A stretch of 64,000 bases of DNA from Streptomyces sp. NBC_01283 (GTDB lineage Bacteria; Actinomycetota; Actinomycetes; Streptomycetales; Streptomycetaceae). The DNA lies in assembly GCF_041435335.1 (NCBI RefSeq), contig NZ_CP108430.1, positions 620,001 through 684,000 on the forward strand, written 5' to 3'. Both the position numbers and the translations under genes were made by a program. This document shows positions 1 to 64,000 of this stretch, piece after piece. Below the pieces are notes generated by a model. It did not search any database, was not told where the DNA came from, and saw only the letters and a list, made by a program, of their open reading frames with translations. The stretch's first letter is position 1; every line of letters starts with the position of its first letter.

Positions 1-2
1 GT

Positions 3-2097
3 TCACCATGCGAAGACCGCCCAGCCGCGGTGCGGCAGCGGGGTCTTGAGTTCCAGGGCGGGAACGGCCCCGGGGACGGCCCGCGTTCTGGGGGTAGCCG
101 TTTCGGGGCCCGGCCGGGCGACGGACATTTCGATGCGGGCTTCTGCGGGTTCGGCCAGCGGTGCGAGCAGGGTGGCGCTCACGTCGTGGCCGGTTCCAGG
201 CGGGTGGATGCGGGGGTGCGCCGGGTCGGCGCTGCCGTTGGCCACCGCGAGCCGGTGCCCCTCGGCGGAACGCGTCGCGTACGGGATCAGGTGCGGGGCG
301 CCGCTCACCAAGGGCAGGCGGGGCTGTTCGCCCTCCAGGAAGCGGACCGTGGTGTGGAGCAGGCTGCGGCCTGCGTCGCTGCGGGCCAGGTCGGCGGGCG
401 TCGTCGCGGCCAGGACCGCGACGCGCCCGCCCAGCGCGTTGACGAAGTGGCACCGGCCCGCGCCCCAGGGGCGGCCGTCGGGCGTCTGTATCCGGGTGAG
501 GACGTGGGCGCCTGCCAGCGGTTCGATGCGGGCCAGCGCGGGCTGTACGTCGACGCTGAGGACCGCCCCCCTCCGTGCCGCACTCACCCGTGACCTGCTC
601 GATCGCGTACGGGCCGGGGAGCGCCGGGTCCTCGCGACCGACCAGCTCACTCGCCCGCCCGCCCAGGAGTTCGGCGAACCCGCGCCGGGTCAGGGTGTGT
701 GCGGCCACGCCGTCCAACAGCAGCCCGCCGCGCAGCAGTTCGTGCATCTCGTCGTCGTCGAAGGCGTGGACCATGCGGCCGAACAGGGCCTGGACCGGGG
801 CCGGTTGCGCGGTGACCGGCACTCCGTAGCCGAGCAGGAAGTCCGCGGTCCGCGCCGGGTCGGCCGCCAGGTCCTGCATCCGGCCCGTCTCGGCCGGCAG
901 CCGGGCGGCGGTGTCCTGCCGCCATGGCAGCCCCACGCCGAGCGGGACCCCCTCACCCTCGCCCGTACGGTGTGCGGCCAGCCAGTCGAGGGCCGGGCGG
1001 GAGCGGCGCAGCAGCCGGTCGATGCGCGGGAAGTTCTCGGCGTGCTCGGCTTGGGTGGGGTGGAGGTTCAGCAACAGCGCGTCGGCTCCGCAGAGTTGGG
1101 CGGTCACCATCTCCGACCAGGTCTGGGTGTCCGACTTCGACCACGCGGTGTGCGGCCAGTTCTCGATCTCCGGCTCGCAGGCCGTGCCGCGCGGGCGGAG
1201 CGGGCGCTGCGCTTCAAGGGACCAGAGCGCGGCGGCCAGGCCGCGTGCGGGGGTGTCGGAGTACGGGGCGAAGTGCGGCCGGTGGGTCACCTCGCGCCCC
1301 ACGGACAGCGCGGTGAACAGCGCCTGCCAGTCGCGGCCCTCCACGGAGTGCATCGCGGGCAGCGAGCTCATGAGTCCCAGGTGGGAGCGGCCGCCGGAGC
1401 GCCGGTTCACCACCTCCGCCAGGCCTTCGGCAACCTCCAGCTGGGCGGTGCGCCACACCTGCTGGAGCAGGGCGCGCCAGGGGTGGGGCGGGCCGGGCGC
1501 GGTGATGGCGGCGACCGCCTGCTCCCGGGTGACCGGCTCGCCCACGACCGCGGCCAGCCGCTCCAGCATGAGCGGCTCGAATCCGCCGCCCCAGTCGAGC
1601 GGGGCATGGTTGTGGTAGCGGAAGTCGTCCTCGACCCACAGCACCCGGAAGCCCAGCTCGGCGGCGAGCCCGTAGTGCGCATAGAGCCAGCGCCGCCACG
1701 CGGGGCAGGCGAAGGACGCCTGGGCGGCGGCGACTTGGCCCGTGGGCGAGACCATGGGCGCGAAGCCGAGCGTGCCGGCCCGGCCCCGGTCCGCGTGGCC
1801 GACGGTGACCCAGGGGTTGAGGCTGACGTCCAGACCGGCCGCGCTCAGCACGTCACGGGCCTCACCCGCGGCCGCGAACCAGCGCGCCTCGTCCGCTCCG
1901 GCGAGGTGCCCGGCGTACTGCTGCTCGGCGCCCAGCAACAGCACCACCTCCTCCACGCCGTTCTCGCCGCACACCTTCGCCAGGGCGCGGGCACGGTCGG
2001 CGAGGTCGTCGCCGGGACGCAGTTGGAACCGCAGGTGATAGCGCGCTCGCCGCGCGGCCCGGGACCTCGCCGGGCCCTGCTCCGTGCCGGTGTCCAT
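3..2097 (-). pseudogene. Glycoside-hydrolase-like protein, broken by a single-base frameshift
   Basis: About 697 residues once one base is removed. From the ATG at 2095-2097 the frame encodes a soluble protein that looks like a TIM barrel, with acidic motifs VLWVEDDF and CEPEIENW as candidate catalytic Glu sites, then a C-terminal part like a beta-sandwich ending GWAVFAW. At 566-571 the coding strand has six G; dropping one joins ...GTEG to AVLSVDVQ in the frame that runs to the TGA at 3-5. The layout recalls GH42/beta-galactosidase-like enzymes, but the family is not proven. No signal peptide is seen. It is divergent from a ROK regulator that probably controls it. The break may be a sequencing error. 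Confidence 0.6.
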
Positions 2098-2154
2098 CTG
2101 TGCGGGCCCCCTTGCCGAACGCGGCTGACACGCCCTCAGCCGTAATTAGTTCGG

Positions 2155-2181
2155 CTAGGATCCAAAATAAAAACTCCCTAG
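2155..2181. promoter_or_regulatory. Candidate operator between the glycoside-hydrolase-like gene and the ROK regulator
   Basis: An inverted pair CTAGG (2155-2159) and CCTAG (2177-2181), 22 bp centre to centre, flanks an unusually AT-rich core in the divergent promoter region. Two-turn spacing fits a dimeric HTH repressor such as the adjacent ROK protein. The assignment is inference. Confidence 0.35.
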
Positions 2182-2314
2182 TCAACAGGTTCACGACAAG
2201 AAATGCGGCGCTCCGACCTCACCCCCACTCCCCCGCGTCCCGCCCACCACGTAATTTGACGGGCACCCGCTATACGCGACGATCAGCATCAGCACGGACC
2301 AAGGAGCGGACCCG

Positions 2315-3607
2315 GTGAAGGCAGACCTACGCGGCGCAGGCGTACGCGACTTGGGCAGGACGGGGACACCGCGAGCCGGCGACCGCGCCTCGTTGCGCCG
2401 GTCCAACCTCAGCCTGGTGCTGCGCCTGCTGCGCGATGCCGGACCACGGCCCCGCACCCGGATCGCCGCCGAGACCGGCCTGCCCAAGGCCACCATCACC
2501 AACCTGGTCGCCGAGCTGATGGAGAGCGGCCTGGTACGCGAAGGAGAGACGGAACGCCACGGTTCCGTCGGCCGCCCCAGCCGCACCGTCGAGATCGACG
2601 GCCGCACCGTCTGCGGCATCGGCGTCGAGATCAACGTCGCCTATCTGAGCCTGATCGCCATCGACCTCCGCGGCGAGATCACCCTCCGGCACCGCACCCC
2701 GCTGGACACCCGCGGCACCGAACCGGCCGCCGTCCTCGACCAGATGGCACAGGCCATCGGTGAGGCGCGCACGACCCTGCTCGCACAGGGCGTGACCCCG
2801 GTGGCGGTGACCGTCGCCGCCCCCGGCGTGATCAAGGCCGGTTCCGGCGTGGTCTCCTACGCCCCCAACATCGGCTGGCAGGACGTCGCCGTCACCGAAG
2901 GACTGCGCACCCGGCTGGGCCCGGGAGCACCACCGATAGGCCTGGAGAACGACGCCAAGCTGGGCGCCATCGCCGAGTACCTCGTCGCCGCGTCGTCCGA
3001 CATCCACGACCTGATCTACGTGACCGGCGAGACGGGCGTCGGCGGCGGCATCATCTCCGACGGCCGACTGCTGCAAGGCTCGGCCGGGTTCGCCGGCGAG
3101 ATCGGCCACATGCCCCTGGACCCGGGCGGGTTGCCCTGCGCCTGCGGCCGGGTCGGCTGCTGGGAGACCCTGGTCGGCCTGACGGCCCTGCTCCGCCAGG
3201 CCGCGCCGCCGCACGACCCGGTCCACGACCCCACCGTCGACCTGGAACAGCGGCTGACGAAGCTGCGCCGCCGCGCCGACACGGGCGACGCCGCCACCCT
3301 CGCCGCACTGGAGCGGATCGCCGACGGTCTGGCACTGGGACTGGCGCTCCTCGCCGATGTGCTCAATCCCCGGGCCGTCGTCCTGGGCGGCTACTTCACC
3401 CACTTCGGCGACTACCTCATCGACCGCGTACGCGCCGAGTTCTCCGCCCGCGTCATGGCCCCCGAAGCGGGCGGCTGCGAGATCACGCTGTCGTCGCTGG
3501 GCTTCAGCGCGGCGGCACGCGGCGGCGCCTACCTGGCACTTGACCGCGTCTACCAGGACCCGAGCGGAACGGCTGCGTCCGTGGGTGCCGGGCATACGGA
3601 GTCATAG
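2315..3607 (+). CDS. ROK-family transcriptional regulator
   Basis: 430 residues, GTG start preceded by AAGGAG. An N-terminal winged helix-turn-helix (about residues 25-85, with LPKATITNLVAELMESGLV-like recognition) precedes a ROK sugar-kinase-like fold. The ROK zinc motif CACGRVGCWE and the glycine-rich ETGVGGGI phosphate loop are both intact, and ENDAKLGA matches the family's substrate-binding region. ROK regulators of this form usually bind a sugar or sugar phosphate and repress neighbouring glycoside-use genes. It is transcribed away from the glycoside-hydrolase-like gene, with 217 bp between them, so that gene is its likely target. Confidence 0.9.
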   Translation: MKADLRGAGVRDLGRTGTPRAGDRASLRRSNLSLVLRLLRDAGPRPRTRIAAETGLPKATITNLVAELMESGLVREGETERHGSVGRPSRTVEIDGRTVCGIGVEINVAYLSLIAIDLRGEITLRHRTPLDTRGTEPAAVLDQMAQAIGEARTTLLAQGVTPVAVTVAAPGVIKAGSGVVSYAPNIGWQDVAVTEGLRTRLGPGAPPIGLENDAKLGAIAEYLVAASSDIHDLIYVTGETGVGGGIISDGRLLQGSAGFAGEIGHMPLDPGGLPCACGRVGCWETLVGLTALLRQAAPPHDPVHDPTVDLEQRLTKLRRRADTGDAATLAALERIADGLALGLALLADVLNPRAVVLGGYFTHFGDYLIDRVRAEFSARVMAPEAGGCEITLSSLGFSAAARGGAYLALDRVYQDPSGTAASVGAGHTES

Positions 3608-3637
3608 AGCCCCTTCCAGCCCTGCGGGCCGGCGGAG

Positions 3638-5251
3638 TCAGGCGGCGCGCAAGGGGTCGATGACCGCGCCTGGGTTGAGGATCCCGGCCGGGTCGAGGAC
3701 CCTCTTTCCGGCCTGCAGGGCGGCGGCGAAGAGCTCGGGGCGCTGCTGGTCGTACCAGGGGCGGTGGTCACGGCCCACCGCGTGGTGGTGGGTGATGGTG
3801 GCACCCGTGGCGATGAGCGCCTGGGAGACGGCCTGCTTGATCTCGTCCCACTGCTCCACGGTCCTGCCCCACCGCCCCGCCGCGTAGACGCCGAAGTACG
3901 GTGCGGGGCCGTCGGGATAGAGGTGCGTGAACCGGCAGGTCACGACACCTTCGGCGCCGACCTGGCGCATGGCGTCCTGGGCGGCGTCGTTCACGGCCGC
4001 GCGCAGGGCGTCGAACCGGTCCCAGGTGCAGGCCGTCTCGAAGGTTTCCACGATCATGCCCTGGGCGGCCAGGGCGTCCCGCTGGTACGGCATGCGCATG
4101 AACGCGGAACGCCAGGTGTCGACGGCCGCGGTGCGCGCGGCCCGGCCGGAACTGTCGGTGTGGCGCGGCGGCTCGGCCAGGGTGCCGCCGTGGTCGCGGC
4201 ACAACTCCAGCGCGCGTTCCATCCAGGCGGCGACGGGGTGGTCCGCGGATTCGAAGCCGAGGACCAGGACGGCGGTCGCGGAACCCGCGTTGATCAGGGC
4301 TTCCATGGGGTCGAGCAGGCGGCAGTTGGCCGGGTTCAGGCCGGACTGGGAGAGGGCGCGGACCGCTTGGACGCCCGCGTCGTAGTGGGCGAAGCCGACC
4401 GAGGCACCGGCCCGCCACCGGGGCCGGTCCTGGAGGCGGACCCAGGCCTGGGTGATGACGCCGAGCGAGCCTTCGGAGCCCAGGAACATGCGGTCGGGTG
4501 ACGGGCCGGCACCCGAGCCGGGCAGGCGGCGCGACTCGACGACTCCGGCGGGGGTGACGACCCGCAGTGATTCGGTGAGGTCGTCGATGTGGGTGAGCTG
4601 CGTGGCGAAGTGGCCGCCGGCCCGGGTGGCCAGCCAGCCGCCGAGGCTGGAGAACTCGAAGGACTGGGGGAAGAAGCGCAGGGTGTATCCCCTGGGCCGC
4701 AGCTGCTGCTCCAGGTGCGGGCCCAGGACACCGGCCTGGACGAGGGCCGCCCGGCTGGTGGCATCGACGTCGAGCACCTGGTCCATCGACGTGAGGTCGA
4801 GGCTGACCACTCCGGCGTACTGATCCCCCACCCGGGGTTCGACACCGCCGACGACCGAGGAGCCGCCGCCGAAGGGTATGACCGCGATGCCGGCGTCGTG
4901 GCACCACTCCAGCACGTCGATGACCTGGCTGTCCGAGGTCGGGCGTACGACGAGGTCGGGCACATGGGGCAACGTGCCCAGCAGCGCCCGTACGACGTCC
5001 CGGAAGGCCTGCCCGTGACTGTGCGCCAGGCGGTCGCGCACGTCCGCGGAGACGATCGCGGCGAGGGGACCGGGCGCCTCGATCCTGCTGGCGCGCACGC
5101 CGAACGCCTCGATCGGAGGCGCCTCATGGACGGTCAGATCGGCCTTCGGCAGCAGTTCCGCCGTGCGGCGGGTGAGCTCGTCGCGCTCCGCCCCGGACAC
5201 GGCGTCCTCGACGTTTCCCCAGCCCCACCACGACCGTGTCTTGCCCCTCAT
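3638..5251 (-). CDS. FAD-binding oxidase, alkyldihydroxyacetonephosphate synthase-like
   Basis: 537 residues from the ATG at 5251; a GTG three codons upstream is an alternative start. A PCMH-type FAD-binding domain lies at about residues 90-280, with VIPFGGGSSVVGG as the pyrophosphate loop and HIDDLTESLRVV behind it. The C-terminal FAD-oxidase domain includes the basic stretch ITHHHAVGRDHRPW and the terminal ILNPGAV typical of the AGPS/D-lactate-dehydrogenase family. The HHH motif favours AGPS-like over D-lactate dehydrogenase, but Streptomyces do not normally make ether lipids, so the substrate is open. It is divergent from a TetR gene 66 bp away. Confidence 0.85.
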   Translation of the reverse strand: MRGKTRSWWGWGNVEDAVSGAERDELTRRTAELLPKADLTVHEAPPIEAFGVRASRIEAPGPLAAIVSADVRDRLAHSHGQAFRDVVRALLGTLPHVPDLVVRPTSDSQVIDVLEWCHDAGIAVIPFGGGSSVVGGVEPRVGDQYAGVVSLDLTSMDQVLDVDATSRAALVQAGVLGPHLEQQLRPRGYTLRFFPQSFEFSSLGGWLATRAGGHFATQLTHIDDLTESLRVVTPAGVVESRRLPGSGAGPSPDRMFLGSEGSLGVITQAWVRLQDRPRWRAGASVGFAHYDAGVQAVRALSQSGLNPANCRLLDPMEALINAGSATAVLVLGFESADHPVAAWMERALELCRDHGGTLAEPPRHTDSSGRAARTAAVDTWRSAFMRMPYQRDALAAQGMIVETFETACTWDRFDALRAAVNDAAQDAMRQVGAEGVVTCRFTHLYPDGPAPYFGVYAAGRWGRTVEQWDEIKQAVSQALIATGATITHHHAVGRDHRPWYDQQRPELFAAALQAGKRVLDPAGILNPGAVIDPLRAA

Positions 5252-5277
5252 GGCCCGCACCGCCCATCTGAACGCAG

Positions 5278-5313
5278 GGTAAGTTACCTGGCGGTCACCT
5301 TGGCATAGGGTGA
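5278..5313. promoter_or_regulatory. Candidate TetR operators in a divergent promoter
   Basis: The 66-bp gap between the FAD oxidase and the TetR gene holds GGTAA-G-TTACC (5278-5288, perfect arms) and a second pair TCACC (5295-5299)/GGTGA (5309-5313). Both fit TetR-type dimer sites that would control both directions. Inference from position and symmetry. Confidence 0.45.
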
Positions 5314-5317
5314 GGTC

Positions 5318-6010
5318 ATGAGCAAGCAGGAGAAGGCCGCCGCTCGCGGCGTCGGCACGAAGGGAATGCCCCGCAAAGACCGGGAGCGGCTGATCCTGGA
5401 CGCGGCGGCCGACGAGTTCGGCAGGAAGGGATACGCGCGCGGGTCGACGGCAGAGGTGGCGGCACGGGCCGGCATCACGAAGCCCATGATCTACGAGTAC
5501 TTCGGATCCAGGGACGGCCTCTACCTGACCTGCCTGGAGCAGGCCGGCACCCGCCTGGTCGAGGCCGTGCGGGGCGCGCAGGAGGGCCCGTCCGACCTCA
5601 CGCGCGCGGCCCGCACCCTCGCGGCGATCTTCCACGCACTCGAATCGCGACTGCACGACTGGGAACTGGTCTACGACTCGACGCTGCCGGCCGACGGCGA
5701 CCTCCACACCGCGGCCACGGTCCACCGGCGCGAGCTCAACCGCCTGGGAGCCGTCGGAGTCGCCGAGTTCCTCCACTCCACCCCGGCCACTGATCCGCTC
5801 GACGCCGACCTCGCCACGCACCTCTGGTACGGGACGGTGAGCGCAGCGGTCGCCTGGTGGCGCCACCACCCCGAGCAGACCGCCGCGGAGATGACTTCCC
5901 GCTTCGGGCGGATCGTCGGCATGCTCGATGGGGACCCGGACGCGGATGCGGATGCGGATGCGGATGCGGATGCGGATGCGGATGCGGGCAACACTGAAGC
6001 TGAGGTTTAG
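5318..6010 (+). CDS. TetR-family regulator with an Asp-Ala repeat tail
   Basis: 230 residues. The N-terminal HTH (about residues 22-70) reads STAEVAARAGITKPMIYEYF, a clear TetR recognition unit, followed by a helical ligand domain with paired tryptophans (AWWRHHPEQ) near residue 185. The last 25 residues are a (DA)n run encoded by seven GCGGAT hexamers, then GNTEAEV. The tail is acidic, low-complexity and absent from typical TetR proteins of about 200 residues. It is divergent from the FAD oxidase and the probable repressor of that gene and itself. Confidence 0.9.
   Translation: MSKQEKAAARGVGTKGMPRKDRERLILDAAADEFGRKGYARGSTAEVAARAGITKPMIYEYFGSRDGLYLTCLEQAGTRLVEAVRGAQEGPSDLTRAARTLAAIFHALESRLHDWELVYDSTLPADGDLHTAATVHRRELNRLGAVGVAEFLHSTPATDPLDADLATHLWYGTVSAAVAWWRHHPEQTAAEMTSRFGRIVGMLDGDPDADADADADADADADAGNTEAEV
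5942..5983 (+). repeat. In-frame hexanucleotide microsatellite (GCGGAT)7
   Basis: Seven exact tandem GCGGAT units inside the 3' end of the TetR gene, coding alternating Ala and Asp. A unit of six bases means copy-number change would lengthen or shorten the tail without breaking the frame. Confidence 0.95.
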
Positions 6011-6050
6011 CTTTAGAGATCGGTCGTAGATCACTCGATGTGCCCATTAC

Positions 6051-6305
6051 TCATTCCCCCCGGCGAAGCCTGTGCGTGGGGCCGAGAGCCTTGAGGCCGT
6101 TCAGGAGAGTGCGCAGGACCGCGAGGCGGTGGGTGCGGAGCCGTTCCGCCGCCTCCGGCTCGTCCCGGGGCGTGTCCGACTGGCTGAGGGCTTTGCGGGT
6201 GGCGTGTGCGGCGAGCAGGCCGATGAGCAGCCGGGTCAGGGCGCGGCTCGCGGCAGCGCAGGCCAGGAGCCACAGGGCGAGGCAGCCGGTACTGGAGGTG
6301 AACAT
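6051..6305 (-). CDS. Small hypothetical protein, 84 residues
   Basis: ATG at 6305 with AAGGA ten bases upstream decides the start. The N-terminal third is hydrophobic (LALWLLACAAASRALTRLL) and may be one membrane segment. The rest is basic and charged (PEAAERLRTHRLAVLRTLL) and probably helical. It is transcribed away from the gene at 6482. No family recognised; the ribosome-binding site and codon use support it being real. Confidence 0.5.
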   Translation of the reverse strand: MFTSSTGCLALWLLACAAASRALTRLLIGLLAAHATRKALSQSDTPRDEPEAAERLRTHRLAVLRTLLNGLKALGPTHRLRRGE

Positions 6306-6481
6306 CTTGACCGTCCTTCTACGAGGGAGGTGAGCTGCCTGGTGTACCGCCGTGGGCACGCGGTTCGATGCCCCGCAGGAGCGTGGAGTTCCTCCGCGGG
6401 ATCGGGGGCACCCCTGGCTCCGTGCCACCTCCACGCGCCTGAGGGGTTGTTGGCCGCATCCGCGGTGGAGAGCATGCGCGC

Positions 6482-7414
6482 ATGGAGAACTGGGACCGGG
6501 ACGACAGCGATGACCTGGACGACACGCGCGAGCCACGCTCGCACCGCAGGAAGCGGGACCTGCCCTTCCCCTACGACCAGGACCTGTCAGGGATCCTGCC
6601 GCGCCTGAACCGCCGTACCGTCTGGGGCCGTGCCCGGCTCGCCAACCACCGTGTGACGGCATCGCTCCTGGCCGCAGGGATGCGGCTGCTGGAGCAGCAC
6701 TTCGGGCCGTGCGCCGAGCGGCCGGTCACGAGCAAGAGCCTGCTCCTCGGCCCTCTGTCGCAGCGCTGCGTGGGCGAGGCGTTCGGCGCCAACCCCGAGC
6801 CCTTCGACCGCCACGGCGACGGCGCGGGGCTGCTGCGGGACCGCTGGACGCCGTACTCGAATTACATCGTCGATCTGATCAACTTCGCGATGTGGAAGGA
6901 GAACTACCGCCCGGAGTTCCGCACCCAGCGTGCCGCGAACACCAGACGGCTCGTGCACGGACGCGACGGGCGCGACTTCGTGCGCGCCGTCCACGACATC
7001 GCCCACCGCCACACCACGGACGGGATGGACATGCCCTCCGTACGGCTCGGCCTCGCCCTCATGACGGTGGCCGACGCCGACGAGGAGATCGCGCGGATCG
7101 CCTCCGGCATCTACGCCGACTACCTGGGCTCATGGAAGGAGCTGTACGCCGCTGTCCTGCGCGAGCGCGGCCTGCGCCTGCGCCAGGGCCTCACCCTCGA
7201 CGACCTGGCCAACGCGCTCTCCGCCGCCAACGACGGCGTCACCCTGCGTGCCCTCGGCGACCCGGCATCCGGCGTCGTCGACGACGCCCGCCGCCGCTCC
7301 CTGACCGGCACCGTCACCCTCGCCGTGATCCACGCTTTCCTCGAACCGGAGAACGACCCGAGCGGCCTGTCCCTGGAACAGGCGGTCGCCGCACGTTTCG
7401 GCGGGCGTGGCTAG
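6482..7414 (+). CDS. TetR-like C-terminal-domain protein of unknown function
   Basis: 310 residues, start with GGAG eleven bases upstream. A charged, acidic then basic N-terminal tail (MENWDRDDSDDLDD) leads to a helical region without an obvious canonical HTH. The second half (about residues 190-305) resembles the ligand domain of TetR regulators: EEIARIASGIYADYLGSWKE, RQGLTLDDLANALSAANDG and a terminal AVIHAFLEPEND. It may be a divergent regulator whose DNA-binding part I cannot identify. The family suggestion is inference. Confidence 0.6.
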   Translation: MENWDRDDSDDLDDTREPRSHRRKRDLPFPYDQDLSGILPRLNRRTVWGRARLANHRVTASLLAAGMRLLEQHFGPCAERPVTSKSLLLGPLSQRCVGEAFGANPEPFDRHGDGAGLLRDRWTPYSNYIVDLINFAMWKENYRPEFRTQRAANTRRLVHGRDGRDFVRAVHDIAHRHTTDGMDMPSVRLGLALMTVADADEEIARIASGIYADYLGSWKELYAAVLRERGLRLRQGLTLDDLANALSAANDGVTLRALGDPASGVVDDARRRSLTGTVTLAVIHAFLEPENDPSGLSLEQAVAARFGGRG

Positions 7415-7432
7415 GGCCGGTGGCGCGGCCCT
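7413..7432 (+). terminator. Small stem-loop overlapping a stop codon
   Basis: AGGGCCG (7413-7419), loop GTGGCG, CGGCCCT (7426-7432), starting inside the TAG of the gene ending at 7414. Perfect 7-bp GC stem and no T-tract. It lies between convergent genes. Confidence 0.4.
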
Positions 7433-7556
7433 GCCGATGCGGCGATCGATGGCCCACCCCGGACCCGAACCGTGGTCTCCCGGCCGCGCCGTGGCCGCCC
7501 GGCCGCACCCACAACCGCCGCCACCAACCCCACGCACCGAGGCCCCGGTCCCGCGC

Positions 7557-8414
7557 TCACCCGAGCCCGTCCAGGAACGGGACGATCACGTCGAGGAAGT
7601 GGTCGTTTCGGTCTCCGGCCACCATGTGTCCCGCGCCTGCCACCTCCACCCGTCTCGCCCGCGGGACCCAGTCACAGAACTGCTCGGCGATGTCTTCGCG
7701 CACCACGTCGCTGACCTGGCCGCGGACAAGAAGGACGGGGACATCTGCGAGACGTCCGGCCGCCAGAAGGCGCTCCGCCATGCCTGGCGGGTCCATCCGG
7801 CCCTCGAAGCTGTCCAGCATGCGGGGGTCCCAGTGCCAGACCCACCGGTCGCCCCGGCGCCGCAAGTTGTACCCCATCCCCGCCGAGCCCTCCGGGCGCG
7901 AGCGCTGCGGCAGATAGGCGCCGACCGCCGCAGCCGCCTCCTCCACGCTGGCAAATCCCTTCGGAGCGCGGCGCATGAACTCCACGATCCGGTGGAACCC
8001 GCGGGGATCGGGCCGATGGGCGACATCGACGAGTACCAGAGCACGAGCCGCCACCCTGGGCGCTTCCCCGGCGGCGAGCAACGCACTCAGGCCGCCGAGC
8101 GAGGCACCGACGAGCACCGGTCGGCCGCCGAGTTCGGCAACCAGCGCCCTCACGTCCTGCGCGAACAAATCAAGGTCGTAGTCACCGCCGGCCGACCACC
8201 CGCTCTCCCCGTGCCCGCGCAGATCCGGGGCGATCACCCGCCACCCCAGCGCGGCCAGTCGCGGCCCCGTCCGACCCCAGGCGTGCCGCGTCTGGCCACC
8301 ACCGTGCAGCAGGACCACCGGCGGGCCGGACGCTTCACCCCACACGTCCGCCGCCAGTACGACCCCGCCGCCGCCCACGAAGCTTCGCGGCCTCGGCCGC
8401 GCCCCCGCCGTCAC
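7557..8414 (-). CDS. Alpha/beta hydrolase
   Basis: 285 residues, GTG start. Classic fold markers are present: oxyanion strand VVLLHGGGQTRHAW, nucleophile elbow GASLGG with Ser in the G-x-S-x-G position, an acid candidate in VRGQVSDVV and a C-terminal His in GAGHMVAGDRND. A cap region lies between about residues 130 and 200. The GTG overlaps the TGA of the upstream TetR gene (GTGA), so the two are translationally coupled and probably form a regulator-enzyme unit. Substrate unknown; esterase, lactonase or epoxide-hydrolase-like activity is possible. Confidence 0.85.
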   Translation of the reverse strand: MTAGARPRPRSFVGGGGVVLAADVWGEASGPPVVLLHGGGQTRHAWGRTGPRLAALGWRVIAPDLRGHGESGWSAGGDYDLDLFAQDVRALVAELGGRPVLVGASLGGLSALLAAGEAPRVAARALVLVDVAHRPDPRGFHRIVEFMRRAPKGFASVEEAAAAVGAYLPQRSRPEGSAGMGYNLRRRGDRWVWHWDPRMLDSFEGRMDPPGMAERLLAAGRLADVPVLLVRGQVSDVVREDIAEQFCDWVPRARRVEVAGAGHMVAGDRNDHFLDVIVPFLDGLG

Positions 8415-9046
8415 CCCGTATCCCGGGATCGCAGCGGCGCCACCAGCTCCTCGCGGTAAGGATCCGAGGCCGCCGCGGCCAGCGCGACGTCCAGCGCGAA
8501 CAGCGCGCGCGTGAGGAACCGGTCGTCATCGATGAGGGCGGCCACCCACTGATGCAGCGCGCCCACACACGCGGCGCCGACCACGGCGGCCAACGCGTCA
8601 ACGTCGACATCCGCACGCAGCAGGCCCCGCGTGCGAGCCTCCGCCATCGCCTCAGCGAGCCGGGTGAGCGGACTGCGGTCGAGCACCAGACCGCTCTCAT
8701 CCCACGCGCGTACCATGCGACGCGAGACCACCGGATCACCCACGAACAGCTGCACCGTCGTACGGACGACCACGTGCGGGTCACCGGCCTCCGACCCCGT
8801 CAGGCGGCGCTCCAGCTCCTCCATGAACCCGGCCGCGAGCGCCTCCCAGATCCTCTCGCGCGGCCCGATCAGGTTGTACACGGTCGCCGGGGCAACCCCG
8901 GCGCGCTCGGCGATCCGCTCGACGCTGACCGCCGACTCCGGGCTCTCCCGCAGGAGTTCACGCACCGCGTCCACGATCCGCGACCGCCGCCGCGCCTTGT
9001 GCCGCTCACGCAGCCCCTCCCGCGGCCCCTCACCATCTCCCGGCAT
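8411..9046 (-). CDS. TetR-family transcriptional regulator
   Basis: 211 residues from the ATG at 9046. The HTH is at about residues 18-65 (SVERIAERAGVAPATVYNLI), followed by a helical domain (QLFVGDPVVSRRM, LHQWVAALIDDDRFL). It is the first gene of a two-gene unit with the hydrolase, overlapping it by 4 bp. Three TAGAG-type half-sites arranged as inverted repeats lie 19-61 bp upstream of the start, so autoregulation is likely. Confidence 0.88.
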   Translation of the reverse strand: MPGDGEGPREGLRERHKARRRSRIVDAVRELLRESPESAVSVERIAERAGVAPATVYNLIGPRERIWEALAAGFMEELERRLTGSEAGDPHVVVRTTVQLFVGDPVVSRRMVRAWDESGLVLDRSPLTRLAEAMAEARTRGLLRADVDVDALAAVVGAACVGALHQWVAALIDDDRFLTRALFALDVALAAAASDPYREELVAPLRSRDTG

Positions 9047-9064
9047 CCCCGCCCCACCTCCAAA

Positions 9065-9107
9065 ACTTAGAGAGGACCCTAAACGTAGAGATACCTCTAA
9101 GTAGAGG
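9065..9107. promoter_or_regulatory. Compound palindromic operator upstream of the TetR/hydrolase operon
   Basis: ACTTAGAG (9065-9072) pairs with CTCTAAGT (9095-9102), and a second palindrome CCTCTA-AG-TAGAGG spans 9094-9107. The middle copy GTAGAG (9085-9090) adds a third half-site. The AT content is high for this genome. It fits cooperative binding by the adjacent TetR protein. Confidence 0.6.
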
Positions 9108-9216
9108 CAAGCAACGAGACGCAACGAACGGCGGATCAGAGACGGCCATCCAGCAGGAACCGGTTCGTAGCAGCCGCTGCACCAGGACCGATCGGGGTCC
9201 GTGCCCAGGGGGAAGC

Positions 9217-9495
9217 TGCTGGGGTCGACGGAGGCCAGGGTGTCGATGTCCGCACCAGGGCCAGCTCGCGGCGTCGGTCGTGTAGGCGTCGACACCGCCG
9301 TTGCTGAGCAGCTCCCAGTTGTTGCTGGCCTTGTAGGTGAAGCCGTTCGCCACGGCCTGCTTGGGGAACCAGTCGTTCCCCTCTTTGACGAAGTCGATGT
9401 GCGCCGCCTTCCAGGTGCCGCTGTAGAGCGCCAGCACCTTGAACGGCACGGCCGTGTCGTCGGCCGCACGCGAGGAGTTGAAGGCGATTCCCCGT
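9217..9495 (-). pseudogene. ThuA-like domain remnant
   Basis: A stretch reading FKVLALYSGTWKAAHIDF, then NDWFPKQAVANGFTYKASNNW, matches the N-terminus of secreted ThuA-like (trehalose-utilisation type, glutamine-amidotransferase-fold) proteins. Homology fades after about 70 residues and the frame shifts (a following piece, LASVDPSSFPLG, is in another frame). No start codon with a ribosome-binding site is seen and no stop ends a full domain. It lies beside a large sugar-processing gene of the kind ThuA domains often accompany, so it is probably the relic of a lost neighbour. Edges are approximate. Confidence 0.5.
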
Positions 9496-9708
9496 CGGGT
9501 CAACTCCCCGCCACTTTCTCCTTGTTGAGGACAAAGTATGGACGATGTGCGGCACTGTTCGTACGCTGGGCGTCGCTCTCGTACGGAAGTCTGCGCAAGG
9601 CACGGCCAAATGCCGCTGCCCGCACCACCGGTACGTGCATCACCTCCACTCCGCGGACGCGGGCCGAGGCGGCCCGGGGCCGCCTCGCAGCGCCCAGCAG
9701 GAGACAGA

Positions 9709-12700
9709 GTGACGCCACACGAGCACCACAACCCCCCGCGCCCACACCGCATCCACCGACGCACGCGCCTGAGACCACGCAGGACCCTCGGCGTACTCCT
9801 CGGGGTGCTGCTCGCCGGCGGCGCCCTCACCGCACCGGCCGCCGGGGCCAAGGAGAAGCCCTTCGCCGACCTGCCGCCGCAGGAACCCGGCGTCACGCTG
9901 CGGGTGTTCGACATCCAGTCCCCGCTCAGCAAGCTCTGCGACCTCAAGCCCGCCCAGACCCCCAACGTCGACAAGCTGATCCCCACCATCGACTGGTCGT
10001 CCACCGACGGCTTCGGGTTCACCGACAACTTCGTGTCGCAGATCATCGGCAACATCAACGTGCCCGCCAACGGCGCGTACAGCTTCCGCCTGATCAGCGA
10101 CGACGGCTCCCGTCTGTTCATCGGCGACAAGAAGGTCATCGATCACGACGGACTGCACGGGGCCGAGCCCAAGGACGGCGAGATCACGCTCGACCCGGGC
10201 TACCACCCCCTGCGCATCGACCACTTCGACCGCGGCAACGACCAGCAGGTCACCCTGCAGTGGAAGCCGCCGGGCGCCGACGCCTTCACCCTCGTGCCGA
10301 ACTCCGTGCTCAGCACGGACGCCGACGTCGTGCGGGTCACCGCGCCGGGCCGCAAGGAGTGCGAGGGCACCTACGACACGCCCGGCGACGGCCTCCCGCT
10401 GAAGTCGGTCAACCCCGGATACACGCTGACCGACCTGCGCCCCAAGGGATTCGAGCCACAGGTGTCCGCGATGGACTGGCTGCCCGACGGCCGGCTCGCG
10501 GTGACCACCTGGGGCGGCAGCCAGGAGACCAAGGGCGCGGTGTACGTCCTGGACAACGTCACCGGCGACACGGGCCCGGACAAGGTCACGTACGAGAAGA
10601 TCGCCGACGGGCTCAAGGAGCCGATGGGCATCAAGTACGTGGACGGGAAGCTGTATGTCTCGGAGAAGCACCAGCTGACCGAACTCGCCGACCTCGACGG
10701 AACCAACGAGGCGGGCGAGATCCGGAAGATCGCCGAGTGGCCGTACGGCGGAAACTTCCACGAGTTCGCCTTCGGACTGCTCTACGACAAGGGCGACTTC
10801 TATCTGAACCTGTCCGTCGCCATCAACTACGGCGGCGCGACGACCGATCCGCAGCCCGCCGCCAATCGCGGCACCACCATCAAGGTGAACAAGAAGAGCG
10901 GCAAGGTCAGTTACCTGGCGGGCGGTCTGCGCACGCCCAACGGCATCGGCCGCGGTCCGGACAACGAGCTGTTCGTCACCGACAACCAGGGCGGCTGGCT
11001 GCCCGCATCGAAGCTGGTGCACGTCAAGCAGGACCGGTTCTTCAACCACTACACCAACCCCGAGGGCCCGTTCGACGACGAGAGCGTCACCAAGCCGGTG
11101 CTGTGGCTGCCGCAGAACGAGATCGCCAACTCCCCCAGCACCCCCATGACGGTGAAGAAGGGGACCTTCGCCGGGCAGTTGATGTTCGGTGACGTCACCT
11201 ACGGCGGTCTGCAGCGCGCCGACCTGGAGAAGGTCAACGGCGAGTTCCAGGGCGCGGTGTTCCGCCACACCCAGGGCCTGGAGTCGGGCATCACCCGCAT
11301 CTCCACCGGGCCCGACGGGGCCATCTACACGGGCGGGCTCGGTGCGGACGGCAACTGGGGCCAGGAGGGCAAGCTCCGCTTCGGTCTGCAGAAGCTCACC
11401 CCGAACGGCAAGACCGCCTTCGACATCAAGACCATGCGCGCCACCAGCGACGGCTTCGAGCTCACCTACACCAAGCCGCTGTCGGACAAGACGGTAGAGA
11501 AGCTGACCAGCGGGGCCTACTCCGTCGAGCAGTGGCGCTACGCCCCCACCCCCGCCTACGGCGGCCCCAAGGTCGACGAGGAATCCCTGCCCGTCACCGA
11601 CGCCCGCGTCTCCGACGACCGCCGGACCGTGCACCTGACCATCCCCGGCCTCAAGAGCGACCGGGTGGTGCACGTGCGCTCCCCGCGCCCGTTCTCCTCG
11701 GCCGACGACGAGCAGCTGTGGTCCACCGAGGCCTGGTACACCCTCAACGCGCGCCCGGGCCACACCGACCCGGTCACCACCTATGACGCCGAGTCGGCGC
11801 GGCTGTCCGGCGGCGCCGACATCGACACCGAGCACGCCGGATTCACCGGCGGCGGCTTCGTCGACGGCATGAGTGAACCCGGCGCCTCCGCCACCTTCGA
11901 CGTCCAGGTCCCGGCCAAGGGCACCTACGCCGTGGGCCTGCGCTATTCCAACGGCCCCAACCCGTCCGCCGGCACCAAGACCCTGGGGGTCAGCGTGAAC
12001 GGCGCGGCGGCGCGGCAGACGAGCCTTCCCTCGACCGAGACGTGGAAGCGCTGGTCCACCAAGACCGAGAAACTCGATCTGCGCAAGGGCCGCAACACCA
12101 TCAAGTACACCTACCGGCCCGAAGACACGGGCCACGTCAACCTCGACGCGATCGACGTGCGCCGCCCCGGCGGCCGCATCGACCTCTTCTCCGGCGGCAG
12201 CGTCTCCTCGGCCTGGCAGCACACCGACGGCCGCAGCGTCGAATGGCCCCACACGGCCGACAAGTCGATCGAGGTGTGCTGCGGGGACATCCGCACCAAG
12301 CAGGCCTTCGGCGACTTCAAGCTGCACGCCGAGTTCCGGGTGCCCAAGCTGCCGGACGACGTCACCGGGCAGGACCGCGGCAACAGCGGGATCTACCTCC
12401 AGGAGCGGTACGAGGTCCAGATCCTGGACTCATACGGAGTGGAGAAGCTCGCCGCGAACGAGGCCGCCTCCATCTACACCAAGAAGGCCGCTGACCTCAA
12501 CGCCTCTACAGCGCCTGAGACTTGGCAGACCTACGACATCACGTTCCGCGCCGCCCGTTTCGACGCGGACGGAAAGAAGACCGAGGACGCCAGGATCACC
12601 GTGCTCTGGAACGGCAAGAAGGTCCACGACAACGTGGCCGTCGACGGCCCGACCGGAGCCGGTGACGCCGAGTCCGCGGCAGCAGGCGCGATCAGGCTCC

Positions 12701-12756
12701 AGGACCACGGCAACAAGGTCCGCTTCCGCAACGTCTGGATCGAACCCGCGAGCTGA
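9709..12756 (+). CDS. Secreted multidomain sugar protein: PA14, sorbosone-dehydrogenase-like propeller, CBM, DUF1080
   Basis: 1,015 residues from a GTG with AGGAGA nine bases upstream. A basic N-terminus and hydrophobic stretch (TLGVLLGVLLAGGALTAPA) form a Sec/Tat-type signal peptide ending near residue 45. Then come a PA14-like domain (about 65-185; GAYSFRLISDDGSRLFIGD), a beta-propeller related to PQQ-type glucose/sorbosone dehydrogenases (about 245-600), a CBM6/35-like module (about 690-815; YDAESARLSGG) and a DUF1080 / 3-keto-glycoside-hydrolase-type domain (about 820-1015; RGNSGIYLQERYEVQILDS). It probably binds and processes oxidised or keto sugars outside the cell. A strong terminator follows. 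Confidence 0.85.
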   Translation: MTPHEHHNPPRPHRIHRRTRLRPRRTLGVLLGVLLAGGALTAPAAGAKEKPFADLPPQEPGVTLRVFDIQSPLSKLCDLKPAQTPNVDKLIPTIDWSSTDGFGFTDNFVSQIIGNINVPANGAYSFRLISDDGSRLFIGDKKVIDHDGLHGAEPKDGEITLDPGYHPLRIDHFDRGNDQQVTLQWKPPGADAFTLVPNSVLSTDADVVRVTAPGRKECEGTYDTPGDGLPLKSVNPGYTLTDLRPKGFEPQVSAMDWLPDGRLAVTTWGGSQETKGAVYVLDNVTGDTGPDKVTYEKIADGLKEPMGIKYVDGKLYVSEKHQLTELADLDGTNEAGEIRKIAEWPYGGNFHEFAFGLLYDKGDFYLNLSVAINYGGATTDPQPAANRGTTIKVNKKSGKVSYLAGGLRTPNGIGRGPDNELFVTDNQGGWLPASKLVHVKQDRFFNHYTNPEGPFDDESVTKPVLWLPQNEIANSPSTPMTVKKGTFAGQLMFGDVTYGGLQRADLEKVNGEFQGAVFRHTQGLESGITRISTGPDGAIYTGGLGADGNWGQEGKLRFGLQKLTPNGKTAFDIKTMRATSDGFELTYTKPLSDKTVEKLTSGAYSVEQWRYAPTPAYGGPKVDEESLPVTDARVSDDRRTVHLTIPGLKSDRVVHVRSPRPFSSADDEQLWSTEAWYTLNARPGHTDPVTTYDAESARLSGGADIDTEHAGFTGGGFVDGMSEPGASATFDVQVPAKGTYAVGLRYSNGPNPSAGTKTLGVSVNGAAARQTSLPSTETWKRWSTKTEKLDLRKGRNTIKYTYRPEDTGHVNLDAIDVRRPGGRIDLFSGGSVSSAWQHTDGRSVEWPHTADKSIEVCCGDIRTKQAFGDFKLHAEFRVPKLPDDVTGQDRGNSGIYLQERYEVQILDSYGVEKLAANEAASIYTKKAADLNASTAPETWQTYDITFRAARFDADGKKTEDARITVLWNGKKVHDNVAVDGPTGAGDAESAAAGAIRLQDHGNKVRFRNVWIEPAS

Positions 12757-12769
12757 ACTCACTCTCCCT

Positions 12770-12801
12770 GCGGGCCGCCCGCCACCAGGCGGGCGGCCCG
12801 C
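12770..12801 (+). terminator. Strong intrinsic-type hairpin after the multidomain sugar gene
   Basis: Perfect 14-bp GC stem (12770-12783 with 12788-12801) around the 4-base loop ACCA, 14 bp after the stop codon. There is no T-run, as is usual in Streptomyces. Confidence 0.85.
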
Positions 12802-12846
12802 ACAGCCCTCAAGCCAGTGCGGGACTGCCGGCGATACCGTGCCGTC

Positions 12847-13362
12847 ATGGCCGATCCCGCGCAGCGCCCCCTGCTCTTCCTGGACGTCGACGGAACGCTC
12901 CTGCCCTACGACGGCGCACAGTTGCCGTCGACCCTCGAACAGTGGGGCCAGTGGCAGCACCCGTCCAACCCGCAGCTGGCCAAGGTCATCCCCGGGCACG
13001 GCCCGCGGCTCCTCGCCCTGTCCTGTGACCTGATGTGGGCCACGGCTTGGATGCACGACGCCAACGCGGTGATCGCCCCACTGCTCGGCCTGCCGGAACT
13101 GCCGGTGGCCGGTCTGCCGGATGCTCCGGAGGAGGACGCGACGGGCGTGCTGCACTGGAAGACGCGAGCTCTTGTCGAGATCGCGGCGGGCCGCACCTTC
13201 CTCTGGGTCGACGACGAGATCAGCGACCTCGATCGCGCGTGGGTGGCAGCACGGCACGAGGGACAGGCCCTGCTTCACCGCGTCGATTCCACGACCGGCC
13301 TCACGGACACCGACCTAAGGGTGCTCGGCCACTGGCTGAAGGGCGTCTCCGCAGAATCCTGA
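12847..13362 (+). CDS. HAD-superfamily-like protein
   Basis: 171 residues from the ATG at 12847. Motif I is clear at the N-terminus (LFLDVDGTLLPYDG; DxDGT). A second acidic pair (WVDDEISDLDRAWV) near residue 125 resembles HAD motif IV. The protein is short for HAD enzymes and has no large cap domain. Similar small secondary-metabolism-region proteins are often called HAD-like or 'hydrolase'; substrate unknown. No strong ribosome-binding site precedes the start, so a leaderless or weakly translated transcript is possible. Confidence 0.75.
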   Translation: MADPAQRPLLFLDVDGTLLPYDGAQLPSTLEQWGQWQHPSNPQLAKVIPGHGPRLLALSCDLMWATAWMHDANAVIAPLLGLPELPVAGLPDAPEEDATGVLHWKTRALVEIAAGRTFLWVDDEISDLDRAWVAARHEGQALLHRVDSTTGLTDTDLRVLGHWLKGVSAES

Positions 13363-13502
13363 TCCCCGGGTCGCCCTCGATGACGAAGAGGGTGGAAGTT
13401 CCGGAAGCGGCGTAAACCCCCTCGAACAGCCTTACCGTGGAGTCCTCTTGGTGATCTGACCTCTCCGGCGTCGCCGGGGACGGTGCGAACGGGGGCGGGA
13501 CC

Positions 13503-14402
13503 GTGTCCGACGAAGGAATCCCTCAAAGACCCACACGCCCACGCCGCCTCGCGGTCGCTGTGGCCGTCGCGGTCGGCTTGCTGATCGGCGCCCTCGGAGG
13601 CGTCGGCGCGCATCTGCTGGACTCCGACGACGCTGAGGGCGACAGCCGGGCGAACCCGTCGGCCGCCGCCACGGCTGACCCCACCGCTGCAACCACGGCA
13701 GGCCCCCGTGCCGAGCCCATCCGCTCCGCGATGCTGGCCGAGCGGCGGGTCGGCGTCGAGGTCGTCGCCCGCCAGGGCGGTGACCCCGACTCCTTCACCG
13801 GCCAGGCCCGCCTCGATCTGGTCGACGCCACCACCGCCAGGGCCGCGACCCACGTCCTGTACGACATGGGCGAAGGCCACGCCTGGTACCCGCCGGAGAT
13901 CGTGCTGATCGGCAACCGCGCCGTCATCACCCCGGCCAAGGAGATGACCGGCCCCGATTTCGGCCCGCAGGGCGCGTACCGCACCGAGGCCGACGCGTCC
14001 GCCGCGGCAGCGGACGACGTCGCGGTGCGCAACGCCCTGGAGACCCGCTGGCTGGCCCAGCCCGCGCACATCGTGGCGCTCCTCGACCACGCCACCGACC
14101 TGAACACCGAGCGGGCGGACGCCACCCGTACCCTCACCGGAAGCACCCCCTTGAACGCACTCGGCGCCGACCCCACCATCGGCGGCCTCTACCGCCCCTA
14201 CGCGACCGCGCGCCCCGAAGGAGTCGTGCGCTTCACCCTCGTCGTCACCACGCACGACCTGCCCAAGTCGCTGAAGATCGAGGTGCCTTCACGGTCCGGC
14301 GACGACGCCTTCCGGGTGCGGTACGGGCAGTGGGGGCGGGGGGAGGCCATCGACGCGCGGCCGGGACCCACCCCCGCACCCCAATGGACGAACCTCAGTT
14401 GA
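13503..14402 (+). CDS. Membrane-anchored hypothetical protein
   Basis: 299 residues, GTG start. A short basic cytosolic tail is followed by one hydrophobic segment (about residues 17-38, AVAVAVAVGLLIGALGGVGA), then a Thr/Ala/Pro-rich linker to about residue 70 and a soluble outer domain. The outer domain contains VLYDMGEGHAWYPPEIVLIG and ends before a Pro-rich tail. The pattern is of a single-pass protein with an external domain of unknown role. It stands alone, convergent with rph. Confidence 0.7.
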   Translation: MSDEGIPQRPTRPRRLAVAVAVAVGLLIGALGGVGAHLLDSDDAEGDSRANPSAAATADPTAATTAGPRAEPIRSAMLAERRVGVEVVARQGGDPDSFTGQARLDLVDATTARAATHVLYDMGEGHAWYPPEIVLIGNRAVITPAKEMTGPDFGPQGAYRTEADASAAAADDVAVRNALETRWLAQPAHIVALLDHATDLNTERADATRTLTGSTPLNALGADPTIGGLYRPYATARPEGVVRFTLVVTTHDLPKSLKIEVPSRSGDDAFRVRYGQWGRGEAIDARPGPTPAPQWTNLS

Positions 14403-14435
14403 GGTCCGGCCTACGGGAAGCGCTCGGCGGCGAGG

Positions 14436-17045
14436 TCAGGGCAGGAGCTCGATGTACCCGTCGGTTCCGTGCACGCGGATCCGCTGCCCGTCCTGGATCA
14501 GCCGGGTGGCTCGCTCCACGCCCACGACGGCGGGCAGGCCGTACTCCCGGGCGATCACCGCGCCATGGGTCATCAGGCCGCCCACCTCCGTGACCAGGCC
14601 CGCGATCCCGACGAACAGCGGCGACCAGCTGGGGTCCGTGAAGGTCGTGACCAGGATGTCGCCCGCTTCGAGATCGGCGTCCGCCAGGTCGAGGATGACG
14701 CGAGCCCTTCCCTCGATGGTCCCGGCGGACACCGGCAGGCCCACCAGGGCGCCCTCTGGTACGTCGTCGCGCCGGTACGCCCCGGTGAGGGCCTCGCCGT
14801 CCGATGTGAGCACCCGGGGCGGTGTCAGCGCCTGGTACGAGCGGAACGCGTCCTTGCGCTGCTGGATGAGCCCTTCATCCACCTGGTTCGACCGCACGAC
14901 GTCGTTCAGTTCCGGGAACGTGAGGTAGAAGGCGTCCTCCTTGTCACGCAGCACGCCGGCCTGCACGAGGCGCTCGGCCTCCGCCAACAGGGCCTGCTTG
15001 TAGACGAAGTAGCGGCTGATGATGCCGTACTTGGGGTACTCCCGGTAGCCGATGAAGGTTCTGACGCGGTCGATCATCCGCTTGGTCTCGTCGGCCTTCC
15101 GGTCCCCGTCCGGCAGGGCCCGCAGGCGTGAGAGCACGTCCTGTTCCTTTTCCTGTGCCTTCTGTCGCCCCTGCTCGAAGCGGCGCTCGGCGGCGCCCGG
15201 CTCGAAGTTCCTGACGTTGTCGAGGAGCGCGGGCGCGAGCGTGGCGGGGCTCTCGCTCCAGCGCGGCCTCGTGATGTCGATCTCGCCGACGCAGCGCACG
15301 CCGTACCGGTCGAGGTAGGCCTCGATGGCGTCGCGTGCCTCCGTCCCGCCCGCGACCTTCGCCAGCCCGTCCAGGAAGTCCTCGTCCTTGGCGTGCTGCA
15401 GATAGGCCACGACCTCCGGATGCGGGCGGATCACGTCCGCGACGTCCATCAGCGCCAGGCCCATCTCCGACGTGATGTTGTCGGGGGCGGAGAGCGTGAG
15501 CGTGTCAGCCGCGTTCTTCTCGCCCAGCCACTCCCGCAGCTTGTCGTTGAGCCACCACGTGGCCTCCATCCCCGCCATGATCGCCTGCATGCTCAACGGG
15601 TCGCCGAGGACCCGCTTGTGCTCGTCGAAGGCCTCCCGCAGGAAGTCGAAGAGCGCCGGTCCGCTCTTCGTGCGGATCTCGCGCTCCAGGGCGGCGACGG
15701 ACGTCTCGCTGCGCTCGATCAGCTCGGTGACGATGGCCGGGTCGGTCTCGATGGGGGCGGGCGCACCGCCGGTCGACGGCCTGGCGGGGGCGGGAGCCGG
15801 GTCCGGAAGCGTCGGGATGAAGTCGTCACGGTCCAGGACGGTCTCCAGGGCGTCCCTGACCAGCGGATCGCCTTTCCCCATGAGGTCCAGGAGACCGGCG
15901 CGGCTCGCGGGCGAGGCCAGGCGCCGGGTGACGTCGACGAACAGCCTCCCGCCGGCCTCGTGCATCGCCACCATGGCCGTCTGCTGCCACATGGAATAAC
16001 CCAGGGGCTTCATGGGGTCGGTCATCATCTGCTGATGGCCCACGGAGACGTAGACGTGGTTCTCCTCGTCGCCCGCCTCGGGGACGGGGATGGGGAACAG
16101 TGTGGTGATCGGCCGGCTCTGCACGATCTGGAAGCCGTCGTCGACCAGGCACCATTCGATGTCCTGCGGGCGGCCGAAGTGCGCCTCGATGCGCCGCCCG
16201 AGCTCGACGAGGTGCACGGCCTGGGCGTCCGTCAGCGCCGGCTGCTCCTGCCGCTGCGCGTCGATCGCCACTTCCTGCGTACCGCCGGTGGGCAGGGCTT
16301 CGATGGCACGCTCCTTGGCGGCGATCGTCTTGGCGAGGACTTCGCCATCCCGCACCGTGAAGACGTCCGGGTTGACCAGGCCGGAGACCAGGGCCTCGCC
16401 GAGGCCGAATCCGGCGTCCACGGTGGCGACCTTCCGGTTGCCCGTGACGGGGTCGGCCGTGAACAGGATGCCGGCCGCCTGCGAGAAGGCCATCCGCTGC
16501 ACGACCACGGCCATGTGGACCATGCGGTGGTCGATGCCGTTGCGCTGGCGGTAGGTCACGGCCCGCTCGGTGAACAGCGAGGCCCAGCACCGGCTGACGT
16601 GCCGGAGGATCTCCGTCGGTCCCACGATGTTCAGGTAGGTGTCCTGCTGGCCGGCGAAGGAGGCCGTCGGCAGGTCCTCCGCCGTCGCGCTGGACCGGAC
16701 GGCATAGGCGGCCTGCTCGCCGTGCCGGGTCAGCGCGCGGGTGATCGCCGCCGCGAGATCCTCGGGGACGGCGACGTCCTCGATGGTCCTTCGGATCTCC
16801 GCGCTCAGCGCGCGGATCGTCTCCCGGTCGTCCGGGTCCAGGCGTGCCAGCCGGTCGAGCCGGTCGTCGATCGACGGTGCTTCCGCCATGATCCGCCGGA
16901 AGGCCGCCGTCGTCACGCAGAAGCCGTCCGGCACGCGGATGCCGTCGATCCGCGAGAGCCCGCCCAGGTGCGCGCCCTTGCCACCGACGAACGCGACATC
17001 CGTCTCGTCGGCCTCTTGCAGCTCGCACACGTACTGCTGGACCAT
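14436..17045 (-). CDS. rph: Rifampin phosphotransferase (PEP-synthase-like dikinase)
   Basis: 869 residues, close to the 865-870 usual for RPH. The start at 17045 has GGAGGT seven bases upstream; the longer open frame to 17138 lacks this. Domains in order: ATP-grasp (about 1-320; GGKGAHLGGL, YAVRSSATAEDLP, DIEWCLVDDG), rifampin-binding helical domain (about 330-750) and the swivelling His domain, with the phospho-carrier His at residue 827 in GGLMTHGAVIARE. The enzyme uses ATP to phosphorylate the rifamycin ansa-chain hydroxyl, giving AMP and Pi. An RAE-like palindrome lies 167-187 bp upstream, so rifamycin induction is expected. Confidence 0.92.
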   Translation of the reverse strand: MVQQYVCELQEADETDVAFVGGKGAHLGGLSRIDGIRVPDGFCVTTAAFRRIMAEAPSIDDRLDRLARLDPDDRETIRALSAEIRRTIEDVAVPEDLAAAITRALTRHGEQAAYAVRSSATAEDLPTASFAGQQDTYLNIVGPTEILRHVSRCWASLFTERAVTYRQRNGIDHRMVHMAVVVQRMAFSQAAGILFTADPVTGNRKVATVDAGFGLGEALVSGLVNPDVFTVRDGEVLAKTIAAKERAIEALPTGGTQEVAIDAQRQEQPALTDAQAVHLVELGRRIEAHFGRPQDIEWCLVDDGFQIVQSRPITTLFPIPVPEAGDEENHVYVSVGHQQMMTDPMKPLGYSMWQQTAMVAMHEAGGRLFVDVTRRLASPASRAGLLDLMGKGDPLVRDALETVLDRDDFIPTLPDPAPAPARPSTGGAPAPIETDPAIVTELIERSETSVAALEREIRTKSGPALFDFLREAFDEHKRVLGDPLSMQAIMAGMEATWWLNDKLREWLGEKNAADTLTLSAPDNITSEMGLALMDVADVIRPHPEVVAYLQHAKDEDFLDGLAKVAGGTEARDAIEAYLDRYGVRCVGEIDITRPRWSESPATLAPALLDNVRNFEPGAAERRFEQGRQKAQEKEQDVLSRLRALPDGDRKADETKRMIDRVRTFIGYREYPKYGIISRYFVYKQALLAEAERLVQAGVLRDKEDAFYLTFPELNDVVRSNQVDEGLIQQRKDAFRSYQALTPPRVLTSDGEALTGAYRRDDVPEGALVGLPVSAGTIEGRARVILDLADADLEAGDILVTTFTDPSWSPLFVGIAGLVTEVGGLMTHGAVIAREYGLPAVVGVERATRLIQDGQRIRVHGTDGYIELLP

Positions 17046-17211
17046 TGCGCTACCTCCGACGCAGCCGTGCTCCGTTGCCCTGCGGTCGCCGATCGGCTGA
17101 CCGGCGCCTCCCACACTGTCGAACCTCACGTCGAGCACGTCCTCATCCCTGGTTGCCGTCCCTCTGCCGAGTCGGGGTTATGGCATCGGCCGACGATTGT
17201 GCGACGTGACC

Positions 17212-17232
17212 GGGGCCTTGCGGCAAGCCCCC
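17212..17232 (-). promoter_or_regulatory. Rifamycin-associated element (RAE)-like palindrome upstream of rph
   Basis: A 21-bp inverted repeat: GGGG (17212-17215) and CCCC (17229-17232) outer arms, CTTGC (17217-17221) and GCAAG (17223-17227) inner arms, one mismatched pair (17216/17228) and centre 17222. Actinomycete rph genes are known to carry such an element upstream. On the rph strand TTGCCG inside it could serve as a -35, with CACAAT about 19 bp downstream. The promoter reading is inference. Confidence 0.85.
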
Positions 17233-17254
17233 CAGCACGCTATAAGTTGAGAGT

Positions 17255-17290
17255 GGCAAGGAGAGCTCTTTCTCCTTGCCTTTGTTTTTT
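17255..17290 (+). terminator. Hairpin with T-tract, oriented for the plus strand
   Basis: GGCAAGGAGA (17255-17264), loop GCTCTT, TCTCCTTGCC (17271-17280), then TTTGTTTTTT: a textbook intrinsic terminator reading rightward. No plus-strand gene ends here. For the phospholipase gene, which reads leftward and ends at 17352, the same hairpin has no U-tract but could still terminate transcription. Confidence 0.7.
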
Positions 17291-17351
17291 GCCCTCCGAT
17301 CGGCTCCATGCGGGCGGCGCGCGGCGTCAGCTCCCGAGTCGGCTCGTGGTG

Positions 17352-18344
17352 TCAGCTCCCGAAGGGAATGTCCTTCGGGGTGGCCATGCGGCGGGTGTCC
17401 GGGTGGGCCTTCACGTAGTCCGTGATGTACGAGAGTGACTCCCGCACCCCGCTGTCGTCGGTGCCGCAGCCCTTGGGGCCGGTGACGCCGTCGGGGTAGC
17501 ACGACATCCGGTTGCCGTAGATGAGGCTGTCCACGGCGGCGCTCCCGTCGGAGGAGTCGAGCAGGGTGGCGGTGCGCTCGCCGTCGCCCTTGCCCACCGT
17601 CCAGCCGACGGTCTGTGCCAGTTCTCCGGCGTCCCGGGCCTTCCTGCCTGCCTCGAGCTCCTTGCGGATGCTGCCGAACTTCAGCGCCATGTCGAACAGC
17701 CCGTTGTCCATCACTCGCTGGCCGCCGGGGACATCCGGCCCGTGCTCGGCGAAGCCGTCCCGGACCTGCGCGTAGGTGCCGCTGTAGCTGACCGCTTCCT
17801 TGGAGTTCAGGTCGCCGAGGACGTTCTTCCAACCGCTGCCGCCCTCCTTGCCGTAGAAGCCGTAGAGCACCCGTATGCCCTTGCTCTCCAGCTTCTCGCG
17901 CGCCATGTCCCGCAAGGCGGCCACGGAGCAGTGGCGCCACTGGGGGTCGCTGCTGTCGCACCAGTCGGGGTTCTTCATGTCCAGCCAGACGAAGGAGACA
18001 TGACGTCCGCCCTCGTGCTCCTTGGCCACCTGGTCGAACATGTCGGACATGGTGTCGCCGGAGCTGGTGGGGGTGCCGTCGTGGTCCGCCCACCAGCCCT
18101 TGCGCCAGGCCGTGGCGTCCATCTCCAGCGCGTTGGCCCCGTTGGCGAGCGCCCTGGTCACCCCGCCGGTGGTCAGCACCCGGTGGGCGATGGCCCAGGT
18201 GGGGCGTTGCGCGGCGGCCTTGGGTGCGCTCTGGGAGGTCTCGTCCTGCGGTACGGCCATTGCGGCTCCGGCGCCCAGGGTGGCTGCGGAGACGACCAGA
18301 GCCAGCGGGAGCAATGTGGCGCGAAGCCGACGTGGGGCGGTCAT
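17352..18344 (-). CDS. Secreted phospholipase D, sphingomyelinase-D/GDPD-like
   Basis: 330 residues, ATG with AAAGGA upstream. A signal peptide (LLPLALVVSAATLGAGAAMA) ends near residue 30. The mature part has a GDPD/SMase-D-like barrel start: WAIAHRVLTTGGVTRAL (first catalytic His), GANALEMDATAW (metal-binding Glu/Asp) and WWADHDGTPTSSGDT (second His). Paired Cys (NPDWC, WRHC) suggest a surface disulphide. Known family members hydrolyse sphingomyelin or lysophospholipids, including spider and Corynebacterium toxins and Streptomyces enzymes. It stands alone upstream of rph in the same direction. Confidence 0.82.
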   Translation of the reverse strand: MTAPRRLRATLLPLALVVSAATLGAGAAMAVPQDETSQSAPKAAAQRPTWAIAHRVLTTGGVTRALANGANALEMDATAWRKGWWADHDGTPTSSGDTMSDMFDQVAKEHEGGRHVSFVWLDMKNPDWCDSSDPQWRHCSVAALRDMAREKLESKGIRVLYGFYGKEGGSGWKNVLGDLNSKEAVSYSGTYAQVRDGFAEHGPDVPGGQRVMDNGLFDMALKFGSIRKELEAGRKARDAGELAQTVGWTVGKGDGERTATLLDSSDGSAAVDSLIYGNRMSCYPDGVTGPKGCGTDDSGVRESLSYITDYVKAHPDTRRMATPKDIPFGS

Positions 18345-18642
18345 GAGGACGGGTCCTTTCTGTTCCCCGGGCTGCGTGGTGCGGCAGCCCGTCTGCCGTG
18401 CGGTGGCTGCCTGTCGTACAGCCCGGCGGGCCGACGGCCCGCGACTGGAGACCCTACGTCAAGTTACCCACGGGTAACAGTCGGGTGCGCTCCGTATGCG
18501 AGGTCGGCCCCTCGCCGACAGTGACCGCCCGGGAATACCCTTCGCCTGCCGCGCACTTGAATGCGAAGGCACGGTCGCTGCCGGCCATCCGGCACATGAC
18601 CGTCCAGGCCCTGTCCGAACGACGAAGTGCGGTGATCACGCG

Positions 18643-19560
18643 ATGAAGGCAGTGCGGTTCCACGCGTACGGCGGGATCGATGTCCTCCGGGTCGAGGACG
18701 TGGAGCGGCCGGTGCCGGGCCCTGGGCAGGTACTGGTCGAGGTCCGGGCGGCCGGGATCCAGCCCGGCGAGGCGAACATCCGTACAGGCGCGCTGCACGA
18801 ACGCTGGCCGGCGACATTCCCCTCCGGGCAGGGCAGCGATCTGGCCGGCGTCGTGGTGGAAGTCGGGTCGCAGGTACGCGGATTCGCGGTGGGCGACGAG
18901 GTCCTGGGCTTCACCCACAAGCGGGCCAGCCATGCGCAGTTCGTGGTGGTCGACGACGTGAATTTGGTCGCCCGTCCGGCGGGGCTGTCCTGGGATGTGG
19001 CCGGGTCGCTGTACGTGGCCGGCACGACCGCCTACGCCAGCGTGTTCGCGGTGGACCTAGAGGCGGACGACACGGTCGTCGTCTCCGGTGCGGCGGGCGG
19101 CGTCGGTTCGATCGCCGTGCAGCTCGCGCGGCGGTCCGGCGCCACGGTGATCGGGCTGGCCAGCGAGCGGAACCATGCCTGGCTGAAGGAACGCGGTGTC
19201 ATACCGGTCGCGCACGGGGAGGGCGTGGCCGAGCGGATCCGGGAGGCTTCCGTCGGGAAGGTCGACGCGTTCATCGACACGTTCGGCGACGGCTATGTGG
19301 AGCTGGCGGTGGCGTTGGGGGTGCGGCCGGAGCGGATCAATACGATCCGCGATTGGCGGGCCGCGGCCAAGTTCGGTGCGCGCGCCCACGGCGAAGGCGC
19401 TGCGGCGTGCGCGGTCGTGATCGGGCAGCTGGCCCGGCTCGCCGCGCGCGGGAAGCTGGAGGTGCCGATCGCCCGCACCTACCCCTTGGACCAGGTGCGG
19501 GACGCGTTCCACGACCTCGAACAGCGCCGCACCCACGGCAAGATCGTGCTCCACCCGTAG
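18643..19560 (+). CDS. Quinone-oxidoreductase-like MDR enzyme
   Basis: 305 residues from the ATG at 18643. It starts with the GroES-like fold (MKAVRFHAYGGIDVLRVED; GQGSDLAGVVVEVGSQV), then a Rossmann fold with VVSGAAGGVGSIAVQLAR as the NADPH loop, and ends RTHGKIVLHP. There are no catalytic or structural zinc Cys clusters, so it belongs with zinc-free quinone oxidoreductases (NADPH-dependent enone/quinone reduction). It stands alone, convergent with a small membrane protein. Confidence 0.88.
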   Translation: MKAVRFHAYGGIDVLRVEDVERPVPGPGQVLVEVRAAGIQPGEANIRTGALHERWPATFPSGQGSDLAGVVVEVGSQVRGFAVGDEVLGFTHKRASHAQFVVVDDVNLVARPAGLSWDVAGSLYVAGTTAYASVFAVDLEADDTVVVSGAAGGVGSIAVQLARRSGATVIGLASERNHAWLKERGVIPVAHGEGVAERIREASVGKVDAFIDTFGDGYVELAVALGVRPERINTIRDWRAAAKFGARAHGEGAAACAVVIGQLARLAARGKLEVPIARTYPLDQVRDAFHDLEQRRTHGKIVLHP

Positions 19561-19568
19561 CCCGTAGC

Positions 19569-19587
19569 CCGCAGCCCGTAGCTGCGG
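19569..19587. terminator. Short hairpin between convergent genes
   Basis: CCGCAG (19569-19574) and CTGCGG (19582-19587) around CCCGTAG, within a small run of repeated CCCGTAG words just after the oxidoreductase stop. Weak evidence. Confidence 0.35.
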
Positions 19588-19589
19588 CC

Positions 19590-19790
19590 CTAGGACCCGG
19601 TGGGGGCGAACAGCGCCACGGCCAGGGCGACGACGGCGAACAGGCCTCCCGCCACCGCCAGGAGGATGGCCTGCGCTTGCACCGCATCGGTGTCCTCCCC
19701 CTCCAGAGGGGCACGACTCAGGTCCCACACCGCCTGGATCTGCACAGAAAGGCCGATGACCACTCCGAGCACGACGATGGCGTCGGTCAT
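19590..19790 (-). CDS. Small two-helix membrane protein
   Basis: 66 residues from the ATG at 19790. Two hydrophobic segments (IVVLGVVIGLSVQIQAV and ILLAVAGGLFAVVALAVALF) are joined by an acidic loop (PLEGEDTDAV). GGAGG lies 12 bases upstream of this ATG, but only 7 from another ATG at 19795 that encodes just Met-Gln before a stop overlapping the real start (ATGCAATGA). The frame stays open upstream to 20021, so a longer basic N-terminus cannot be excluded. Function unknown. Confidence 0.55.
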   Translation of the reverse strand: MTDAIVVLGVVIGLSVQIQAVWDLSRAPLEGEDTDAVQAQAILLAVAGGLFAVVALAVALFAPTGS

Positions 19791-20329
19791 TGCATTCTCT
19801 TTCCTCCGCGCGGCGACGGTCGCGCTCGGCGCCCTCGCAGCTCTCTTCGTGTTCCTCTCGCGGCGCTCTTCGACCAGCGCCTCCCAGGTCACCGGGGGGC
19901 TCGAGCCCGCGCCGTACCTTGTGATGATCCACCGATATTGCTTTCCCTTGACGGTCAACGCGCCGCAGCGATCCGATCTCGTTGCCCGGGGCCCGCCGGG
20001 GACACAGCTCATGCCCGGCATGGATGTGACAGAGCGTCAGGCCTACGCCAACACTCCGGGTGGCCGGGGGGGGGACAGCGCAGGCCGCCCGCGAGACGTC
20101 GGGAAACGCAGGGTGAAGCCGCTCCCACCCCCCGCGAGGCGCCCCGAAGTTCCCTTCACCGAGGCGCAGATGGCCAACTACTGTGTCTCCTGCCCGTCTC
20201 GATCGGACGACTTGAACGGTGCCGTGCCGCCCGCCGCCACAGGGTCCAGACGGTCGATCGGTCAGTCAGCCGATCTCAGCTCTGCCCGTCTTCTCCACAC
20301 CAGGCCCGCACCCCCCTAGGAGCTCTCCC
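19791..20329. other. 539-bp gap before the P450 gene
   Basis: No convincing gene is seen on either strand. The minus frame of the small membrane protein stays open to 20021 but without a ribosome-binding site. The only structured signal is the palindrome at 20256-20275 near the P450 start. Confidence 0.5.
20256..20275. promoter_or_regulatory. Candidate operator upstream of the P450
   Basis: GATCGG (20256-20261) and CCGATC (20270-20275) flank TCAGTCAG, 55 bp before the P450 start. Symmetric, promoter-proximal; binding protein unknown. Confidence 0.4.
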
Positions 20330-21574
20330 ATGGCCCAGCCGCAGATCCTCGTCCTGGACGCCGCCGGCAGCGACCGGCACGCCGAAGATGCCGCGTTGCG
20401 CTCGCACGGACCGGCCGCACGCGTCGATGTCCTGGGGGTCGAGGCGTGGGCCGTGACCGATCCGGCCCTGCTCAAACAGCTCCTCACCGACCCGCGGGTC
20501 TCCAAAGACCCCCGCCAGCACTGGCCGCTGTTCCCCGACCAGATCCTCGGCACCTGGCCTCTCGCGCTGTGGGTGGCCGTCGACAACATGTTCACCGCCT
20601 TTGGAGGCGACCACCGGCGCCTGCGACGCCTGGTCAGCCCCGCCTTCACCGCGCGCCGCATGGCCGCCCTGCAGCCGCGCATCGAGGAGATAACCCAGGC
20701 GCTGCTGGACGAACTCGCCGCCACCCCCGCCGGGGAATCCGCCGATCTGCGTGAGCGGTTCGCCTATCCGCTGCCCATCCGGGTCATCACCGAGCTCATG
20801 GGGCTTCCCGAGCACTCCCAGCCGGACTTCCGCCGTACCGTCGACGGCGTCTTCGACACCACGCTCAGCCCCGATCAAGCGGCCGCGAACACCAAGGAGC
20901 TGTACGCGATCCTGGCCGACATGGTCGCCGCCAAGCGCGCCCGGCCCGGCGAGGACATGACCTCCGTACTCATCGCCACCCGGGACGACGACGAGGGCGG
21001 TGACGGCTCCGCACTGACCGAGCAGGAGCTCCTCGACACCCTCCTCCTCGTGATCAGCGCGGGCTACGAGACGACCGTCAACCTGCTGGACCAGGCCATC
21101 GCGGCGCTGCTCACCCACCCCGATCAGCTCGCTCTGGTGCGCGAGGGCAAGAGCGCGTGGACCGATGTGGTCGAAGAGACGCTGCGCTACGAGGCGCCCG
21201 TCGCGCACCTGCCGATGCGGTTCGCGGTCGAGGACATTCCGCTGGCGCAGGGGCTCACGATCCGTCAGGGTGACGCGATCCTGGCCTCCTACGCGGCAGC
21301 GGGCCGTCACCCCGACCTCCACGGCGCGACCGCCGAGACCTTCGACGTGACCCGCGTCAGCAAGACGCACCTCGCCTTCGGTCACGGCGTCCACGTCTGC
21401 CTGGGCGCTGCCCTGGCCCGGATGGAGGGCGAGATCGCGCTTCGGGGGCTGTTCACCCGCTTCCCGGACCTCGCCCTCGCCGTCCCCGCCTCCGCACTGC
21501 GTCCCGGGGAGTCCTTCATCTCCAATGGACACCGGGAGCTGCCGGTCGTCCTGCGCCCGCGCACCGAGAACTGA
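20330..21574 (+). CDS. Cytochrome P450
   Basis: 414 residues, ATG with AGGAG upstream. The K-helix ExxR (ETLR, about residue 285) and the haem loop [17 protein letters not shown] (Cys at about 356) are intact. The I-helix reads ISAGYETT, with Tyr at a position usually occupied by a small or acidic residue before the conserved Thr. Typical bacterial class I length, needing a ferredoxin partner not encoded beside it. It is convergent, by 15 bp, with the PAS-LuxR gene and may belong to the same pathway as the ATP-grasp trio. Confidence 0.93.
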
Positions 21575-21589
21575 CACAGCCCGGGCCCG

Positions 21590-22891
21590 TCAGACGGCGC
21601 TGAGCGGATGGGCCGCCGTGGCCGAGCGCGGCGGCCAGGCGCGGGGGGCGAGGATGCCGAGGACGTAGGCGCGGGCAACCAGGGCGGGGCGGGTGGCGGC
21701 GCCCAGGTGTTGCCGCAGGCGGCTGAGGTGATAGTCGACCGTCTGGCGGGACAGCTTCATCGAGGTGGCGATGTCGCTGTTGCTGCTGCCCTCCGCCAGG
21801 AGGGAGAGGATGCGGATCTGCGCGGCGGTGAGGGAGGGGTGGGCTTCGTGGGCCAGGCTCTGGTGGGTGACGACGGCCCACACGTGCCGGGCGCGGGCAG
21901 CGGAGTGACCGACCGTCGTGAGGTGGAGCTGCGCGCGGCATTGCTGCCCTTGGGTGTCGACGAGCACGGCGGAGGTCTCCACCCGTCTGGTGCGGCGGGC
22001 TATCAGACCGTTCCATCTGCGGTGCAGTCGATCCAGGTCGCGGGCGGGGGCCGGGGCGAGCAGGGTGTGGGCGCGGCGGCCGACCAGGTCGGGCAGGCCG
22101 AGGTGGAACAGTTCGGCGGCCGCGGCGCTCGCCTCGATCACGCGTCCGTCGGCCGAGAGCAGGGCGCAGGGCAGTCCGCTGTGGTCGCGCAGCGCCTGCA
22201 GGTTCTCCTCGGCCTCCTGCCGCTGGACCATGGTGCGGAGGTGGTCGGTGATGTCCACGTAGATTCCGGCGACGCAGGTCTGCGCGTTCTCCCGCACCGG
22301 GAAGCGGTGGCCCACCGCCTGGCCCGCGCTGCCGTCGGGGCGCCGGTAGCCGAGGGTGTGGCGCACCGGCGTGCCCCGGGTGAGGATCTCCTGGTCGAGG
22401 GCGCGGAACTGGTCGGCCTCGGCGGGGGCGTCGAAGTCCTCGATGTACTTGCCGGCGAGGTCCTCCACCGTGGTGCCGTAGAGGTGCGCGTAGGCGTGGT
22501 TGGCCCATAGGTAGCGTCCATGCCGGTCGCGGATGAAGGCGGCGGCCGGGGCCAGGTCCACGAGGTCGGCGAAGGCGGCGTACCGGCGCGGGGCCTCGGG
22601 GTGGGCGTCGACCTCCACCGCGAGACCACGCGTACGGCTGTGGGCGACGTTCTCGTCCAGGGTCCAGCTCACGTCGAAGGTGCGGCCGTCGAAGCGGGCC
22701 TGATGACGTCCGTCCTCCAACGGGCTCCCCGGGGCCGGTAGTTCCTGGTGCATGCGGTCCAGGAAGCGCTGTGCCGTACCCGTGTCGGCGAAGGCGCCGC
22801 CTCCCCTCTCCAGCACCTGCCACGGCTCCTCGACCTCCCACCAGAACACGGGAAGGTGCTCGAGCAGTGCCTTGAGGCTGGAATCGTCCAC
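21590..22891 (-). CDS. PAS-domain LuxR-family regulator
   Basis: 433 residues from a GTG at 22891 with GGAGAG six bases upstream; the longer open frame to 23131 lacks a site. A central PAS/PAC domain (about 105-235; AAAFIRDRHGRYLWANHAYA, then FPVRENAQTCVAGIYVDITD) and a weaker second PAS-like part (about 245-340) precede a C-terminal LuxR HTH (about 365-425; LLAEGSSNSDIATSMKLSRQ). This is the layout of PAS-LuxR cluster activators of the PimM kind. It is divergent from the ATP-grasp/dikinase/MFS operon, with a perfect palindrome in the shared 377-bp gap. Confidence 0.88.
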   Translation of the reverse strand: MDDSSLKALLEHLPVFWWEVEEPWQVLERGGGAFADTGTAQRFLDRMHQELPAPGSPLEDGRHQARFDGRTFDVSWTLDENVAHSRTRGLAVEVDAHPEAPRRYAAFADLVDLAPAAAFIRDRHGRYLWANHAYAHLYGTTVEDLAGKYIEDFDAPAEADQFRALDQEILTRGTPVRHTLGYRRPDGSAGQAVGHRFPVRENAQTCVAGIYVDITDHLRTMVQRQEAEENLQALRDHSGLPCALLSADGRVIEASAAAAELFHLGLPDLVGRRAHTLLAPAPARDLDRLHRRWNGLIARRTRRVETSAVLVDTQGQQCRAQLHLTTVGHSAARARHVWAVVTHQSLAHEAHPSLTAAQIRILSLLAEGSSNSDIATSMKLSRQTVDYHLSRLRQHLGAATRPALVARAYVLGILAPRAWPPRSATAAHPLSAV

Positions 22892-23268
22892 AGGGTTCTC
22901 TCCGTCCGTATACGGCTTTTGACGCGCAGTCACCCGCGATGCGTATCCCGTCCCGATCACGCGCATGCTCAGTTCTCGGCCGAAGTGGCACTCGGCCCGG
23001 GAGGCACTCGCGCGCACCCATCGGCAAGCCGACACGCCCCGGCGGAGCGTGCAGACATCCCAACGCGGCCTGCGACTCAGGCATTTGCCTGAGCAGCGAG
23101 TGCCCACGGTGGCCCCACGAGCACCTGCCACCTGGTCCCCTTGAGTGTGCGGGTGAACACGCCCCGCAACGTACCCCTGGTGATGTCCCGCCTTCTACGC
23201 GCGTCACCAGTCCGTACGACAACGCGTACGAGGACCCGTACCAACCGGACGAATGGAGACGAACTTCA
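22892..23268. other. 377-bp divergent regulatory region of the ATP-grasp cluster
   Basis: No gene is supported here. It holds the promoters of the PAS-LuxR gene and of the ATP-grasp operon and the palindrome at 23076-23093. The frame of the ATP-grasp gene is open through most of it, but no upstream start has a ribosome-binding site. Confidence 0.6.
23076..23093. promoter_or_regulatory. Palindrome, candidate PAS-LuxR binding site
   Basis: CTCAGGCA-TT-TGCCTGAG: perfect 8-bp arms. The ends CT...AG and the AT-rich ATTT centre resemble in form the operators bound by PAS-LuxR regulators such as PimM. Its location between regulator and operon supports cluster-specific control. Confidence 0.6.
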
Positions 23269-24696
23269 GTGAGCAAGGTGCTGTTAGTGCATGCCAAGGG
23301 TGGTCCGCCGCTCGGTCACGTCCTCTCCAGGGCGGCCGTGCGGGCGGAGATACACCTGCTGGCGCTCAGCGCTCTTCCTCCCGCCGTGGCGAGCACCGCC
23401 CGGCAACTGTGCGCCTCGGTGGTCACACCCACCGACGCGCAGCGCTCCGACCTGGTGTCCCTGATCGTCTCGCAGGCCAAGGCCGTGGGCGCGGAAGCGG
23501 TGCTCACGTTCTCCGAGTACGCGGTCGTGGCCGTCGCCGAGGCGTGCGAGGAGCTCGGCCTCGCCGGGGCGGGCGGCGCCGCCGCGCTCGCCCGTGACAA
23601 GCGCCTGATGCGGCGCACCTGGCAGGAACACGGCCTGCCGCAGCCCGAGTTCAGCCCCGTCGCCACGGAGGACGAGCTGCACGCGGCAGCCGGTCGTCTG
23701 CCCTTCCCGCTCCTCCTCAAGGCGGCCTGGAGCGCGGGCTCCACCGCGCACCAGATCATCCGCTCCCCGCACGAGGTGTCCGCCGCCTGGCGACGCTCGC
23801 GCGAAGTGATGGCCGAATCCGCCCAGTTGGGATACTCCGAGCTGCATGTCGCCGAGGCCGACGCGGACTTCGTGGTCGAGCAGATCGTGACCGGTTCCGC
23901 CGCGCACTGGTTCGACGAGCCCGGCTGGGGTGACTACGTCAGCGTCGAGGGCGTCGTGGCGGACGGCGTGTTCCGCCCGGTCTGCCTCAGCGGCCGGATG
24001 CCCACGGTCGAGCCGTTCACCGAGCGGGCGGGCATCACCCCCGCCCTGTTGCCCCAGGACGCCCAGGACCGCATCGTGGCCCTGGCCCGGGAGTCCGTGG
24101 ACGCCCTCGGTCTCCGCGACTGCGGAATCCACACCGAGATCAAGCTCGGTGCGGACGGCGGCATGTGGCTGATCGAGACGGCTGCCCGGTTCGGCGGCGC
24201 GATGACGGTGCCGCAGGTCGAGGAGGTCTTCGGACTCGACCTCGTCGGCATGCTCGTCGACCACCTCCTGGGCCGCACGGTCGCGTGGCCCGAGCAGGCT
24301 CTGACCCCGGCGCAGGCCGACGGCGCGGCGGGCTCCCTCGTCGTCCTGGCGGTCGACGGCAAGGGCGAGGCCTGGCACGACCGCAGGCTCTGGGACTTCT
24401 CCGCGGTCGAGGCGGAGGTACCGCTGAGCGAGGGCAGCGAGCTGTCGGTGGTCGCGGAGAGTTCGCTCGCCGACGGCAGCGTCGTGCCGGTCTACGACCC
24501 GGCCGCGGGCGCCAACACCATGGCAGCCCTGTGCCTGCTGTCCGCCACCGACCCGCGCACGGTGCTCCGCGACTTCAGGACCCTGGTGGACGCGCTGCCG
24601 CAGGTCCTGCCCGCCGCACCGTCCACGCAGGCCACGCACACCACGCCATCCGCACAGACCACACAGCCCGCACCGTCCGAGGAGGCTTCCCCATGA
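23269..24696 (+). CDS. ATP-grasp carboxylate-amine/thiol ligase-like enzyme
   Basis: 475 residues from a GTG with GGAG ten bases upstream. ATP-grasp markers: an N-terminal Rossmann-like part (VLLVHAKGGPPLGHVL), ALARDKRLMRRTWQEHGLP, FPLLLKAAWSAGST for adenine/phosphate binding, and ETAARFGGAMTVPQVEEVFG near residue 305 as the Mg-binding end (E...N/G type). The C-terminus is a Pro/Thr/Ala-rich tail. The family activates a carboxylate as acyl phosphate and joins it to an amine. It overlaps the next gene (ATGA), so it is the first gene of a coupled operon with the dikinase-like and MFS genes. Confidence 0.85.
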   Translation: MSKVLLVHAKGGPPLGHVLSRAAVRAEIHLLALSALPPAVASTARQLCASVVTPTDAQRSDLVSLIVSQAKAVGAEAVLTFSEYAVVAVAEACEELGLAGAGGAAALARDKRLMRRTWQEHGLPQPEFSPVATEDELHAAAGRLPFPLLLKAAWSAGSTAHQIIRSPHEVSAAWRRSREVMAESAQLGYSELHVAEADADFVVEQIVTGSAAHWFDEPGWGDYVSVEGVVADGVFRPVCLSGRMPTVEPFTERAGITPALLPQDAQDRIVALARESVDALGLRDCGIHTEIKLGADGGMWLIETAARFGGAMTVPQVEEVFGLDLVGMLVDHLLGRTVAWPEQALTPAQADGAAGSLVVLAVDGKGEAWHDRRLWDFSAVEAEVPLSEGSELSVVAESSLADGSVVPVYDPAAGANTMAALCLLSATDPRTVLRDFRTLVDALPQVLPAAPSTQATHTTPSAQTTQPAPSEEASP

Positions 24697-26711
24697 CCAC
24701 CCAGCTGTTCACCGGCGCCGCCGAACCGGGCACGGACCGCACCGTCATCGGCGAGCACCTCTCCCTGCCGCTCTTCCGCACCCTCTCCGGTGTCCTGGCC
24801 GGTCACCCGTACCTCAAGGTCGTCGTCGACCGCGCCGAGCACACCTGGCACCTGCTCGACACGGCCGCGCACCCCTTCCACGTCAACTACATCGCCACCC
24901 GCGTCCTGGGCATGGAACTCGCCGCCCTGGACGCGGACCTGGACGCGTTCAACGCCTCCGTCTACATGGACCCCGGACGTCGCTTCCTGCTCGGTGTGCT
25001 CTCCCTGCACACCGAGCAGGACACGGAGGGCCGCGAACGCACCTTCCTCGTCCTGGAAACGACCGAGGCCGACACCATGCACGGCGAACTGCTCGCGTTC
25101 TTCTACGAGTTCACGCGCGAACGGGTCGACAGCAGGCTGCCGGTACTCCTCAAGCCCGCCAACCACGGGCAGGAGGAGGAGCTGGCGGCGATCAGCGAAC
25201 TGCGCGTGCCGCGCATCCTGAGCCACGAGCTCTTCGGCTCCCGGACCCGGACCCCGCTGAACCCCGGCGATGCCACCGGGCGCCTGCGGTACTTCCGTAC
25301 GCACGAGGAGTACGCGGCGGCCGAGGCCGCTCTCGGCTGGGCGGACATCGTGGCCATGCCGTGTCTGCCGGACGACGTGCCCCGGGTGGCCGGCTTCCTC
25401 AACACCGCCCCGATCACGCCGCTTTCGCACACCAACGTACTGGCCTCCGGCTGGGGCATACCCAACGCCATCGTGCGCGACCTGGAACAGCTCGTCGACA
25501 GGGACCAGCTGGGCGACGCGTGGGTCCGCTACCGGGTGCGCGAGGACGAGATCCTCCTTGAGCGTCTCGACCACGAGCCCGACCTGCGAGCCCCGGCCTG
25601 GCACCAGCAGCGCATACGCCTTGAGCCGCCCCTGCTCGAGGACACCCCGGTGCTGGCCCTGCACCGGCTGCGCAGCGCCGACCGGGACCGCTACGGCACC
25701 AAGGCGGCCAACCTCGGCGAACTGCACCACGTACTCGACAGCCGCAGCGCCGACCTGATCGCCTTCTACGGGCAGCCCCGCCCCCCGCGCGAGGACCTGC
25801 ACGGACACCTCGCGGCGCGCCTCGGCCTCGCCGCATCCTCCACTGCCGAACTACGCGCCCGCGCGGCCGACTTCGTGGCCACGACGGTCGGCGCCCCCGA
25901 AGGCGTGGCGCTGCCCTTCGCGCTCCAGCAGCACTTCCTCGCCTCCTCCCCCGCCCTCCAGCAGGGCATCGGCAAGCTCAAGATGGCACTCGAACTCGAC
26001 GCCACCGACGTCCTGGACTCCCTGTGCCTACAGCTCCAGCACCTGATCCGGCACACTCCCCTCCCCGAGTCCGTCACCCGGCAGATCAGCCAGGCCTTCC
26101 CCGCCACCCCGGGCGGACGCCTGGTGGTGCGCTCCTCGTCCAACGCCGAGGACCTGCCCGGGTTCTCCGCCGCGGGCGTCTACGACTCCGTGACCACCGT
26201 GCACGGCACCGGTGAACTCCTGGACGCCGTACGCCAGGTGTGGGCCTCCCTGCTCTCGCCCCGCAGCGTGCGACTGCGCCACCAGGTCGGCATCTCCCTG
26301 GACGACACCTACATGGGCGTGATCATCCAGGAGTACGTGCCCGCCTCCCTCGGCGGTGTCCTGGTCACCTGCAACCCGACACGGCGCGAGGACTTCCGCA
26401 ACGTCTACCTCAACTGCTCCCCCGGCTCTCCGGAGCAGGTCGTCGACGGATCGGTCCTGCCGCAGCAATACCTCTACAACACGGTGGAGGGCGGCGGCCG
26501 CACCGTCGCCCTGGGCTCCTTTGGCGAGGCACTGTCCGCCGCCACCCGCGCCCGGCTCGCCGACCTCTCCCTGGCCGGGCGGCTCCTGCAGTCCCACTTC
26601 AGCGGGTCGGAGCTCGGCGGTGCCGAGGTGGACAAGCCGCTGGACATCGAGTGGCTGATGACCGAGCAGGGCGACTTCCGGCTGGTCCAGATCCGCCCGT
26701 ACGCGCTGTGA
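24693..26711 (+). CDS. Permuted PEP-dikinase-like enzyme (His domain before ATP-binding domain)
   Basis: 672 residues. The N-terminal 230 residues match no family I can name. Then comes a swivelling phospho-His-like segment TPLSHTNVLASGWGIPNAI (about 240-265; candidate carrier His in LSH). From about 330 to the end is a PPDK_N/ATP-grasp domain: DRYGTKAANLGEL, VVRSSSNAEDLPGFSAAGVY, MGVIIQEYV and DIEWLMTEQGDFRLVQIRP. Normal PEP synthases and RPH place ATP-binding first and His last; here the order is reversed and no PEP-binding barrel is present. It probably transfers a phosphate to a small substrate. ATGA and GTGA overlaps couple it to both neighbours. Confidence 0.8.
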   Translation: MTTQLFTGAAEPGTDRTVIGEHLSLPLFRTLSGVLAGHPYLKVVVDRAEHTWHLLDTAAHPFHVNYIATRVLGMELAALDADLDAFNASVYMDPGRRFLLGVLSLHTEQDTEGRERTFLVLETTEADTMHGELLAFFYEFTRERVDSRLPVLLKPANHGQEEELAAISELRVPRILSHELFGSRTRTPLNPGDATGRLRYFRTHEEYAAAEAALGWADIVAMPCLPDDVPRVAGFLNTAPITPLSHTNVLASGWGIPNAIVRDLEQLVDRDQLGDAWVRYRVREDEILLERLDHEPDLRAPAWHQQRIRLEPPLLEDTPVLALHRLRSADRDRYGTKAANLGELHHVLDSRSADLIAFYGQPRPPREDLHGHLAARLGLAASSTAELRARAADFVATTVGAPEGVALPFALQQHFLASSPALQQGIGKLKMALELDATDVLDSLCLQLQHLIRHTPLPESVTRQISQAFPATPGGRLVVRSSSNAEDLPGFSAAGVYDSVTTVHGTGELLDAVRQVWASLLSPRSVRLRHQVGISLDDTYMGVIIQEYVPASLGGVLVTCNPTRREDFRNVYLNCSPGSPEQVVDGSVLPQQYLYNTVEGGGRTVALGSFGEALSAATRARLADLSLAGRLLQSHFSGSELGGAEVDKPLDIEWLMTEQGDFRLVQIRPYAL

Positions 26712-28066
26712 GCCCGCGACTGGGCCGACCGCGCATCGGCAGCGAGCCGGGCCACGGCCTGACGGACACCGCCCGCCGCATCATCCGGCTCAACTACGGC
26801 TTCCAGCTGCTGTTCAACCTGCTGTGGTGGATGCCCGTGTTCTACGCCTACCAGAAGGCGGCCGGGCTGACGGACGGGCAGATCTTCGGCATCCAGAGCA
26901 TCTACTACGTGGCCTTCTGCCTGTTCGAGATCCCGACCGGCCTGATCGCCGACCGGATCGGCACCCGCAACTGCCTGCGTGCCGGGGCGGTGGTCATGAC
27001 GGCGGCGAATCTGGCGCCGGTCCTCAGCGCCTCGTACACCGGCTTCCTCGTCCACTTCCTCGCCATCGCCGCGGGCCGCTCCCTCACGTCTGGTGCCGCG
27101 AGCGCCTATCTGTACGACGGGCTGCGGGCCGAGAAGTGCGACGAGCACTATCTGAAGGCGGAGGGCACCGCGCGGGCCCTGGGGCTCGCGGCGAAGGTCG
27201 TGTGCTGGCCGCTGGTCGGGCCCCTGATGTCCCTCGCCCACGCGGCGCCGTACGTGCTCAGTGCCGCGAGCGCGGCGGGCTCCCTCGCCTGCGCCATCGC
27301 GCTGCCCCGGCTGGCGGGGGCTGGCAGCGCCGGCGGCAGCGGTACGGAGAAGGCCGGCGGCGGGCGCAGAGGCGGCGCGTTCCTGCGTGACGCGGGTCAT
27401 GCGCTGCGCTGCGTCGCCTCCTCGCGGTGGCTGACCCTGGTGATGGTCCAGGGCGTGGCGGTCTTCACTCTGTCCCGTATCTGCCAGGTCAACCTCTTCC
27501 AGCCGATCCTGCTCGACCACGGCATCGCGGAGGCCTCGCACGGCGGAGTGCTGGCCGCGATGACGGTGGCGGAGGCGGTGGCCTCGGCCCGCCCCCAGTG
27601 GCTGAGCCGCCGCCTGCCACCGGTCGCCTGGGTCTCGATCCTGAGCCTGGCGCTCGCGGGCACCCTGGCGGCCATGACGCTGGGCGGGCCATGGGCCGTG
27701 GTCGCCCTGCTCTGCCTGTTCGCCGCCGCGACCGGCTTCGCGTACCCCATCCAGCGCAAGCTGGTGAACGACGCGGTGCCCGCGCACGCACCGCGCGCCA
27801 CCCTCCTGTCGATCGAGAGCATCGTGGACCGTGGGGTGTGCGCACTGGCCGCGGTCGCCGCGGGCGCCTATCTCTCCGCCGGGCATCTGAACGTCCTGCT
27901 GTGGCACAGCGCGCTCGCGACGGCGGTGCTGCTCGGGGTCTTCCAACTGCTCCTGCGCAGCGGGGTGGTGGAGCGGGCCGCGGTGCCGCCTCCGGAGACG
28001 GCGGACGCCGACGACGCGGGCCGCCTGACCGGAGGCAGGCGCGGCGGGCCGCGGGCCAACAGGTAA
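26708..28066 (+). CDS. MFS transporter
   Basis: 452 residues, GTG overlapping the previous stop (GTGA). Hydrophobic segments number about twelve, starting LNYGFQLLFNLLWWMPVFYA, with the MFS loop 2-3 signature FEIPTGLIADRIGTRN intact. A Gly/Ser-rich cytosolic loop near residue 210 separates the halves, and the tail is hydrophilic. As the last gene of the ATP-grasp/dikinase operon it probably exports the product or imports its substrate. Confidence 0.9.
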   Translation: MSPRLGRPRIGSEPGHGLTDTARRIIRLNYGFQLLFNLLWWMPVFYAYQKAAGLTDGQIFGIQSIYYVAFCLFEIPTGLIADRIGTRNCLRAGAVVMTAANLAPVLSASYTGFLVHFLAIAAGRSLTSGAASAYLYDGLRAEKCDEHYLKAEGTARALGLAAKVVCWPLVGPLMSLAHAAPYVLSAASAAGSLACAIALPRLAGAGSAGGSGTEKAGGGRRGGAFLRDAGHALRCVASSRWLTLVMVQGVAVFTLSRICQVNLFQPILLDHGIAEASHGGVLAAMTVAEAVASARPQWLSRRLPPVAWVSILSLALAGTLAAMTLGGPWAVVALLCLFAAATGFAYPIQRKLVNDAVPAHAPRATLLSIESIVDRGVCALAAVAAGAYLSAGHLNVLLWHSALATAVLLGVFQLLLRSGVVERAAVPPPETADADDAGRLTGGRRGGPRANR

Positions 28067-28088
28067 CGGCTGGGGAGCGGTTACCGCC

Positions 28089-28127
28089 CGCTGAGGTGCG
28101 CACCCGGGAAGGGAGCACACCTCAGCG
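28089..28127. terminator. Stem-loop ending the ATP-grasp/dikinase/MFS operon
   Basis: CGCTGAGGTG (28089-28098) pairs perfectly with CACCTCAGCG (28118-28127) around a 19-base loop, between convergent genes. Probably works for both strands. Confidence 0.7.
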
Positions 28128-28150
28128 GCAGCGCTGCGCGCGGAAGTCGA

Positions 28151-28795
28151 TCAGCCGGACCGGCGGCCGAGGACTTCGATCAGCCCGACCGGGAGGAACG
28201 TGGGCCGGTGCGGCTGGTCCACCTGGTACGGCACATAGCCGAGCGAGGCCGCGACCTGGACCTCCTCGGCCGTCTCCGCCTGGTAGACGAGCCGGCAGTG
28301 GCCCGAGCCCGCCTTCGCCCGCTCCCAGAGGGCAGGGGCCGGTTTACGTTCCGCCTCCGTGCGGGGAGTGAGAATCCGGTCGCCGAAGTCTTTCCAGGCG
28401 AAAGGCTGCGCACCCCGCCACGTGGCGTCGACCTCCTTCTTCAGCCTGGCGGCGCGCTCGGCGTCGGTCGCACCCCAGGAGGGCGGGACATTGGTGATCA
28501 GGCCGATCCTGATGTGGCGTTCACGCAGGGCGCGCAGGTACGTGGCCGCGCCGGGCTGATAGGTGATGCTGCCGTCGTCGGCGGTGTGCACCAGTGTCTC
28601 GCCCAGGTCGAAGTACACGACGGGGCAGTCGCGTTCAGTGCTCACCCGGGCGTCGGAGGCCGCTGCCGTACCGGCGCTGACGTACCCGGGCACGCCCGCG
28701 CTCGCACTCGCGGGGGTGCAGAGCACGGTCGACGCCAGGGCCGCACCGAGCGCGAGGCTCATCCGTAACGAGCCCTTGAAGACGGATCTGTTCAT
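28151..28795 (-). CDS. Secreted HAD-like protein
   Basis: 214 residues from the ATG at 28795. A signal peptide (SLALGAALASTVLCTPASASA) precedes a HAD-type core: VVYFDLGETLVHTADDG gives motif I as DLGET, with Gly where most HAD enzymes have a second Asp; IGLITNVPPSW fits motif II, and ERKPAPALWERA carries the motif III Lys. The second Asp of motif I is needed for phosphatase activity, so its replacement hints at a non-phosphatase or binding role. It stands alone and convergent with the MFS gene. Confidence 0.75.
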   Translation of the reverse strand: MNRSVFKGSLRMSLALGAALASTVLCTPASASAGVPGYVSAGTAAASDARVSTERDCPVVYFDLGETLVHTADDGSITYQPGAATYLRALRERHIRIGLITNVPPSWGATDAERAARLKKEVDATWRGAQPFAWKDFGDRILTPRTEAERKPAPALWERAKAGSGHCRLVYQAETAEEVQVAASLGYVPYQVDQPHRPTFLPVGLIEVLGRRSG

Positions 28796-29369
<574 letters not shown>

Positions 29370-30824
29370 TCAGCTCCGGGCGGTGGCCTCTTCCACCGCG
29401 GTCGCGCGGTCGGTCTCGTCCTCCGTGGGGCGGGCGCGGCCCGGGATGACGGCGGCGACCGCGGCGGCAAGGAGTGCGACCCCGCAGCCGATCGCCAGTC
29501 CGACCCGGAACCCGTCTTCGGAGGCGATGGTGTGGCCACCGCCGAGGTTGATGGTCATCTGTGCGAGGACCACGCCGATCACGGCCGAGCCGATGGTCGT
29601 GCCCAACGACCGCATGAGGGTGTTGAACCCGTTGGCGGCGGCGGTCTCGGAGAGCGGGACGGAGCTCATGATCAGGGCGGGCATCGCGCCGTAGGCGAGG
29701 CCCACGCCGCTGTTGATGACGAGTCCCACGATCATCAGGCCCCAGGCGGTGCCCATCAGCATCAGCGACAGGCCGTATCCGGCGGCGATCACGAGTGCGC
29801 CGAGGACCAGGGCGAGCTTCGGACCACGGGCGTTGATGAGCTTTCCGCCCAGCGGGGACACGATCATCATCATGACGCAGCCGGGCGCCATCCAGAGCCC
29901 GGCAGCCAGCATCGACTGCCCCAGGCCGTAGCCGGTGGTCTCGGGGAACTGCAGGAGCTGTGGGGCGATCAGCATGAAGGCGTACATGCCGACACCCACC
30001 AGGATCGAGGCGATGTTGGTGAACAGCACGCGCGGGCGGGCGGTGGTCCGCAGGTCGACCAGGGGGTCACGGGTACGCAGCTCGTAGAGCCCCCAGACGC
30101 CGAGCGCCACGACCGCGACGGCGAACAGGCCGAGCGTGGTGCCCGACCCCCAACCCCAGTCGGCACCCTTGGAGATGGCGAGCAGGAGGGACACGAGGCC
30201 TATCGCGAGGCCTGTCGCGCCAGGGGCGTCGAAGCGCTGGCCCTTGGCCCCGGCCGGGACATCCGGGACGAAGAACCAGATCAGGGCGGCGATCATCAGT
30301 GCGAGGACCGCGGAGCCCCAGAACAGCACGCGCCAGCTGGCGTATTCGGCGACCGCTGCGGAGATCGGCAGGCCGAGTGCTCCGCCGATGCCCATGGAAG
30401 CACTGACCAACGCGATCGAGCCGCTGAGCTTCGCGGCGGGCACCACGTCCCGCAGGAGGGCGATACCCAGGGGCACCATGCCCATGCCCATGCCCTGCAG
30501 ACCTCGCCCGACGATCATCGGCACGATGGTGGAGGAGAGGGCGCACACCACCGAGCCGACGACCAGGGGCAGGGCGCAGATCAGCAGCATCCGGCGTTTG
30601 CCGATCAGATCACCCAGACGGCCCGAGACGGGTACGCAGACACCCGCGACGAGCAGCGTGACGGTCACCACCCAGGCCGCGTTGGAGGACGACGTGTCCA
30701 GGATCTGCGGCAGTTCCGCGATGAGCGGGGTGACCAGGGTCTGCATGACTGCGGCCACCGTGCCGGCGAGTGCCAGCGTGGTGACCACGCCGCCGGTTCT
30801 GACGGCAGGCTGAGAGGCGTTCAT
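29370..30824 (-). CDS. EmrB/QacA-type 14-helix MFS drug exporter
   Basis: 484 residues. Motifs of the DHA2 family are clear: AAWVVTVTLLVAGVCVPVSGRLGDLIGKRRM (TM2, loop and motif A), RGLQGMGMGMVPLGIALLRD (TM4) and MGIGGALGLPISAAV (motif C, antiporter). Fourteen hydrophobic segments and a charged C-terminal tail fit a proton-driven drug exporter. It is divergent from a MarR regulator, with a near-perfect palindrome between them, a standard repressor/exporter pair. Confidence 0.93.
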   Translation of the reverse strand: MNASQPAVRTGGVVTTLALAGTVAAVMQTLVTPLIAELPQILDTSSSNAAWVVTVTLLVAGVCVPVSGRLGDLIGKRRMLLICALPLVVGSVVCALSSTIVPMIVGRGLQGMGMGMVPLGIALLRDVVPAAKLSGSIALVSASMGIGGALGLPISAAVAEYASWRVLFWGSAVLALMIAALIWFFVPDVPAGAKGQRFDAPGATGLAIGLVSLLLAISKGADWGWGSGTTLGLFAVAVVALGVWGLYELRTRDPLVDLRTTARPRVLFTNIASILVGVGMYAFMLIAPQLLQFPETTGYGLGQSMLAAGLWMAPGCVMMMIVSPLGGKLINARGPKLALVLGALVIAAGYGLSLMLMGTAWGLMIVGLVINSGVGLAYGAMPALIMSSVPLSETAAANGFNTLMRSLGTTIGSAVIGVVLAQMTINLGGGHTIASEDGFRVGLAIGCGVALLAAAVAAVIPGRARPTEDETDRATAVEEATARS

Positions 30825-30884
30825 GACGCGAGTCCTCAGGGGTTGGTTGGGGTTGACGAATGTGCACCGTACACGCCTTTTGTA

Positions 30885-30894
30885 TTATGCATAA
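30885..30894. promoter_or_regulatory. MarR-type operator between exporter and regulator
   Basis: TTATGCATAA is a perfect 10-bp palindrome inside an AT-rich tract (30880-30900) rare in this genome, midway between the divergent exporter and MarR genes. Fits a MarR dimer site covering both promoters. Confidence 0.65.
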
Positions 30895-30995
30895 GATATG
30901 GTCGATACATGCCCCGGGGGACGTGGGGGGATGAGGGCGGAGCCACAGGCCCAGGGACAGTGCGGTGGCCCGGCTACAAGGAGAGGCACCACCAC

Positions 30996-31451
30996 ATGGA
31001 CAAGGCCACGAGCGAGGTCGAGTACGAGCAGATGCTGCTCAGCCGTCACGGGCTGCTGACCCGCAGAAAAGGTCGCCGCGTGGACGGCGTGATGGAGCGC
31101 AGCGCCTACGTTCTCCTCAGCCGCATCCGCGTCCAGGGCCCCATGTCCATCGGCGAGCTGAGCGACGCCTTCGACCTGGACGCCTCGACCCTTCAGCGGC
31201 AGACCTCCGCCGCGATGCGTGCCGGTCTCGTGGGGCGGATCCCCGATCCGGCGGGCGGCATGGCCCGCAAATTCCGTATCACGGACGAGGGCGCCCGACT
31301 GCTCGACGAGGAGCGCGAGGGCATGATCCGTTCTCTGGGCAGGGTCATGACCGACTGGCCGAAGGAAGACATCTCCGCGTTCGCCCACTACCTACGGCGC
31401 TTCAACACCGACCTCGAACGTATCGACGGGCGCCCGTGGCCGCGCCCGTGA
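30996..31451 (+). CDS. MarR-family regulator
   Basis: 151 residues from the ATG at 30996, AAGGAG upstream. The winged helix is at about residues 35-100: MSIGELSDAFDLDASTLQRQ (recognition helix), GLVGRIPDPAGGMARKFRIT (wing) and TDEGARLLDEER. Flanking helices form the dimer interface. The open frame extends far upstream by chance, but only this start has a ribosome-binding site. Probably represses the divergent exporter until a toxic ligand binds. Confidence 0.9.
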   Translation: MDKATSEVEYEQMLLSRHGLLTRRKGRRVDGVMERSAYVLLSRIRVQGPMSIGELSDAFDLDASTLQRQTSAAMRAGLVGRIPDPAGGMARKFRITDEGARLLDEEREGMIRSLGRVMTDWPKEDISAFAHYLRRFNTDLERIDGRPWPRP

Positions 31452-31583
31452 GGAAGACCCCCGGGCCCTCCTCCGCCATTTCATTCGCGACCGGCCGTCG
31501 GACGGACGAATGACCCGTGGCCATTCGCGTCGACACGCTGTCCGCTTCCGCGCTAAATCGTAGAACCCGAAGACAATGCGGGA

Positions 31584-32342
31584 GTGCTCAATACCACGCT
31601 GCCCCGGCTGATCATTCCGTTGCTCCTCTGTGCGGTTTCCCTCAGCGCGTGCGGCAACGAAAGCGGCCAGGACGACAGCCGGTCGGGCAACCATGCCAAA
31701 GCGGCGCCGCCCAAGGCCCATGGCAGCCTCTCTTTCAGGAATCGAAGCAGCACAATCCCCCAGCTCGGCCAGCGGATGCAAAGGTCCGTGGACCGGCTCG
31801 GCGCCAAGCAAGTCGTCCTGGTGTCAGGAGACGCACCCGACTCCAGCTACGCCACGGTTCACTTGTACGAGCGCGGGGCCCAGGGCGAGTGGCGCAGAGT
31901 CTTCGAACCATGGCCGGCCCGCAACGGCCAACGCGGCTGGACCACGCGGCACACGGCAGGCGACTTGAGTTCTCCCGTGGGGGTATTCGGCCTCAGCGAC
32001 GCCGGGGGGCTTCTGCCCGACCCGGGTTCCAAATTGCCCTACGACCAGTCCCCCGTCTACGAGGAGGACGGCGTCGGCTCCATGGGGCAATCCCTCAGAG
32101 GAGCCTTCGACCACGTGGTGGCCATCAACTACAACCGAACTCCCGGCACCCCGCCGAGAGACCTCGATCGGCCCATGGGATCCGAACTCGGTGGAGGCAT
32201 CTTCATCCACATCGAACACGGTGGGCCGACACAGGCATGCGTCGCACTCCCCCGCAACAAGATGTCCGAACTCCTGAAATGGCTCGATCCCCGAATGCAC
32301 CCCGTGATCGCCATGGGTGACATCGAATCGGTCTCACGGTGA
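31584..32342 (+). CDS. Lipoprotein with L,D-transpeptidase-like catalytic motif
   Basis: 252 residues, GTG start. The signal peptide ends in a lipobox (LSAC, Cys near residue 23), followed by a Ser/Asn/Gln-rich linker. The C-terminal domain shows the YkuD-type pattern: SSPVGVFGLSDAGG, then GGGIFIHIEHGG and TQACVALP, with His and Cys spaced as in L,D-transpeptidases but without the usual SHGC form. This could make it an atypical cell-wall crosslinking or hydrolytic enzyme anchored outside the membrane. Confidence 0.78.
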   Translation: MLNTTLPRLIIPLLLCAVSLSACGNESGQDDSRSGNHAKAAPPKAHGSLSFRNRSSTIPQLGQRMQRSVDRLGAKQVVLVSGDAPDSSYATVHLYERGAQGEWRRVFEPWPARNGQRGWTTRHTAGDLSSPVGVFGLSDAGGLLPDPGSKLPYDQSPVYEEDGVGSMGQSLRGAFDHVVAINYNRTPGTPPRDLDRPMGSELGGGIFIHIEHGGPTQACVALPRNKMSELLKWLDPRMHPVIAMGDIESVSR

Positions 32343-32513
32343 ATCCGTAAGCGCGGACGGCCCTCGCACCGCCTTCGGGCGGGACGCCGAGCAACACGGC
32401 CCGTGCGCCGGCCCGGGCCGAACCCGCCCCGCTTCCCTCCCTGAGGTCAACAGCCTGCGCCGACATCCCCTCCTGCTGGGAAGGGAACAGCAGGGGAACG
32501 GAACAGCAAAGGT

Positions 32514-33335
32514 GTGACCCGGACGGCCCTCCGGCGTTATGAGGCCGTGGGTATCTGGCTGCTCAACAACTTCAGCACTCTCGCGCTTGCCGGGCTGCTC
32601 GGCGGCGGCGCCGTACTGGCTGCCGCGGGCGGCATACTGCTGCTGCGGCGCAGATTTCCCCACCACGCGAACGGCACGCACAACGACATGATCGGCGTCG
32701 TGCTCGGCATGTATGCCGCGATCTACGGCATCATCCTGGCCTTCGTCGTCGTGGCCGAATGGGAAGGCCTCAACGAGGCGGAGACCAACGTCGCGCTTGA
32801 GGCCAGCCAGACCGCCGAGGTACTGCGCGATGCCGCAGCGTTCCCACCCCCGCAGGAACGTCGAGTGATCAGCGCCGTTGGGGATTACGTCCATGTCGTC
32901 GTCGACAAGCAATGGCCGCTGATGCGCGACGGACGGCCCGACCCCGGCGTCACCAACCATGAAGTGACCCAGCTTTACCAGGTGTTCCAGGACTACGAGC
33001 CGCAGACCGAGGCCGAGACGACCTATTACGAACAGTCGGTCTCGACGCTGGGCGAGATCGCCGGCGCCCGCCGTACCCGGCTCGCCGATGCCCAGCAGTC
33101 CCTCCCCTCGCTCCTCAACATCCTCGTCTACGGCGGCGCGCTCATCATGCTGCCCCTGACCTTCCTCTACGGCATCAAGAGCCTGCGCGCGAACTTGATG
33201 TTCGTCGTGTCGGTCGCGGCGCTGATCGGTGTGAGTCTGTTGTTGTGCCTGACCTTGGATCATCCCTTCGCCGGCGACCTCGCGGTTTCTCCGGCTCCCT
33301 TCAAGGAGGGCGTGCTCGCTCAGTTCTGGCAATGA
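32514..33335 (+). CDS. DUF4239 membrane protein
   Basis: 273 residues, GTG start with AAAGG. Two N-terminal membrane helices (LALAGLLGGGAVLAAAGGIL and a segment holding GVVLGMYAAIYGIILAFVV) and two C-terminal ones (about 200-250) enclose an external helical domain. The NDMIGVVLGMYAAIYG block, then EWEGLNEAETNVALEA, is the DUF4239 hallmark; these proteins are distantly related to bestrophin channels. Function unknown. A small CCTGCTG/CAGCAGG hairpin (32472-32494) precedes the start. Confidence 0.85.
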   Translation: MTRTALRRYEAVGIWLLNNFSTLALAGLLGGGAVLAAAGGILLLRRRFPHHANGTHNDMIGVVLGMYAAIYGIILAFVVVAEWEGLNEAETNVALEASQTAEVLRDAAAFPPPQERRVISAVGDYVHVVVDKQWPLMRDGRPDPGVTNHEVTQLYQVFQDYEPQTEAETTYYEQSVSTLGEIAGARRTRLADAQQSLPSLLNILVYGGALIMLPLTFLYGIKSLRANLMFVVSVAALIGVSLLLCLTLDHPFAGDLAVSPAPFKEGVLAQFWQ

Positions 33336-33475
33336 CCTCCATGGCGTAGGTCGCTGCACGACGCCGCACTCCGTACGTCCCACCCCGTACGCCGCTGCCA
33401 TCTGGTGCCCCCGGCGTGAGTGTGCTGAGGTGCACCAAGCCCTGGAACACCCGCCCTGTGCCTCGGAGAGTGACC

Positions 33476-34510
33476 TTGCGCAGCCTGACCTTCGTCATCG
33501 GCACGGGCCGCAGCGGCTCCACCGCGCTGTCCCGCATCCTCAACACCCACCCCGACGTGCTCAGCCTCAACGAGTACCTGGCCTCGGTCGGTGACGCGGC
33601 CTTCCCCGAAGGCCTCGTGTCAGGAGCGGAGTTCTGGGATGCCCTCTTCCGGCCCACCCCGTACTTCGCGAACATGATCCGCAGCGGCCTGCTGATGCCC
33701 GAGTTCCTCTACACCCGCGGTCCCGGGCGCTACACGGCCGAGACCACCGGCATCCCCGCGCTGTCCCTCATGGTGTTGCCCCATCTCACCGACGACCCCG
33801 ACGGTCTCCTCGACGAGATCCGCGCAGCGGTCGTCGACTGGCCCGACCGTCCCGCCACCGCACACCACGAAGCGCTCTTCGAGTTCCTCGGCGCACGGAC
33901 GGGGGGCACCGCCGTCGTGGAACGCTCCGGGTATTCGACGGGTTGGGCACCCGGATTGCGGGCTGCCTTCCCGTACGCGAAGTTCGTGCACCTCTATCGC
34001 GACGGGCCGGACTGTGCCCTGTCCATGAGCCGACACACCGGCTACCGCACGATCACCTTGATCCGCGAGATCAGGGAGCGGACAGGCATCGACAGCTTCA
34101 GCGACCTGACGGAAGAACATGTGCGCTCCCTGCCACCGGACCTGGCGCCCCTGCTCGACGAGCGCTTCGACCCCGCCCTCGTACGGGATCGTGAATTTCC
34201 CCTGTCGCGGTTCGGCGCGTTGTGGTCCGAACTGGTCATCCAGGGAACGGAATTCCTCGACGGCCTGCCTGCCGATCAGCGCATGACCCTCTCCTACGAG
34301 GACCTCCTCGACGCCCCTCGGGAGGAACTAGCCCGCCTCGCGGCATTCGTCGGCGTCGAGCCATCGCCGCAGTGGCTGGAGGGCGCCCGCGCCCGCCTCG
34401 ACGACAGCCGCCGCGGCTCCGCCGAGAAGCAGCTGACGGCCGCCGAGCTCGACGAGCTGCGCAGGAGTTGCGCGCCCGGGACCCGCGCGCTGCAGGGCGA
34501 GCCGGCCTGA
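33476..34510 (+). CDS. Sulfotransferase-family protein
   Basis: About 344 residues if translation begins at the TTG at 33476 (GGAGAG five bases before); a GTG at 33470 or 33416 is also possible. The PAPS-binding loop is at the very N-terminus (FVIGTGRSGSTALSRIL), and the 3'-phosphate site is LYRDGPDCALSMSRHTGY. The C-terminal part has LSYEDLLDAPREELARLAAF, typical of the family. It would move a sulfuryl group from PAPS to a hydroxyl or amine. No pathway neighbours identify the acceptor. Confidence 0.82.
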   Translation: MRSLTFVIGTGRSGSTALSRILNTHPDVLSLNEYLASVGDAAFPEGLVSGAEFWDALFRPTPYFANMIRSGLLMPEFLYTRGPGRYTAETTGIPALSLMVLPHLTDDPDGLLDEIRAAVVDWPDRPATAHHEALFEFLGARTGGTAVVERSGYSTGWAPGLRAAFPYAKFVHLYRDGPDCALSMSRHTGYRTITLIREIRERTGIDSFSDLTEEHVRSLPPDLAPLLDERFDPALVRDREFPLSRFGALWSELVIQGTEFLDGLPADQRMTLSYEDLLDAPREELARLAAFVGVEPSPQWLEGARARLDDSRRGSAEKQLTAAELDELRRSCAPGTRALQGEPA

Positions 34511-34532
34511 CGGCGGAGTCCTGCGGGTCGGT

Positions 34533-34760
34533 TCAGCTCTTGGACTGCGTGGTCTCCAGCCAGGCCCGTTCCTCCGCGTCCGCGTCGAAGCCGACCGGTT
34601 CCCAGCGCTTCACCAGGAGCGCGGCGAGACCGACGACGGGGGCGACGAGGATGACCCAGTACACATGCGTGCCGAGGCCGCTGCTGAGGATGGGGAAGAA
34701 GAACAGCGTCAGCGTCGAACCGAAGCGCAGGACCGCCTGGTTGAGGCCGATGCTGACACC
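34533..34760 (-). pseudogene. C-terminal fragment of an MFS transporter
   Basis: About 75 residues: VSIGLNQAVLRFGSTLTLFF, two membrane helices (GTHVYWVILVAPVVGLAALL) and an acidic tail ending AWLETTQSKS at the stop. All earlier helices are missing. The homologous sequence ends abruptly at about 34760, where an unrelated MFS fragment starts on the other strand. Non-functional remnant. Confidence 0.7.
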
Positions 34761-35805
34761 GCGCGACCGTCGGGGTCTGCGAACGGTGCTGCTGGTCACC
34801 GTCGCGGTGCAGGTCGTGTTCTGGCTGAGCGTGCCGATCCTGCCGTACGGGATCCTGCTGGGCGCCGCCTTCGTGGCGGGGCTGCTGATGGTGCCGACCC
34901 AGCCGGTGACCAGGCAGGCGATCGCCGCGATGACCACGACGGGACAGCGCCGTGCCGCGTTCGCACTGGAGTCGGTGCAGGGCGAACTGTCCTACATCGT
35001 GGGCCCGCCGATCGTGATCCTCTGCGCGGCGAAGGCGTCTCCCGGCATGGTGGCGTGGGGAGTCGGCGCCGCGATCGTGGTGGGGGGCGCGGGGATCGCC
35101 CTGCTGAACCCGCCACTGCGCACCAAGGACGAGGCGGCTGCCGACACCGGCACCCGCCCCCGTCGCCGGGAGTGGCTGGGCCCGCACATGATCGCCACAC
35201 TGTTGATGGCATTCGGCAGCACGATGCTCCTCAGCGGCACCGACCTGGCCATCATCGCCACCCTCGAACAAGCCGGCCAGGTGTCCTGGGCCGCCGTGGT
35301 CGTGGCGACGTACGGCGTGGCCTCCGTCGTCGGCGGTCTTGTCTACGGCGCGCTGTCCCGGCACCTGCCCACGTGGCTGCTGCTCGGCCTGCTCGGACTC
35401 GTGACCCTTCCCGCGGGACTGGCCCACGACGCGCCCTGGTTGTGCGTGGCCGTGGTCGGTGCCGGACTGCTCACCGGGCCGACCCTCTCCACGGTGGCCG
35501 CCGCGGTGGTGCAACTCGCCCCCGCCGGTGTGCGCAGCGAGGCGACAGGGCTGCGATCCTCGGCGCTGAGCGCGGGATTCGCGCTCGGGACCCCGATCGT
35601 CGGAGTGGCGATCGACGCCTCCGTGCCGGCAGCCGGCTTCGCGGCGGCCGGACTGGCCGGACTGGCCGGACTGACCACCGCGCTGACCGGATACCTGCTG
35701 CCCCACTGCTCGGCCGCCCGGGGTCGGTCACCGCTCAGCGATCCCGACCGCGCCGAAGCCCCCGACCACGAGCCCAGCGGGACCGGCACCCGGCCTGGCG
35801 CCTGA
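34761..35805 (+). pseudogene. MFS transporter lacking its N-terminus
   Basis: Homology starts at RDRRGLRTVLLVTVAV, that is, after the first two helices and motif A of a DHA1-type transporter, and continues through about ten helices (GAAFVAGLLMVPTQPVTRQA, SVQGELSYIVGPPIVILC) to a Pro/Ser-rich tail. There is no ribosome-binding site or proper start near the new 5' end. It abuts the minus-strand MFS fragment head to head, so one deletion probably removed both N-termini and the shared promoter region. Confidence 0.7.
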
Positions 35806-35885
35806 GGGAACGCACATCACACTGCCCGGGCGTGGGGCTCAAGGATGTTGAACCAACGCCGAGTTGCCTGGGATGATCGCTGCTC

Positions 35886-36761
35886 ATGGGGCCGGACGGG
35901 TGGGGCACGCATGCGGTCGAGGTAACTGCTGCCCAAGTGGTCAAGCGGTTTTCACGCGGGGACGAGAAGCGCGCGGAACGTGAATGGCGTGCTCTGACAC
36001 TGCTTGGCGAGTACGCACCCGGCCTGGCGCCTGCCCCGAGGAGCATGCACCTTGCAGCCGGAGTACCGACGGTGGTGATGTCCCGTCTTGCCGGTACTCC
36101 CCTGCGGGGCCGCTCCCCGGACGAAGAGCAGGTCAAGGCGCTGGCGGCAGCGCTGAACGAGCTGCATGCCGCAGTGCCCGCCGACGCGCTGCGGCACGTC
36201 CCTGTCGGGCCCGGGCAGCAAGGCGATCTCGTGGCCCAGCTCGATGAGTGGGCGGTGACCGTCCATCCCCGGGTCGGTGGACCGGTGGGTCGAGCCATGG
36301 GCCTCGGACTGCAATGGCTTGGAGGGTCGGGCCTTGGCACTGAAGGTGCGTCGCAGGTCGGGCCGGTCTTTGGCCCGGGGGACGGCAACCTCGCCAACTA
36401 CCTGTGGGACGGCTCCCGGGTTCGCGTGGTCGACTTCGAGGACTCGGGCCGCAGCGATCGCGCCTTCGAACTCGCGGAGATCACGGAGCATGTGGGCAGT
36501 TGGGTGGAGCACCCATTCGATGTCCCCACGTTTCTGGGCCACTTCGAGCTCACGGCGGCCGAGGAGGCCCGGCTGTGGGAGTGCCGGCGGCTCCTCGCCC
36601 TGGTCTGGCTGTTTCTCCTGGCCTTCGATCACGAGCACGTCAGGAACCCGCCCGGCACCGTGGAACGGCAGGCCGATCGGCTGATGGCGCTGCTCGCTCG
36701 GGGGACGATTCAGCCCCGAAGTCGGCATTTGGGGGAATCAGCGTGTCCGGAGACCAGATAG
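35886..36761 (+). CDS. Aminoglycoside-phosphotransferase-like kinase
   Basis: 291 residues, ATG start. A kinase-like fold is seen with the N-lobe VVKRFSRGDEKRAEREW (candidate ATP Lys), hinge VVMSRLAGTPL, catalytic loop GPGDGNLANYLW and metal-binding VRVVDFEDSGRSD. The usual HGD of APH enzymes reads GPGDGN; the catalytic Asp is kept but the His is not. Substrate unknown; many relatives phosphorylate sugars, choline or homoserine rather than antibiotics. It stands alone. Confidence 0.8.
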   Translation: MGPDGWGTHAVEVTAAQVVKRFSRGDEKRAEREWRALTLLGEYAPGLAPAPRSMHLAAGVPTVVMSRLAGTPLRGRSPDEEQVKALAAALNELHAAVPADALRHVPVGPGQQGDLVAQLDEWAVTVHPRVGGPVGRAMGLGLQWLGGSGLGTEGASQVGPVFGPGDGNLANYLWDGSRVRVVDFEDSGRSDRAFELAEITEHVGSWVEHPFDVPTFLGHFELTAAEEARLWECRRLLALVWLFLLAFDHEHVRNPPGTVERQADRLMALLARGTIQPRSRHLGESACPETR

Positions 36762-36868
36762 GGCGTTGATCAGCCCAGGCGCCAACGAAGCGGGGTGCTC
36801 CGGCCTCGCGAGGTCTGTTGAGGCTGGCTTGGCGCCTTCCGGCTGAACGAACCCAAGGAGAAAGAAGT

Positions 36869-37108
36869 ATGTCTGCCATGAAGAAGACGATGAGCGTGGT
36901 GCTGGCGACCGGTGGCCTCGTGATGGGCGCTGCTGGTCTCGCATCCGCCGACGCCGGCGCCCAGGGTGCTGCCGTGGGCTCGCCGGGTGTGCTCTCGGGC
37001 AACCAGGCCCAGGTCCCGGTCCACATCCCGGTGAACGTGTGCGGCAACACCGTCGACGTCATCGGCCTGCTGAACCCGGCCTTCGGTAACACCTGCGTCA
37101 ACCGCTGA
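36869..37108 (+). CDS. Short chaplin
   Basis: 79 residues, ATG with AAGGAG upstream. A Sec signal peptide runs to about Ala27. The mature 50 residues form one chaplin domain: SGNQAQVPVHIPVNVCGNTV, then VIGLLNPAFGNTC, with the paired Cys58 and Cys76 of the ChpE-H type. Chaplins self-assemble into amyloid-like fibrils that let aerial hyphae break the water surface. No LPXTG sorting signal is present, so it would be anchored only by assembly. A strong hairpin terminator follows. Confidence 0.95.
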   Translation: MSAMKKTMSVVLATGGLVMGAAGLASADAGAQGAAVGSPGVLSGNQAQVPVHIPVNVCGNTVDVIGLLNPAFGNTCVNR

Positions 37109-37153
37109 TCAGCCGTATCGCACCGTAGAAGAGCCTGTCGGCTCGAAACGGTT

Positions 37154-37200
37154 TGAGCGAGTGTGCCGCCGACCCTCCTTTTCGGTGGCACGCTCGCTCA
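37154..37200. terminator. Long bidirectional hairpin after the chaplin gene
   Basis: A 19-bp stem (37154-37172 with 37182-37200) with only two wobble pairs and a T-rich 9-base loop. It sits between the chaplin gene and the convergent operon ending at 37198, so it can serve both. Confidence 0.85.
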
Positions 37201-38136
37201 GTTGTTTGGTCGTTGAGATACGTCGGTGGTAACGCTGATGGCGGTGACCTCGTACACGGCCGCGGAGCTCATCGACAGTCCTCGGCAGGTCAGCTGACTC
37301 GGCGGTGTGCGGTGGGACCGCACCTCGACGTCGAGGGCCGTCGGAAGGGGCGGGCGGCCGGTGATGCGGATGCGCCAGCAGTTGTCTTCGCGGTGGGTGT
37401 CGACGACCGCGTAATCGTGCCTGCCTGCCGGGCCGAAGCGTTTGAGCACAGCTGCGACAGCGGTCTGCTGCGGTGGGAAGAGATCGGTGTATCCGCGCAG
37501 ATGGTCCGCGTGAATCCGGTCGGCCAGGTGCCCTTCGACTGCGGTAACCGCCGACGTGGCGTCGAGATTGCCGTAGTAGACGCCGTCGGGTGCGACGACG
37601 ACGTTGGCGGCGAACCGGTCACCGCCGACGTGCGTGCATTCCCACACCAGGTTCGGCCAGCGCTCGCTGAGGGCACGTCCCACGGGCCTGCCGCGCACGG
37701 CGCAGCAGGTGTCGTGCTGACCGTGGGCGCAGACCAGAACGACGGGCGGGCCGCCCAGCTCTCCGGGGGCGGAGGCATCAAGGGCGTCGGCGATCTCCGC
37801 CAAGTCCTGATCACGGTGCCATGTGCCCCATTGCTGGCGGTGGGCACCGGAGTTCTCGTGGCGCAGCACGGCCCAGCGGCTCGGGCCTTCGGGGCTGCGG
37901 CGTCCGTGCCTCCGGATCAGCAGGACGCGGGCCCGCACCGCGTGGGCGGCGGCGAACACGATTCCCTTGGTGTGCGGTTCGAGGTCGAGGCCGTCGAAGC
38001 CGTTGGGCGGCCAGCCTCCGCGGTGCTCGATGAGTACCCAGACGGAGCCGTACGGTGCCGTGCCCGCCAGTGAGTCGCCGCGTGTGCGCGCAGCGTCGGC
38101 GCAGAAGAAGCGTTCTGCCGCGGTCACCGTGGCCAC
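37198..38136 (-). CDS. Sucrase/ferredoxin-like family protein
   Basis: 312 residues, GTG start one base after the stop of the JmjC gene. The thioredoxin-fold [2Fe-2S] ferredoxin-like region carries CAHGQHDTCCAVRGRPV and WECTHVGGDRFAAN, the typical Cys and His cluster of the family. An N-terminal FFCADAARTRGD and a C-terminal His-Asp-rich part complete it. The family name is historical; several members are thought to bind iron-sulphur clusters and act in redox. As third gene of the peptide/JmjC operon it could supply electrons or keep the oxygenase iron reduced (inference). Confidence 0.82.
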   Translation of the reverse strand: MATVTAAERFFCADAARTRGDSLAGTAPYGSVWVLIEHRGGWPPNGFDGLDLEPHTKGIVFAAAHAVRARVLLIRRHGRRSPEGPSRWAVLRHENSGAHRQQWGTWHRDQDLAEIADALDASAPGELGGPPVVLVCAHGQHDTCCAVRGRPVGRALSERWPNLVWECTHVGGDRFAANVVVAPDGVYYGNLDATSAVTAVEGHLADRIHADHLRGYTDLFPPQQTAVAAVLKRFGPAGRHDYAVVDTHREDNCWRIRITGRPPLPTALDVEVRSHRTPPSQLTCRGLSMSSAAVYEVTAISVTTDVSQRPNN

Positions 38137-38137
38137 G

Positions 38138-39379
38138 TCACTGTTCTGCGGGCACCAGTACGCCCGCGCGCAGCAGTCTGACGACGAGGTCGACGCCCAG
38201 TTCGCCTGCGGTGCGGGCCTCGCCGTCGAGCATGCTGGTCACCGACGGCAGTTCGGTCTCCGGGAAGTCGAGCCAGCCCACGCGCGTGGACAGGCGCGAG
38301 CCCTCCAGCCGCGCTTCCAGCTGCCCGCGAAGGCGCACCCGTGAGTGGGGGCCGAGGCCGTCGACGGTCTTGAGCTGGGCCAGCGGTCCCAGCGGCGCGG
38401 GGCGTGCCTGACTTCGCCGGGTGCGGTGGAAGAGCGGAGCCGAATCAGCCTGGGTGAGGGCGGCGACGAGGCGGTCGCGGACGATGTCGAGCTCGCCGTC
38501 CGGCCCGTCCACGCCCAGGGGCAAGGTGCCGCGCATCTGGGGGTCGTCACGCAACATCGCGAGTGCCGACTGGGCGAGCTGTTCGGCCAGTGTGTAGCGC
38601 GTCCAGGTGTGGATCCCCAGCGTCAGGTGGATCGAGACCTCGCCCTGCGCCCGGGCGGCGTGCAGCCAGCCCCGCGGCAGGTAGAGGACATCACCGGGCT
38701 CGAGAACGGTGTCGATGTACGCCTCGCCCTTCGCGGCTTCGGCGACGGCGCCGCGGCGGTCCGTCCAGGGCTGGTCGCGCAGGGGATCGGGATGGACGGG
38801 CTCGTGGACGAGCCAGCGCTTGGCGCCGTCGATCTGGAGCACGAAGACATCGTGGACGTCGTAGTGGTCGTCGAATCCGCGGTTCTGCGGCGGAGTGACG
38901 TAGGCGTTCGCCTGCACCGGATGCCCCAGCTCCGTGCTCAGCCGGGCGGTGAAGTCCGCGACCGGCCCCCACGTGCGCTGCAGGGCTTGCAGGACCAGGG
39001 TGGCGCCGTCGGCGAACGTGCGCCACAGAGCGGTGTCGTCCAGCTGGTCACCGATGGTGGCGCCGACACCGGCGGGGGAGGTGAAGGACGACTCGGGGAG
39101 CGTGGAGCCGTCCTTGGCCACGCGGAGGAAGGGTGTACGCAGCCCGCGACGCGAGGTCAGTTCGTCCACGGCGTCAGCGGAGAACAGGTCCGAGAAGTCG
39201 CTCGCGCGGCGCGTGAGCAGCGCTGTGCGCGCCCAGATGTCGCGGGCGAAATCGTCCCGGCTCAGGCCGGTCAGCCGTGTCTCCAGGACGTCGGCGCCCG
39301 TGGCGTCCGTGGCGCCTTTCGCGCCCTTGGCGCCTTTCGCTGCGCCGACGTCCTGGAGCTCAGTCGCGGGGATGCTCAA
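38138..39379 (-). CDS. JmjC/cupin-type 2-oxoglutarate oxygenase (ribosomal-oxygenase-like)
   Basis: 413 residues from a TTG start overlapping the stop of the repeat-peptide gene (TTGA). After a low-complexity GAKGAKGATDATGA tail, the cupin barrel spans about 100-265. Fe(II) ligands are His172 and Asp174 (DDHYDVHD) and His240 (LPRGWLHAAR). A C-terminal helical and winged-helix-like region (about 270-413) matches the ROX/YcfD layout, enzymes that hydroxylate Arg or His of ribosomal proteins. Coupling to a peptide rich in Asp, with two His-Asp sites, suggests that peptide as substrate. Confidence 0.85.
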   Translation of the reverse strand: MSIPATELQDVGAAKGAKGAKGATDATGADVLETRLTGLSRDDFARDIWARTALLTRRASDFSDLFSADAVDELTSRRGLRTPFLRVAKDGSTLPESSFTSPAGVGATIGDQLDDTALWRTFADGATLVLQALQRTWGPVADFTARLSTELGHPVQANAYVTPPQNRGFDDHYDVHDVFVLQIDGAKRWLVHEPVHPDPLRDQPWTDRRGAVAEAAKGEAYIDTVLEPGDVLYLPRGWLHAARAQGEVSIHLTLGIHTWTRYTLAEQLAQSALAMLRDDPQMRGTLPLGVDGPDGELDIVRDRLVAALTQADSAPLFHRTRRSQARPAPLGPLAQLKTVDGLGPHSRVRLRGQLEARLEGSRLSTRVGWLDFPETELPSVTSMLDGEARTAGELGVDLVVRLLRAGVLVPAEQ

Positions 39380-39606
39380 GAGCCGCTGTCGGACACGCCG
39401 GCTCCGCCGTCGGCACCTCCGTCATGAACGCCCGGCGTACCCGCCGCGCCGCCGTCCGCGGGACCCTCGGCACCGCCGTCCGCGCCGCCGTCCGCGGGAC
39501 CCTCGGCGCCACCGTCGGCACCTCCGTCGTGAACGCCGGGCGTACCCGCCGCGCCGCCGTCCGCAGGGCCCTCTTGCTGGTTCGGATCCTGCTCGGGGTT
39601 GCTCAT
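39376..39606 (-). CDS. Asp/Gly/Ala repeat peptide, candidate substrate of the JmjC oxygenase
   Basis: 76 residues from an ATG with AGGAGG six bases upstream. A Gln/Asn/Pro-rich head (MSNPEQDPNQQEG) leads to two 35-residue-spaced copies of PADGGAAGTPGVHDGGADGG and a middle PADGGADGGAEG, ending VSDSGS. It has no Cys, Ser/Thr clusters or hydrophobic core. The repeats offer nine Asp and two His (26 and 61), the latter in identical GVHDGG contexts. A very strong ribosome-binding site plus overlap with the oxygenase gene suggests high expression and joint work. No family known; it could also be a disordered structural protein. Confidence 0.75.
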   Translation of the reverse strand: MSNPEQDPNQQEGPADGGAAGTPGVHDGGADGGAEGPADGGADGGAEGPADGGAAGTPGVHDGGADGGAGVSDSGS

Positions 39607-39762
39607 CGTTCCTCCTGAGAATCGAAGGGCTGGGATGGGGCAGGGCGCACTCTCCAGAGCCCTCTCTGCTGTCACCAAGCTCGCTCACGCAATTCCGGTC
39701 GGCAACCTGAAGGAATGACGGGGCGCCCGGTCGGGGGCATGACGCGACCGACGATGTCCGCG

Positions 39763-39793
39763 ATCACCCGGCAGTGGGTCATTGCCGGGTGAT
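39763..39793. promoter_or_regulatory. Inverted repeat between divergent genes
   Basis: ATCACCCGGCA (39763-39773) pairs perfectly with TGCCGGGTGAT (39783-39793) around 9 bases. It lies in the 196-bp gap between the repeat-peptide operon and the gene at 39803, right at the latter's start. It could be an operator, or an RNA hairpin hiding the ribosome-binding site of the plus-strand gene. Confidence 0.5.
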
Positions 39794-39802
39794 GATGGCT
39801 TC

Positions 39803-40117
39803 GTGGCGACAGATGACACGCAGTACACCGAGGACGGCCATTTCATCGTCATCAAGGGCCGACGCTGGCGGGCCACCGACCCCCTCGTACCCGACGATGA
39901 GGCGAAGCGCCTGACTCACCACCTCATGGCGGCTCGCCGGGCCGTCGCCGCCGCGGGCGACGACGAGGACGCGCGGAAGGCGGCCCGAGCGCGCGTGCAG
40001 CTCGCGAAGACGGGACTTGGGGAACGCGGTACGGCCTGGTGGGAACAGGAACCGGCCGAACGGCGCGAGCGCTGGGAGGACTGCTTGCGGCGACTGGAGG
40101 CAGGCGGGCACTCCTGA
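39803..40117 (+). CDS. Small conserved Streptomyces protein
   Basis: 104 residues from the GTG at 39803; a TTG at 39782 is also in frame. It starts with a beta-hairpin-like EDGHFIVIKGRRWRATDP and continues as charged helices (RLTHHLMAARRAVAAAGDDED, WWEQEPAERRERWEDCLRRL). Proteins with this start are common in actinomycetes and sometimes labelled 'Tol transporter', for which the sequence gives no support. Cytosolic, function unknown. Followed by a two-tier hairpin. Confidence 0.7.
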   Translation: MATDDTQYTEDGHFIVIKGRRWRATDPLVPDDEAKRLTHHLMAARRAVAAAGDDEDARKAARARVQLAKTGLGERGTAWWEQEPAERRERWEDCLRRLEAGGHS

Positions 40118-40140
40118 CCACACGGAGGGGCCGACACACA

Positions 40141-40186
40141 GACGGGCGGACACACGCCGACGGAAGTCGGTCGCGGTCCGCCCGTC
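40141..40186 (+). terminator. Two-tier hairpin
   Basis: Outer stem GACGGGCGGAC (40141-40151)/GTCCGCCCGTC (40176-40186), inner stem CCGAC (40157-40161)/GTCGG (40166-40170) with a GGAA tetraloop. It follows the gene ending at 40117. The GNRA-type inner loop should make it very stable. Confidence 0.7.
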
Positions 40187-40328
40187 GTCAGGTCAGGCCC
40201 CGGGCTTCAGGTGTGCGGCACCACCAGTTGTGGACGATGTCCCCGCTGCTGTTGATCAGAGGGAGTTCGGAGCTGCATCCGGGTCGGATTGCCTTCGGGA
40301 GCGGAAGAGAATTCGGTGGCACCTGTAC

Positions 40329-40586
40329 TCACCCGGTGGGCTCGTCCGGAACCGGCTCCTCCGCGTGGCTCTCCACGGCCCGGGATTCGCCGCGCCTTGC
40401 GGTGCCCCCCTCGTCCGTATCGGGGACCTCGGCCGCCTTGTCGCTGTCGCCGCCGCTGTCGGCAGCCTTGCCCACGTCCAGATCCCAGGCGTCCGGCTCG
40501 TCCGTCGCCTGCTGGTCGGGGAGATCCCTGGGAACGGGCGTGCTGCCGTCCTCGCCGGTTGAAGACGGAATCCATTCCTCGCCCAC
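40329..40586 (-). CDS. Small acidic hypothetical protein
   Basis: 85 residues, GTG start with AAGGAGGAG upstream. It is almost entirely polar and acidic (QQATDEPDAWDLDVGKAADS, PDTDEGGTARRGE) with no hydrophobic core, so it is probably disordered. It is encoded alone. The excellent ribosome-binding site is the main evidence that it is real. Confidence 0.6.
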   Translation of the reverse strand: MGEEWIPSSTGEDGSTPVPRDLPDQQATDEPDAWDLDVGKAADSGGDSDKAAEVPDTDEGGTARRGESRAVESHAEEPVPDEPTG

Positions 40587-40738
40587 GATGTCTCCTCCTT
40601 GGCCCTTCGGTTCTTGGCCCGACCAGGTACCCGCGAACAGCGCGACGACACGTCACGACGGCGGCCACATGCGTGTTGTCGTCACCGCACGTGCGATCTC
40701 GTCAGACCGTCGTTGCGCTCGCTCATGGCTCTCCCAGC

Positions 40739-41220
40739 TTGTGGCAGTCGGGCGCCCGTGCTCCCGACCACGCGGAGGACGGCTCGGGCCCACCCGCTCC
40801 GCACACCCCGCGTACTGCCCATGCCCTGGCCCGCCATCGCAACCGCTCCCTGCGGTGGCTGGTGACCAGCGCCGTCGCGACCACCGTGTTCGCCGTCGCG
40901 ACCTGGACAGGATCGGTCAGCGGCATCGAGTGGTCGGAAGGCGTGGGCGCTCGGCTCGGTATCGTCCTGCGTGACCCGTCCGGTGAGCTGTGCCCGCTGA
41001 TCGTCCTGGCGACCGGGAGCGCCAGCGGGACGCCGTTGAACGGCTTGAGGGCACGTTGTGGTGGTGTCCGGGCCCCGAGGTCCGAGGCGTTCTCGTCCGC
41101 CCCGATGGGCACGAACTGCTTTACGCGCGGCCACCGTTCACCGGATGGGGCCGTAGAACGCGGATCGAGGACCAGTCGGAAAGGGGCTGGCTCAACTCGG
41201 CGTGCCTGAGGGCTACTTGA
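40739..41220 (+). pseudogene. Membrane-anchored hypothetical gene with a probable one-base deletion
   Basis: The first part reads a basic stretch, then a membrane segment (LRWLVTSAVATTVFAVATW), then ARLGIVLRDPSGELCPLIVL. At 41015-41017 (GGG) the sense-like frame moves: restoring one G joins LATG to ERQRDAVERLEGTLWWCPG and on to YARPPFTGWGRRTRIEDQ and a stop at 41220. Neither half alone looks complete. The start is uncertain. It could be a real frameshift or a sequencing error. Confidence 0.4.
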
Positions 41221-41238
41221 GGGGGTACCGGGAGATGC

Positions 41239-41910
41239 ATGATGCGAAATCTCTTCGATCCCGAGAATTTCATCCAACCCTCGTCGACCCCCGGGCTCAC
41301 GCAGGAAAACTCCATGGCGGTGCGCTACACCGTCAAGGGCGAGGCACGGGCGCGGCAAGGGACGATGGTCGCCTGGCGGGGCTCCCTGGAGTTCGAGCGG
41401 CAGGGTCAGGGCGTGGGCAACTTCCTCAAGCGGGCGGTGACCGGCGAGGGCCTGGCCCTGATGACGGTCAGCGGTGAGGGCGAGGCATGGTTCGCGTCGG
41501 ACGCGGCGCACTGTTTCCTCGTCGACGTGGACGAGAACCGCGGCCTCACGGTCAACGGCAAGAACATCCTGTGCTTCGACGCCTCGCTGGACTACGACAT
41601 CACCACCGTCAAAGGCGCGGGCATGGCGGGCGGCGGCCTGTTCAACTGCACGTTCACCGGCACCGGCCGGCTGGCGCTGACCAGCGCGGGCATCCCGCTG
41701 GTGCTGCCGGTGACCCCGGACGCGCCCGTCCACGTGGACACCGACGCCGTCGTCGCCTGGACCCCGCAACTGCGCACGTCGCTGCACCGTTCCCAGAGCG
41801 TGGGGTCGATGGTGAAGGGCGGCTCCGGCGAGGCAGTGCAGCTGAAACTGGAGGGAGACGGGGTCGTGGTCGTCAACCCCGGCGAACCCAAGCCCGCCCC
41901 GGCATCCTGA
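41239..41910 (+). CDS. AIM24-family protein
   Basis: 223 residues; the ATG at 41239 has GGGAGA five bases before, and an ATG directly follows at 41242. It has the AIM24/TIGR00266-type beta-helical fold: VRYTVKGEARARQGTMVAW, GSLEFERQGQGVGNFLKRA, TGEGLALMTVSGEGEAWFA and FTGTGRLALTSAGIPLVL. The family is widespread; mitochondrial members help inner-membrane organisation but the bacterial role is unclear. Cytosolic, no signal peptide. Confidence 0.88.
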   Translation: MMRNLFDPENFIQPSSTPGLTQENSMAVRYTVKGEARARQGTMVAWRGSLEFERQGQGVGNFLKRAVTGEGLALMTVSGEGEAWFASDAAHCFLVDVDENRGLTVNGKNILCFDASLDYDITTVKGAGMAGGGLFNCTFTGTGRLALTSAGIPLVLPVTPDAPVHVDTDAVVAWTPQLRTSLHRSQSVGSMVKGGSGEAVQLKLEGDGVVVVNPGEPKPAPAS

Positions 41911-42100
41911 TGCCCTGAGCGCGTGTCATCCGCCCCTCTGCCTCCACCGCCTTGTGCGCCGAGCCGGGACGATGCCCGGATCTTCGTGTCTTCCGCCAAT
42001 ACGGACGCCCGCCTGGCCTCGTAGAGACTGCCAAGCAAGAGCCGTGGCATGCCCCGGCGACGGGGGCCCTGGCCAAGTGCAAGCCGAGGAGGACAGCACC

Positions 42101-42847
42101 ATGAGCGCGCAGCAACAGTACGACGAGATCGGTGAGGCGTACGAGGGTTTCAAGGCGCTGCCGTTGGAGCAGTACGCGGTAGTGCCCAGCTTCCTGGCGC
42201 TGGTCGGGGACGTGCGCGGCAAGTCTGTCCTTGACCTGGCATCCGGCACCGGCTTCTACAGCAGGGAGTTCAAGCGGCGGGGAGCCGCCGATGTCCTCGG
42301 CATCGACATCTCCGGTGAGATGGTGGCCGTGGCGCAGCAGTTGGAGGAAAGTGATCCGCTGGGTGTGCGCTACGAGGTCGGTGACGTGGCCGAACTGCGG
42401 CCGCTCGGCGAGCGCTTCGACGTCGTACTGGCCGTCCAGTTGCTCAACTACGCACCGGACATCGCCACGACGGAACGCATGTGTCGCAACATCCGCCGGA
42501 ACATGAAGCCGGGCGGCGAGCTGTTCCTGCTGAATCAGTCGCCCGACTTCCGGTTCGAGGGTCCCGGCCCGGACAAGTACGGCTTCCGCAGCGAGCTGAC
42601 CGGCGAGGAAGGCGAGACGGGGCCGCAGGTGAGGACCACGGCGCTGCTCGATCCGGCACCTGTTTCGTTCATCGCCAACCTGCCGCGCCGCGACGTCTAC
42701 CAGAAGTGCCTCGGGGCGGCCGGGTTCAGTGACCTGACCTGGGTGCCGCTGACGGTCTCGGAAGCCGGCGTGCGCGAGTTCGGTACGGAGCACTGGGCCG
42801 ACTTCAACGCCAACCTGCCGCTGGAGATGCTGCGCTGCCGCGCCTGA
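42101..42847 (+). CDS. Class I SAM-dependent methyltransferase
   Basis: 248 residues, ATG with GAGGAGG upstream. Motif I VLDLASGTGFYSREF binds SAM, followed by VLGIDISGEMVAVAQ (acidic motif II), FDVVLAVQLLNYAP and MKPGGELFLLNQSP. The start QYDEIGEAYEGFKALPLEQY is like small-molecule methyltransferases of the ToxA kind. The C-terminal half forms the substrate lid. It stands alone, ended by a very strong terminator; substrate unknown. Confidence 0.87.
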   Translation: MSAQQQYDEIGEAYEGFKALPLEQYAVVPSFLALVGDVRGKSVLDLASGTGFYSREFKRRGAADVLGIDISGEMVAVAQQLEESDPLGVRYEVGDVAELRPLGERFDVVLAVQLLNYAPDIATTERMCRNIRRNMKPGGELFLLNQSPDFRFEGPGPDKYGFRSELTGEEGETGPQVRTTALLDPAPVSFIANLPRRDVYQKCLGAAGFSDLTWVPLTVSEAGVREFGTEHWADFNANLPLEMLRCRA

Positions 42848-42910
42848 CGGCCGACCGGGCATCCCGGCGGCTTCACTCGTCCTGAGGGCCCCGGGCCGAC
42901 TCGAACGAAG

Positions 42911-42948
42911 AAGGGTGGGCCCGGCCGTCCCAGGCCGGGCCCACCCTT
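42911..42948. terminator. Strong hairpin after the methyltransferase
   Basis: AAGGGTGGGCCCGGCC (42911-42926), loop GTCCCA, perfect complement 42933-42948. The AA...TT ends give partial A/T-tracts on both strands. Confidence 0.9.
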
Positions 42949-43026
42949 CAGGCACGCGCGCCACCGCCCGTGGCGTCGTGCCGCTCTGTGCTGCTCTATG
43001 CGGCTCTCAAGTACGCGCGGTGTGCA

Positions 43027-43197
43027 TCACCATCGGTACCAGCGGCCCTTCCGACCGCCACTCGCCGCGGGTCGGACCACGAAGCCGAGCAGCCACACGA
43101 CCAGCACGATGACGGCGATCCACCACAACGCCTTCAGGGCGAAACCCGCGCCGAAGAGGAGCAGAGCAAGAAGAAGCACCAGAATCAGGGGAACCAT
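43027..43197 (-). CDS. Small hydrophobic membrane protein
   Basis: 56 residues, ATG with GGAGG nine bases upstream. Two membrane helices (VPLILVLLLALLLFGAGFAL and LWWIAVIVLVVWLLGFVV) are followed by a basic tail (GGRKGRWYRW). Similar tiny hydrophobic proteins, often called 'hydrophobic protein', are common in actinomycetes near stress genes. The PPOX-fold gene in the same direction starts upstream. Confidence 0.75.
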   Translation of the reverse strand: MVPLILVLLLALLLFGAGFALKALWWIAVIVLVVWLLGFVVRPAASGGRKGRWYRW

Positions 43198-43270
43198 TGT
43201 TATCAACCTCCAGACCACCAAGTGCTCGCAGATCCGCCCCACAAACACACAAAGATCCGGCCGGGTGATC

Positions 43271-43768
43271 TCAGGTCTGCCGGCGCTCGGCCCGTTGCCG
43301 GATCAGCTCCTCCACCGCGGTGGGCAGGGTCGTCTCGAAGTCGATGAGTTTCGCCCAGGTCGGGGTGACGACGATCCGGACCATGCCTTCGTAGAGCGAG
43401 CGGACCTCGGCCTCCCACTCGACGCGCTGCTCGGGTGTCATCTGGTAGCTGCCGTTCATCTGGAGATATTCGTCCGGGATGCCGTCGACGACGTCCAGCT
43501 CGGCCCGCCCGCGGATGAGCAGGATCTTCGGCGGGTGCACCTCGGTGTCGATGGTCAGGGCAACCATCGGGTTCGCGCGCAGTGCGGGCAGTTTCGGGGC
43601 ATTCGTCGCGGTGCACAGGACGATCTCCGAGCCGTTCCAGGTGAACGCGATCGGGATGCTGCGCGGTGTGCCGTCCTTGGCGACGTAGGCCAGGCGGGTC
43701 AGGTCGCGGGCCAGCAGCTCCTGGCTGATCGGTCGGTTCAGGATCTCGGTGATCTCCGTCGGCTGCAT
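43271..43768 (-). CDS. PPOX-fold flavin/F420-binding protein
   Basis: 165 residues from the ATG at 43768 with GGAGCG upstream. Split-barrel signature: LARLAYVAKDGTPRSIPIAF type start (LTRLAYVAKDGTPRSIPIAF), then VLCTATNAPKLPALRANPMV and LTIDTEVHPPKILLIRGRAE. The fold binds FMN or F420 in oxidoreductases; the substrate is unknown. It may form a unit with the small hydrophobic protein downstream. Confidence 0.85.
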   Translation of the reverse strand: MQPTEITEILNRPISQELLARDLTRLAYVAKDGTPRSIPIAFTWNGSEIVLCTATNAPKLPALRANPMVALTIDTEVHPPKILLIRGRAELDVVDGIPDEYLQMNGSYQMTPEQRVEWEAEVRSLYEGMVRIVVTPTWAKLIDFETTLPTAVEELIRQRAERRQT

Positions 43769-43989
43769 GGTGATCGCTCCTTCGTCGGCGGTGTCGTCGT
43801 CGAGTGACCTGTCCGTGGCCGCTCGTGCCCCTGGGACGGAGCCGCCCGGACGTTCTCGACATCCGCGGCGCGGAATTTCTCGGGAATCTCCTGGGGACGA
43901 TCTCCTGTGGTGATGATGTTTGCCGGGGCACTGAGCGGCCAGGCGTACTGACAGCACATGACGTCGATGCCAAGGAGCGTGAGCGGACC

Positions 43990-44163
43990 ATGACCGCCAA
44001 CGAGAAGGCCAAGGCGAAGTTCGAGCAGGCGACCGGCGCCGCCGCGGCAGCCGCCGGACGCGCCGTGGGCAACGAAAGCCTGGCTGCCAAGGGCCGCGCC
44101 CAGCAGATGAAGGGCGACGCCCGCGAGACCAAGGAAAAGGCCAAGGACGTCGGCAAGCACTGA
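43990..44163 (+). CDS. CsbD-family stress protein
   Basis: 57 residues. Strongly charged and helical: NEKAKAKFEQATGAAAAAAG, AAKGRAQQMKGDARETKEKA. The family is small, induced by general stress (SigB in Bacillus) and of unknown molecular role. AAGGAG lies 12 bases before the ATG, a little far. Followed by a perfect long palindrome that should end transcription. Confidence 0.88.
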   Translation: MTANEKAKAKFEQATGAAAAAAGRAVGNESLAAKGRAQQMKGDARETKEKAKDVGKH

Positions 44164-44219
44164 ACGCTCAGCTCTCAGCAGTGAGCAGTGAGCACTTACG
44201 GTCTCGATACACGCGTCAT

Positions 44220-44265
44220 ATGCCGTTGGGGCGGTCCCTCCATGGAGGGACCGCCCCAACGGCAT
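44220..44265. terminator. Loop-less 46-bp perfect palindrome
   Basis: The arms 44220-44242 and 44243-44265 are exact complements meeting at CATG with no spacer. It follows the CsbD gene. On RNA the centre would open into a small loop on a stem of about 20 bp, a very strong terminator for either strand. Confidence 0.85.
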
Positions 44266-44364
44266 GTGTCGGAATCAGGTCAGTCGCCACACATGGTCCG
44301 CCGTGCCGTTGTCCTCGAACCCGCACCTCGCGGACCGCGGGCCTGATGACGAAGGCGGATCCGT

Positions 44365-44615
44365 ATGCGCAGGGCAAACACCATGATCAAGCTCGCCGTC
44401 GGCTCCTACTGCATGTTCTCGGGCCTCGACGGAACCGGCGACATGATCGCCCTCAAGGGAAGCACCCCGGATCTCGCGGCGCTGGGCATGGACGACCGGG
44501 GCAGATCGGACTGGAACCGGTTGTACGGTCGTGACGTCTTCCGGCCCCACGGGCAAGGGGAACTTCTTCCCTGCCTATCGGGACTTCTTGAGTTCGGTGC
44601 AATTCGACGGGCCGG
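44365..44615 (+). pseudogene. Beta/gamma-crystallin-like (inhibitor I36-like) remnant
   Basis: One frame reads SYCMFSGLDGTGDMIALKGS, then LGMDDRGRSDWNRLYGRDVF; at about 44530 the sense moves to another frame reading TGKGNFFPAYRDFLSSVQFD. Joined, they form one Greek-key domain like the small secreted I36/crystallin-like proteins of Streptomyces. The signal peptide is missing and the frame is broken, so it is probably dead or mis-sequenced. Edges are approximate. Confidence 0.4.
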
Positions 44616-44636
44616 TCGCGGCGCCCGTGTGGTCCA

Positions 44637-45335
44637 ATGCCGCTCGTGTCGCTGCTGATGCTGGACCTCGACAACACCCTTGTGGATCGCGATGCGGCCT
44701 TCCGCGCCGCGGTCCGGGCATTTCTGGCCGAGCACGGCTTGCCTGACGCCGAACTCACGTGGGTGATGGCCCTCGACGCCAGTGGATACAGGGCCCGTGC
44801 CGATGTCGCCTCGTCCATGACCGATCGGTACGGCGCCTCGGTGCCAACCGCCGCCGTCCGTGCCCTGCTTGACGACGGCGGCGCCGATCGCGTCGTACTG
44901 GCGGGCGCTACTCGCGAGGCCCTGTGCCGAGCGCAGGCCGGCGGTTGGACCTGCGCCATCGTCAGCAACGGACGCGTCGCACAGCAGGAAGCCAAGATCC
45001 GTCGTACCGGACTCGACCGGCTCGTGCAGGGCTGGGTCATCTCCGAGGGAGTCGGTCACAAGAAGCCGGAGCCGGAGATCTTCCGTGCCGCGGCGGCAGC
45101 CGTCGGGGGCTCCCTCTCCGATGCCTGGGTCATCGGCGACTCCCCGCGCGCCGACATCGCGGGCGCCAACGCCCTCGGCCTGCGCAGCGTGTGGGTCTCG
45201 GACGGCCGACCGTGGACCCAGGAGTCGTACGAACCCACCCGTATTGCCGACGACGCCGCCTCCGCGCTACGGAGCCTGCTCACCGGGACGACGCCCGAAG
45301 CGGGGACGGCGGAACAGTCGCCGTCAAGGCCTTAG
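44637..45335 (+). CDS. HAD-family hydrolase
   Basis: 232 residues. All four HAD motifs are intact: LLMLDLDNTLVDRD (I), CAIVSNGRVA (II), HKKPEPEIF (III, Lys) and VIGDSPRADIAGA (IV). A helical C1 cap sits between motifs I and II. The general class is sugar-phosphate or nucleotide phosphatases. Codon use is normal; the start overlaps the remnant upstream and no clear ribosome-binding site is seen. Confidence 0.9.
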   Translation: MPLVSLLMLDLDNTLVDRDAAFRAAVRAFLAEHGLPDAELTWVMALDASGYRARADVASSMTDRYGASVPTAAVRALLDDGGADRVVLAGATREALCRAQAGGWTCAIVSNGRVAQQEAKIRRTGLDRLVQGWVISEGVGHKKPEPEIFRAAAAAVGGSLSDAWVIGDSPRADIAGANALGLRSVWVSDGRPWTQESYEPTRIADDAASALRSLLTGTTPEAGTAEQSPSRP

Positions 45336-45339
45336 GGCC

Positions 45340-45924
45340 TCAAGGACGGGAGGAGTCCCGCAGCCACGTCTCCGGCCGCCAGAGGCCGGCGCGTCGCAGT
45401 GACTGTGAGCAGTGCAGGTAGATCTCATCTATCTCGACGAGGACCGCCAGTCGGGGCCGCTGACCCTTGACGGTCATCGCGTCGAAGAACGGCGCGTCCG
45501 TCAGGATGCGGGCCCGGCCGTTGATGCGCAGGATTTCGGAGCTGCCCGGCACCAGGTGGAGCAGACCCACGTGCGGGTTCTCGAGGATGTTGCGGAAGCT
45601 GTCACCGCGCCGGTTCCCCGGGCGGTCAGGCAGGGCGATGGTGCGCGCGTCGAGTATGTGGATGAAACCCGGTGCGTCGCCTCGCGGGGAGGTGTCGCAG
45701 TTCCCTTCCGCGTCCGAGGTGGAGACGAGGCAGAACGAGGAGCGGGAGAGGATTCCCAGGTCGTCGGCGGTCAGTTCGTCGTGGACCTTGTCGATGACGA
45801 TCGGGTGCGGCTCGCCGAGCAGCTCGGTCAGCTCGTCGTCCGAGCGGAGCTCCTGCCAGGTGTACGGCGCCGTGGCGCTACCGCCCGACGGCGGAACGGT
45901 TACGGGTGTCGCGGCGTCGGGCAC
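45340..45924 (-). CDS. PPOX-family flavoprotein, MSMEG_1061-like, probably iron-regulated
   Basis: 194 residues, GTG start. The split-barrel FMN-binding signature of the MSMEG_1061 type is clear: LSRSSFCLVSTSDAEGNCDT, SPRGDAPGFIHILDARTIAL, DRPGNRRGDSFRNILENPH and VGLLHLVPGSSEILRINGRA. The acid-rich N-terminus is family-typical. A 15-of-19 match to the IdeR/DmdR iron box lies 48-66 bp upstream, so the gene should be induced when iron is low, an unusual setting for this family. Confidence 0.88.
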   Translation of the reverse strand: MPDAATPVTVPPSGGSATAPYTWQELRSDDELTELLGEPHPIVIDKVHDELTADDLGILSRSSFCLVSTSDAEGNCDTSPRGDAPGFIHILDARTIALPDRPGNRRGDSFRNILENPHVGLLHLVPGSSEILRINGRARILTDAPFFDAMTVKGQRPRLAVLVEIDEIYLHCSQSLRRAGLWRPETWLRDSSRP

Positions 45925-45971
45925 AGGGGTTCCTCGAAGGTCGGCAGGCAGGCGGACATGCGGGCGAGCAG

Positions 45972-45990
45972 GCAGGTTAGGCTCACCTTA
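45972..45990. promoter_or_regulatory. Iron box (DmdR/IdeR-type)
   Basis: AGGTTAGGCTCACCT and flanks (45972-45990) match 15 of 19 positions of the IdeR/DmdR consensus TTAGGTTAGGCTAACCTAA. It lies 48 bp upstream of the PPOX gene and 127 bp upstream of the PatB-like gene on the other strand; the first is the likelier target. Confidence 0.78.
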
Positions 45991-46116
45991 CTGGACCGAA
46001 AAGGCGCAGCCGCCTGTGCCCCCTCTTGAACCGTGAGTCAGTGGAATCGCCCCGGGACGACGTCTGATCCCGTCGAAGCGGGCAGGCATCTGCGCGAGTC
46101 TGCCTACTTTTGACGT

Positions 46117-47301
46117 ATGGACAATGTGTCGCGTGATCCCGTCGTGCCGAACAGCACGAATCCGCTGTGTCAGCTCACGCTGGAGCAGCTGCGTCGGCGT
46201 ACGAGCCTGAAGTGGCGGACGCATCCGCACGACGTGCTGCCACTGTGGGTGGCGGAGATGGACGTCCCGCTGGCCGAGCCGGTCGCCGAGGCGATCACCG
46301 AGGCCGTGGCGCTCGGTGACACGGGCTATCCGGCCGGGACGGCCTACGCCGAGGCGCTGGCCGAGTTCGCCCACAAGCGGTGGGACTGGGACGGCCTTGC
46401 CGTCGAGCGCACGGCGATCGTGCCCGATGTGATGCTCGGCATCGTAGAGATGCTCAAGCTGGTCTCCGCGCCCGGCGACCCCGTCATCGTCAACTCGCCC
46501 GTCTACCCTCCCTTCTACCAGTTCGTCGGAAACCTGGACCGCCCCGTCGTCGAGGCGCCGCTCGGGGCCGAGCTGCGGATCGACTTCGCCGTGCTGGAGG
46601 ACGTGTTCCGCCGTGCGGCCCGGGACGCGAACAACCCGGTGTATCTGCTGTGCAGCCCGCACAACCCGACCGGCACCGTGCACACCGCCGCCGAGTTGAC
46701 GCAGGTCGCACGCTTGGCGCGGGAGCACGGCGTACGCGTCGTGGTGGACGAGATCCACGCCCCGATCGTGGCGGCGTGCGTGTCGTTCGTACCCTTCCTG
46801 GGCGTGCCAGGGGCGGAGAACGGGCTGTCACTCATGTCGGCGTCCAAGGCCTGGAACCTGGCAGGAATCAAGGCCGCCCTCGCCGTCGCGGGACCCGAGG
46901 CCGCCGCCGACCTCGCCCGCCTCCCCGAAGAGGTCAGCCATGGACCCAGCCATCTGGGCATCATCGCCCACACGGCCGCCCTGCGTGACGGCGGTGACTG
47001 GCTCGACGCGCTGCTCTCAGGCCTCGACGACAATCGCCGGCTCCTGGCCTCGCTGCTGGCCGAGCATGTGCCCGCCGTCGGCTACACGCCTGCGCAGGGC
47101 ACCTTCTTGGCCTGGCTCGACTGCCGGGAGCTGGGACTGGGCGACGACCCGGCCGAGGTCCTCCTGCGGCGCGGTCGCGTCGCCCTGAACTCGGGGAGCA
47201 CCTTTGGGACCGGCGGCGAGGGATTCGTCCGTCTCAACCTGGCCGCCTCCCCGGATGTACTCACCGAGGCAGTCCGGCGCATGGCTTCGGCGGTCGACTG
47301 A
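46117..47301 (+). CDS. PatB/MalY-type cystathionine beta-lyase/aminotransferase
   Basis: 394 residues. Fold-type I PLP enzyme: [20 protein letters not shown] and [17 protein letters not shown] at the N-terminus, [16 protein letters not shown] for the cofactor pocket, [11 protein letters not shown] and the Schiff-base Lys in [15 protein letters not shown]. The IHAP...SASKAWN pattern marks the MalY/PatB branch, which cleaves cystathionine or cysteine S-conjugates to pyruvate, ammonia and a thiol. Normal length. It is divergent from the iron-box PPOX gene. Confidence 0.9.
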
Positions 47302-47667
47302 TGGCGGGCAAACCACCACCGACTTCAGTAACTCCCCCGCCCAACTCCCCCATGGCACACGCCTTCCACTGCCTTCGGATGCCTTCCGCCGCCTCCCAAA
47401 GCCTTCCGTTGCCTTTCGGCCCACCAACTCCGTCAATTTCGAACGCGGGATCGACTTAACGCGGAAGTGAGGGTCACTTTTCATCTCATGCATTCGTCGA
47501 CGGACGTCAGAACGTAGCCTTCATTGCCCACACATGAGTTACTGCTGTTGCAGGTTGGGCAGCCAACACTCAAGGGTGCACCATGTGTGCCCCCAATCAG
47601 GAGTGCTCAGTCGTGAGCACGATCCGCCAACCGCACGACCATGTGCGCTCACGAAAAGGTCACTGCC
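47302..47667. other. 366-bp gap before the histone-like gene, with phased repeats
   Basis: No gene is supported. It holds the six 10-bp repeats at 47361-47420, a pair of AACGCGGA words near 47442 and 47458, and presumably the promoter of the histone-like gene. Confidence 0.5.
47361..47420. repeat. Six tandem 10-bp units, GCCTTCCnnn
   Basis: Units start at 47361, 47371, 47381, 47391, 47401 and 47411: GCCTTCC, GCCTTCG, GCCTTCC, GCCTCCC, GCCTTCC, GCCTTTC, each plus three variable bases. The exact 10-bp period puts the repeated word on one face of the helix. A 10-bp unit is not a codon multiple, so a coding origin is unlikely. Confidence 0.85.
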
Positions 47668-48357
47668 ATGCCAGACGTACAGTCGGAAACCGCCGGAGTT
47701 CAGGCCGAATACGCCGCCCGCGTAGCCGCGGACCTGGAGACCAACAGCAAGGAACAGGAACGCCTCGGAGTGGAAATGACAGCGCTGCAGGAGCAGTTGC
47801 ACGCGCTGCAGAGTGACCACGCGGTGCTGCTGAGCATGCAGCAGGCGCTGGGCTCCCCCGGTACGCCGGCAGCCACCGCCAAGAAGGCGTCGAGCCGCGC
47901 GTCAACCGGCAAGAAGGCCGTACCCGCCCCCCGGGCAAGTACGAACAATTCCGCCGCGGCCCGAACGAAGAAGCCCACGGCCACCAAGGCCAAGGCCAAG
48001 GACGTGACCAAGGACGGAGCCAAGGAGGGGACCAAGAACAAGGCAGCCAAGGCTGCGCCCAAGGCCGCGGCGAAGAAGTCCGCCGAGCCGACGACAGGAC
48101 CGACGCTCGTCGAGCTGATCGACAGCCACCTCAGCAAGCAGAGCGAGCCGCGCTCCGCCGCTGAGATCACCACCGCACTCACGCAGGACCGACCGGACCG
48201 CACCATCAAGACCACCGTGGTGCGCACCACGGTGGAGGGCTTGGTCGCCAAGGGCCGGGCCCAGCGCACCAAGCAGGGTTCCTCCGTCTTCTACACGGCA
48301 GCAGCCGCCCCGGCTGACACTGCCGCCGCACCCCAGTCGGAGAACGCCACCAGCTGA
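47668..48357 (+). CDS. Histone-H1-like, Lys/Ala-rich nucleoid protein
   Basis: 229 residues from the ATG at 47668 (AAAGG before). An N-terminal coiled coil (about 10-60; LETNSKEQERLGVEMTALQE) leads to a Lys/Ala/Thr-rich low-complexity arm (about 70-150; TKAKAKDVTKDGAKEGTKNK), then a compact C-terminal domain (about 150-215; LVELIDSHLSKQSEPRSAAE, VVRTTVEGLVAKGRAQRTKQ) like a winged helix. The arm resembles eukaryotic H1 and Streptomyces HupS tails, so DNA binding and compaction are likely. It stands alone, ended by a hairpin. Confidence 0.75.
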   Translation: MPDVQSETAGVQAEYAARVAADLETNSKEQERLGVEMTALQEQLHALQSDHAVLLSMQQALGSPGTPAATAKKASSRASTGKKAVPAPRASTNNSAAARTKKPTATKAKAKDVTKDGAKEGTKNKAAKAAPKAAAKKSAEPTTGPTLVELIDSHLSKQSEPRSAAEITTALTQDRPDRTIKTTVVRTTVEGLVAKGRAQRTKQGSSVFYTAAAAPADTAAAPQSENATS

Positions 48358-48385
48358 ATCGGCCGCACCAGAGGTGGATCCGGAC

Positions 48386-48412
48386 GCTGTCCACCAACCA
48401 CCGGTGGACAGC
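48386..48412. terminator. Hairpin after the histone-like gene
   Basis: GCTGTCCACC (48386-48395) and GGTGGACAGC (48403-48412) around AACCACC. Between convergent genes. Confidence 0.75.
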
Positions 48413-48494
48413 CCACCTCGCAGATCCGGTGCGCGGCCAGGCTCTTCGGTGTGTGACCCGCCTTTAGATGTGACCAGCCCTTGGGTGTGGCTGC

Positions 48495-49439
48495 TCAGCG
48501 GCCGTCCCGTGCGCGCCGTACGAGGTCGGTCGCCGCGTCCGGCCAGGTCCCGTGCTCGAAGACGAAGCCCTCTTCGAGCAGCCGGCCCGGGACGACCCGG
48601 CGGCTCTTGAGGAGCAGTTCGGTGTCGGTGCGGAGCACGAAGGCGCCGATCTCCGCCATCCACTTGGTGGCGGGCAGGCCCACCCGGACGCCTGCCGCGG
48701 CCCGCAGGTCGCGCACGAACGCGCGGTGCGGGAGCGGACCGGGCGCGGCCAGGTTCACCGGGCCCGCGATGTCGTCGCGGGCGATGAGGAACTCCACCGC
48801 GCGCACGAAGTCCCGGTCGTGGATCCAGGACAGGTACTGGGCTCCGCCCGCGACCGGGCCGCCGAGGCCCAGCCGGACCATCCGCAGCAGGACGTCGAAG
48901 ACACCGCCCCGGTCGGGGCTCATCACCATCGCGGCACGCAGGGCGACCTTGCGGGTATGCGGGGTGGCGGCCTCCTGCTGGGCGCGTTCCCAGTTCTTGG
49001 CGATCCGGACGCTGTACTCCCAATAGTCAGGGACCCCGGTCTCCGTGCCGCCGATGACACCGGTCGCCTCGTCGTGAGGTGCGTCGAATCGGTGCGCGTA
49101 AATGGTGGCTGTGCTCATCTGGAGCCACAGCTCCGGCGGTTTCACCGAGGCGGCGATGGCCTTGCCGACGGCCTCGGCCGACTCGACCCGCGAGTCCATC
49201 ATGTCCCGCAGATTCGCCTCGGTGTAGCGACAGCTCACGCTGCGCCCCGCCAGGTTGATCACGACATCGCTGCCGTCGATCTCCGCGGCCCAGGGGCCCA
49301 CTGTCCGTCCGTCCCAAGCCACTTGGCGGGCGCGCACGGGGTTCCTGGTCAGAACGACGACATCGTGCCCGGCAGCGGTCAGCGCCAGCTCCAGCACGGC
49401 CCCGACCTGTCCGGTGCCTCCGGCCAGCACTACCTTCAT
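48495..49439 (-). CDS. TIGR01777-family epimerase
   Basis: 314 residues from the ATG at 49439, with GAGGGGGA upstream. An extended SDR: VVLAGGTGQVGAVLELAL (cofactor loop), SDVVINLAGRSVSCRY, and RDMMDSRVESAEAVGKAIAA. A DUF1731 C-terminal helix pair (LLKSRRVVPGRLLEEGFVFE) completes the TIGR01777 family (YfcH-like). The usual YxxxK is in YWEYSVRIAKNWE. Substrate unknown. Confidence 0.88.
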   Translation of the reverse strand: MKVVLAGGTGQVGAVLELALTAAGHDVVVLTRNPVRARQVAWDGRTVGPWAAEIDGSDVVINLAGRSVSCRYTEANLRDMMDSRVESAEAVGKAIAASVKPPELWLQMSTATIYAHRFDAPHDEATGVIGGTETGVPDYWEYSVRIAKNWERAQQEAATPHTRKVALRAAMVMSPDRGGVFDVLLRMVRLGLGGPVAGGAQYLSWIHDRDFVRAVEFLIARDDIAGPVNLAAPGPLPHRAFVRDLRAAAGVRVGLPATKWMAEIGAFVLRTDTELLLKSRRVVPGRLLEEGFVFEHGTWPDAATDLVRRARDGR

Positions 49440-49616
49440 CAGGCTTCCCCCTCGGTCGCTGAGCGCACTCCCCGAGCTCGAGCCTAGACCTGCCCCCGTC
49501 GCGGGATTCGCCCGGCACCCTGGAGGGTCTGAGCATGATTCGTCACCCCGCGATGAGTTCCTGCCGTGCCGTGAGTCTCCCCTGACAGACACTGGGGTCC
49601 GAGCAAAGGAACAGCC

Positions 49617-50243
49617 GTGAAGAATGATGTCTGGCCACTGGTCCATGCGGAGCGTGCGGCGCTGATCGAGGATCTCGCGCACCTCGATGACAAGCAGTGG
49701 GATCACCCATCGCTGTGTGAGGGGTGGACCGTGCACGACGTGGTCGCCCATCTGATCGACACCGCTCGCACCACGCGCCTCGGATTCGTGGGCTCCATGG
49801 TCCGGGCTCGTTTCGACTTCGACCGTCAGAACGCACGCGGGATGCAGCGCGAGCGCGGCGCCTCACCGCAGGAGACATTGGAGCGCCTGCGTCAGGTGGC
49901 CTCGCGGACGTCGGCTCCTCCCGCGCCCCTCGACACCCGGCTCGTCGAGGAGGTCGTCCACGGCGAGGACATCCGCCGCCCTTTGGGGCTCACTCACTCC
50001 TACCGACCGGAGGCTGTCGTCAGATCGCTCCGCCTGCAGGCTCGTACTTCGGCGTCCTTCGGCGGAGCCAAGGAGAAGATCGCCGGGGTCCGACTGACCC
50101 CGACGGACGCCGACCTGTCGATCGGCGACGGCCCGGAAGTGCGCGGAACCGCACTCTCCCTGCTTCTGGCCATCTCCGGTCGAAGCGAGGCGTTGGGCGA
50201 GCTGGACGGGCCGGGAGCCACCACGCTGCGGGCAGCCGCCTGA
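49617..50243 (+). CDS. DinB-fold maleylpyruvate-isomerase-family protein (mycothiol-dependent type)
   Basis: 208 residues, GTG with AAAGGA. A four-helix DinB fold: VHAERAALIEDLAHLDDKQW, then the family box LCEGWTVHDVVAHLIDTART, with metal His in HDVVAHL and a later His in VEEVVHGEDIRRPLG. The family includes mycothiol-dependent isomerases and transferases of actinomycetes; mycothiol is the natural thiol here. Substrate unknown. Confidence 0.85.
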   Translation: MKNDVWPLVHAERAALIEDLAHLDDKQWDHPSLCEGWTVHDVVAHLIDTARTTRLGFVGSMVRARFDFDRQNARGMQRERGASPQETLERLRQVASRTSAPPAPLDTRLVEEVVHGEDIRRPLGLTHSYRPEAVVRSLRLQARTSASFGGAKEKIAGVRLTPTDADLSIGDGPEVRGTALSLLLAISGRSEALGELDGPGATTLRAAA

Positions 50244-50345
50244 CCTGACCGCTCGCGGAGAACAAGGGCCCGGCGGCCGGTCTTGCCCTGCTCCACCCTG
50301 GGCGTTGATGAGCGGATGGCCGGGCGACCCTGGCCGTCGCCCCCT

Positions 50346-51212
50346 CTACAACACCGGCGGGCCCTGCTCGACGCGGCGCAGGACCGGTTCGAGTTGGTCG
50401 AGTCCTTCGTTGGTCTGGATCTGCCGCTCGTCCCACCAGGTGACTCCGGCGTCGGCCAGCGGGCCGATCAGGTCGCGCGTCTTGGCGGCGTCGTGGCCCG
50501 GCGACGCACCTCCCAGGACGATGTCGAAGGGGGTGCCGGACCGGCCCTCGCGCTGCTTTTCCACGTAGCTCACCAGGTCGTGGACCTGACCGATCGGTGG
50601 CACATGCCCGTGTTTGGCGTCCGCGAACAGCGGGACCGCGCCGTCCCAGCGGGCGGCCCGGCGCATGGGCGGGCGGTTCGGCCAGAAGCCCGCGACCCAG
50701 ATCGGCGGCCGGGGTTGTTGCGCCGTCGCCGGCCGCAGCGCCACGTCATGTGCCTGGTAGTGCCGTCCGTCGTGGTTCACCGGCTCGCCCGACCAGTAGC
50801 GCTGCAACAGGTCAAGGCCTTCGTCCAGCCGCTCGGCCAGTACCTTGGGGTCGGTGGTGTCGCCGAAGCTCCCGTATTCGTCCTCGATGGGCCCGCCGAG
50901 GCCCGCGCCGAAGGTGACCCGGCCGCCGCTCAGGACGTCCAGGGTCGCCACCTGGCGGGCGAGTTGCTGCGGGCGCCGCCGGGCGACCGGGGTGACCAGC
51001 GTGCCCAGCCTGATCCGGGAGGTCGCGAGCGCGGCGGCGGTCAGCAGCATCCAGGGGTCCCCGAAGGGCCTTCCCGCATGCTTGCGATGCAGCACGTGAT
51101 CCCAGACGAACAGCCCGTCCCACCCTGCCTGTTCCGCCGCCACGGCCAGCTTCGCCACGGTCCTGGGATCTGCGAAGTCACCGAAGTTCGGGATGTTGAC
51201 CGAGAATCGCAT
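50346..51212 (-). CDS. LLM-class flavin/F420-dependent oxidoreductase
   Basis: 288 residues from the ATG at 51212. A luciferase-like TIM barrel: MRFSVNIPNFGDFADPRTVA, EQAGWDGLFVWDHVLHRKHA, RIRLGTLVTPVARRRPQQLA and VTFGAGLGGPIEDEYGSFGD. It uses reduced F420 or FMN; this sub-branch (short, GLFVWDH) is often F420-dependent. It is encoded downstream of the AbgT gene in the same direction, 96 bp apart, so co-transcription is possible. Confidence 0.85.
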   Translation of the reverse strand: MRFSVNIPNFGDFADPRTVAKLAVAAEQAGWDGLFVWDHVLHRKHAGRPFGDPWMLLTAAALATSRIRLGTLVTPVARRRPQQLARQVATLDVLSGGRVTFGAGLGGPIEDEYGSFGDTTDPKVLAERLDEGLDLLQRYWSGEPVNHDGRHYQAHDVALRPATAQQPRPPIWVAGFWPNRPPMRRAARWDGAVPLFADAKHGHVPPIGQVHDLVSYVEKQREGRSGTPFDIVLGGASPGHDAAKTRDLIGPLADAGVTWWDERQIQTNEGLDQLEPVLRRVEQGPPVL

Positions 51213-51307
51213 CCCCGCATCCTGCTGCACACCGCCGGGACCGGCAACCGCAATTCCGCATCGACGCGGCACCGGTGCGCACCGCGAGACGTCGGCGCTT
51301 CAGCGGT

Positions 51308-52924
51308 TCAGCGTTGGATGTCCGCTCCCGGGCCCAAGGGCAGGCCCAGGCCGTAGAAGAGGCCGAGTACGGCCAGCCAGGCGATCAGGAACGGGACCAC
51401 GAACACCGAGAGCCGGGCCAGGACCGTGCCGAGCTGTGCCCCGGGTTCGTAGCGGCGCAGGATCGTCAGCATCAGGAAGACGTACGGGTTGAGCGGCGTG
51501 ATCATCTGGGTCGCGGAGTCACCGATCCGGAACGCCGCCTGGGTGACGGCGGGTTCCATGCCGATGAGCATGAACGCCGGAACGAAGACCGGCGCGACCA
51601 GGGACCACAGCGCCGAGCCCGAGGTGACGAACAGGTTCAGGACGCACACCAGGAGCACGAACAGGACCAGACCCGTGAAGCCGGTCAGACCTGCGGACTC
51701 AAGGAGGTTCGCGCCGTTCACCGCGAGCAGGGTGCCGACGTTCGACCAGTCGAAGACGCCGATGACCTGTGAGATCACCAGGATGAGCACGATGTAGCCG
51801 GACATTCCGGTGATGGACTCGGCCATCATGCGGGGCGCGTCGTCGGCGCGTTTGAGGGTGCCGACGGTGCGGCCGTAGACGACGCCCGCGAGGACGAACG
51901 CGACGAACAGCAGCGGCACGATGCCGTTGAGGACCGGTGAAGGGACCAGCGCACCGCCCTCGCCGCGCAGCGGGGAGCCCGGCAGCAGCCAGCACGTGAC
52001 CACGACGGCCGCGTACAGCAGGACGGCGAGGCCCGAGCGCAGCAGGCCGGTGCGCTGTCTGGCGGTGACGGTGACCGTGATGGCGGGAGGGGCGGTGGGC
52101 TCTTGCGAAGCCTGCTCGGCCTCGGTGCCGCTCTCCGCATCGGCGTCCGGGTCCGGCTCCGGCTGGGGCTGGGGCAGTCGGGGCTCCAGGACGCGGGAGA
52201 TGAGGAACCCGCCGATCAGGGCGAGCAGGCAACTGGCCGCTGCGGTGAAGAAGTAGTTGATGAGGATGTGCGTGGGGGCACTCTCGCCGCCCGGCACGAC
52301 GGCGGCGGCCTGCTGGGTGATGCCGGTGTAGAGGGCGTCGAGCGCGCCGATGGAGAAGCCCGCCGCGTAGCCCGCGCAGACGCAGGCGAAGCCGCCGATG
52401 AGGCCCGCGATCGGGTTGCGGCCCGCGTTCTTGAAGGCGAGTGCGGCCAGCGGCGGGATCACCAGGATCGCCACGTCGCTCATCAGGTGCGCCTGGCAGG
52501 ACACGAAGGCGACCAGGTAGGGCAGCAGCCTCCTGGGCGCCCGCGCGATGGAGGCCCGTACGGCGGTCTCGAGCAGGCCCGTCTTCTCGGCGACGCCGAC
52601 CGCGGCCATCATCAGCAGGACGGTGCCGAGCGAGGGGAAGCCGGTGAAGTTCGGGATGAAGTTCTCGAGCAGCCAGCGCACGCCCTCGCCGCTGAACAGG
52701 CCCTTGACCGCGAGCGTCTTGTCCTCGCCCGGCACCGTGACGGTGGTGCCGATGGCCGCGAGGACCGTCGAGACCGTGCCGATGATCAGGAAGAGGCCGA
52801 GGAAGAGCAGCACCGGGTGCGGCAGTCTGTTGCCCGCGCGCTCGATGCCGTTCATGACCTTGTCGAGGACGGACCGCGGTGGCCCGCCGGCCGGTGTCTT
52901 CGCGGGGGTGACCGAGGTGCTCAT
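51308..52924 (-). CDS. AbgT-family transporter
   Basis: 538 residues, ATG overlapping the stop of the amidohydrolase gene (ATGA). At least eleven hydrophobic segments. AbgT-family blocks: NRLPHPVLLFLGLFLIIGTV, LMMAAVGVAEKTGLLETAVR, SCQAHLMSDVAILVIPPLAA and GDSATQMITPLNPYVFLM (re-entrant loop). A Gln/Pro/Asp-rich cytosolic loop near residue 240 is longer than usual. Family members import p-aminobenzoyl-glutamate or export sulfonamides. Coupling to an amidase suggests uptake of a dipeptide-like substrate. Confidence 0.92.
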   Translation of the reverse strand: MSTSVTPAKTPAGGPPRSVLDKVMNGIERAGNRLPHPVLLFLGLFLIIGTVSTVLAAIGTTVTVPGEDKTLAVKGLFSGEGVRWLLENFIPNFTGFPSLGTVLLMMAAVGVAEKTGLLETAVRASIARAPRRLLPYLVAFVSCQAHLMSDVAILVIPPLAALAFKNAGRNPIAGLIGGFACVCAGYAAGFSIGALDALYTGITQQAAAVVPGGESAPTHILINYFFTAAASCLLALIGGFLISRVLEPRLPQPQPEPDPDADAESGTEAEQASQEPTAPPAITVTVTARQRTGLLRSGLAVLLYAAVVVTCWLLPGSPLRGEGGALVPSPVLNGIVPLLFVAFVLAGVVYGRTVGTLKRADDAPRMMAESITGMSGYIVLILVISQVIGVFDWSNVGTLLAVNGANLLESAGLTGFTGLVLFVLLVCVLNLFVTSGSALWSLVAPVFVPAFMLIGMEPAVTQAAFRIGDSATQMITPLNPYVFLMLTILRRYEPGAQLGTVLARLSVFVVPFLIAWLAVLGLFYGLGLPLGPGADIQR

Positions 52925-54213
52925 CCGGCGACTCCCTGCGATGGTGTGCCGCTCGCCGTGGGGGCGGTCAGCGCCAGGCCGAGCGTGTCCTTGCGTACGG
53001 CGCCGCGCTGGGCGACGAGCACGATGCCGGCCGGGTCGGACAGCACCGAGATGTCCGCGAGCGGATCGCCGTCGCACAGCACCAGGTCGCCGTGTTTGCC
53101 CGCTTCGAGCGTGCCGATCTCCGCGGAGAGGCCCAGGAGTTCGGCGGCGCTGCGGGTACCCGCCTCGATGGCCCGTTCCGGGGTCATGCCCAGGGAAACG
53201 AGGTGGGAGAGCTCGCGCAGGTTGCGGCCGTGCGGGACCATCGCCGCGTCGGTGCCCATCGCGATCCGTACGCCGTCGGAGATGGCCGCCGCGATGTTCT
53301 CCCGGGTGATGCCGGACCAGCGGACCTTCTTCTCGTAGTGGAAGGGCTGCATGGTCGAACGGTCGATTCCGTCGAACACCGTCGACAGGGTAGGCACCAC
53401 GAACGTGCCGTGCTCGCCCGCCAGTTCGCGGGCCTGCGCGGTGAGGCCGTAGCCGTGCTCGACGCTGCTGACGCCGCCGCGGATCGCGTTCACGATGCCC
53501 GCGGTGCCCTGAGCGTGGGCCGCCACGGGGCGGCCGCCGTGCCGGGTCACCTCGTCGACGACCGTGCGGATCTCCTCGACGGTCAGGCCCTCGTCGTCGG
53601 GCTGGTCGTAGGGGCTGCTCATGCCGCCGGTCGCACAGACCTTGATCACGTCGGCGCCGGAGCGCAGCAGGCGGCGCACCGCGACCCGTACCTCGTCCGG
53701 GGTGTCGGCGATCTCGCCCACCCCGGCGCTGGGGTCGAAGCCGCAATCCGAACGGAAGTCGGCGTGGCCGCCGGTGTGGCTGAGGATGCGGACCGCCGTG
53801 TGCAGCCGGGGGCCGGTGGTGAGTCCCGCGGCGACCGCGTCCCGGTAGCCGGCCGGCAGACCGCCCAGGTCACGGGCGGTGGTGATGCCCGCCTCCAGGG
53901 TGATGCGCAGCCGCTCGGCGGTGCGGAAGGTCTCCAGGGTCGGGTCGGTCTCGTGGCGCCGGACCATCTGCCGGGGCGATTCGATGGCGAGGTGGACATG
54001 GGTGTCGATGAAGCCCGGCAGGACCGTGCGTCCCGCCGCGTCCACGGTGCGGGCCCTGGCGGGCGCCTCCGGTGCCGCGGCGGCCGGTCCCGCGTGGACG
54101 ATGGTGCCGTCCTCGTCGATGTCGATCACGGCGTCCGTGACGGGTGCCGCGCCGGTGCCGTCGACGAGGCGGGCTCGGATGATGCGCAGGGAGGAGAACT
54201 GTGCGTGGCTCAT
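52921..54213 (-). CDS. Metal-dependent amidohydrolase, Xaa-Pro-dipeptidase/imidazolonepropionase-like
   Basis: 430 residues. Metal sites in order: GFIDTHVHLAIESP (HxH), DVIKVCATGGMSSPY (carboxylated Lys), VAAHAQGTAGIVNAI, SSVEHGYGL and IAMGTDAAMVPHG (Asp). The composite domain edges (ARLVDGTGAAPVTDAVIDID at the start, LEAGKHGDLVLCDGDPLADI at the end) are those of prolidase-type amidohydrolases that act on N-acyl amino acids or dipeptides. It overlaps the AbgT gene and faces a divergent Lrp-type regulator. Confidence 0.9.
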   Translation of the reverse strand: MSHAQFSSLRIIRARLVDGTGAAPVTDAVIDIDEDGTIVHAGPAAAAPEAPARARTVDAAGRTVLPGFIDTHVHLAIESPRQMVRRHETDPTLETFRTAERLRITLEAGITTARDLGGLPAGYRDAVAAGLTTGPRLHTAVRILSHTGGHADFRSDCGFDPSAGVGEIADTPDEVRVAVRRLLRSGADVIKVCATGGMSSPYDQPDDEGLTVEEIRTVVDEVTRHGGRPVAAHAQGTAGIVNAIRGGVSSVEHGYGLTAQARELAGEHGTFVVPTLSTVFDGIDRSTMQPFHYEKKVRWSGITRENIAAAISDGVRIAMGTDAAMVPHGRNLRELSHLVSLGMTPERAIEAGTRSAAELLGLSAEIGTLEAGKHGDLVLCDGDPLADISVLSDPAGIVLVAQRGAVRKDTLGLALTAPTASGTPSQGVAG

Positions 54214-54272
54214 GGCCGACGATCCTCGGTATCAGGGATCACGGCTGTGTAAAATCGCCGGAATCCTTCACC

Positions 54273-55325
54273 ATGACGCCCTCGACGCAGGATTCGGCAC
54301 ACCCCATGGACACGCAGCGAGCGCACACCCTGGACGAACTGGACCTGGCCATCGTGCATGCGCTCCAGATCCAGCCACGGATCCCCTGGGTGCGGATGGG
54401 CGAGGTCCTGGAGGTCGACGCGGTGACGGTCGCCCGCCGCTGGGAGCGCATGGTGCGTGCGGGCGTGGCCTGGGTCGACGGCTACCTCTCGCCGGGCCAC
54501 GACGAGGGGGTCTACGCCCAGGTCGAGATCGACATGGGCGGACGGCTGAGCGAGGAAACCATCGGGCAACTCGCCAGCGACCCGCATGTCTTGAGCCTGA
54601 AGCAGACCTCGGGCGGGCGTGATCTGCTCGCGATCGTCGGCGCCGCCGACCTCGACGGTCTCGCCCGGCTCTCCGGCGACCGGGTCTCGCACCTGCCCGG
54701 TGTACGTGCCGTGCGCAGCCATGTCATCACCGCGGCGCCCTTCGAGGGGGCCTCCTGGCGGCTGCGCAGCCTCACCCGGCGGCAGCGGAGCGCCCTGTCC
54801 GTGGAGCGGCCCGCGGTGCCCGACGAACCGCTGCGGCCCCTCGACCGCCGGATCGCCCTCGCGCTCGGCGCGGACGGCCGGATGCCCCTGACGGACCTTG
54901 CCGAGGCGGTCGGCGCCTCCGCCGCGACCGTCCGGCGCCGACTGCGCATCCTCACCGGCAGCGGGCGGCTCTCGCTGCGCTGCGCGCTGGCCAGACCGCT
55001 GACCGGCTTCCCCGTCTCGGTCGTCTACTTCGGCTCGGTGCCCGCCCAGCATCTCGACGAGACGGTGAGCGCGCTGCGGACCCTGCCCGGCTTGCGCATG
55101 TGCAGCATCACCGCGGGCGCGCACAATCTGGTGCTCGACATCTGGCTGCCCGCCCTGTCCGAGGTCCACACCACCGAGTCCCTCCTCAACAGCCGCCTCG
55201 CACACCTGGATCTGCGCATCACGGAGCGCGCGGTGGTGCTGCGCACGGTCAAGCACGTGGGGCGGGTGCTGGATCGCAGGGGGCACAGCGTGGGCTCTGC
55301 GCCGCTCAATTACTGGGATACGTAG
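54273..55325 (+). CDS. Duplicated Lrp/AsnC-type regulator
   Basis: 350 residues from the ATG at 54273; an ATG at 54306 is also possible. Two Lrp units in tandem: HTH1 (about 23-75, LDLAIVHALQIQPRIPWVRM) with effector domain 1 (about 85-150), then HTH2 (about 215-265, LTDLAEAVGASAATVRRRLR) with effector domain 2. Such double AsnC proteins are common in Streptomyces and usually sense amino acids or peptides. It is divergent from the amidohydrolase/AbgT operon, the likely target. Confidence 0.88.
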   Translation: MTPSTQDSAHPMDTQRAHTLDELDLAIVHALQIQPRIPWVRMGEVLEVDAVTVARRWERMVRAGVAWVDGYLSPGHDEGVYAQVEIDMGGRLSEETIGQLASDPHVLSLKQTSGGRDLLAIVGAADLDGLARLSGDRVSHLPGVRAVRSHVITAAPFEGASWRLRSLTRRQRSALSVERPAVPDEPLRPLDRRIALALGADGRMPLTDLAEAVGASAATVRRRLRILTGSGRLSLRCALARPLTGFPVSVVYFGSVPAQHLDETVSALRTLPGLRMCSITAGAHNLVLDIWLPALSEVHTTESLLNSRLAHLDLRITERAVVLRTVKHVGRVLDRRGHSVGSAPLNYWDT

Positions 55326-55444
55326 GACGCGGCTTGCGGACCTGCGTCGTCTGGTTCAGCTCTCCGTATACGGCGTGGGCGGGCAGGCTGACACCCTGGG
55401 GAGCGCGGCGCAACGACGCGCGATCTACCGGGTGTTGGGCGTCG

Positions 55445-56116
55445 TCAGCTGCCGGTGAGGCCCCGTCGGCTTGCGTTGACGCCTGCCTGGAAGCGTGAGT
55501 CGGCTTCGAGTGCCGTCATCAACTCGGCGACCCTTCTGCGGTAGGTCCGCACCGACATGCCGACGCGGCGCGCGCCCACGACGTCGGTGAGTCCGGCCGC
55601 CAGCGCGCGCAACACGGCGAGCGAGTCGGCGTCCAGCCCCTCGGTCTCGGTCCGCAGGTAATCCGCGAGAGGGGTGCCGGCATCCCAGGTGGCACGCATC
55701 AGCGCGAGTACACCCCCGACGAGAGCCGGCGCGGTGGTGATGGTGAACTCACGGCCGCGGGCACCGCTGCGACCGGCCAGGATCAACAGCCTGTGGTCGA
55801 TGATGATCGTCTCGTGGGGCAGCGTCGCAGCGCGGACCCGCACCTGCCCGCCAGCCGCCTCGATGGCGAACAGGTGCAGACGCTGTTCCTCGTCGGCCAG
55901 TACGGCGGGTGTGTAGAGCTTTCGCACCACCGTGCCGTCAGCGATCCGCGGGCGCAGGCGGCGCGCGAGCGCCGCCCTGGCCTCGGGCCGCGACCAGGTG
56001 TGCAGGTCGTTGGCGGCGCAGAAAAACTCCCGCGTCGTCTCGCCGAACAACTGGGCGGTCCGCGCGGCCAGCTCCCTCTCGCCGTGCACCGTCAGGGTCA
56101 TCTGGTCGGTCGTCAC
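55445..56116 (-). CDS. LuxR-type HTH regulator
   Basis: 223 residues, GTG start close behind GGGAGG. The N-terminal two thirds form an unknown sensor-like domain (IDHRLLILAGRSGARGREFT). The C-terminal LuxR-like HTH (about 155-215) reads LAAGLTDVVGARRVGMSVRT, then RRVAELMTALEADSRFQAG; the first helix is weakly conserved. This class often pairs with a neighbouring enzyme. It is divergent from the AKR gene, with a palindrome in the 79-bp gap. Confidence 0.8.
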   Translation of the reverse strand: MTTDQMTLTVHGERELAARTAQLFGETTREFFCAANDLHTWSRPEARAALARRLRPRIADGTVVRKLYTPAVLADEEQRLHLFAIEAAGGQVRVRAATLPHETIIIDHRLLILAGRSGARGREFTITTAPALVGGVLALMRATWDAGTPLADYLRTETEGLDADSLAVLRALAAGLTDVVGARRVGMSVRTYRRRVAELMTALEADSRFQAGVNASRRGLTGS

Positions 56117-56139
56117 CCTCCCAGTCTCACTCAGGATCG

Positions 56140-56155
56140 TGGCAACAGGTTGCCA
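56140..56155. promoter_or_regulatory. Operator palindrome between the LuxR-type and AKR genes
   Basis: TGGCAAC-AG-GTTGCCA has perfect 7-bp arms and lies 24 bp from one start and 41 bp from the other. Probably bound by the LuxR-type protein. Confidence 0.6.
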
Positions 56156-56195
56156 TTCGGCCCGTCAACGGTCCTTGAGGGCTGAGGCTGGGGAC

Positions 56196-57071
56196 ATGAC
56201 CACACAGATCACGGCCGCCGCGAGCGGCCAGTTCACACTCGGCGACGACCTCCGCGTCAACCGGCTCGGCTTCGGCGCGATGCGGCTTCCGGCCGGCACG
56301 TTCACCGGGCCGGCACGTGATCCGCAGACCGGCACCGCGGTGCTGCGGCAGGCGGTCGAGGCGGGCGTGGACCACATCGACACGGCCGGCTTCTACGCTC
56401 GGGGGGACGTACGCGCCAACGACCTGATCCGCAAGGCGCTGGCGCCCTACCCGGCGGAGTTGGTGATCGCCACCAAGGTGGGACCGCTGCCCGGAGCGGA
56501 CGGCATGCCCACCGGCCAGGCGGGACCCGAGCAGCTGCGCGAGTTGGTGACCGCGGATCTGCGCGCCCTGGGTCTCGACCGCTTCGACCTCGTCTACCTG
56601 CGGGTCGGCGGCATGCGCGAGCCCGGCGGCGAGAGCGTGGCCGACCGGTTCGCGGCGCTGGCGCAGCTGCGGGAGGAGGGGCTGATCCGGCACCTGGGGG
56701 TCAGCAATGTCGACGTGGCGCAGCTCGACGAGGCACGGGTCATCGCGCCGGTTGTCGCGGTGCAGAACCAGTACCACGTGCATCGTCCCGATGATGCCGC
56801 CGTGCTCGCGCGCTGTGTGGAGCAGGGCATGGCCTACGTGCCCTTCTTTCCGCTCGGCGGCGGCTTCGACCCGATCGAGCACGGCCGCCTGGAGAGCGTC
56901 GCCAAGCGGCATGAGGCGACGACCGCACAGGTCGCGCTCGCCTGGCTGCTCGCGAGCTCGCCGAACATGCTGGCCATCCCCGGCACCGGCTCCCCCGCCC
57001 ACCTCACCGAAAACCTCGCGGCGGCCGGTCTGCACCTGGATGCCACCGACCTGGCCGAGCTGAGGGCCTGA
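56196..57071 (+). CDS. Aldo/keto reductase
   Basis: 291 residues from the ATG at 56196. AKR barrel: LGFGAMRLPAG, AVEAGVDHIDTAGFYARGDV (catalytic Asp and Tyr), ELVIATKVGPLPG (Lys) and a C-terminal cofactor site ASSPNMLAIPGTGSPAHLTE. The usual His of the tetrad lies where this protein reads LVYLRVGGM (Arg), so the acid-base set differs from classic AKRs. It uses NADPH. It is divergent from the LuxR-type gene. Confidence 0.88.
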   Translation: MTTQITAAASGQFTLGDDLRVNRLGFGAMRLPAGTFTGPARDPQTGTAVLRQAVEAGVDHIDTAGFYARGDVRANDLIRKALAPYPAELVIATKVGPLPGADGMPTGQAGPEQLRELVTADLRALGLDRFDLVYLRVGGMREPGGESVADRFAALAQLREEGLIRHLGVSNVDVAQLDEARVIAPVVAVQNQYHVHRPDDAAVLARCVEQGMAYVPFFPLGGGFDPIEHGRLESVAKRHEATTAQVALAWLLASSPNMLAIPGTGSPAHLTENLAAAGLHLDATDLAELRA

Positions 57072-57119
57072 GGGCGCCGGAGGGCCTGAGCAGCTCTCCT
57101 CCGTCCGGTGACGCCCGCG

Positions 57120-57494
57120 TCAGCCCGTAGCCGCCTGGCGCTTGCTCAGTGCCTTGGCAAGAGCCGTGCGGATCGGGCTGGGCAACGGCTCGCCATCCGT
57201 GGTCGCTATCAGCTCGTCCGCCACCGCGCGCAGTTTGGTGTTGGAGTGCTGCGACACCTCGACCAGGATCTCCCACGCCTCCTCCGCGGTGCACGGCCCC
57301 AGGGTCATCAGCATGCCCCGCGCCTGGTCTATGGGCGGATGGGACTCCATGGCGCGATGCAGGTCGTTGACCTCGGTGCGCAGCGCCTTGATCTCGGCGA
57401 CCTCTTCCGCGCAGTCATCGTTCGGGGCCTGCTGCTCCGGATCGCAACGGGGGGTCAGTGCCGATGTGTTGAGAGAGTCCGGTGAGGAAGCCAC
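57120..57494 (-). CDS. ANTAR-domain protein
   Basis: 124 residues from a GTG at 57494 (GGAG nearby). After a short polar head and a helix (VAEIKALRTEVNDLHRAMES), the ANTAR three-helix bundle spans about 55-105: HPPIDQARGMLMTLGPCTAE, then AWEILVEVSQHSNTKLRAVA. ANTAR domains bind two-hexaloop RNA motifs to prevent termination. No GAF or receiver domain is fused, so it may be controlled by a partner. Convergent with the AKR gene. Confidence 0.85.
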   Translation of the reverse strand: MASSPDSLNTSALTPRCDPEQQAPNDDCAEEVAEIKALRTEVNDLHRAMESHPPIDQARGMLMTLGPCTAEEAWEILVEVSQHSNTKLRAVADELIATTDGEPLPSPIRTALAKALSKRQAATG

Positions 57495-57646
57495 CCGCTC
57501 CGCCTCTCGTCTACTCGGGCCGCCTCTGTCGGGCCGGCAGAACCGTTGATGAATCGAGCATCGCAGATTCCCCACATCCGTGGCCATAGTTTGCGATTCC
57601 GCGCATGCGGCAGCGCCGGTGGCTGTCTGTCCCAACCAACCGGCGC

Positions 57647-59044
57647 CTACGTCGCACAGCGCTGTGCTTCCGCAGCGATCGGGTAGCCACCTGCGTTGAT
57701 CTCAAACGGACGCAATTCTGGCCTCGTCGGCCGATCGTGCGAGGTCTGGGCAGACCCGGACACAGTGTGCCGGTACTCCCCCGCCCGCCAAGGCTTGGGG
57801 CCGACGGTGCCTTCGAGGCGGTGCTGGATGATGTGGGGCCGGGCCCAGAGATCCAGGATCTCGTTGGCGAGGGCCACGATGGGCGGTCCTCGTCGCCGTG
57901 CACCTTGATGGCGGCGGCCGACAGGCTGCGCGGGACGGCTCCCGCGTCGAGCAGGACGCGCCATTCGGCCGGGCCGATCTCCAGGAACTCCAGCGCGGTG
58001 AGCTCGCCGATCTCCAGCGGGTCGGCGAGCGTGCCGGGGTAGGCGGCGAGCGTTCGCAGGCGGGGCAGTGCGGCGACCGGGGCGAGGCTCAGCGGCTCGG
58101 CGTCCCAGAGGCCGATGGACAGGGCCTCCAAGCCGGGGTGCGCGGCGGCCTCGACGCTCGGCAGCCTTCGGATGTTGACGTGCGCCACGGCCGGCGGCCG
58201 GTCTCCGTCCCCGTCGTGATGTTGCCTGTTGTCCTGGCCCCTCACGAGGTCGGTGAGCGAGTCGGCGACCAGGGACGCCCCGACGTGCTCCTCATGGCTG
58301 AGAAGAATGATCTGTCCTGCGTGTCCGCGTGGTCCCGGTGTCAGATCGACCGCCAGGCGGTCGCCACCGCCGTTGTCCCCGAAGGCGATCCAGCCCGGCG
58401 AGCCGACCAAGCCCTGCACAGCCGCGTCGGGCGGGGTGACGGCCGCTTCCTTCGCGGCGAACGCCCAGGGGCACGGGCGGGACGACGCATCGGCCACGTG
58501 CAGGTCGTCCAGGGCGAAGAGTTCACAGCCGACCGCCTCGCACGCACGTTCCGAGGCCTCGTCATCGGCGGCCAGCCCCTGCGGCCATGGCCGTGCCACC
58601 CGGTAGAGCACTTTGAGCTCCTGCCACCGGGTCGGGAGGCCGGCGCCAGGGCTGCGGAACGGCGCCCTCGACCAGGAGGAGCGTTCCCGGCGGGCTGCTG
58701 CCGGGCTCCACTGCGGGGCTGGGGCCGAGCAGGCGCAGTACGGCCTTCCCGTCCGGCGCTATCTTCCCCGTGAACGAGACAGTGTCGACACCGGCATCCG
58801 CCAGCGCGCGCTGCACCCGCTCCGCCGCCTCCGTCTCGTCCCGCATGTCCTCGCCTTGAGCGGCCCGGCCGGACGCCTGCAGCCGTCGCCGCAGGGGCAG
58901 ACTCCAGCTCTCCCGGCTGATCCGCCCCGACACGCGGACGGCAGGGGCAGCCTGCTCCTGCGCCCCGCTGTCTTGAAAGAGCCTCAACAGGGGCTCCCAG
59001 GTCGCGAATTGGCACACCGCAGGCACGGAGCTGTGATCAACCAT
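57647..59044 (-). pseudogene. Decayed SUKH/SMI1-KNR4 gene
   Basis: The N-terminal part from the ATG at 59044 runs to about 58625 (VDTVSFTGKIAPDGKAVLRL, LLLVEGAVPQPWRRPPDPVA). A deletion then joins it, in another frame, to the SUKH core ELKVLYRVARPWPQG, CPWAFAAKEAAV, FGDNGGGDRLAVDLTPGP. A Leu-rich part follows. A further shift near 57890 moves the sense to PIVALANEILDLWARPHIIQ, ending at 57647. Intact relatives have about 40 more residues at the first joint. SUKH proteins are often immunity proteins to polymorphic toxins. Confidence 0.65.
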
Positions 59045-59097
59045 GCGACGACCGTACGCGGCGCCTCTGACAACGCGGGCAGCCGAGCCCGGTGGGC

Positions 59098-59868
59098 TCA
59101 GCGCTGGCGGACGGGCCGTACGACGATCTCGTTGACGTCGACGTCGGCGGGCTGTGCGAGGGCGTAGGAGACAGCGCTCGCCACGGCATCGGGTCCGATG
59201 GCGTGAGCCCGGTAGGCGCGCATGGCCTCGGCGGCGCCGGCCTCGGTGATGGTGTCGGCGAGCTCGGAGTCGACCACACCCGGCGAGATGGTCGTGACCC
59301 GGATCGAGGGATCCAGCTCCTGGCGAAGACCCTCGGTGATCGCCCAGGCCGCGTACTTCGTGCCGCAGTAGACGGCTCCGGTGGGAACGACCTCGTGGGC
59401 GCCGATGCTCGCGACCGTGACGAAGTGTCCCGAGCCCTGCGCGGCGAACACGGGCAGGGCCGCGGCGATCCCGTGGAGCAGGCCGCGGACGTTCACGTCG
59501 ATCATCCGGTCCCACTCGTCGACGAGCAGGGAGTCCAGCCTCGACAGCGGCATGACACCCGCGTTGCCGATGAGGACGTCGACGCGGCCATGGCGGTCGT
59601 GGGCAGTCCGGACGAAGGCGGCTACGTCCGCACGGTCCGTCACGTCCACCCGTACCGGATGCAGGCCGCCACCGGAGCGGGCTGCCGCATCGGCCGTACC
59701 GTCCGCCAGTTCCCGCAGGCGGTCGGTGCGGCGTGCACCGGCCACCACCAGGTGTCCCTCGGTCACGAGCCGGGTGGCGACGGCCGCGCCGATACCGCTG
59801 CTGGCGCCGGTGATGAGGACGACCTTGCGGTCGCTCGGCGCAATGGTTTCGCTGTGCTGTGTGGTCAT
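59098..59868 (-). CDS. Short-chain dehydrogenase/reductase
   Basis: 256 residues, ATG close behind AAGGAC. Classical SDR: VVLITGASSGIGAAVATRLV (NAD(P) loop), VLIGNAGVMPLSRLD, the Ser in FVTVASIGAHEV and the catalytic pair in AVYCGTKYAAWAITEGLRQE (YxxxK). ISPGVVDSELADT follows. The Arg in GARRTDRL after the second strand favours NADPH. It is divergent from an XRE regulator, with a near-perfect palindrome between, and is its probable target. Confidence 0.9.
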   Translation of the reverse strand: MTTQHSETIAPSDRKVVLITGASSGIGAAVATRLVTEGHLVVAGARRTDRLRELADGTADAAARSGGGLHPVRVDVTDRADVAAFVRTAHDRHGRVDVLIGNAGVMPLSRLDSLLVDEWDRMIDVNVRGLLHGIAAALPVFAAQGSGHFVTVASIGAHEVVPTGAVYCGTKYAAWAITEGLRQELDPSIRVTTISPGVVDSELADTITEAGAAEAMRAYRAHAIGPDAVASAVSYALAQPADVDVNEIVVRPVRQR

Positions 59869-59916
59869 GTCCTTGAGACTGGACCGGCCGGAACGTCCGT
59901 GGCAGAGGCGGCGTTC

Positions 59917-59939
59917 TCCTGGGTGCGGCGCACCCAGGA
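59917..59939. promoter_or_regulatory. 23-bp near-perfect palindrome, XRE operator candidate
   Basis: TCCTGGGTGCG and CGCACCCAGGA are exact complements around one G. It sits in the 102-bp gap between the SDR and XRE genes, 49 bp from one start and 32 bp from the other. It is almost certainly a dimer site for the regulator. Confidence 0.7.
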
Positions 59940-59970
59940 AGCGCGGCGGACCGCGACCTAGCATGGGGGC

Positions 59971-60801
59971 ATGGCACGCACAGAGCTCGGCGCCCACCTC
60001 ACCGCACGGCGCGCCCTGGTCACCCCTGCCGATGCGCACCTCATCGTCACGGGATACCGCCGGGTGCCGGGGCTGCGGCGCGAGGAGGTGGCCATCCTCG
60101 CGGGGGTCAGCGCCGACTACTACGTTCGCCTGGAGCAGGGCCGGGAGCGGGCACCCTCCGGGCAGGTGCTCGACGTACTGGCCACCGCCCTGCGGCTGGA
60201 CGAGGACGGTCGGCTGCACCTGTTCCGGCTGGCCGGCATCGGCCCGCGCCCCAGGGCCGCCGGCGTGGCGGACCGGGTCGAGCCGAGCCTGCTTTCCCTC
60301 ATGGATGCCTGGCCGCACAATCCGGCCGTCGTCTACAACCGCGCGTACGACGTCCTCGCCTCCAACACGATCGCCGACGCGCTCTTCCACGGCTGGGCGC
60401 ACTCGCGCAACCTCCTGCATGTCGTGTTCACCGACCCGGCCGCACGCGCCTTCTACCGCGACTGGCACGCCGTCGCGCGCAACTCCGTGGCCGGTTTCCG
60501 GCTCGGCCACGGCGCGGCGCCGGACGATCCGCGGGTACGTCAGGTGCTCGGCGAACTCCTGGAGAGCAGCCCGGAGTTCGCCGGCCTGTGGGCCCGCCAC
60601 GACGCCCGGGGCAAGACCCTGGAGCGCAAGGACTTCGAGCATCGCGACGTGGGGCCGCTGACGTTGACCATGCAGACGTTCGACGTGCGCGCGGCGCCGG
60701 GCCAGGAACTCGTCGTCTACCACGCGGAGGCCGGCTCCCCCAGCAGCGAGGCGCTCGCGCTCCTCGGCTCACTGGCTGCGACGGCACGCCGGGAGCCCTG
60801 A
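59971..60801 (+). CDS. XRE-family regulator with MmyB-like ligand domain
   Basis: 276 residues. The HTH (about 20-80) reads GLRREEVAILAGVSADYYVR and LEQGRERAPSGQVLDVLATA, the standard Streptomyces 'RREE' XRE form. The rest (about 100-270) is the MmyB-like ligand domain: VVYNRAYDVLASNTIADALF, DPAARAFYRDWHAVARNSVA and FEHRDVGPLTLTMQTFDV. MmyB domains bind fatty-acid-like ligands. It is divergent from an SDR that it probably controls. Confidence 0.92.
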   Translation: MARTELGAHLTARRALVTPADAHLIVTGYRRVPGLRREEVAILAGVSADYYVRLEQGRERAPSGQVLDVLATALRLDEDGRLHLFRLAGIGPRPRAAGVADRVEPSLLSLMDAWPHNPAVVYNRAYDVLASNTIADALFHGWAHSRNLLHVVFTDPAARAFYRDWHAVARNSVAGFRLGHGAAPDDPRVRQVLGELLESSPEFAGLWARHDARGKTLERKDFEHRDVGPLTLTMQTFDVRAAPGQELVVYHAEAGSPSSEALALLGSLAATARREP

Positions 60802-60948
60802 GCCGCACCACCGAGCCCGGCCCGATCGCCCGTTCGACCGTTCCGCACCCCACGCCGCTTTGGGAGGGAGACCCTGCCAACAACGCCCCTTCGGGCCGGG
60901 ATGCACGCTAGCGTCGCGGCAACGCACTGTTCGGCGGGAGGGGCAGGT

Positions 60949-61542
60949 ATGCGGCGCTCGGCTGGACATTTCGCGCTGCTGCAACGGGTGGCTGACGTGC
61001 AGCGCACCATCGATGGCTGGGCCGCGGCAGGGCCCGGCCTCGATGAACGCACCACGGGCCCCCTGGTGAAACTGGGACTGGCTCGGGTGGCACCTCGCGA
61101 CGAACAGTCGGAGCTCTCCGCGAAGGCGGGCCAACCGACCCCGTGGGCTGTGCAGTTGACGGCCGACGGGTGGGACGCACTCCTCTACGCGCAGGTACGG
61201 GCCACTCCCCCACCCGCAGGGGAACCGGCTCCGGGACTGCAGCAAGTGGGCCTGCGCCGCTCGGAGTTGGACTCCGTGAGGCGGTTCCTGGATCTGCGTG
61301 GGCAACTGCACCAGGGGCCCGCGTCCGGCCTGCGGGCAGCGGTGGAGGCGGCCCGCTTCAACGCCGCCTCCAACAGGTGGGTCGTATATGTGAACGGCGA
61401 GCAGATGCAGTCGATGGCGCGCGCGTTCTTCCTTGAGCGCCTCAGTGGATCACCGGGCCCCGCCAACCGGTTCGCCCGCGTCTACGGGGTGAGCCATACG
61501 CCCTCCCCCGACCTCCGCGTCCCTGAGCCGGAGCGGGGCTAG
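60949..61542 (+). CDS. Hypothetical protein, possible winged-helix
   Basis: 197 residues, ATG with GGGAGG upstream. The first half resembles a winged helix: FALLQRVADVQRTIDGWAAA, DERTTGPLVKLGLARVAPRD and WAVQLTADGWDALLYAQVRA. The second half reads LRRSELDSVRRFLDLRGQLH and VYVNGEQMQSMARAFFLERL. It is similar in style to uncharacterised Streptomyces proteins. No family named with confidence; three 14-bp-spaced repeats follow its stop. Confidence 0.6.
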   Translation: MRRSAGHFALLQRVADVQRTIDGWAAAGPGLDERTTGPLVKLGLARVAPRDEQSELSAKAGQPTPWAVQLTADGWDALLYAQVRATPPPAGEPAPGLQQVGLRRSELDSVRRFLDLRGQLHQGPASGLRAAVEAARFNAASNRWVVYVNGEQMQSMARAFFLERLSGSPGPANRFARVYGVSHTPSPDLRVPEPERG

Positions 61543-61581
61543 GTCGGCTGGGCGGGGTCGGCTGGGCAAGGTCGGCTGGGC
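61542..61581. repeat. Three direct repeats, GGTCGGCTGGGC, period 14 bp
   Basis: Exact copies at 61542-61553, 61556-61567 and 61570-61581, in the gap between two convergent genes. Possibly a slippage product; role unknown. Confidence 0.85.
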
Positions 61582-61597
61582 GTGACGTTCGAGACCG

Positions 61598-62131
61598 TCA
61601 AGTGGTCGTGGCTCGTGGCCCGTCGTCGACGAAGCCGAGTCGACGGTTCATGCCGATGGCCGCCGCGTTGTCGGGGTGGTGGAGGGTCCGCAGCCAGTGC
61701 ATGCCCTGTGAGCGTGCGAAGCCGATGGCCAGCAGTTTCATGGCCAGGGAGATCCCCTTGCCCCGGTGGCCGGCCAGCAGCCCGGTCATCTCGCTGAAGG
61801 CATGGCCTTCGGGCTGGATCGATGTGGTTGCCATGCCGATCCACGACCCGCCGTCCAGGGCAAGGACGACGCCGTGGGGATCATAGGTGGGGGTCTCGAT
61901 GCGCTGGGCCACGTACTCCTCGAACGTATAGAACTCACCCCGTCCGGGGATGTCCGCGGAGCACGTCTTGTTCAAGTCGTACAGCGCACGCCGGTGTTCG
62001 GGCGTGTCGCCGAAGGCTGCCATGGTCGTGAACTCGATGCCGCTCTGCCGGCAGCTTCGGAGGCGGGGCTCGAACCGGGTGTCGTCGAACGCGTCGAGGT
62101 CGAGCTTGAGCCGAACCCACTCAACGGCCAT
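61598..62131 (-). CDS. GNAT-family N-acetyltransferase
   Basis: 177 residues from the ATG at 62131 with GGAGGT eight bases upstream. The acetyl-CoA loop is LLAGHRGKGISLAMKLLAIG (R-x-x-G-x-G form), preceded by WIGMATTSIQPEGHAFSEMT and followed by LRTLHHPDNAAAIGMNRRLG, a GNAT end motif. Only one GNAT half is seen, though relatives are often double GNAT proteins. Substrate unknown. Confidence 0.87.
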   Translation of the reverse strand: MAVEWVRLKLDLDAFDDTRFEPRLRSCRQSGIEFTTMAAFGDTPEHRRALYDLNKTCSADIPGRGEFYTFEEYVAQRIETPTYDPHGVVLALDGGSWIGMATTSIQPEGHAFSEMTGLLAGHRGKGISLAMKLLAIGFARSQGMHWLRTLHHPDNAAAIGMNRRLGFVDDGPRATTT

Positions 62132-62274
62132 GAAGGCACCTCCAGGATCACCGGCCTGCACACGTCCTCGAACCCTACCGATCAAGAGCACGTCACATCC
62201 CAGCAGGGCGAACCCCGCGGCTGGTCGGCGCGTAGGCTGCCCCCGGATTCAGTAGAGGAAGGAGGCGGCGTCGG

Positions 62275-62877
62275 ATGGGTGACGATGTTCTGCGCTGGAG
62301 CGCATACCTCAGCATGCCGTGGAAGAACGGCGGCGGCATGACGCGGGAGGTCGCGTCGGGCACCGTACAAGCGCCTCCGGCCTCGGCGGGGCCCGCGGAC
62401 GGCTACGACTGGCGGGTGAGCATCGCGGACGTGGACGCGGGAGGACCCTTCTCCTCCTTCCCCGGGATCGACCGCGTGATCACCCTGGTCGAGGGCGTAG
62501 GCATGGTGTTGACCGTGGACGGGACCCCGCAACGGGTGGAGCCGCTGAGCCCCTTCGCCTTCTCCGGCGACGCGGTGACGGACTGCCGGCTTGAGGCCGG
62601 AGGGGTGCGCGACATGAATGTGATGACCCGCAGGGGCCGCTCGACCGGGCAGGTGCGGATCGTCACCATCGCCGCCGCACAGGGTGCGGAGATGACGTGC
62701 ACCGCGGGCGAGACCCTGCTCGTCATGGCGACCACCGAGGGAGTCACCGTCGGCGGGCCGGGCGGGCGGGAGACCGTGCTCGGCCGTCTCGACTGCGTAC
62801 GTCACGAAGGCCCGGCGTCCCTGTCCCTACGGGGCGACGGCACGGTGGCCGAGATCAGGATCACCGCGGCTCGGTGA
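62275..62877 (+). CDS. HutD/Ves-family cupin
   Basis: 200 residues, ATG with GAAGGAGG upstream. HutD signature at the N-terminus: YLSMPWKNGGGMTREVASGT, then YDWRVSIADVDAGGPFSSFP and GIDRVITLVEGVGMVLTVDG. HutD proteins accompany histidine use in proteobacteria and may bind formylglutamate; in E. coli the relative Ves is cold-linked. No hut genes are near, so this is an orphan. Confidence 0.9.
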   Translation: MGDDVLRWSAYLSMPWKNGGGMTREVASGTVQAPPASAGPADGYDWRVSIADVDAGGPFSSFPGIDRVITLVEGVGMVLTVDGTPQRVEPLSPFAFSGDAVTDCRLEAGGVRDMNVMTRRGRSTGQVRIVTIAAAQGAEMTCTAGETLLVMATTEGVTVGGPGGRETVLGRLDCVRHEGPASLSLRGDGTVAEIRITAAR

Positions 62878-62920
62878 GAGTGCGAGCCCGGGTGGCCCGC
62901 GCCGTCGGCCGGCTCGGACA

Positions 62921-63277
62921 TCATTCGGAACGGCCGTGTGCCTGCCCTTCGGTGAGGCGCAGTGTTTCGATGCCGTCCCAACCACGTGCGGTGAGCCTTT
63001 CGCGCAGCGCCAGTTCGGAGGCGGCGCGGATGAGCAGGCGCTGGGGTGGCTGGAGGTTCTTGGCGAGGGCGACGAGGATCTCCAGGGCGCTGTTGGCGAG
63101 GTAGTGAACGCCGGTCAGGTCGATGGTGATCTCTTGCGTGCCGCGGCACTGGGTGGTCAGGGCCATGGCCAGAGCGCCCTTGTGTTCGCCCAGGACCTCG
63201 CCGAAGAGACACAGACCCTCGGCGGCGGGGGTTGACGGCACGATGAGCAGCAGATCGTCGGCGAAGTAGCCGTGCAT
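62921..63277 (-). CDS. STAS-domain anti-sigma-factor antagonist-like protein
   Basis: 118 residues. STAS core: GALAMALTTQCRGTQEITID, LTGVHYLANSALEILVALAK and LLIRAASELALRERLTARG. The phospho-acceptor region reads YLANSALE, where SpoIIAA-type proteins have a D-S-S/T pattern; a Ser is present in the right place. It probably binds an anti-sigma kinase. The N-terminus (LLLIVPSTPAAEGLCLFGEV) carries extra residues found in Streptomyces STAS proteins. Confidence 0.85.
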   Translation of the reverse strand: MHGYFADDLLLIVPSTPAAEGLCLFGEVLGEHKGALAMALTTQCRGTQEITIDLTGVHYLANSALEILVALAKNLQPPQRLLIRAASELALRERLTARGWDGIETLRLTEGQAHGRSE

Positions 63278-63565
63278 GAAAGTCCCGAAAGCCGTGCACC
63301 GTCGAGAAGCGGCGGAGCTCCAAGGCGAAAGTCGCCGTCAAAGGAAGCGGCGCGCCTCGCGGTGCCAGATGGCGGGCACAGGCTCCCGCAGGTACAGCCG
63401 TTGACGGTAGGGGCCGCACTCCGGCCCCGATTGGTCGCCGAAACGCCGCTGCCGCGCTGACGGCGAGCAGTCGTTCCACGGACTATGCCACCACGCTACT
63501 CCCGTCAGGGGGTCGACCGACAGGGCGCAGCACGGACTCCGCGCCTGGATCTATAGGCTGCACCT

Positions 63566-64000
63566 GTGGTCAGTACAGAGGGTTCAGCGTCAGGCGGCGG
63601 TTCGGCATCGGATCAGATGCCGACGGATCTGCAGTCGTTCGCGGTGCAGCTGCGGCGCATGAACGGCGAGCTCAACCGGGTCATCCATGGTTTCGCCGCC
63701 GGCCACGATCTGCACGCGACGGACGTGCAGGCTCTCGCGGCGATCCTGGACGCGAGTGAACCGCTCACTCCGGGGCGGCTGCGCGACCATCTGGGGCTGA
63801 CATCGGGCGCCGTCACCGCGTGCCTGGACCGTCTCGAACGGGCCGGACACATCCGCCGGTCGCGGGACAGCGCGGACCGCCGGGTGGTCCACCTGCACTA
63901 CGCTCCGGGGGCCAAGGCGGCGGCACGCACCTTCTTCCGGCCGCTGGCCGAGGCGACGGAGAACGCTCGTGTGCGGTTCAGCGAGGACGAACTCGCCGTA
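63566..64000 (+). CDS. MarR-family regulator, cut by window end
   Basis: At least 145 residues; the 3' end lies beyond the window. The winged helix is clear: DLHATDVQALAAILDASEPL, TPGRLRDHLGLTSGAVTACL (recognition helix) and RRSRDSADRRVVHLHYAP (wing). The GTG at 63566 lies eight bases after TATAGG, a good -10, and has no ribosome-binding site, so a leaderless mRNA is likely; an ATG at 63617 is the alternative start. Confidence 0.88.
   Translation, partial: MVSTEGSASGGGSASDQMPTDLQSFAVQLRRMNGELNRVIHGFAAGHDLHATDVQALAAILDASEPLTPGRLRDHLGLTSGAVTACLDRLERAGHIRRSRDSADRRVVHLHYAPGAKAAARTFFRPLAEATENARVRFSEDELAV

Follow-up and report, generated by a model that had tools for sequence, protein, structure and literature searches.

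A repeat peptide, a JmjC oxygenase and a Suc_Fer-like protein form a conserved gene set in Streptomyces: a candidate RiPP-like cassette

In the 64,000-nucleotide stretch of Streptomyces sp. NBC_01283 DNA analyzed here (the window), we found a set of three genes encoding a small repeat peptide, a JmjC oxygenase and a Suc_Fer-like protein (Table 1). The gene set and its conservation, the changing types of the peptide, the intact Fe ligands of the enzyme, the covarying RNA hairpin and the predicted folds were established. The reading preferred by us, with an estimated probability of about 0.57, is that of a RiPP-like cassette in which the JmjC enzyme acts on the peptide repeats as an Asp hydroxylase, and the Suc_Fer protein plays the role of an auxiliary redox protein. 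Because the pairing of the peptide and the JmjC enzyme recurs in distant relatives, it looks like a widespread peptide-modifying system of many soil bacteria.

The preliminary description placed three tightly coupled genes on the minus strand, and rechecking of the coordinates, strands, the TTGA overlap and the one-base gap bore this layout out, the genes lying head-to-tail. Among the best 80 of 115 loci, the AGGAGG motif preceding the peptide gene was perfect in 43 and had one mismatch in 34 (three were not scored). The peptide and JmjC genes of the same 80 loci were joined by an NTGA overlap in 49 cases, the JmjC start lay no farther than 14 nt away in 29 cases and farther in the remaining two. 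Upstream of 78 peptide genes no promoter pattern was clearly more frequent than in the shuffled sequences (sigma-R-like, 1 vs. 0.34; -35/-10, 0 vs. 0.14; ECF-like, 4 vs. 3.16; iron-box-like, 0 vs. 0).

Table 1. Features of the three-gene locus (positions in the window).
Feature	Position	Strand	Remarks
Repeat peptide gene (putative precursor)	39376..39606	-	76 aa; ATG at 39606, TGA stop
AGGAGG ribosome-binding site of the peptide gene	39611..39616	-	perfect; ends four bases before the ATG
TTGA stop/start overlap of the peptide and JmjC genes	39376..39379	-	
JmjC_2 Fe(II)/2OG oxygenase gene	38138..39379	-	413 aa; TTG start at 39379
Hairpin, 5' arm	39342..39358	-	RNA hairpin with 17 perfectly paired bp, within the first part of the JmjC coding sequence; z -4.73
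Hairpin, 3' arm	39281..39297	-	arms separated by 44 nt in this strain
Fe ligands of the JmjC enzyme (codons)	H172 38864-38866; D174 38858-38860; H240 38660-38662	-	
C-terminal winged-helix-like region of the JmjC protein	38141-38347	-	residues ~345-413; predicted structure
One-base gap between the JmjC and Suc_Fer genes	38137	-	
Suc_Fer-like protein gene	37198..38136	-	312 aa; GTG start at 38136

The peptide had been proposed to be a dedicated partner of the oxygenase, and the search for peptide–JmjC–Suc_Fer triplets in other genomes strongly supported its being a conserved partner of this JmjC lineage. In the genome scan, the best 80 of 115 loci were found through JmjC patterns alone; the repeat peptide was encoded directly upstream of the JmjC gene in all 80 and the Suc_Fer protein downstream in 78, hence the opposite outcome, JmjC homologues with no conserved peptide beside them, was not seen in this set. 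The enzyme is accessory in Streptomyces, being present in 21 of 199 genomes at E ≤ 1e-100. At least two clustered hits of the peptide pattern were detected in 20 of these 21 genomes and a single hit beside the enzyme in the 21st, whereas among the 178 genomes without the enzyme clustered hits were met only once, at a contig end. In the phylum sample, the peptide was encoded in 12 of the 13 best-matching genomes, the window included (tblastn scores of at least 257 bits, with 179 for the next genome). One locus, G139 (L100/L160), carried a JmjC gene of 48% identity without the repeat peptide or Suc_Fer. No Suc_Fer gene was found with tblastn (E ≤ 1e-3) in the loci L081, L103, L104, L119, L126 and L133, which retain the enzyme and a peptide or an Asp-rich ORF.

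Among the neighboring ORFs of at least 110 aa, no leader protease or exporter common to the loci was revealed. The largest cluster of neighbors outside the three genes, as judged from positions, covered at most seven of 81 loci, and none reached four of the distant loci L097–L146. A plasmid origin was rejected, as the JmjC matches in 119 plasmid records were all below 60% identity and none covered 80% of the query; a defense function was discarded since no PADLOC match was obtained for any of the three proteins.

The peptide of the window consists of Asp/Gly/Ala repeats with the unit EGPADGGAAGTPGVHDGGADGGA and had no match among the Pfam and NCBIfam families. Of 39 more distant loci, 34 carry another kind of peptide in the same slot, one that combines an LTDEDIETV-like leader with Asp-rich repeats. 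One automatic rule applied to 37 loci picked 33 Asp-repeat ORFs in the slot and none elsewhere, and the leader motif was present in 24 of these 33 (shuffled mean of 0.6). Six of the eight DDDI-group peptides have the motif as well, and none of the other 84 GPADGG-type peptides does, that of the window included. The type of the peptide changes in step with the enzyme tree (seven changes vs. 40.6 after shuffling). Asp is common to all peptide types. When the repeat units were anchored on three residues only, 292 unit pairs from 70 peptides differed by 1587 synonymous vs. 388 non-synonymous codon differences, whereas 2.77 non-synonymous changes for every synonymous one are expected if single bases of these codons change at random. 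Another count, 805 vs. 4, was biased because its search pattern fixed five of eight residues, and it was set aside. The mostly synonymous differences between units and the recurrence of the peptide in 80/80 homologous loci (best 80 of 115) indicate that the peptide is more than a chance ORF. Altogether, a small gene is conserved beside that of a putative modifying enzyme, and the peptide is probably a precursor.

The JmjC protein matches JmjC_2 (PF08007, 3.9e-28) in Pfam. Its His172/Asp174/His240 triad, previously described as intact, is so indeed and was invariant in all 136 rows of the alignment (300–520 aa long). NO66, MINA53 and YcfD headed the fold search with the predicted structure, and the model shows the NO66/YcfD-like multi-domain architecture over almost its full length, C-terminal region included, with a TM-score vs. 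NO66 of only about 0.5 and 24–28% identity in the structural alignments. Residues 345–413 are predicted to form strands followed by three helices. Taken by itself, this C-terminal stretch gave no Pfam match and no noteworthy match to a PDB sequence, so a putative RRE-like binding function rests on the predicted order of the secondary structure elements. The resemblance to NO66 and YcfD, together with the lack of a recognized leader in the Streptomyces peptide, is what may be expected if the enzyme were a ribosomal-protein oxygenase and the peptide a separate co-transcribed acidic protein, e.g., a metal- or RNA-binding buffer. We regard this as rather unlikely, as the peptide accompanies the enzyme in every one of the best 80 of 115 loci and switches type in line with the tree of the enzyme, and the limited occurrence of the enzyme in Streptomyces is odd for a ribosome modifier. 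NO66/RIOX1, MINA53/RIOX2 and YcfD share with the window enzyme the JmjC_2 domain, the HxD...H iron site and the near-full-length structural match; unlike them, the window enzyme is tied to the repeat peptide and Suc_Fer genes, and action on the ribosome finds no support here.

The third protein matches the Suc_Fer-like family (PF06999, 6.5e-16) in Pfam, and its predicted fold contains a thioredoxin-like-ferredoxin-like (TLF) domain at residues ~130–216. C136, C144, C145, H169 and D173 were invariant in 27 aligned Suc_Fer sequences, giving the motif CX8C (C136, C145)...HX3D (H169, D173); none of them has the HX3H form. The Suc_Fer-like Pfam match, the TLF-like predicted domain and CX8C are common to this protein and the thioredoxin-like ferredoxins Apd1/Aim32, but CX8C...HX3H is given for Aim32, whereas the window protein has HX3D and a model with additional segments at both the N- and the C-terminus (PMC8482512, PMC11126956).

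The hairpin near the beginning of the JmjC coding sequence shows strong covariation among the relatives, with double changes at 13/13 pairs (75 cells vs. 21.2 shuffled). With synonymous codons resampled according to the usage of the individual gene, the beginning of the JmjC gene retained a mean z of -1.78, with 34 of 81 loci below -2, in comparison to -0.41 in both control windows (three and four loci below -2, respectively). Since the extra stability survives the synonymous redraw, the hairpin is only partly a by-product of the protein sequence: protein conservation accounts for part of its stability, not for all. The structure signal was weak in the Asp-repeat loci (mean z of -1.10; nine of 33 below -2, controls two and two), and no Rfam match up to E of 1 was found in the window positions 37000–40000. 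Because the peptide and JmjC frames differ by -1 at the junctions worked out, a frameshift fusion of the two proteins was also considered, and dropped: the hairpin lies ~19 nt past the peptide stop, too far for a slippery site before the stop. By hand reasoning on the listed junction positions, the -1 difference applies to gaps of -4, +2, +5, +11 and +14 and not to +7 (L080), and the frame relation judged from stop positions varies in the Asp-repeat loci, which also disfavors the fusion.

The conservation of the repeats does not single out Asp. At two non-anchor Asp positions, differences occur in eight and six of 292 unit pairs, and a number of Gly and Ala positions are equally or even more constant (0 to 8 of 292). 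Both main peptide types are also rich in Ala and Gly, and the conservation of these residues in the repeat equals or exceeds that of Asp. This raises the idea that the JmjC enzyme modifies the peptide in another way (Ala/Gly oxidation, desaturation, crosslinking or backbone cleavage) or only after another enzyme; several oxidative enzymes act in turn in other RiPP clusters (PMC12707348). Such chemistry seems unlikely to us, no further conserved neighbor of at least 110 aa being there to act first. Quite unlikely is also the hydroxylation of His in the VHDGG motif, with Asp only structural: the nearest solved relatives NO66 and MINA53 are histidyl hydroxylases acting on ribosomal proteins, and His is present in 83 of 92 GPADGG-type peptides (217 times as HDGG), but no His occurs in nine of these 92 or in 25 of 33 Asp-repeat peptides, so that most of the more distant peptides lack it, and the His position, changed in 61 of 292 unit pairs, belongs to the most variable ones in the repeat unit. 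None of these peptides contains Cys. Between the two proposed target residues the evidence favors Asp over His.

In the RiPP-like cassette with Asp hydroxylation, the first gene, with its perfect Shine-Dalgarno sequence and ATG, would give abundant small repeat peptide that is rich in Asp and disordered. The hairpin and the weak TTG start overlapping the peptide stop would keep enzyme levels low in comparison with the substrate. The JmjC enzyme, an Fe(II)/2OG oxygenase of the NO66/YcfD type, would bind the peptide, probably via the C-terminal winged-helix-like region, and hydroxylate the beta-carbon of Asp at many repeat positions. Suc_Fer might assist as an accessory redox partner, which perhaps restores the iron when turnover has been uncoupled. 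The presumed product, a peptide lined with beta-hydroxyaspartate, would be a good Fe(III) or Ca(II) ligand. A bolder and doubtful extension of this scheme is that a phylum-wide group of unnamed ribosomal Asp-repeat peptides is turned by a single JmjC enzyme into poly-beta-hydroxyaspartyl chains. These would be a metal-binding polymer encoded in the genome, and the conserved hairpin in the region encoding the disordered N-terminus of the enzyme would set the enzyme dosage.

No title or abstract on the peptide/JmjC/Suc_Fer set was encountered in the literature searched (titles and abstract openings), and the strings EGPADGG, ADGGADGG, DGGADGGA and HDGGADG occurred in the full text of no searched paper. 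The work of Iyer et al. 2010 on peptide-modifying dioxygenases reportedly predicts enzymes related to JmjC that act on peptides and on proteins rich in glycine, and so part of the idea of peptide-modifying JmjC enzymes may already be in print. Among studied systems, the JmjC enzyme BipG hydroxylates ornithine in the RiPP precursor of biphenomycin; both BipG and the window enzyme are JmjC oxygenases associated with a ribosomally made peptide, here the probable substrate. BipG modifies one Orn and belongs to a cluster of many enzymes, among them MNIO, radical SAM and protease, whereas the present set has two or three genes and an Asp-repeat peptide (PMC12707348). Bregman et al. 2025, dealing with PF08007 proteins with RRE-like domains, reported RiPP-like contexts for those bacterial JmjC homologues that are closest (~30% identity) to fish and algal RRE fusions; section 6 of that paper describes no cassette, Asp-repeat peptides, Suc_Fer or hairpin (PMC12710340).

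If the preferred reading is true, several Actinomycetota lineages would possess a two- or three-gene peptide-modifying system, which brings natural repeat substrates together with an enzyme of the NO66 kind. Asp repeats would then join the substrates of JmjC enzymes, and an RNA element inside the coding region would tune the substrate-to-enzyme ratio.

The gene layout given in the preliminary description was borne out by ORF reading of the window, which corresponds to positions 620001-684000 of contig 1 in the 9.59-Mb genome: three minus-strand genes follow one another, with a TTGA overlap between the peptide and JmjC genes and a one-base gap between the JmjC and Suc_Fer-like genes. The cassette is real and conserved and has no family name in the libraries searched. 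The window peptide matched no family in Pfam or NCBIfam, and six peptides of related loci matched none in NCBIfam. In public databases, three related peptides (P0133, P0173, and P0186) carry the name BatC protein; a literature search for BatC together with JmjC, and for the peptide motif strings, found no paper. The chaplin-like gene is convergent with the Suc_Fer gene. Upstream of the cassette and in the same direction lies a very acidic ORF, the GTG start of which is preceded by AAGGAGGAG and which matched neither Pfam nor NCBIfam.

Cassette genes and adjacent features in window coordinates
Feature	Position	Strand	Length	Basis
Repeat peptide	39606-39376	minus	76 aa	ORF reading of window
JmjC_2 protein	39379-38138	minus	413 aa	ORF reading of window
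Suc_Fer-like protein	38136-37198	minus	312 aa	ORF reading of window
Chaplin-like protein	36878-37108	plus		ChpA-C, 4.6e-30
Very acidic ORF	40329-40586	minus	85 aa	
Hairpin loop	39298-39341			

Scanning of 84,980 species genomes by JmjC patterns, blind to the peptide, matched 193 stretches, 115 of which encode a relative. Among the best 80 of these 115, every locus has an ORF with the same kind of repeat immediately ahead of the JmjC gene in the same orientation (in L006 and L018, cut by contig ends, the motif is still visible), and in 78 a co-oriented Suc_Fer gene immediately follows it. Thus both the peptide conservation and the gene triplets for which the preliminary description had proposed searching were found in other genomes. 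One of the two loci without downstream Suc_Fer (L070) stops before its position; at locus L081, tblastn across 5,988 nt detected no Suc_Fer. The peptide and JmjC genes overlap by NTGA in 49 of the 80 loci, the JmjC start falls within 14 nt in 29, and it lies farther away in 2. The inferred JmjC start codons in 92 loci were TTG (71), GTG (10), and ATG (10). Outside the three genes, no cluster of neighboring ORFs (at least 110 aa) occurred in more than 7 of 81 loci.

The JmjC enzyme (E <= 1e-100) was present in 21 of 199 Streptomyces genomes, and 20 of these showed at least two matches to the EGPADGGA DNA pattern in one place; the 21st (G534) had a single match just upstream of the enzyme gene. 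In G539, peptide and enzyme were on separate contigs. Among the 178 genomes without the enzyme, one (G504) had two matches in one place, in a peptide reaching the contig end, and 23 others had scattered matches (one each in 22, two far apart in G517); the backwards control pattern was found in 14 of the 199. In the phylum sample, JmjC matches at E <= 1e-3 occurred in 59 of 396 genomes and the EGPADGGA pattern in 13 (several matches in 5, one in 8), with the control pattern in 5; in all five multi-match genomes the matches lay beside a JmjC gene. These genomes are related, so the counts are not independent, and the pattern is blind to sister peptides such as EGTADGGS, found by motif instead.

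From the phylum sample, 59 JmjC loci (L097-L155) and the other five matched places (L162-L166) were fetched. The 12 best genomes besides the window's own (at least 257 bits by tblastn, the next score being 179) encode a GPADGG-type peptide in 11 cases and Suc_Fer in 9. Neither was found in G139 (L100); there, the ORF ahead of the enzyme gene encodes 95 aa, is rich in Asp and Gln, and has a good ribosome-binding site. In the next group of 39 loci at 35-46% identity (L109-L144, L146, L162, and L163), the peptide slot is occupied by an Asp-rich repeat peptide, e.g., MRVEGLTDADMETVG...DGDATDVRDGDAADADGTDADGTDA, in 34 loci, and Suc_Fer is likewise present in 34. Of the five loci with no Asp-rich repeat peptide in the slot, three (L135, L137, and L163) are cut by contig ends; L119/L161 instead has SADGTDQGVxGGTYGPRDA repeats and a DDDIS start ahead of a JmjC gene with no Suc_Fer match, and L133 has an Asp/Gly/Ala-rich ORF without the leader motif. 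ORFs selected by an automatic rule (length 45-200 aa, a Shine-Dalgarno sequence, and no less than 28% Asp beyond residue 20) numbered 33 within the slot and zero outside it in the first 37 loci (both strands, 228 kb); L162 yielded a single one, located in the slot, and L163 yielded none. No Suc_Fer match was obtained in the 13 still more distant JmjC loci (L145, L147-L155, and L164-L166). One of them, L153, encodes a two-unit repeat peptide (about 22 residues per unit, EPTEDDENLDAPGEHSQDTGDE) with a similar leader and a weak ribosome-binding site. L145 and L147, from the same genus and at 32-34% identity, encode 45-aa peptides ending in SDGND upstream of JmjC, perhaps another JmjC peptide system. 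At L149, the ORF ahead of the JmjC gene, which we take to be TfuA-like, hints at another RiPP cluster.

Of 33 Asp-repeat peptides, 24 carry a DEDIET-like motif within their N-terminal 26 residues, against a mean of 0.6 and a maximum of 4 after shuffling. The motif is likewise present in 6 of 8 DDDI-group peptides and in none of the 84 other GPADGG peptides. The DDDI group bridges both peptide kinds, since it combines the leader motif with GPADGG-like repeats. An enzyme tree was built from 84 of the 136 aligned rows, with close relatives thinned; on it, the four peptide labels required 7 changes vs. 40.6 when shuffled (0 of 200 shuffles as low); they are clustered, yet not every label forms a single clade. 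The preliminary description had proposed testing whether the peptide repeats co-vary with the oxygenase; peptide type does track the enzyme phylogeny.

A perfect 17-nt inverted repeat lies inside the start of the window's JmjC gene (z -4.73). Over the 120 nt that follow the peptide gene, 67 of 92 loci had z below -2; two control windows gave 5 and 6 such loci. In an alignment of 48 rows out of 81 stretches, all 13 hairpin pairs had changes on both sides, with 75 double-change cells vs. 21.2 after shuffling (0 of 500 as high), a control that related rows can inflate, and 12-34 in slid versions, which preserve relatedness. When codons were redrawn with the protein held fixed, the stability effect was smaller and still present. 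Hence, within the GPADGG-type group, the hairpin acts like an RNA structure under selection; the signal is weak in the Asp-repeat loci. The window's own loop contains an insertion that codes for GAK-type, collagen-like repeats (GAAKGAKGAKGAT), is absent from the other 47 rows, and throws the window's row out of register. Given its position between a strongly initiated putative substrate and a weakly initiated enzyme, the hairpin may serve in attenuation or in protecting the peptide mRNA.

In our judgment, the peptide is probably (about 0.8) a substrate of the JmjC enzyme. When repeat units were anchored on PAD, the His position differed in 61 of 292 unit pairs and the two non-anchor Asp positions in 8 and 6. 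Variation at several Gly and Ala positions was as low as at Asp, or lower. Nine of 92 GPADGG-type peptides and 25 of the 33 Asp-repeat peptides contain no His, and Cys is absent from all of these. Median Asp content is 14.6% in GPADGG-type peptides and 37.3% in the Asp-repeat core. Asp is thus the sole acidic or otherwise reactive side chain abundant in every peptide kind. Ala and Gly, abundant too, are also candidate targets, with Asp hydroxylation as the somewhat favored reaction. Given beta-hydroxyaspartate chemistry, our guess is that the product may bind metal.
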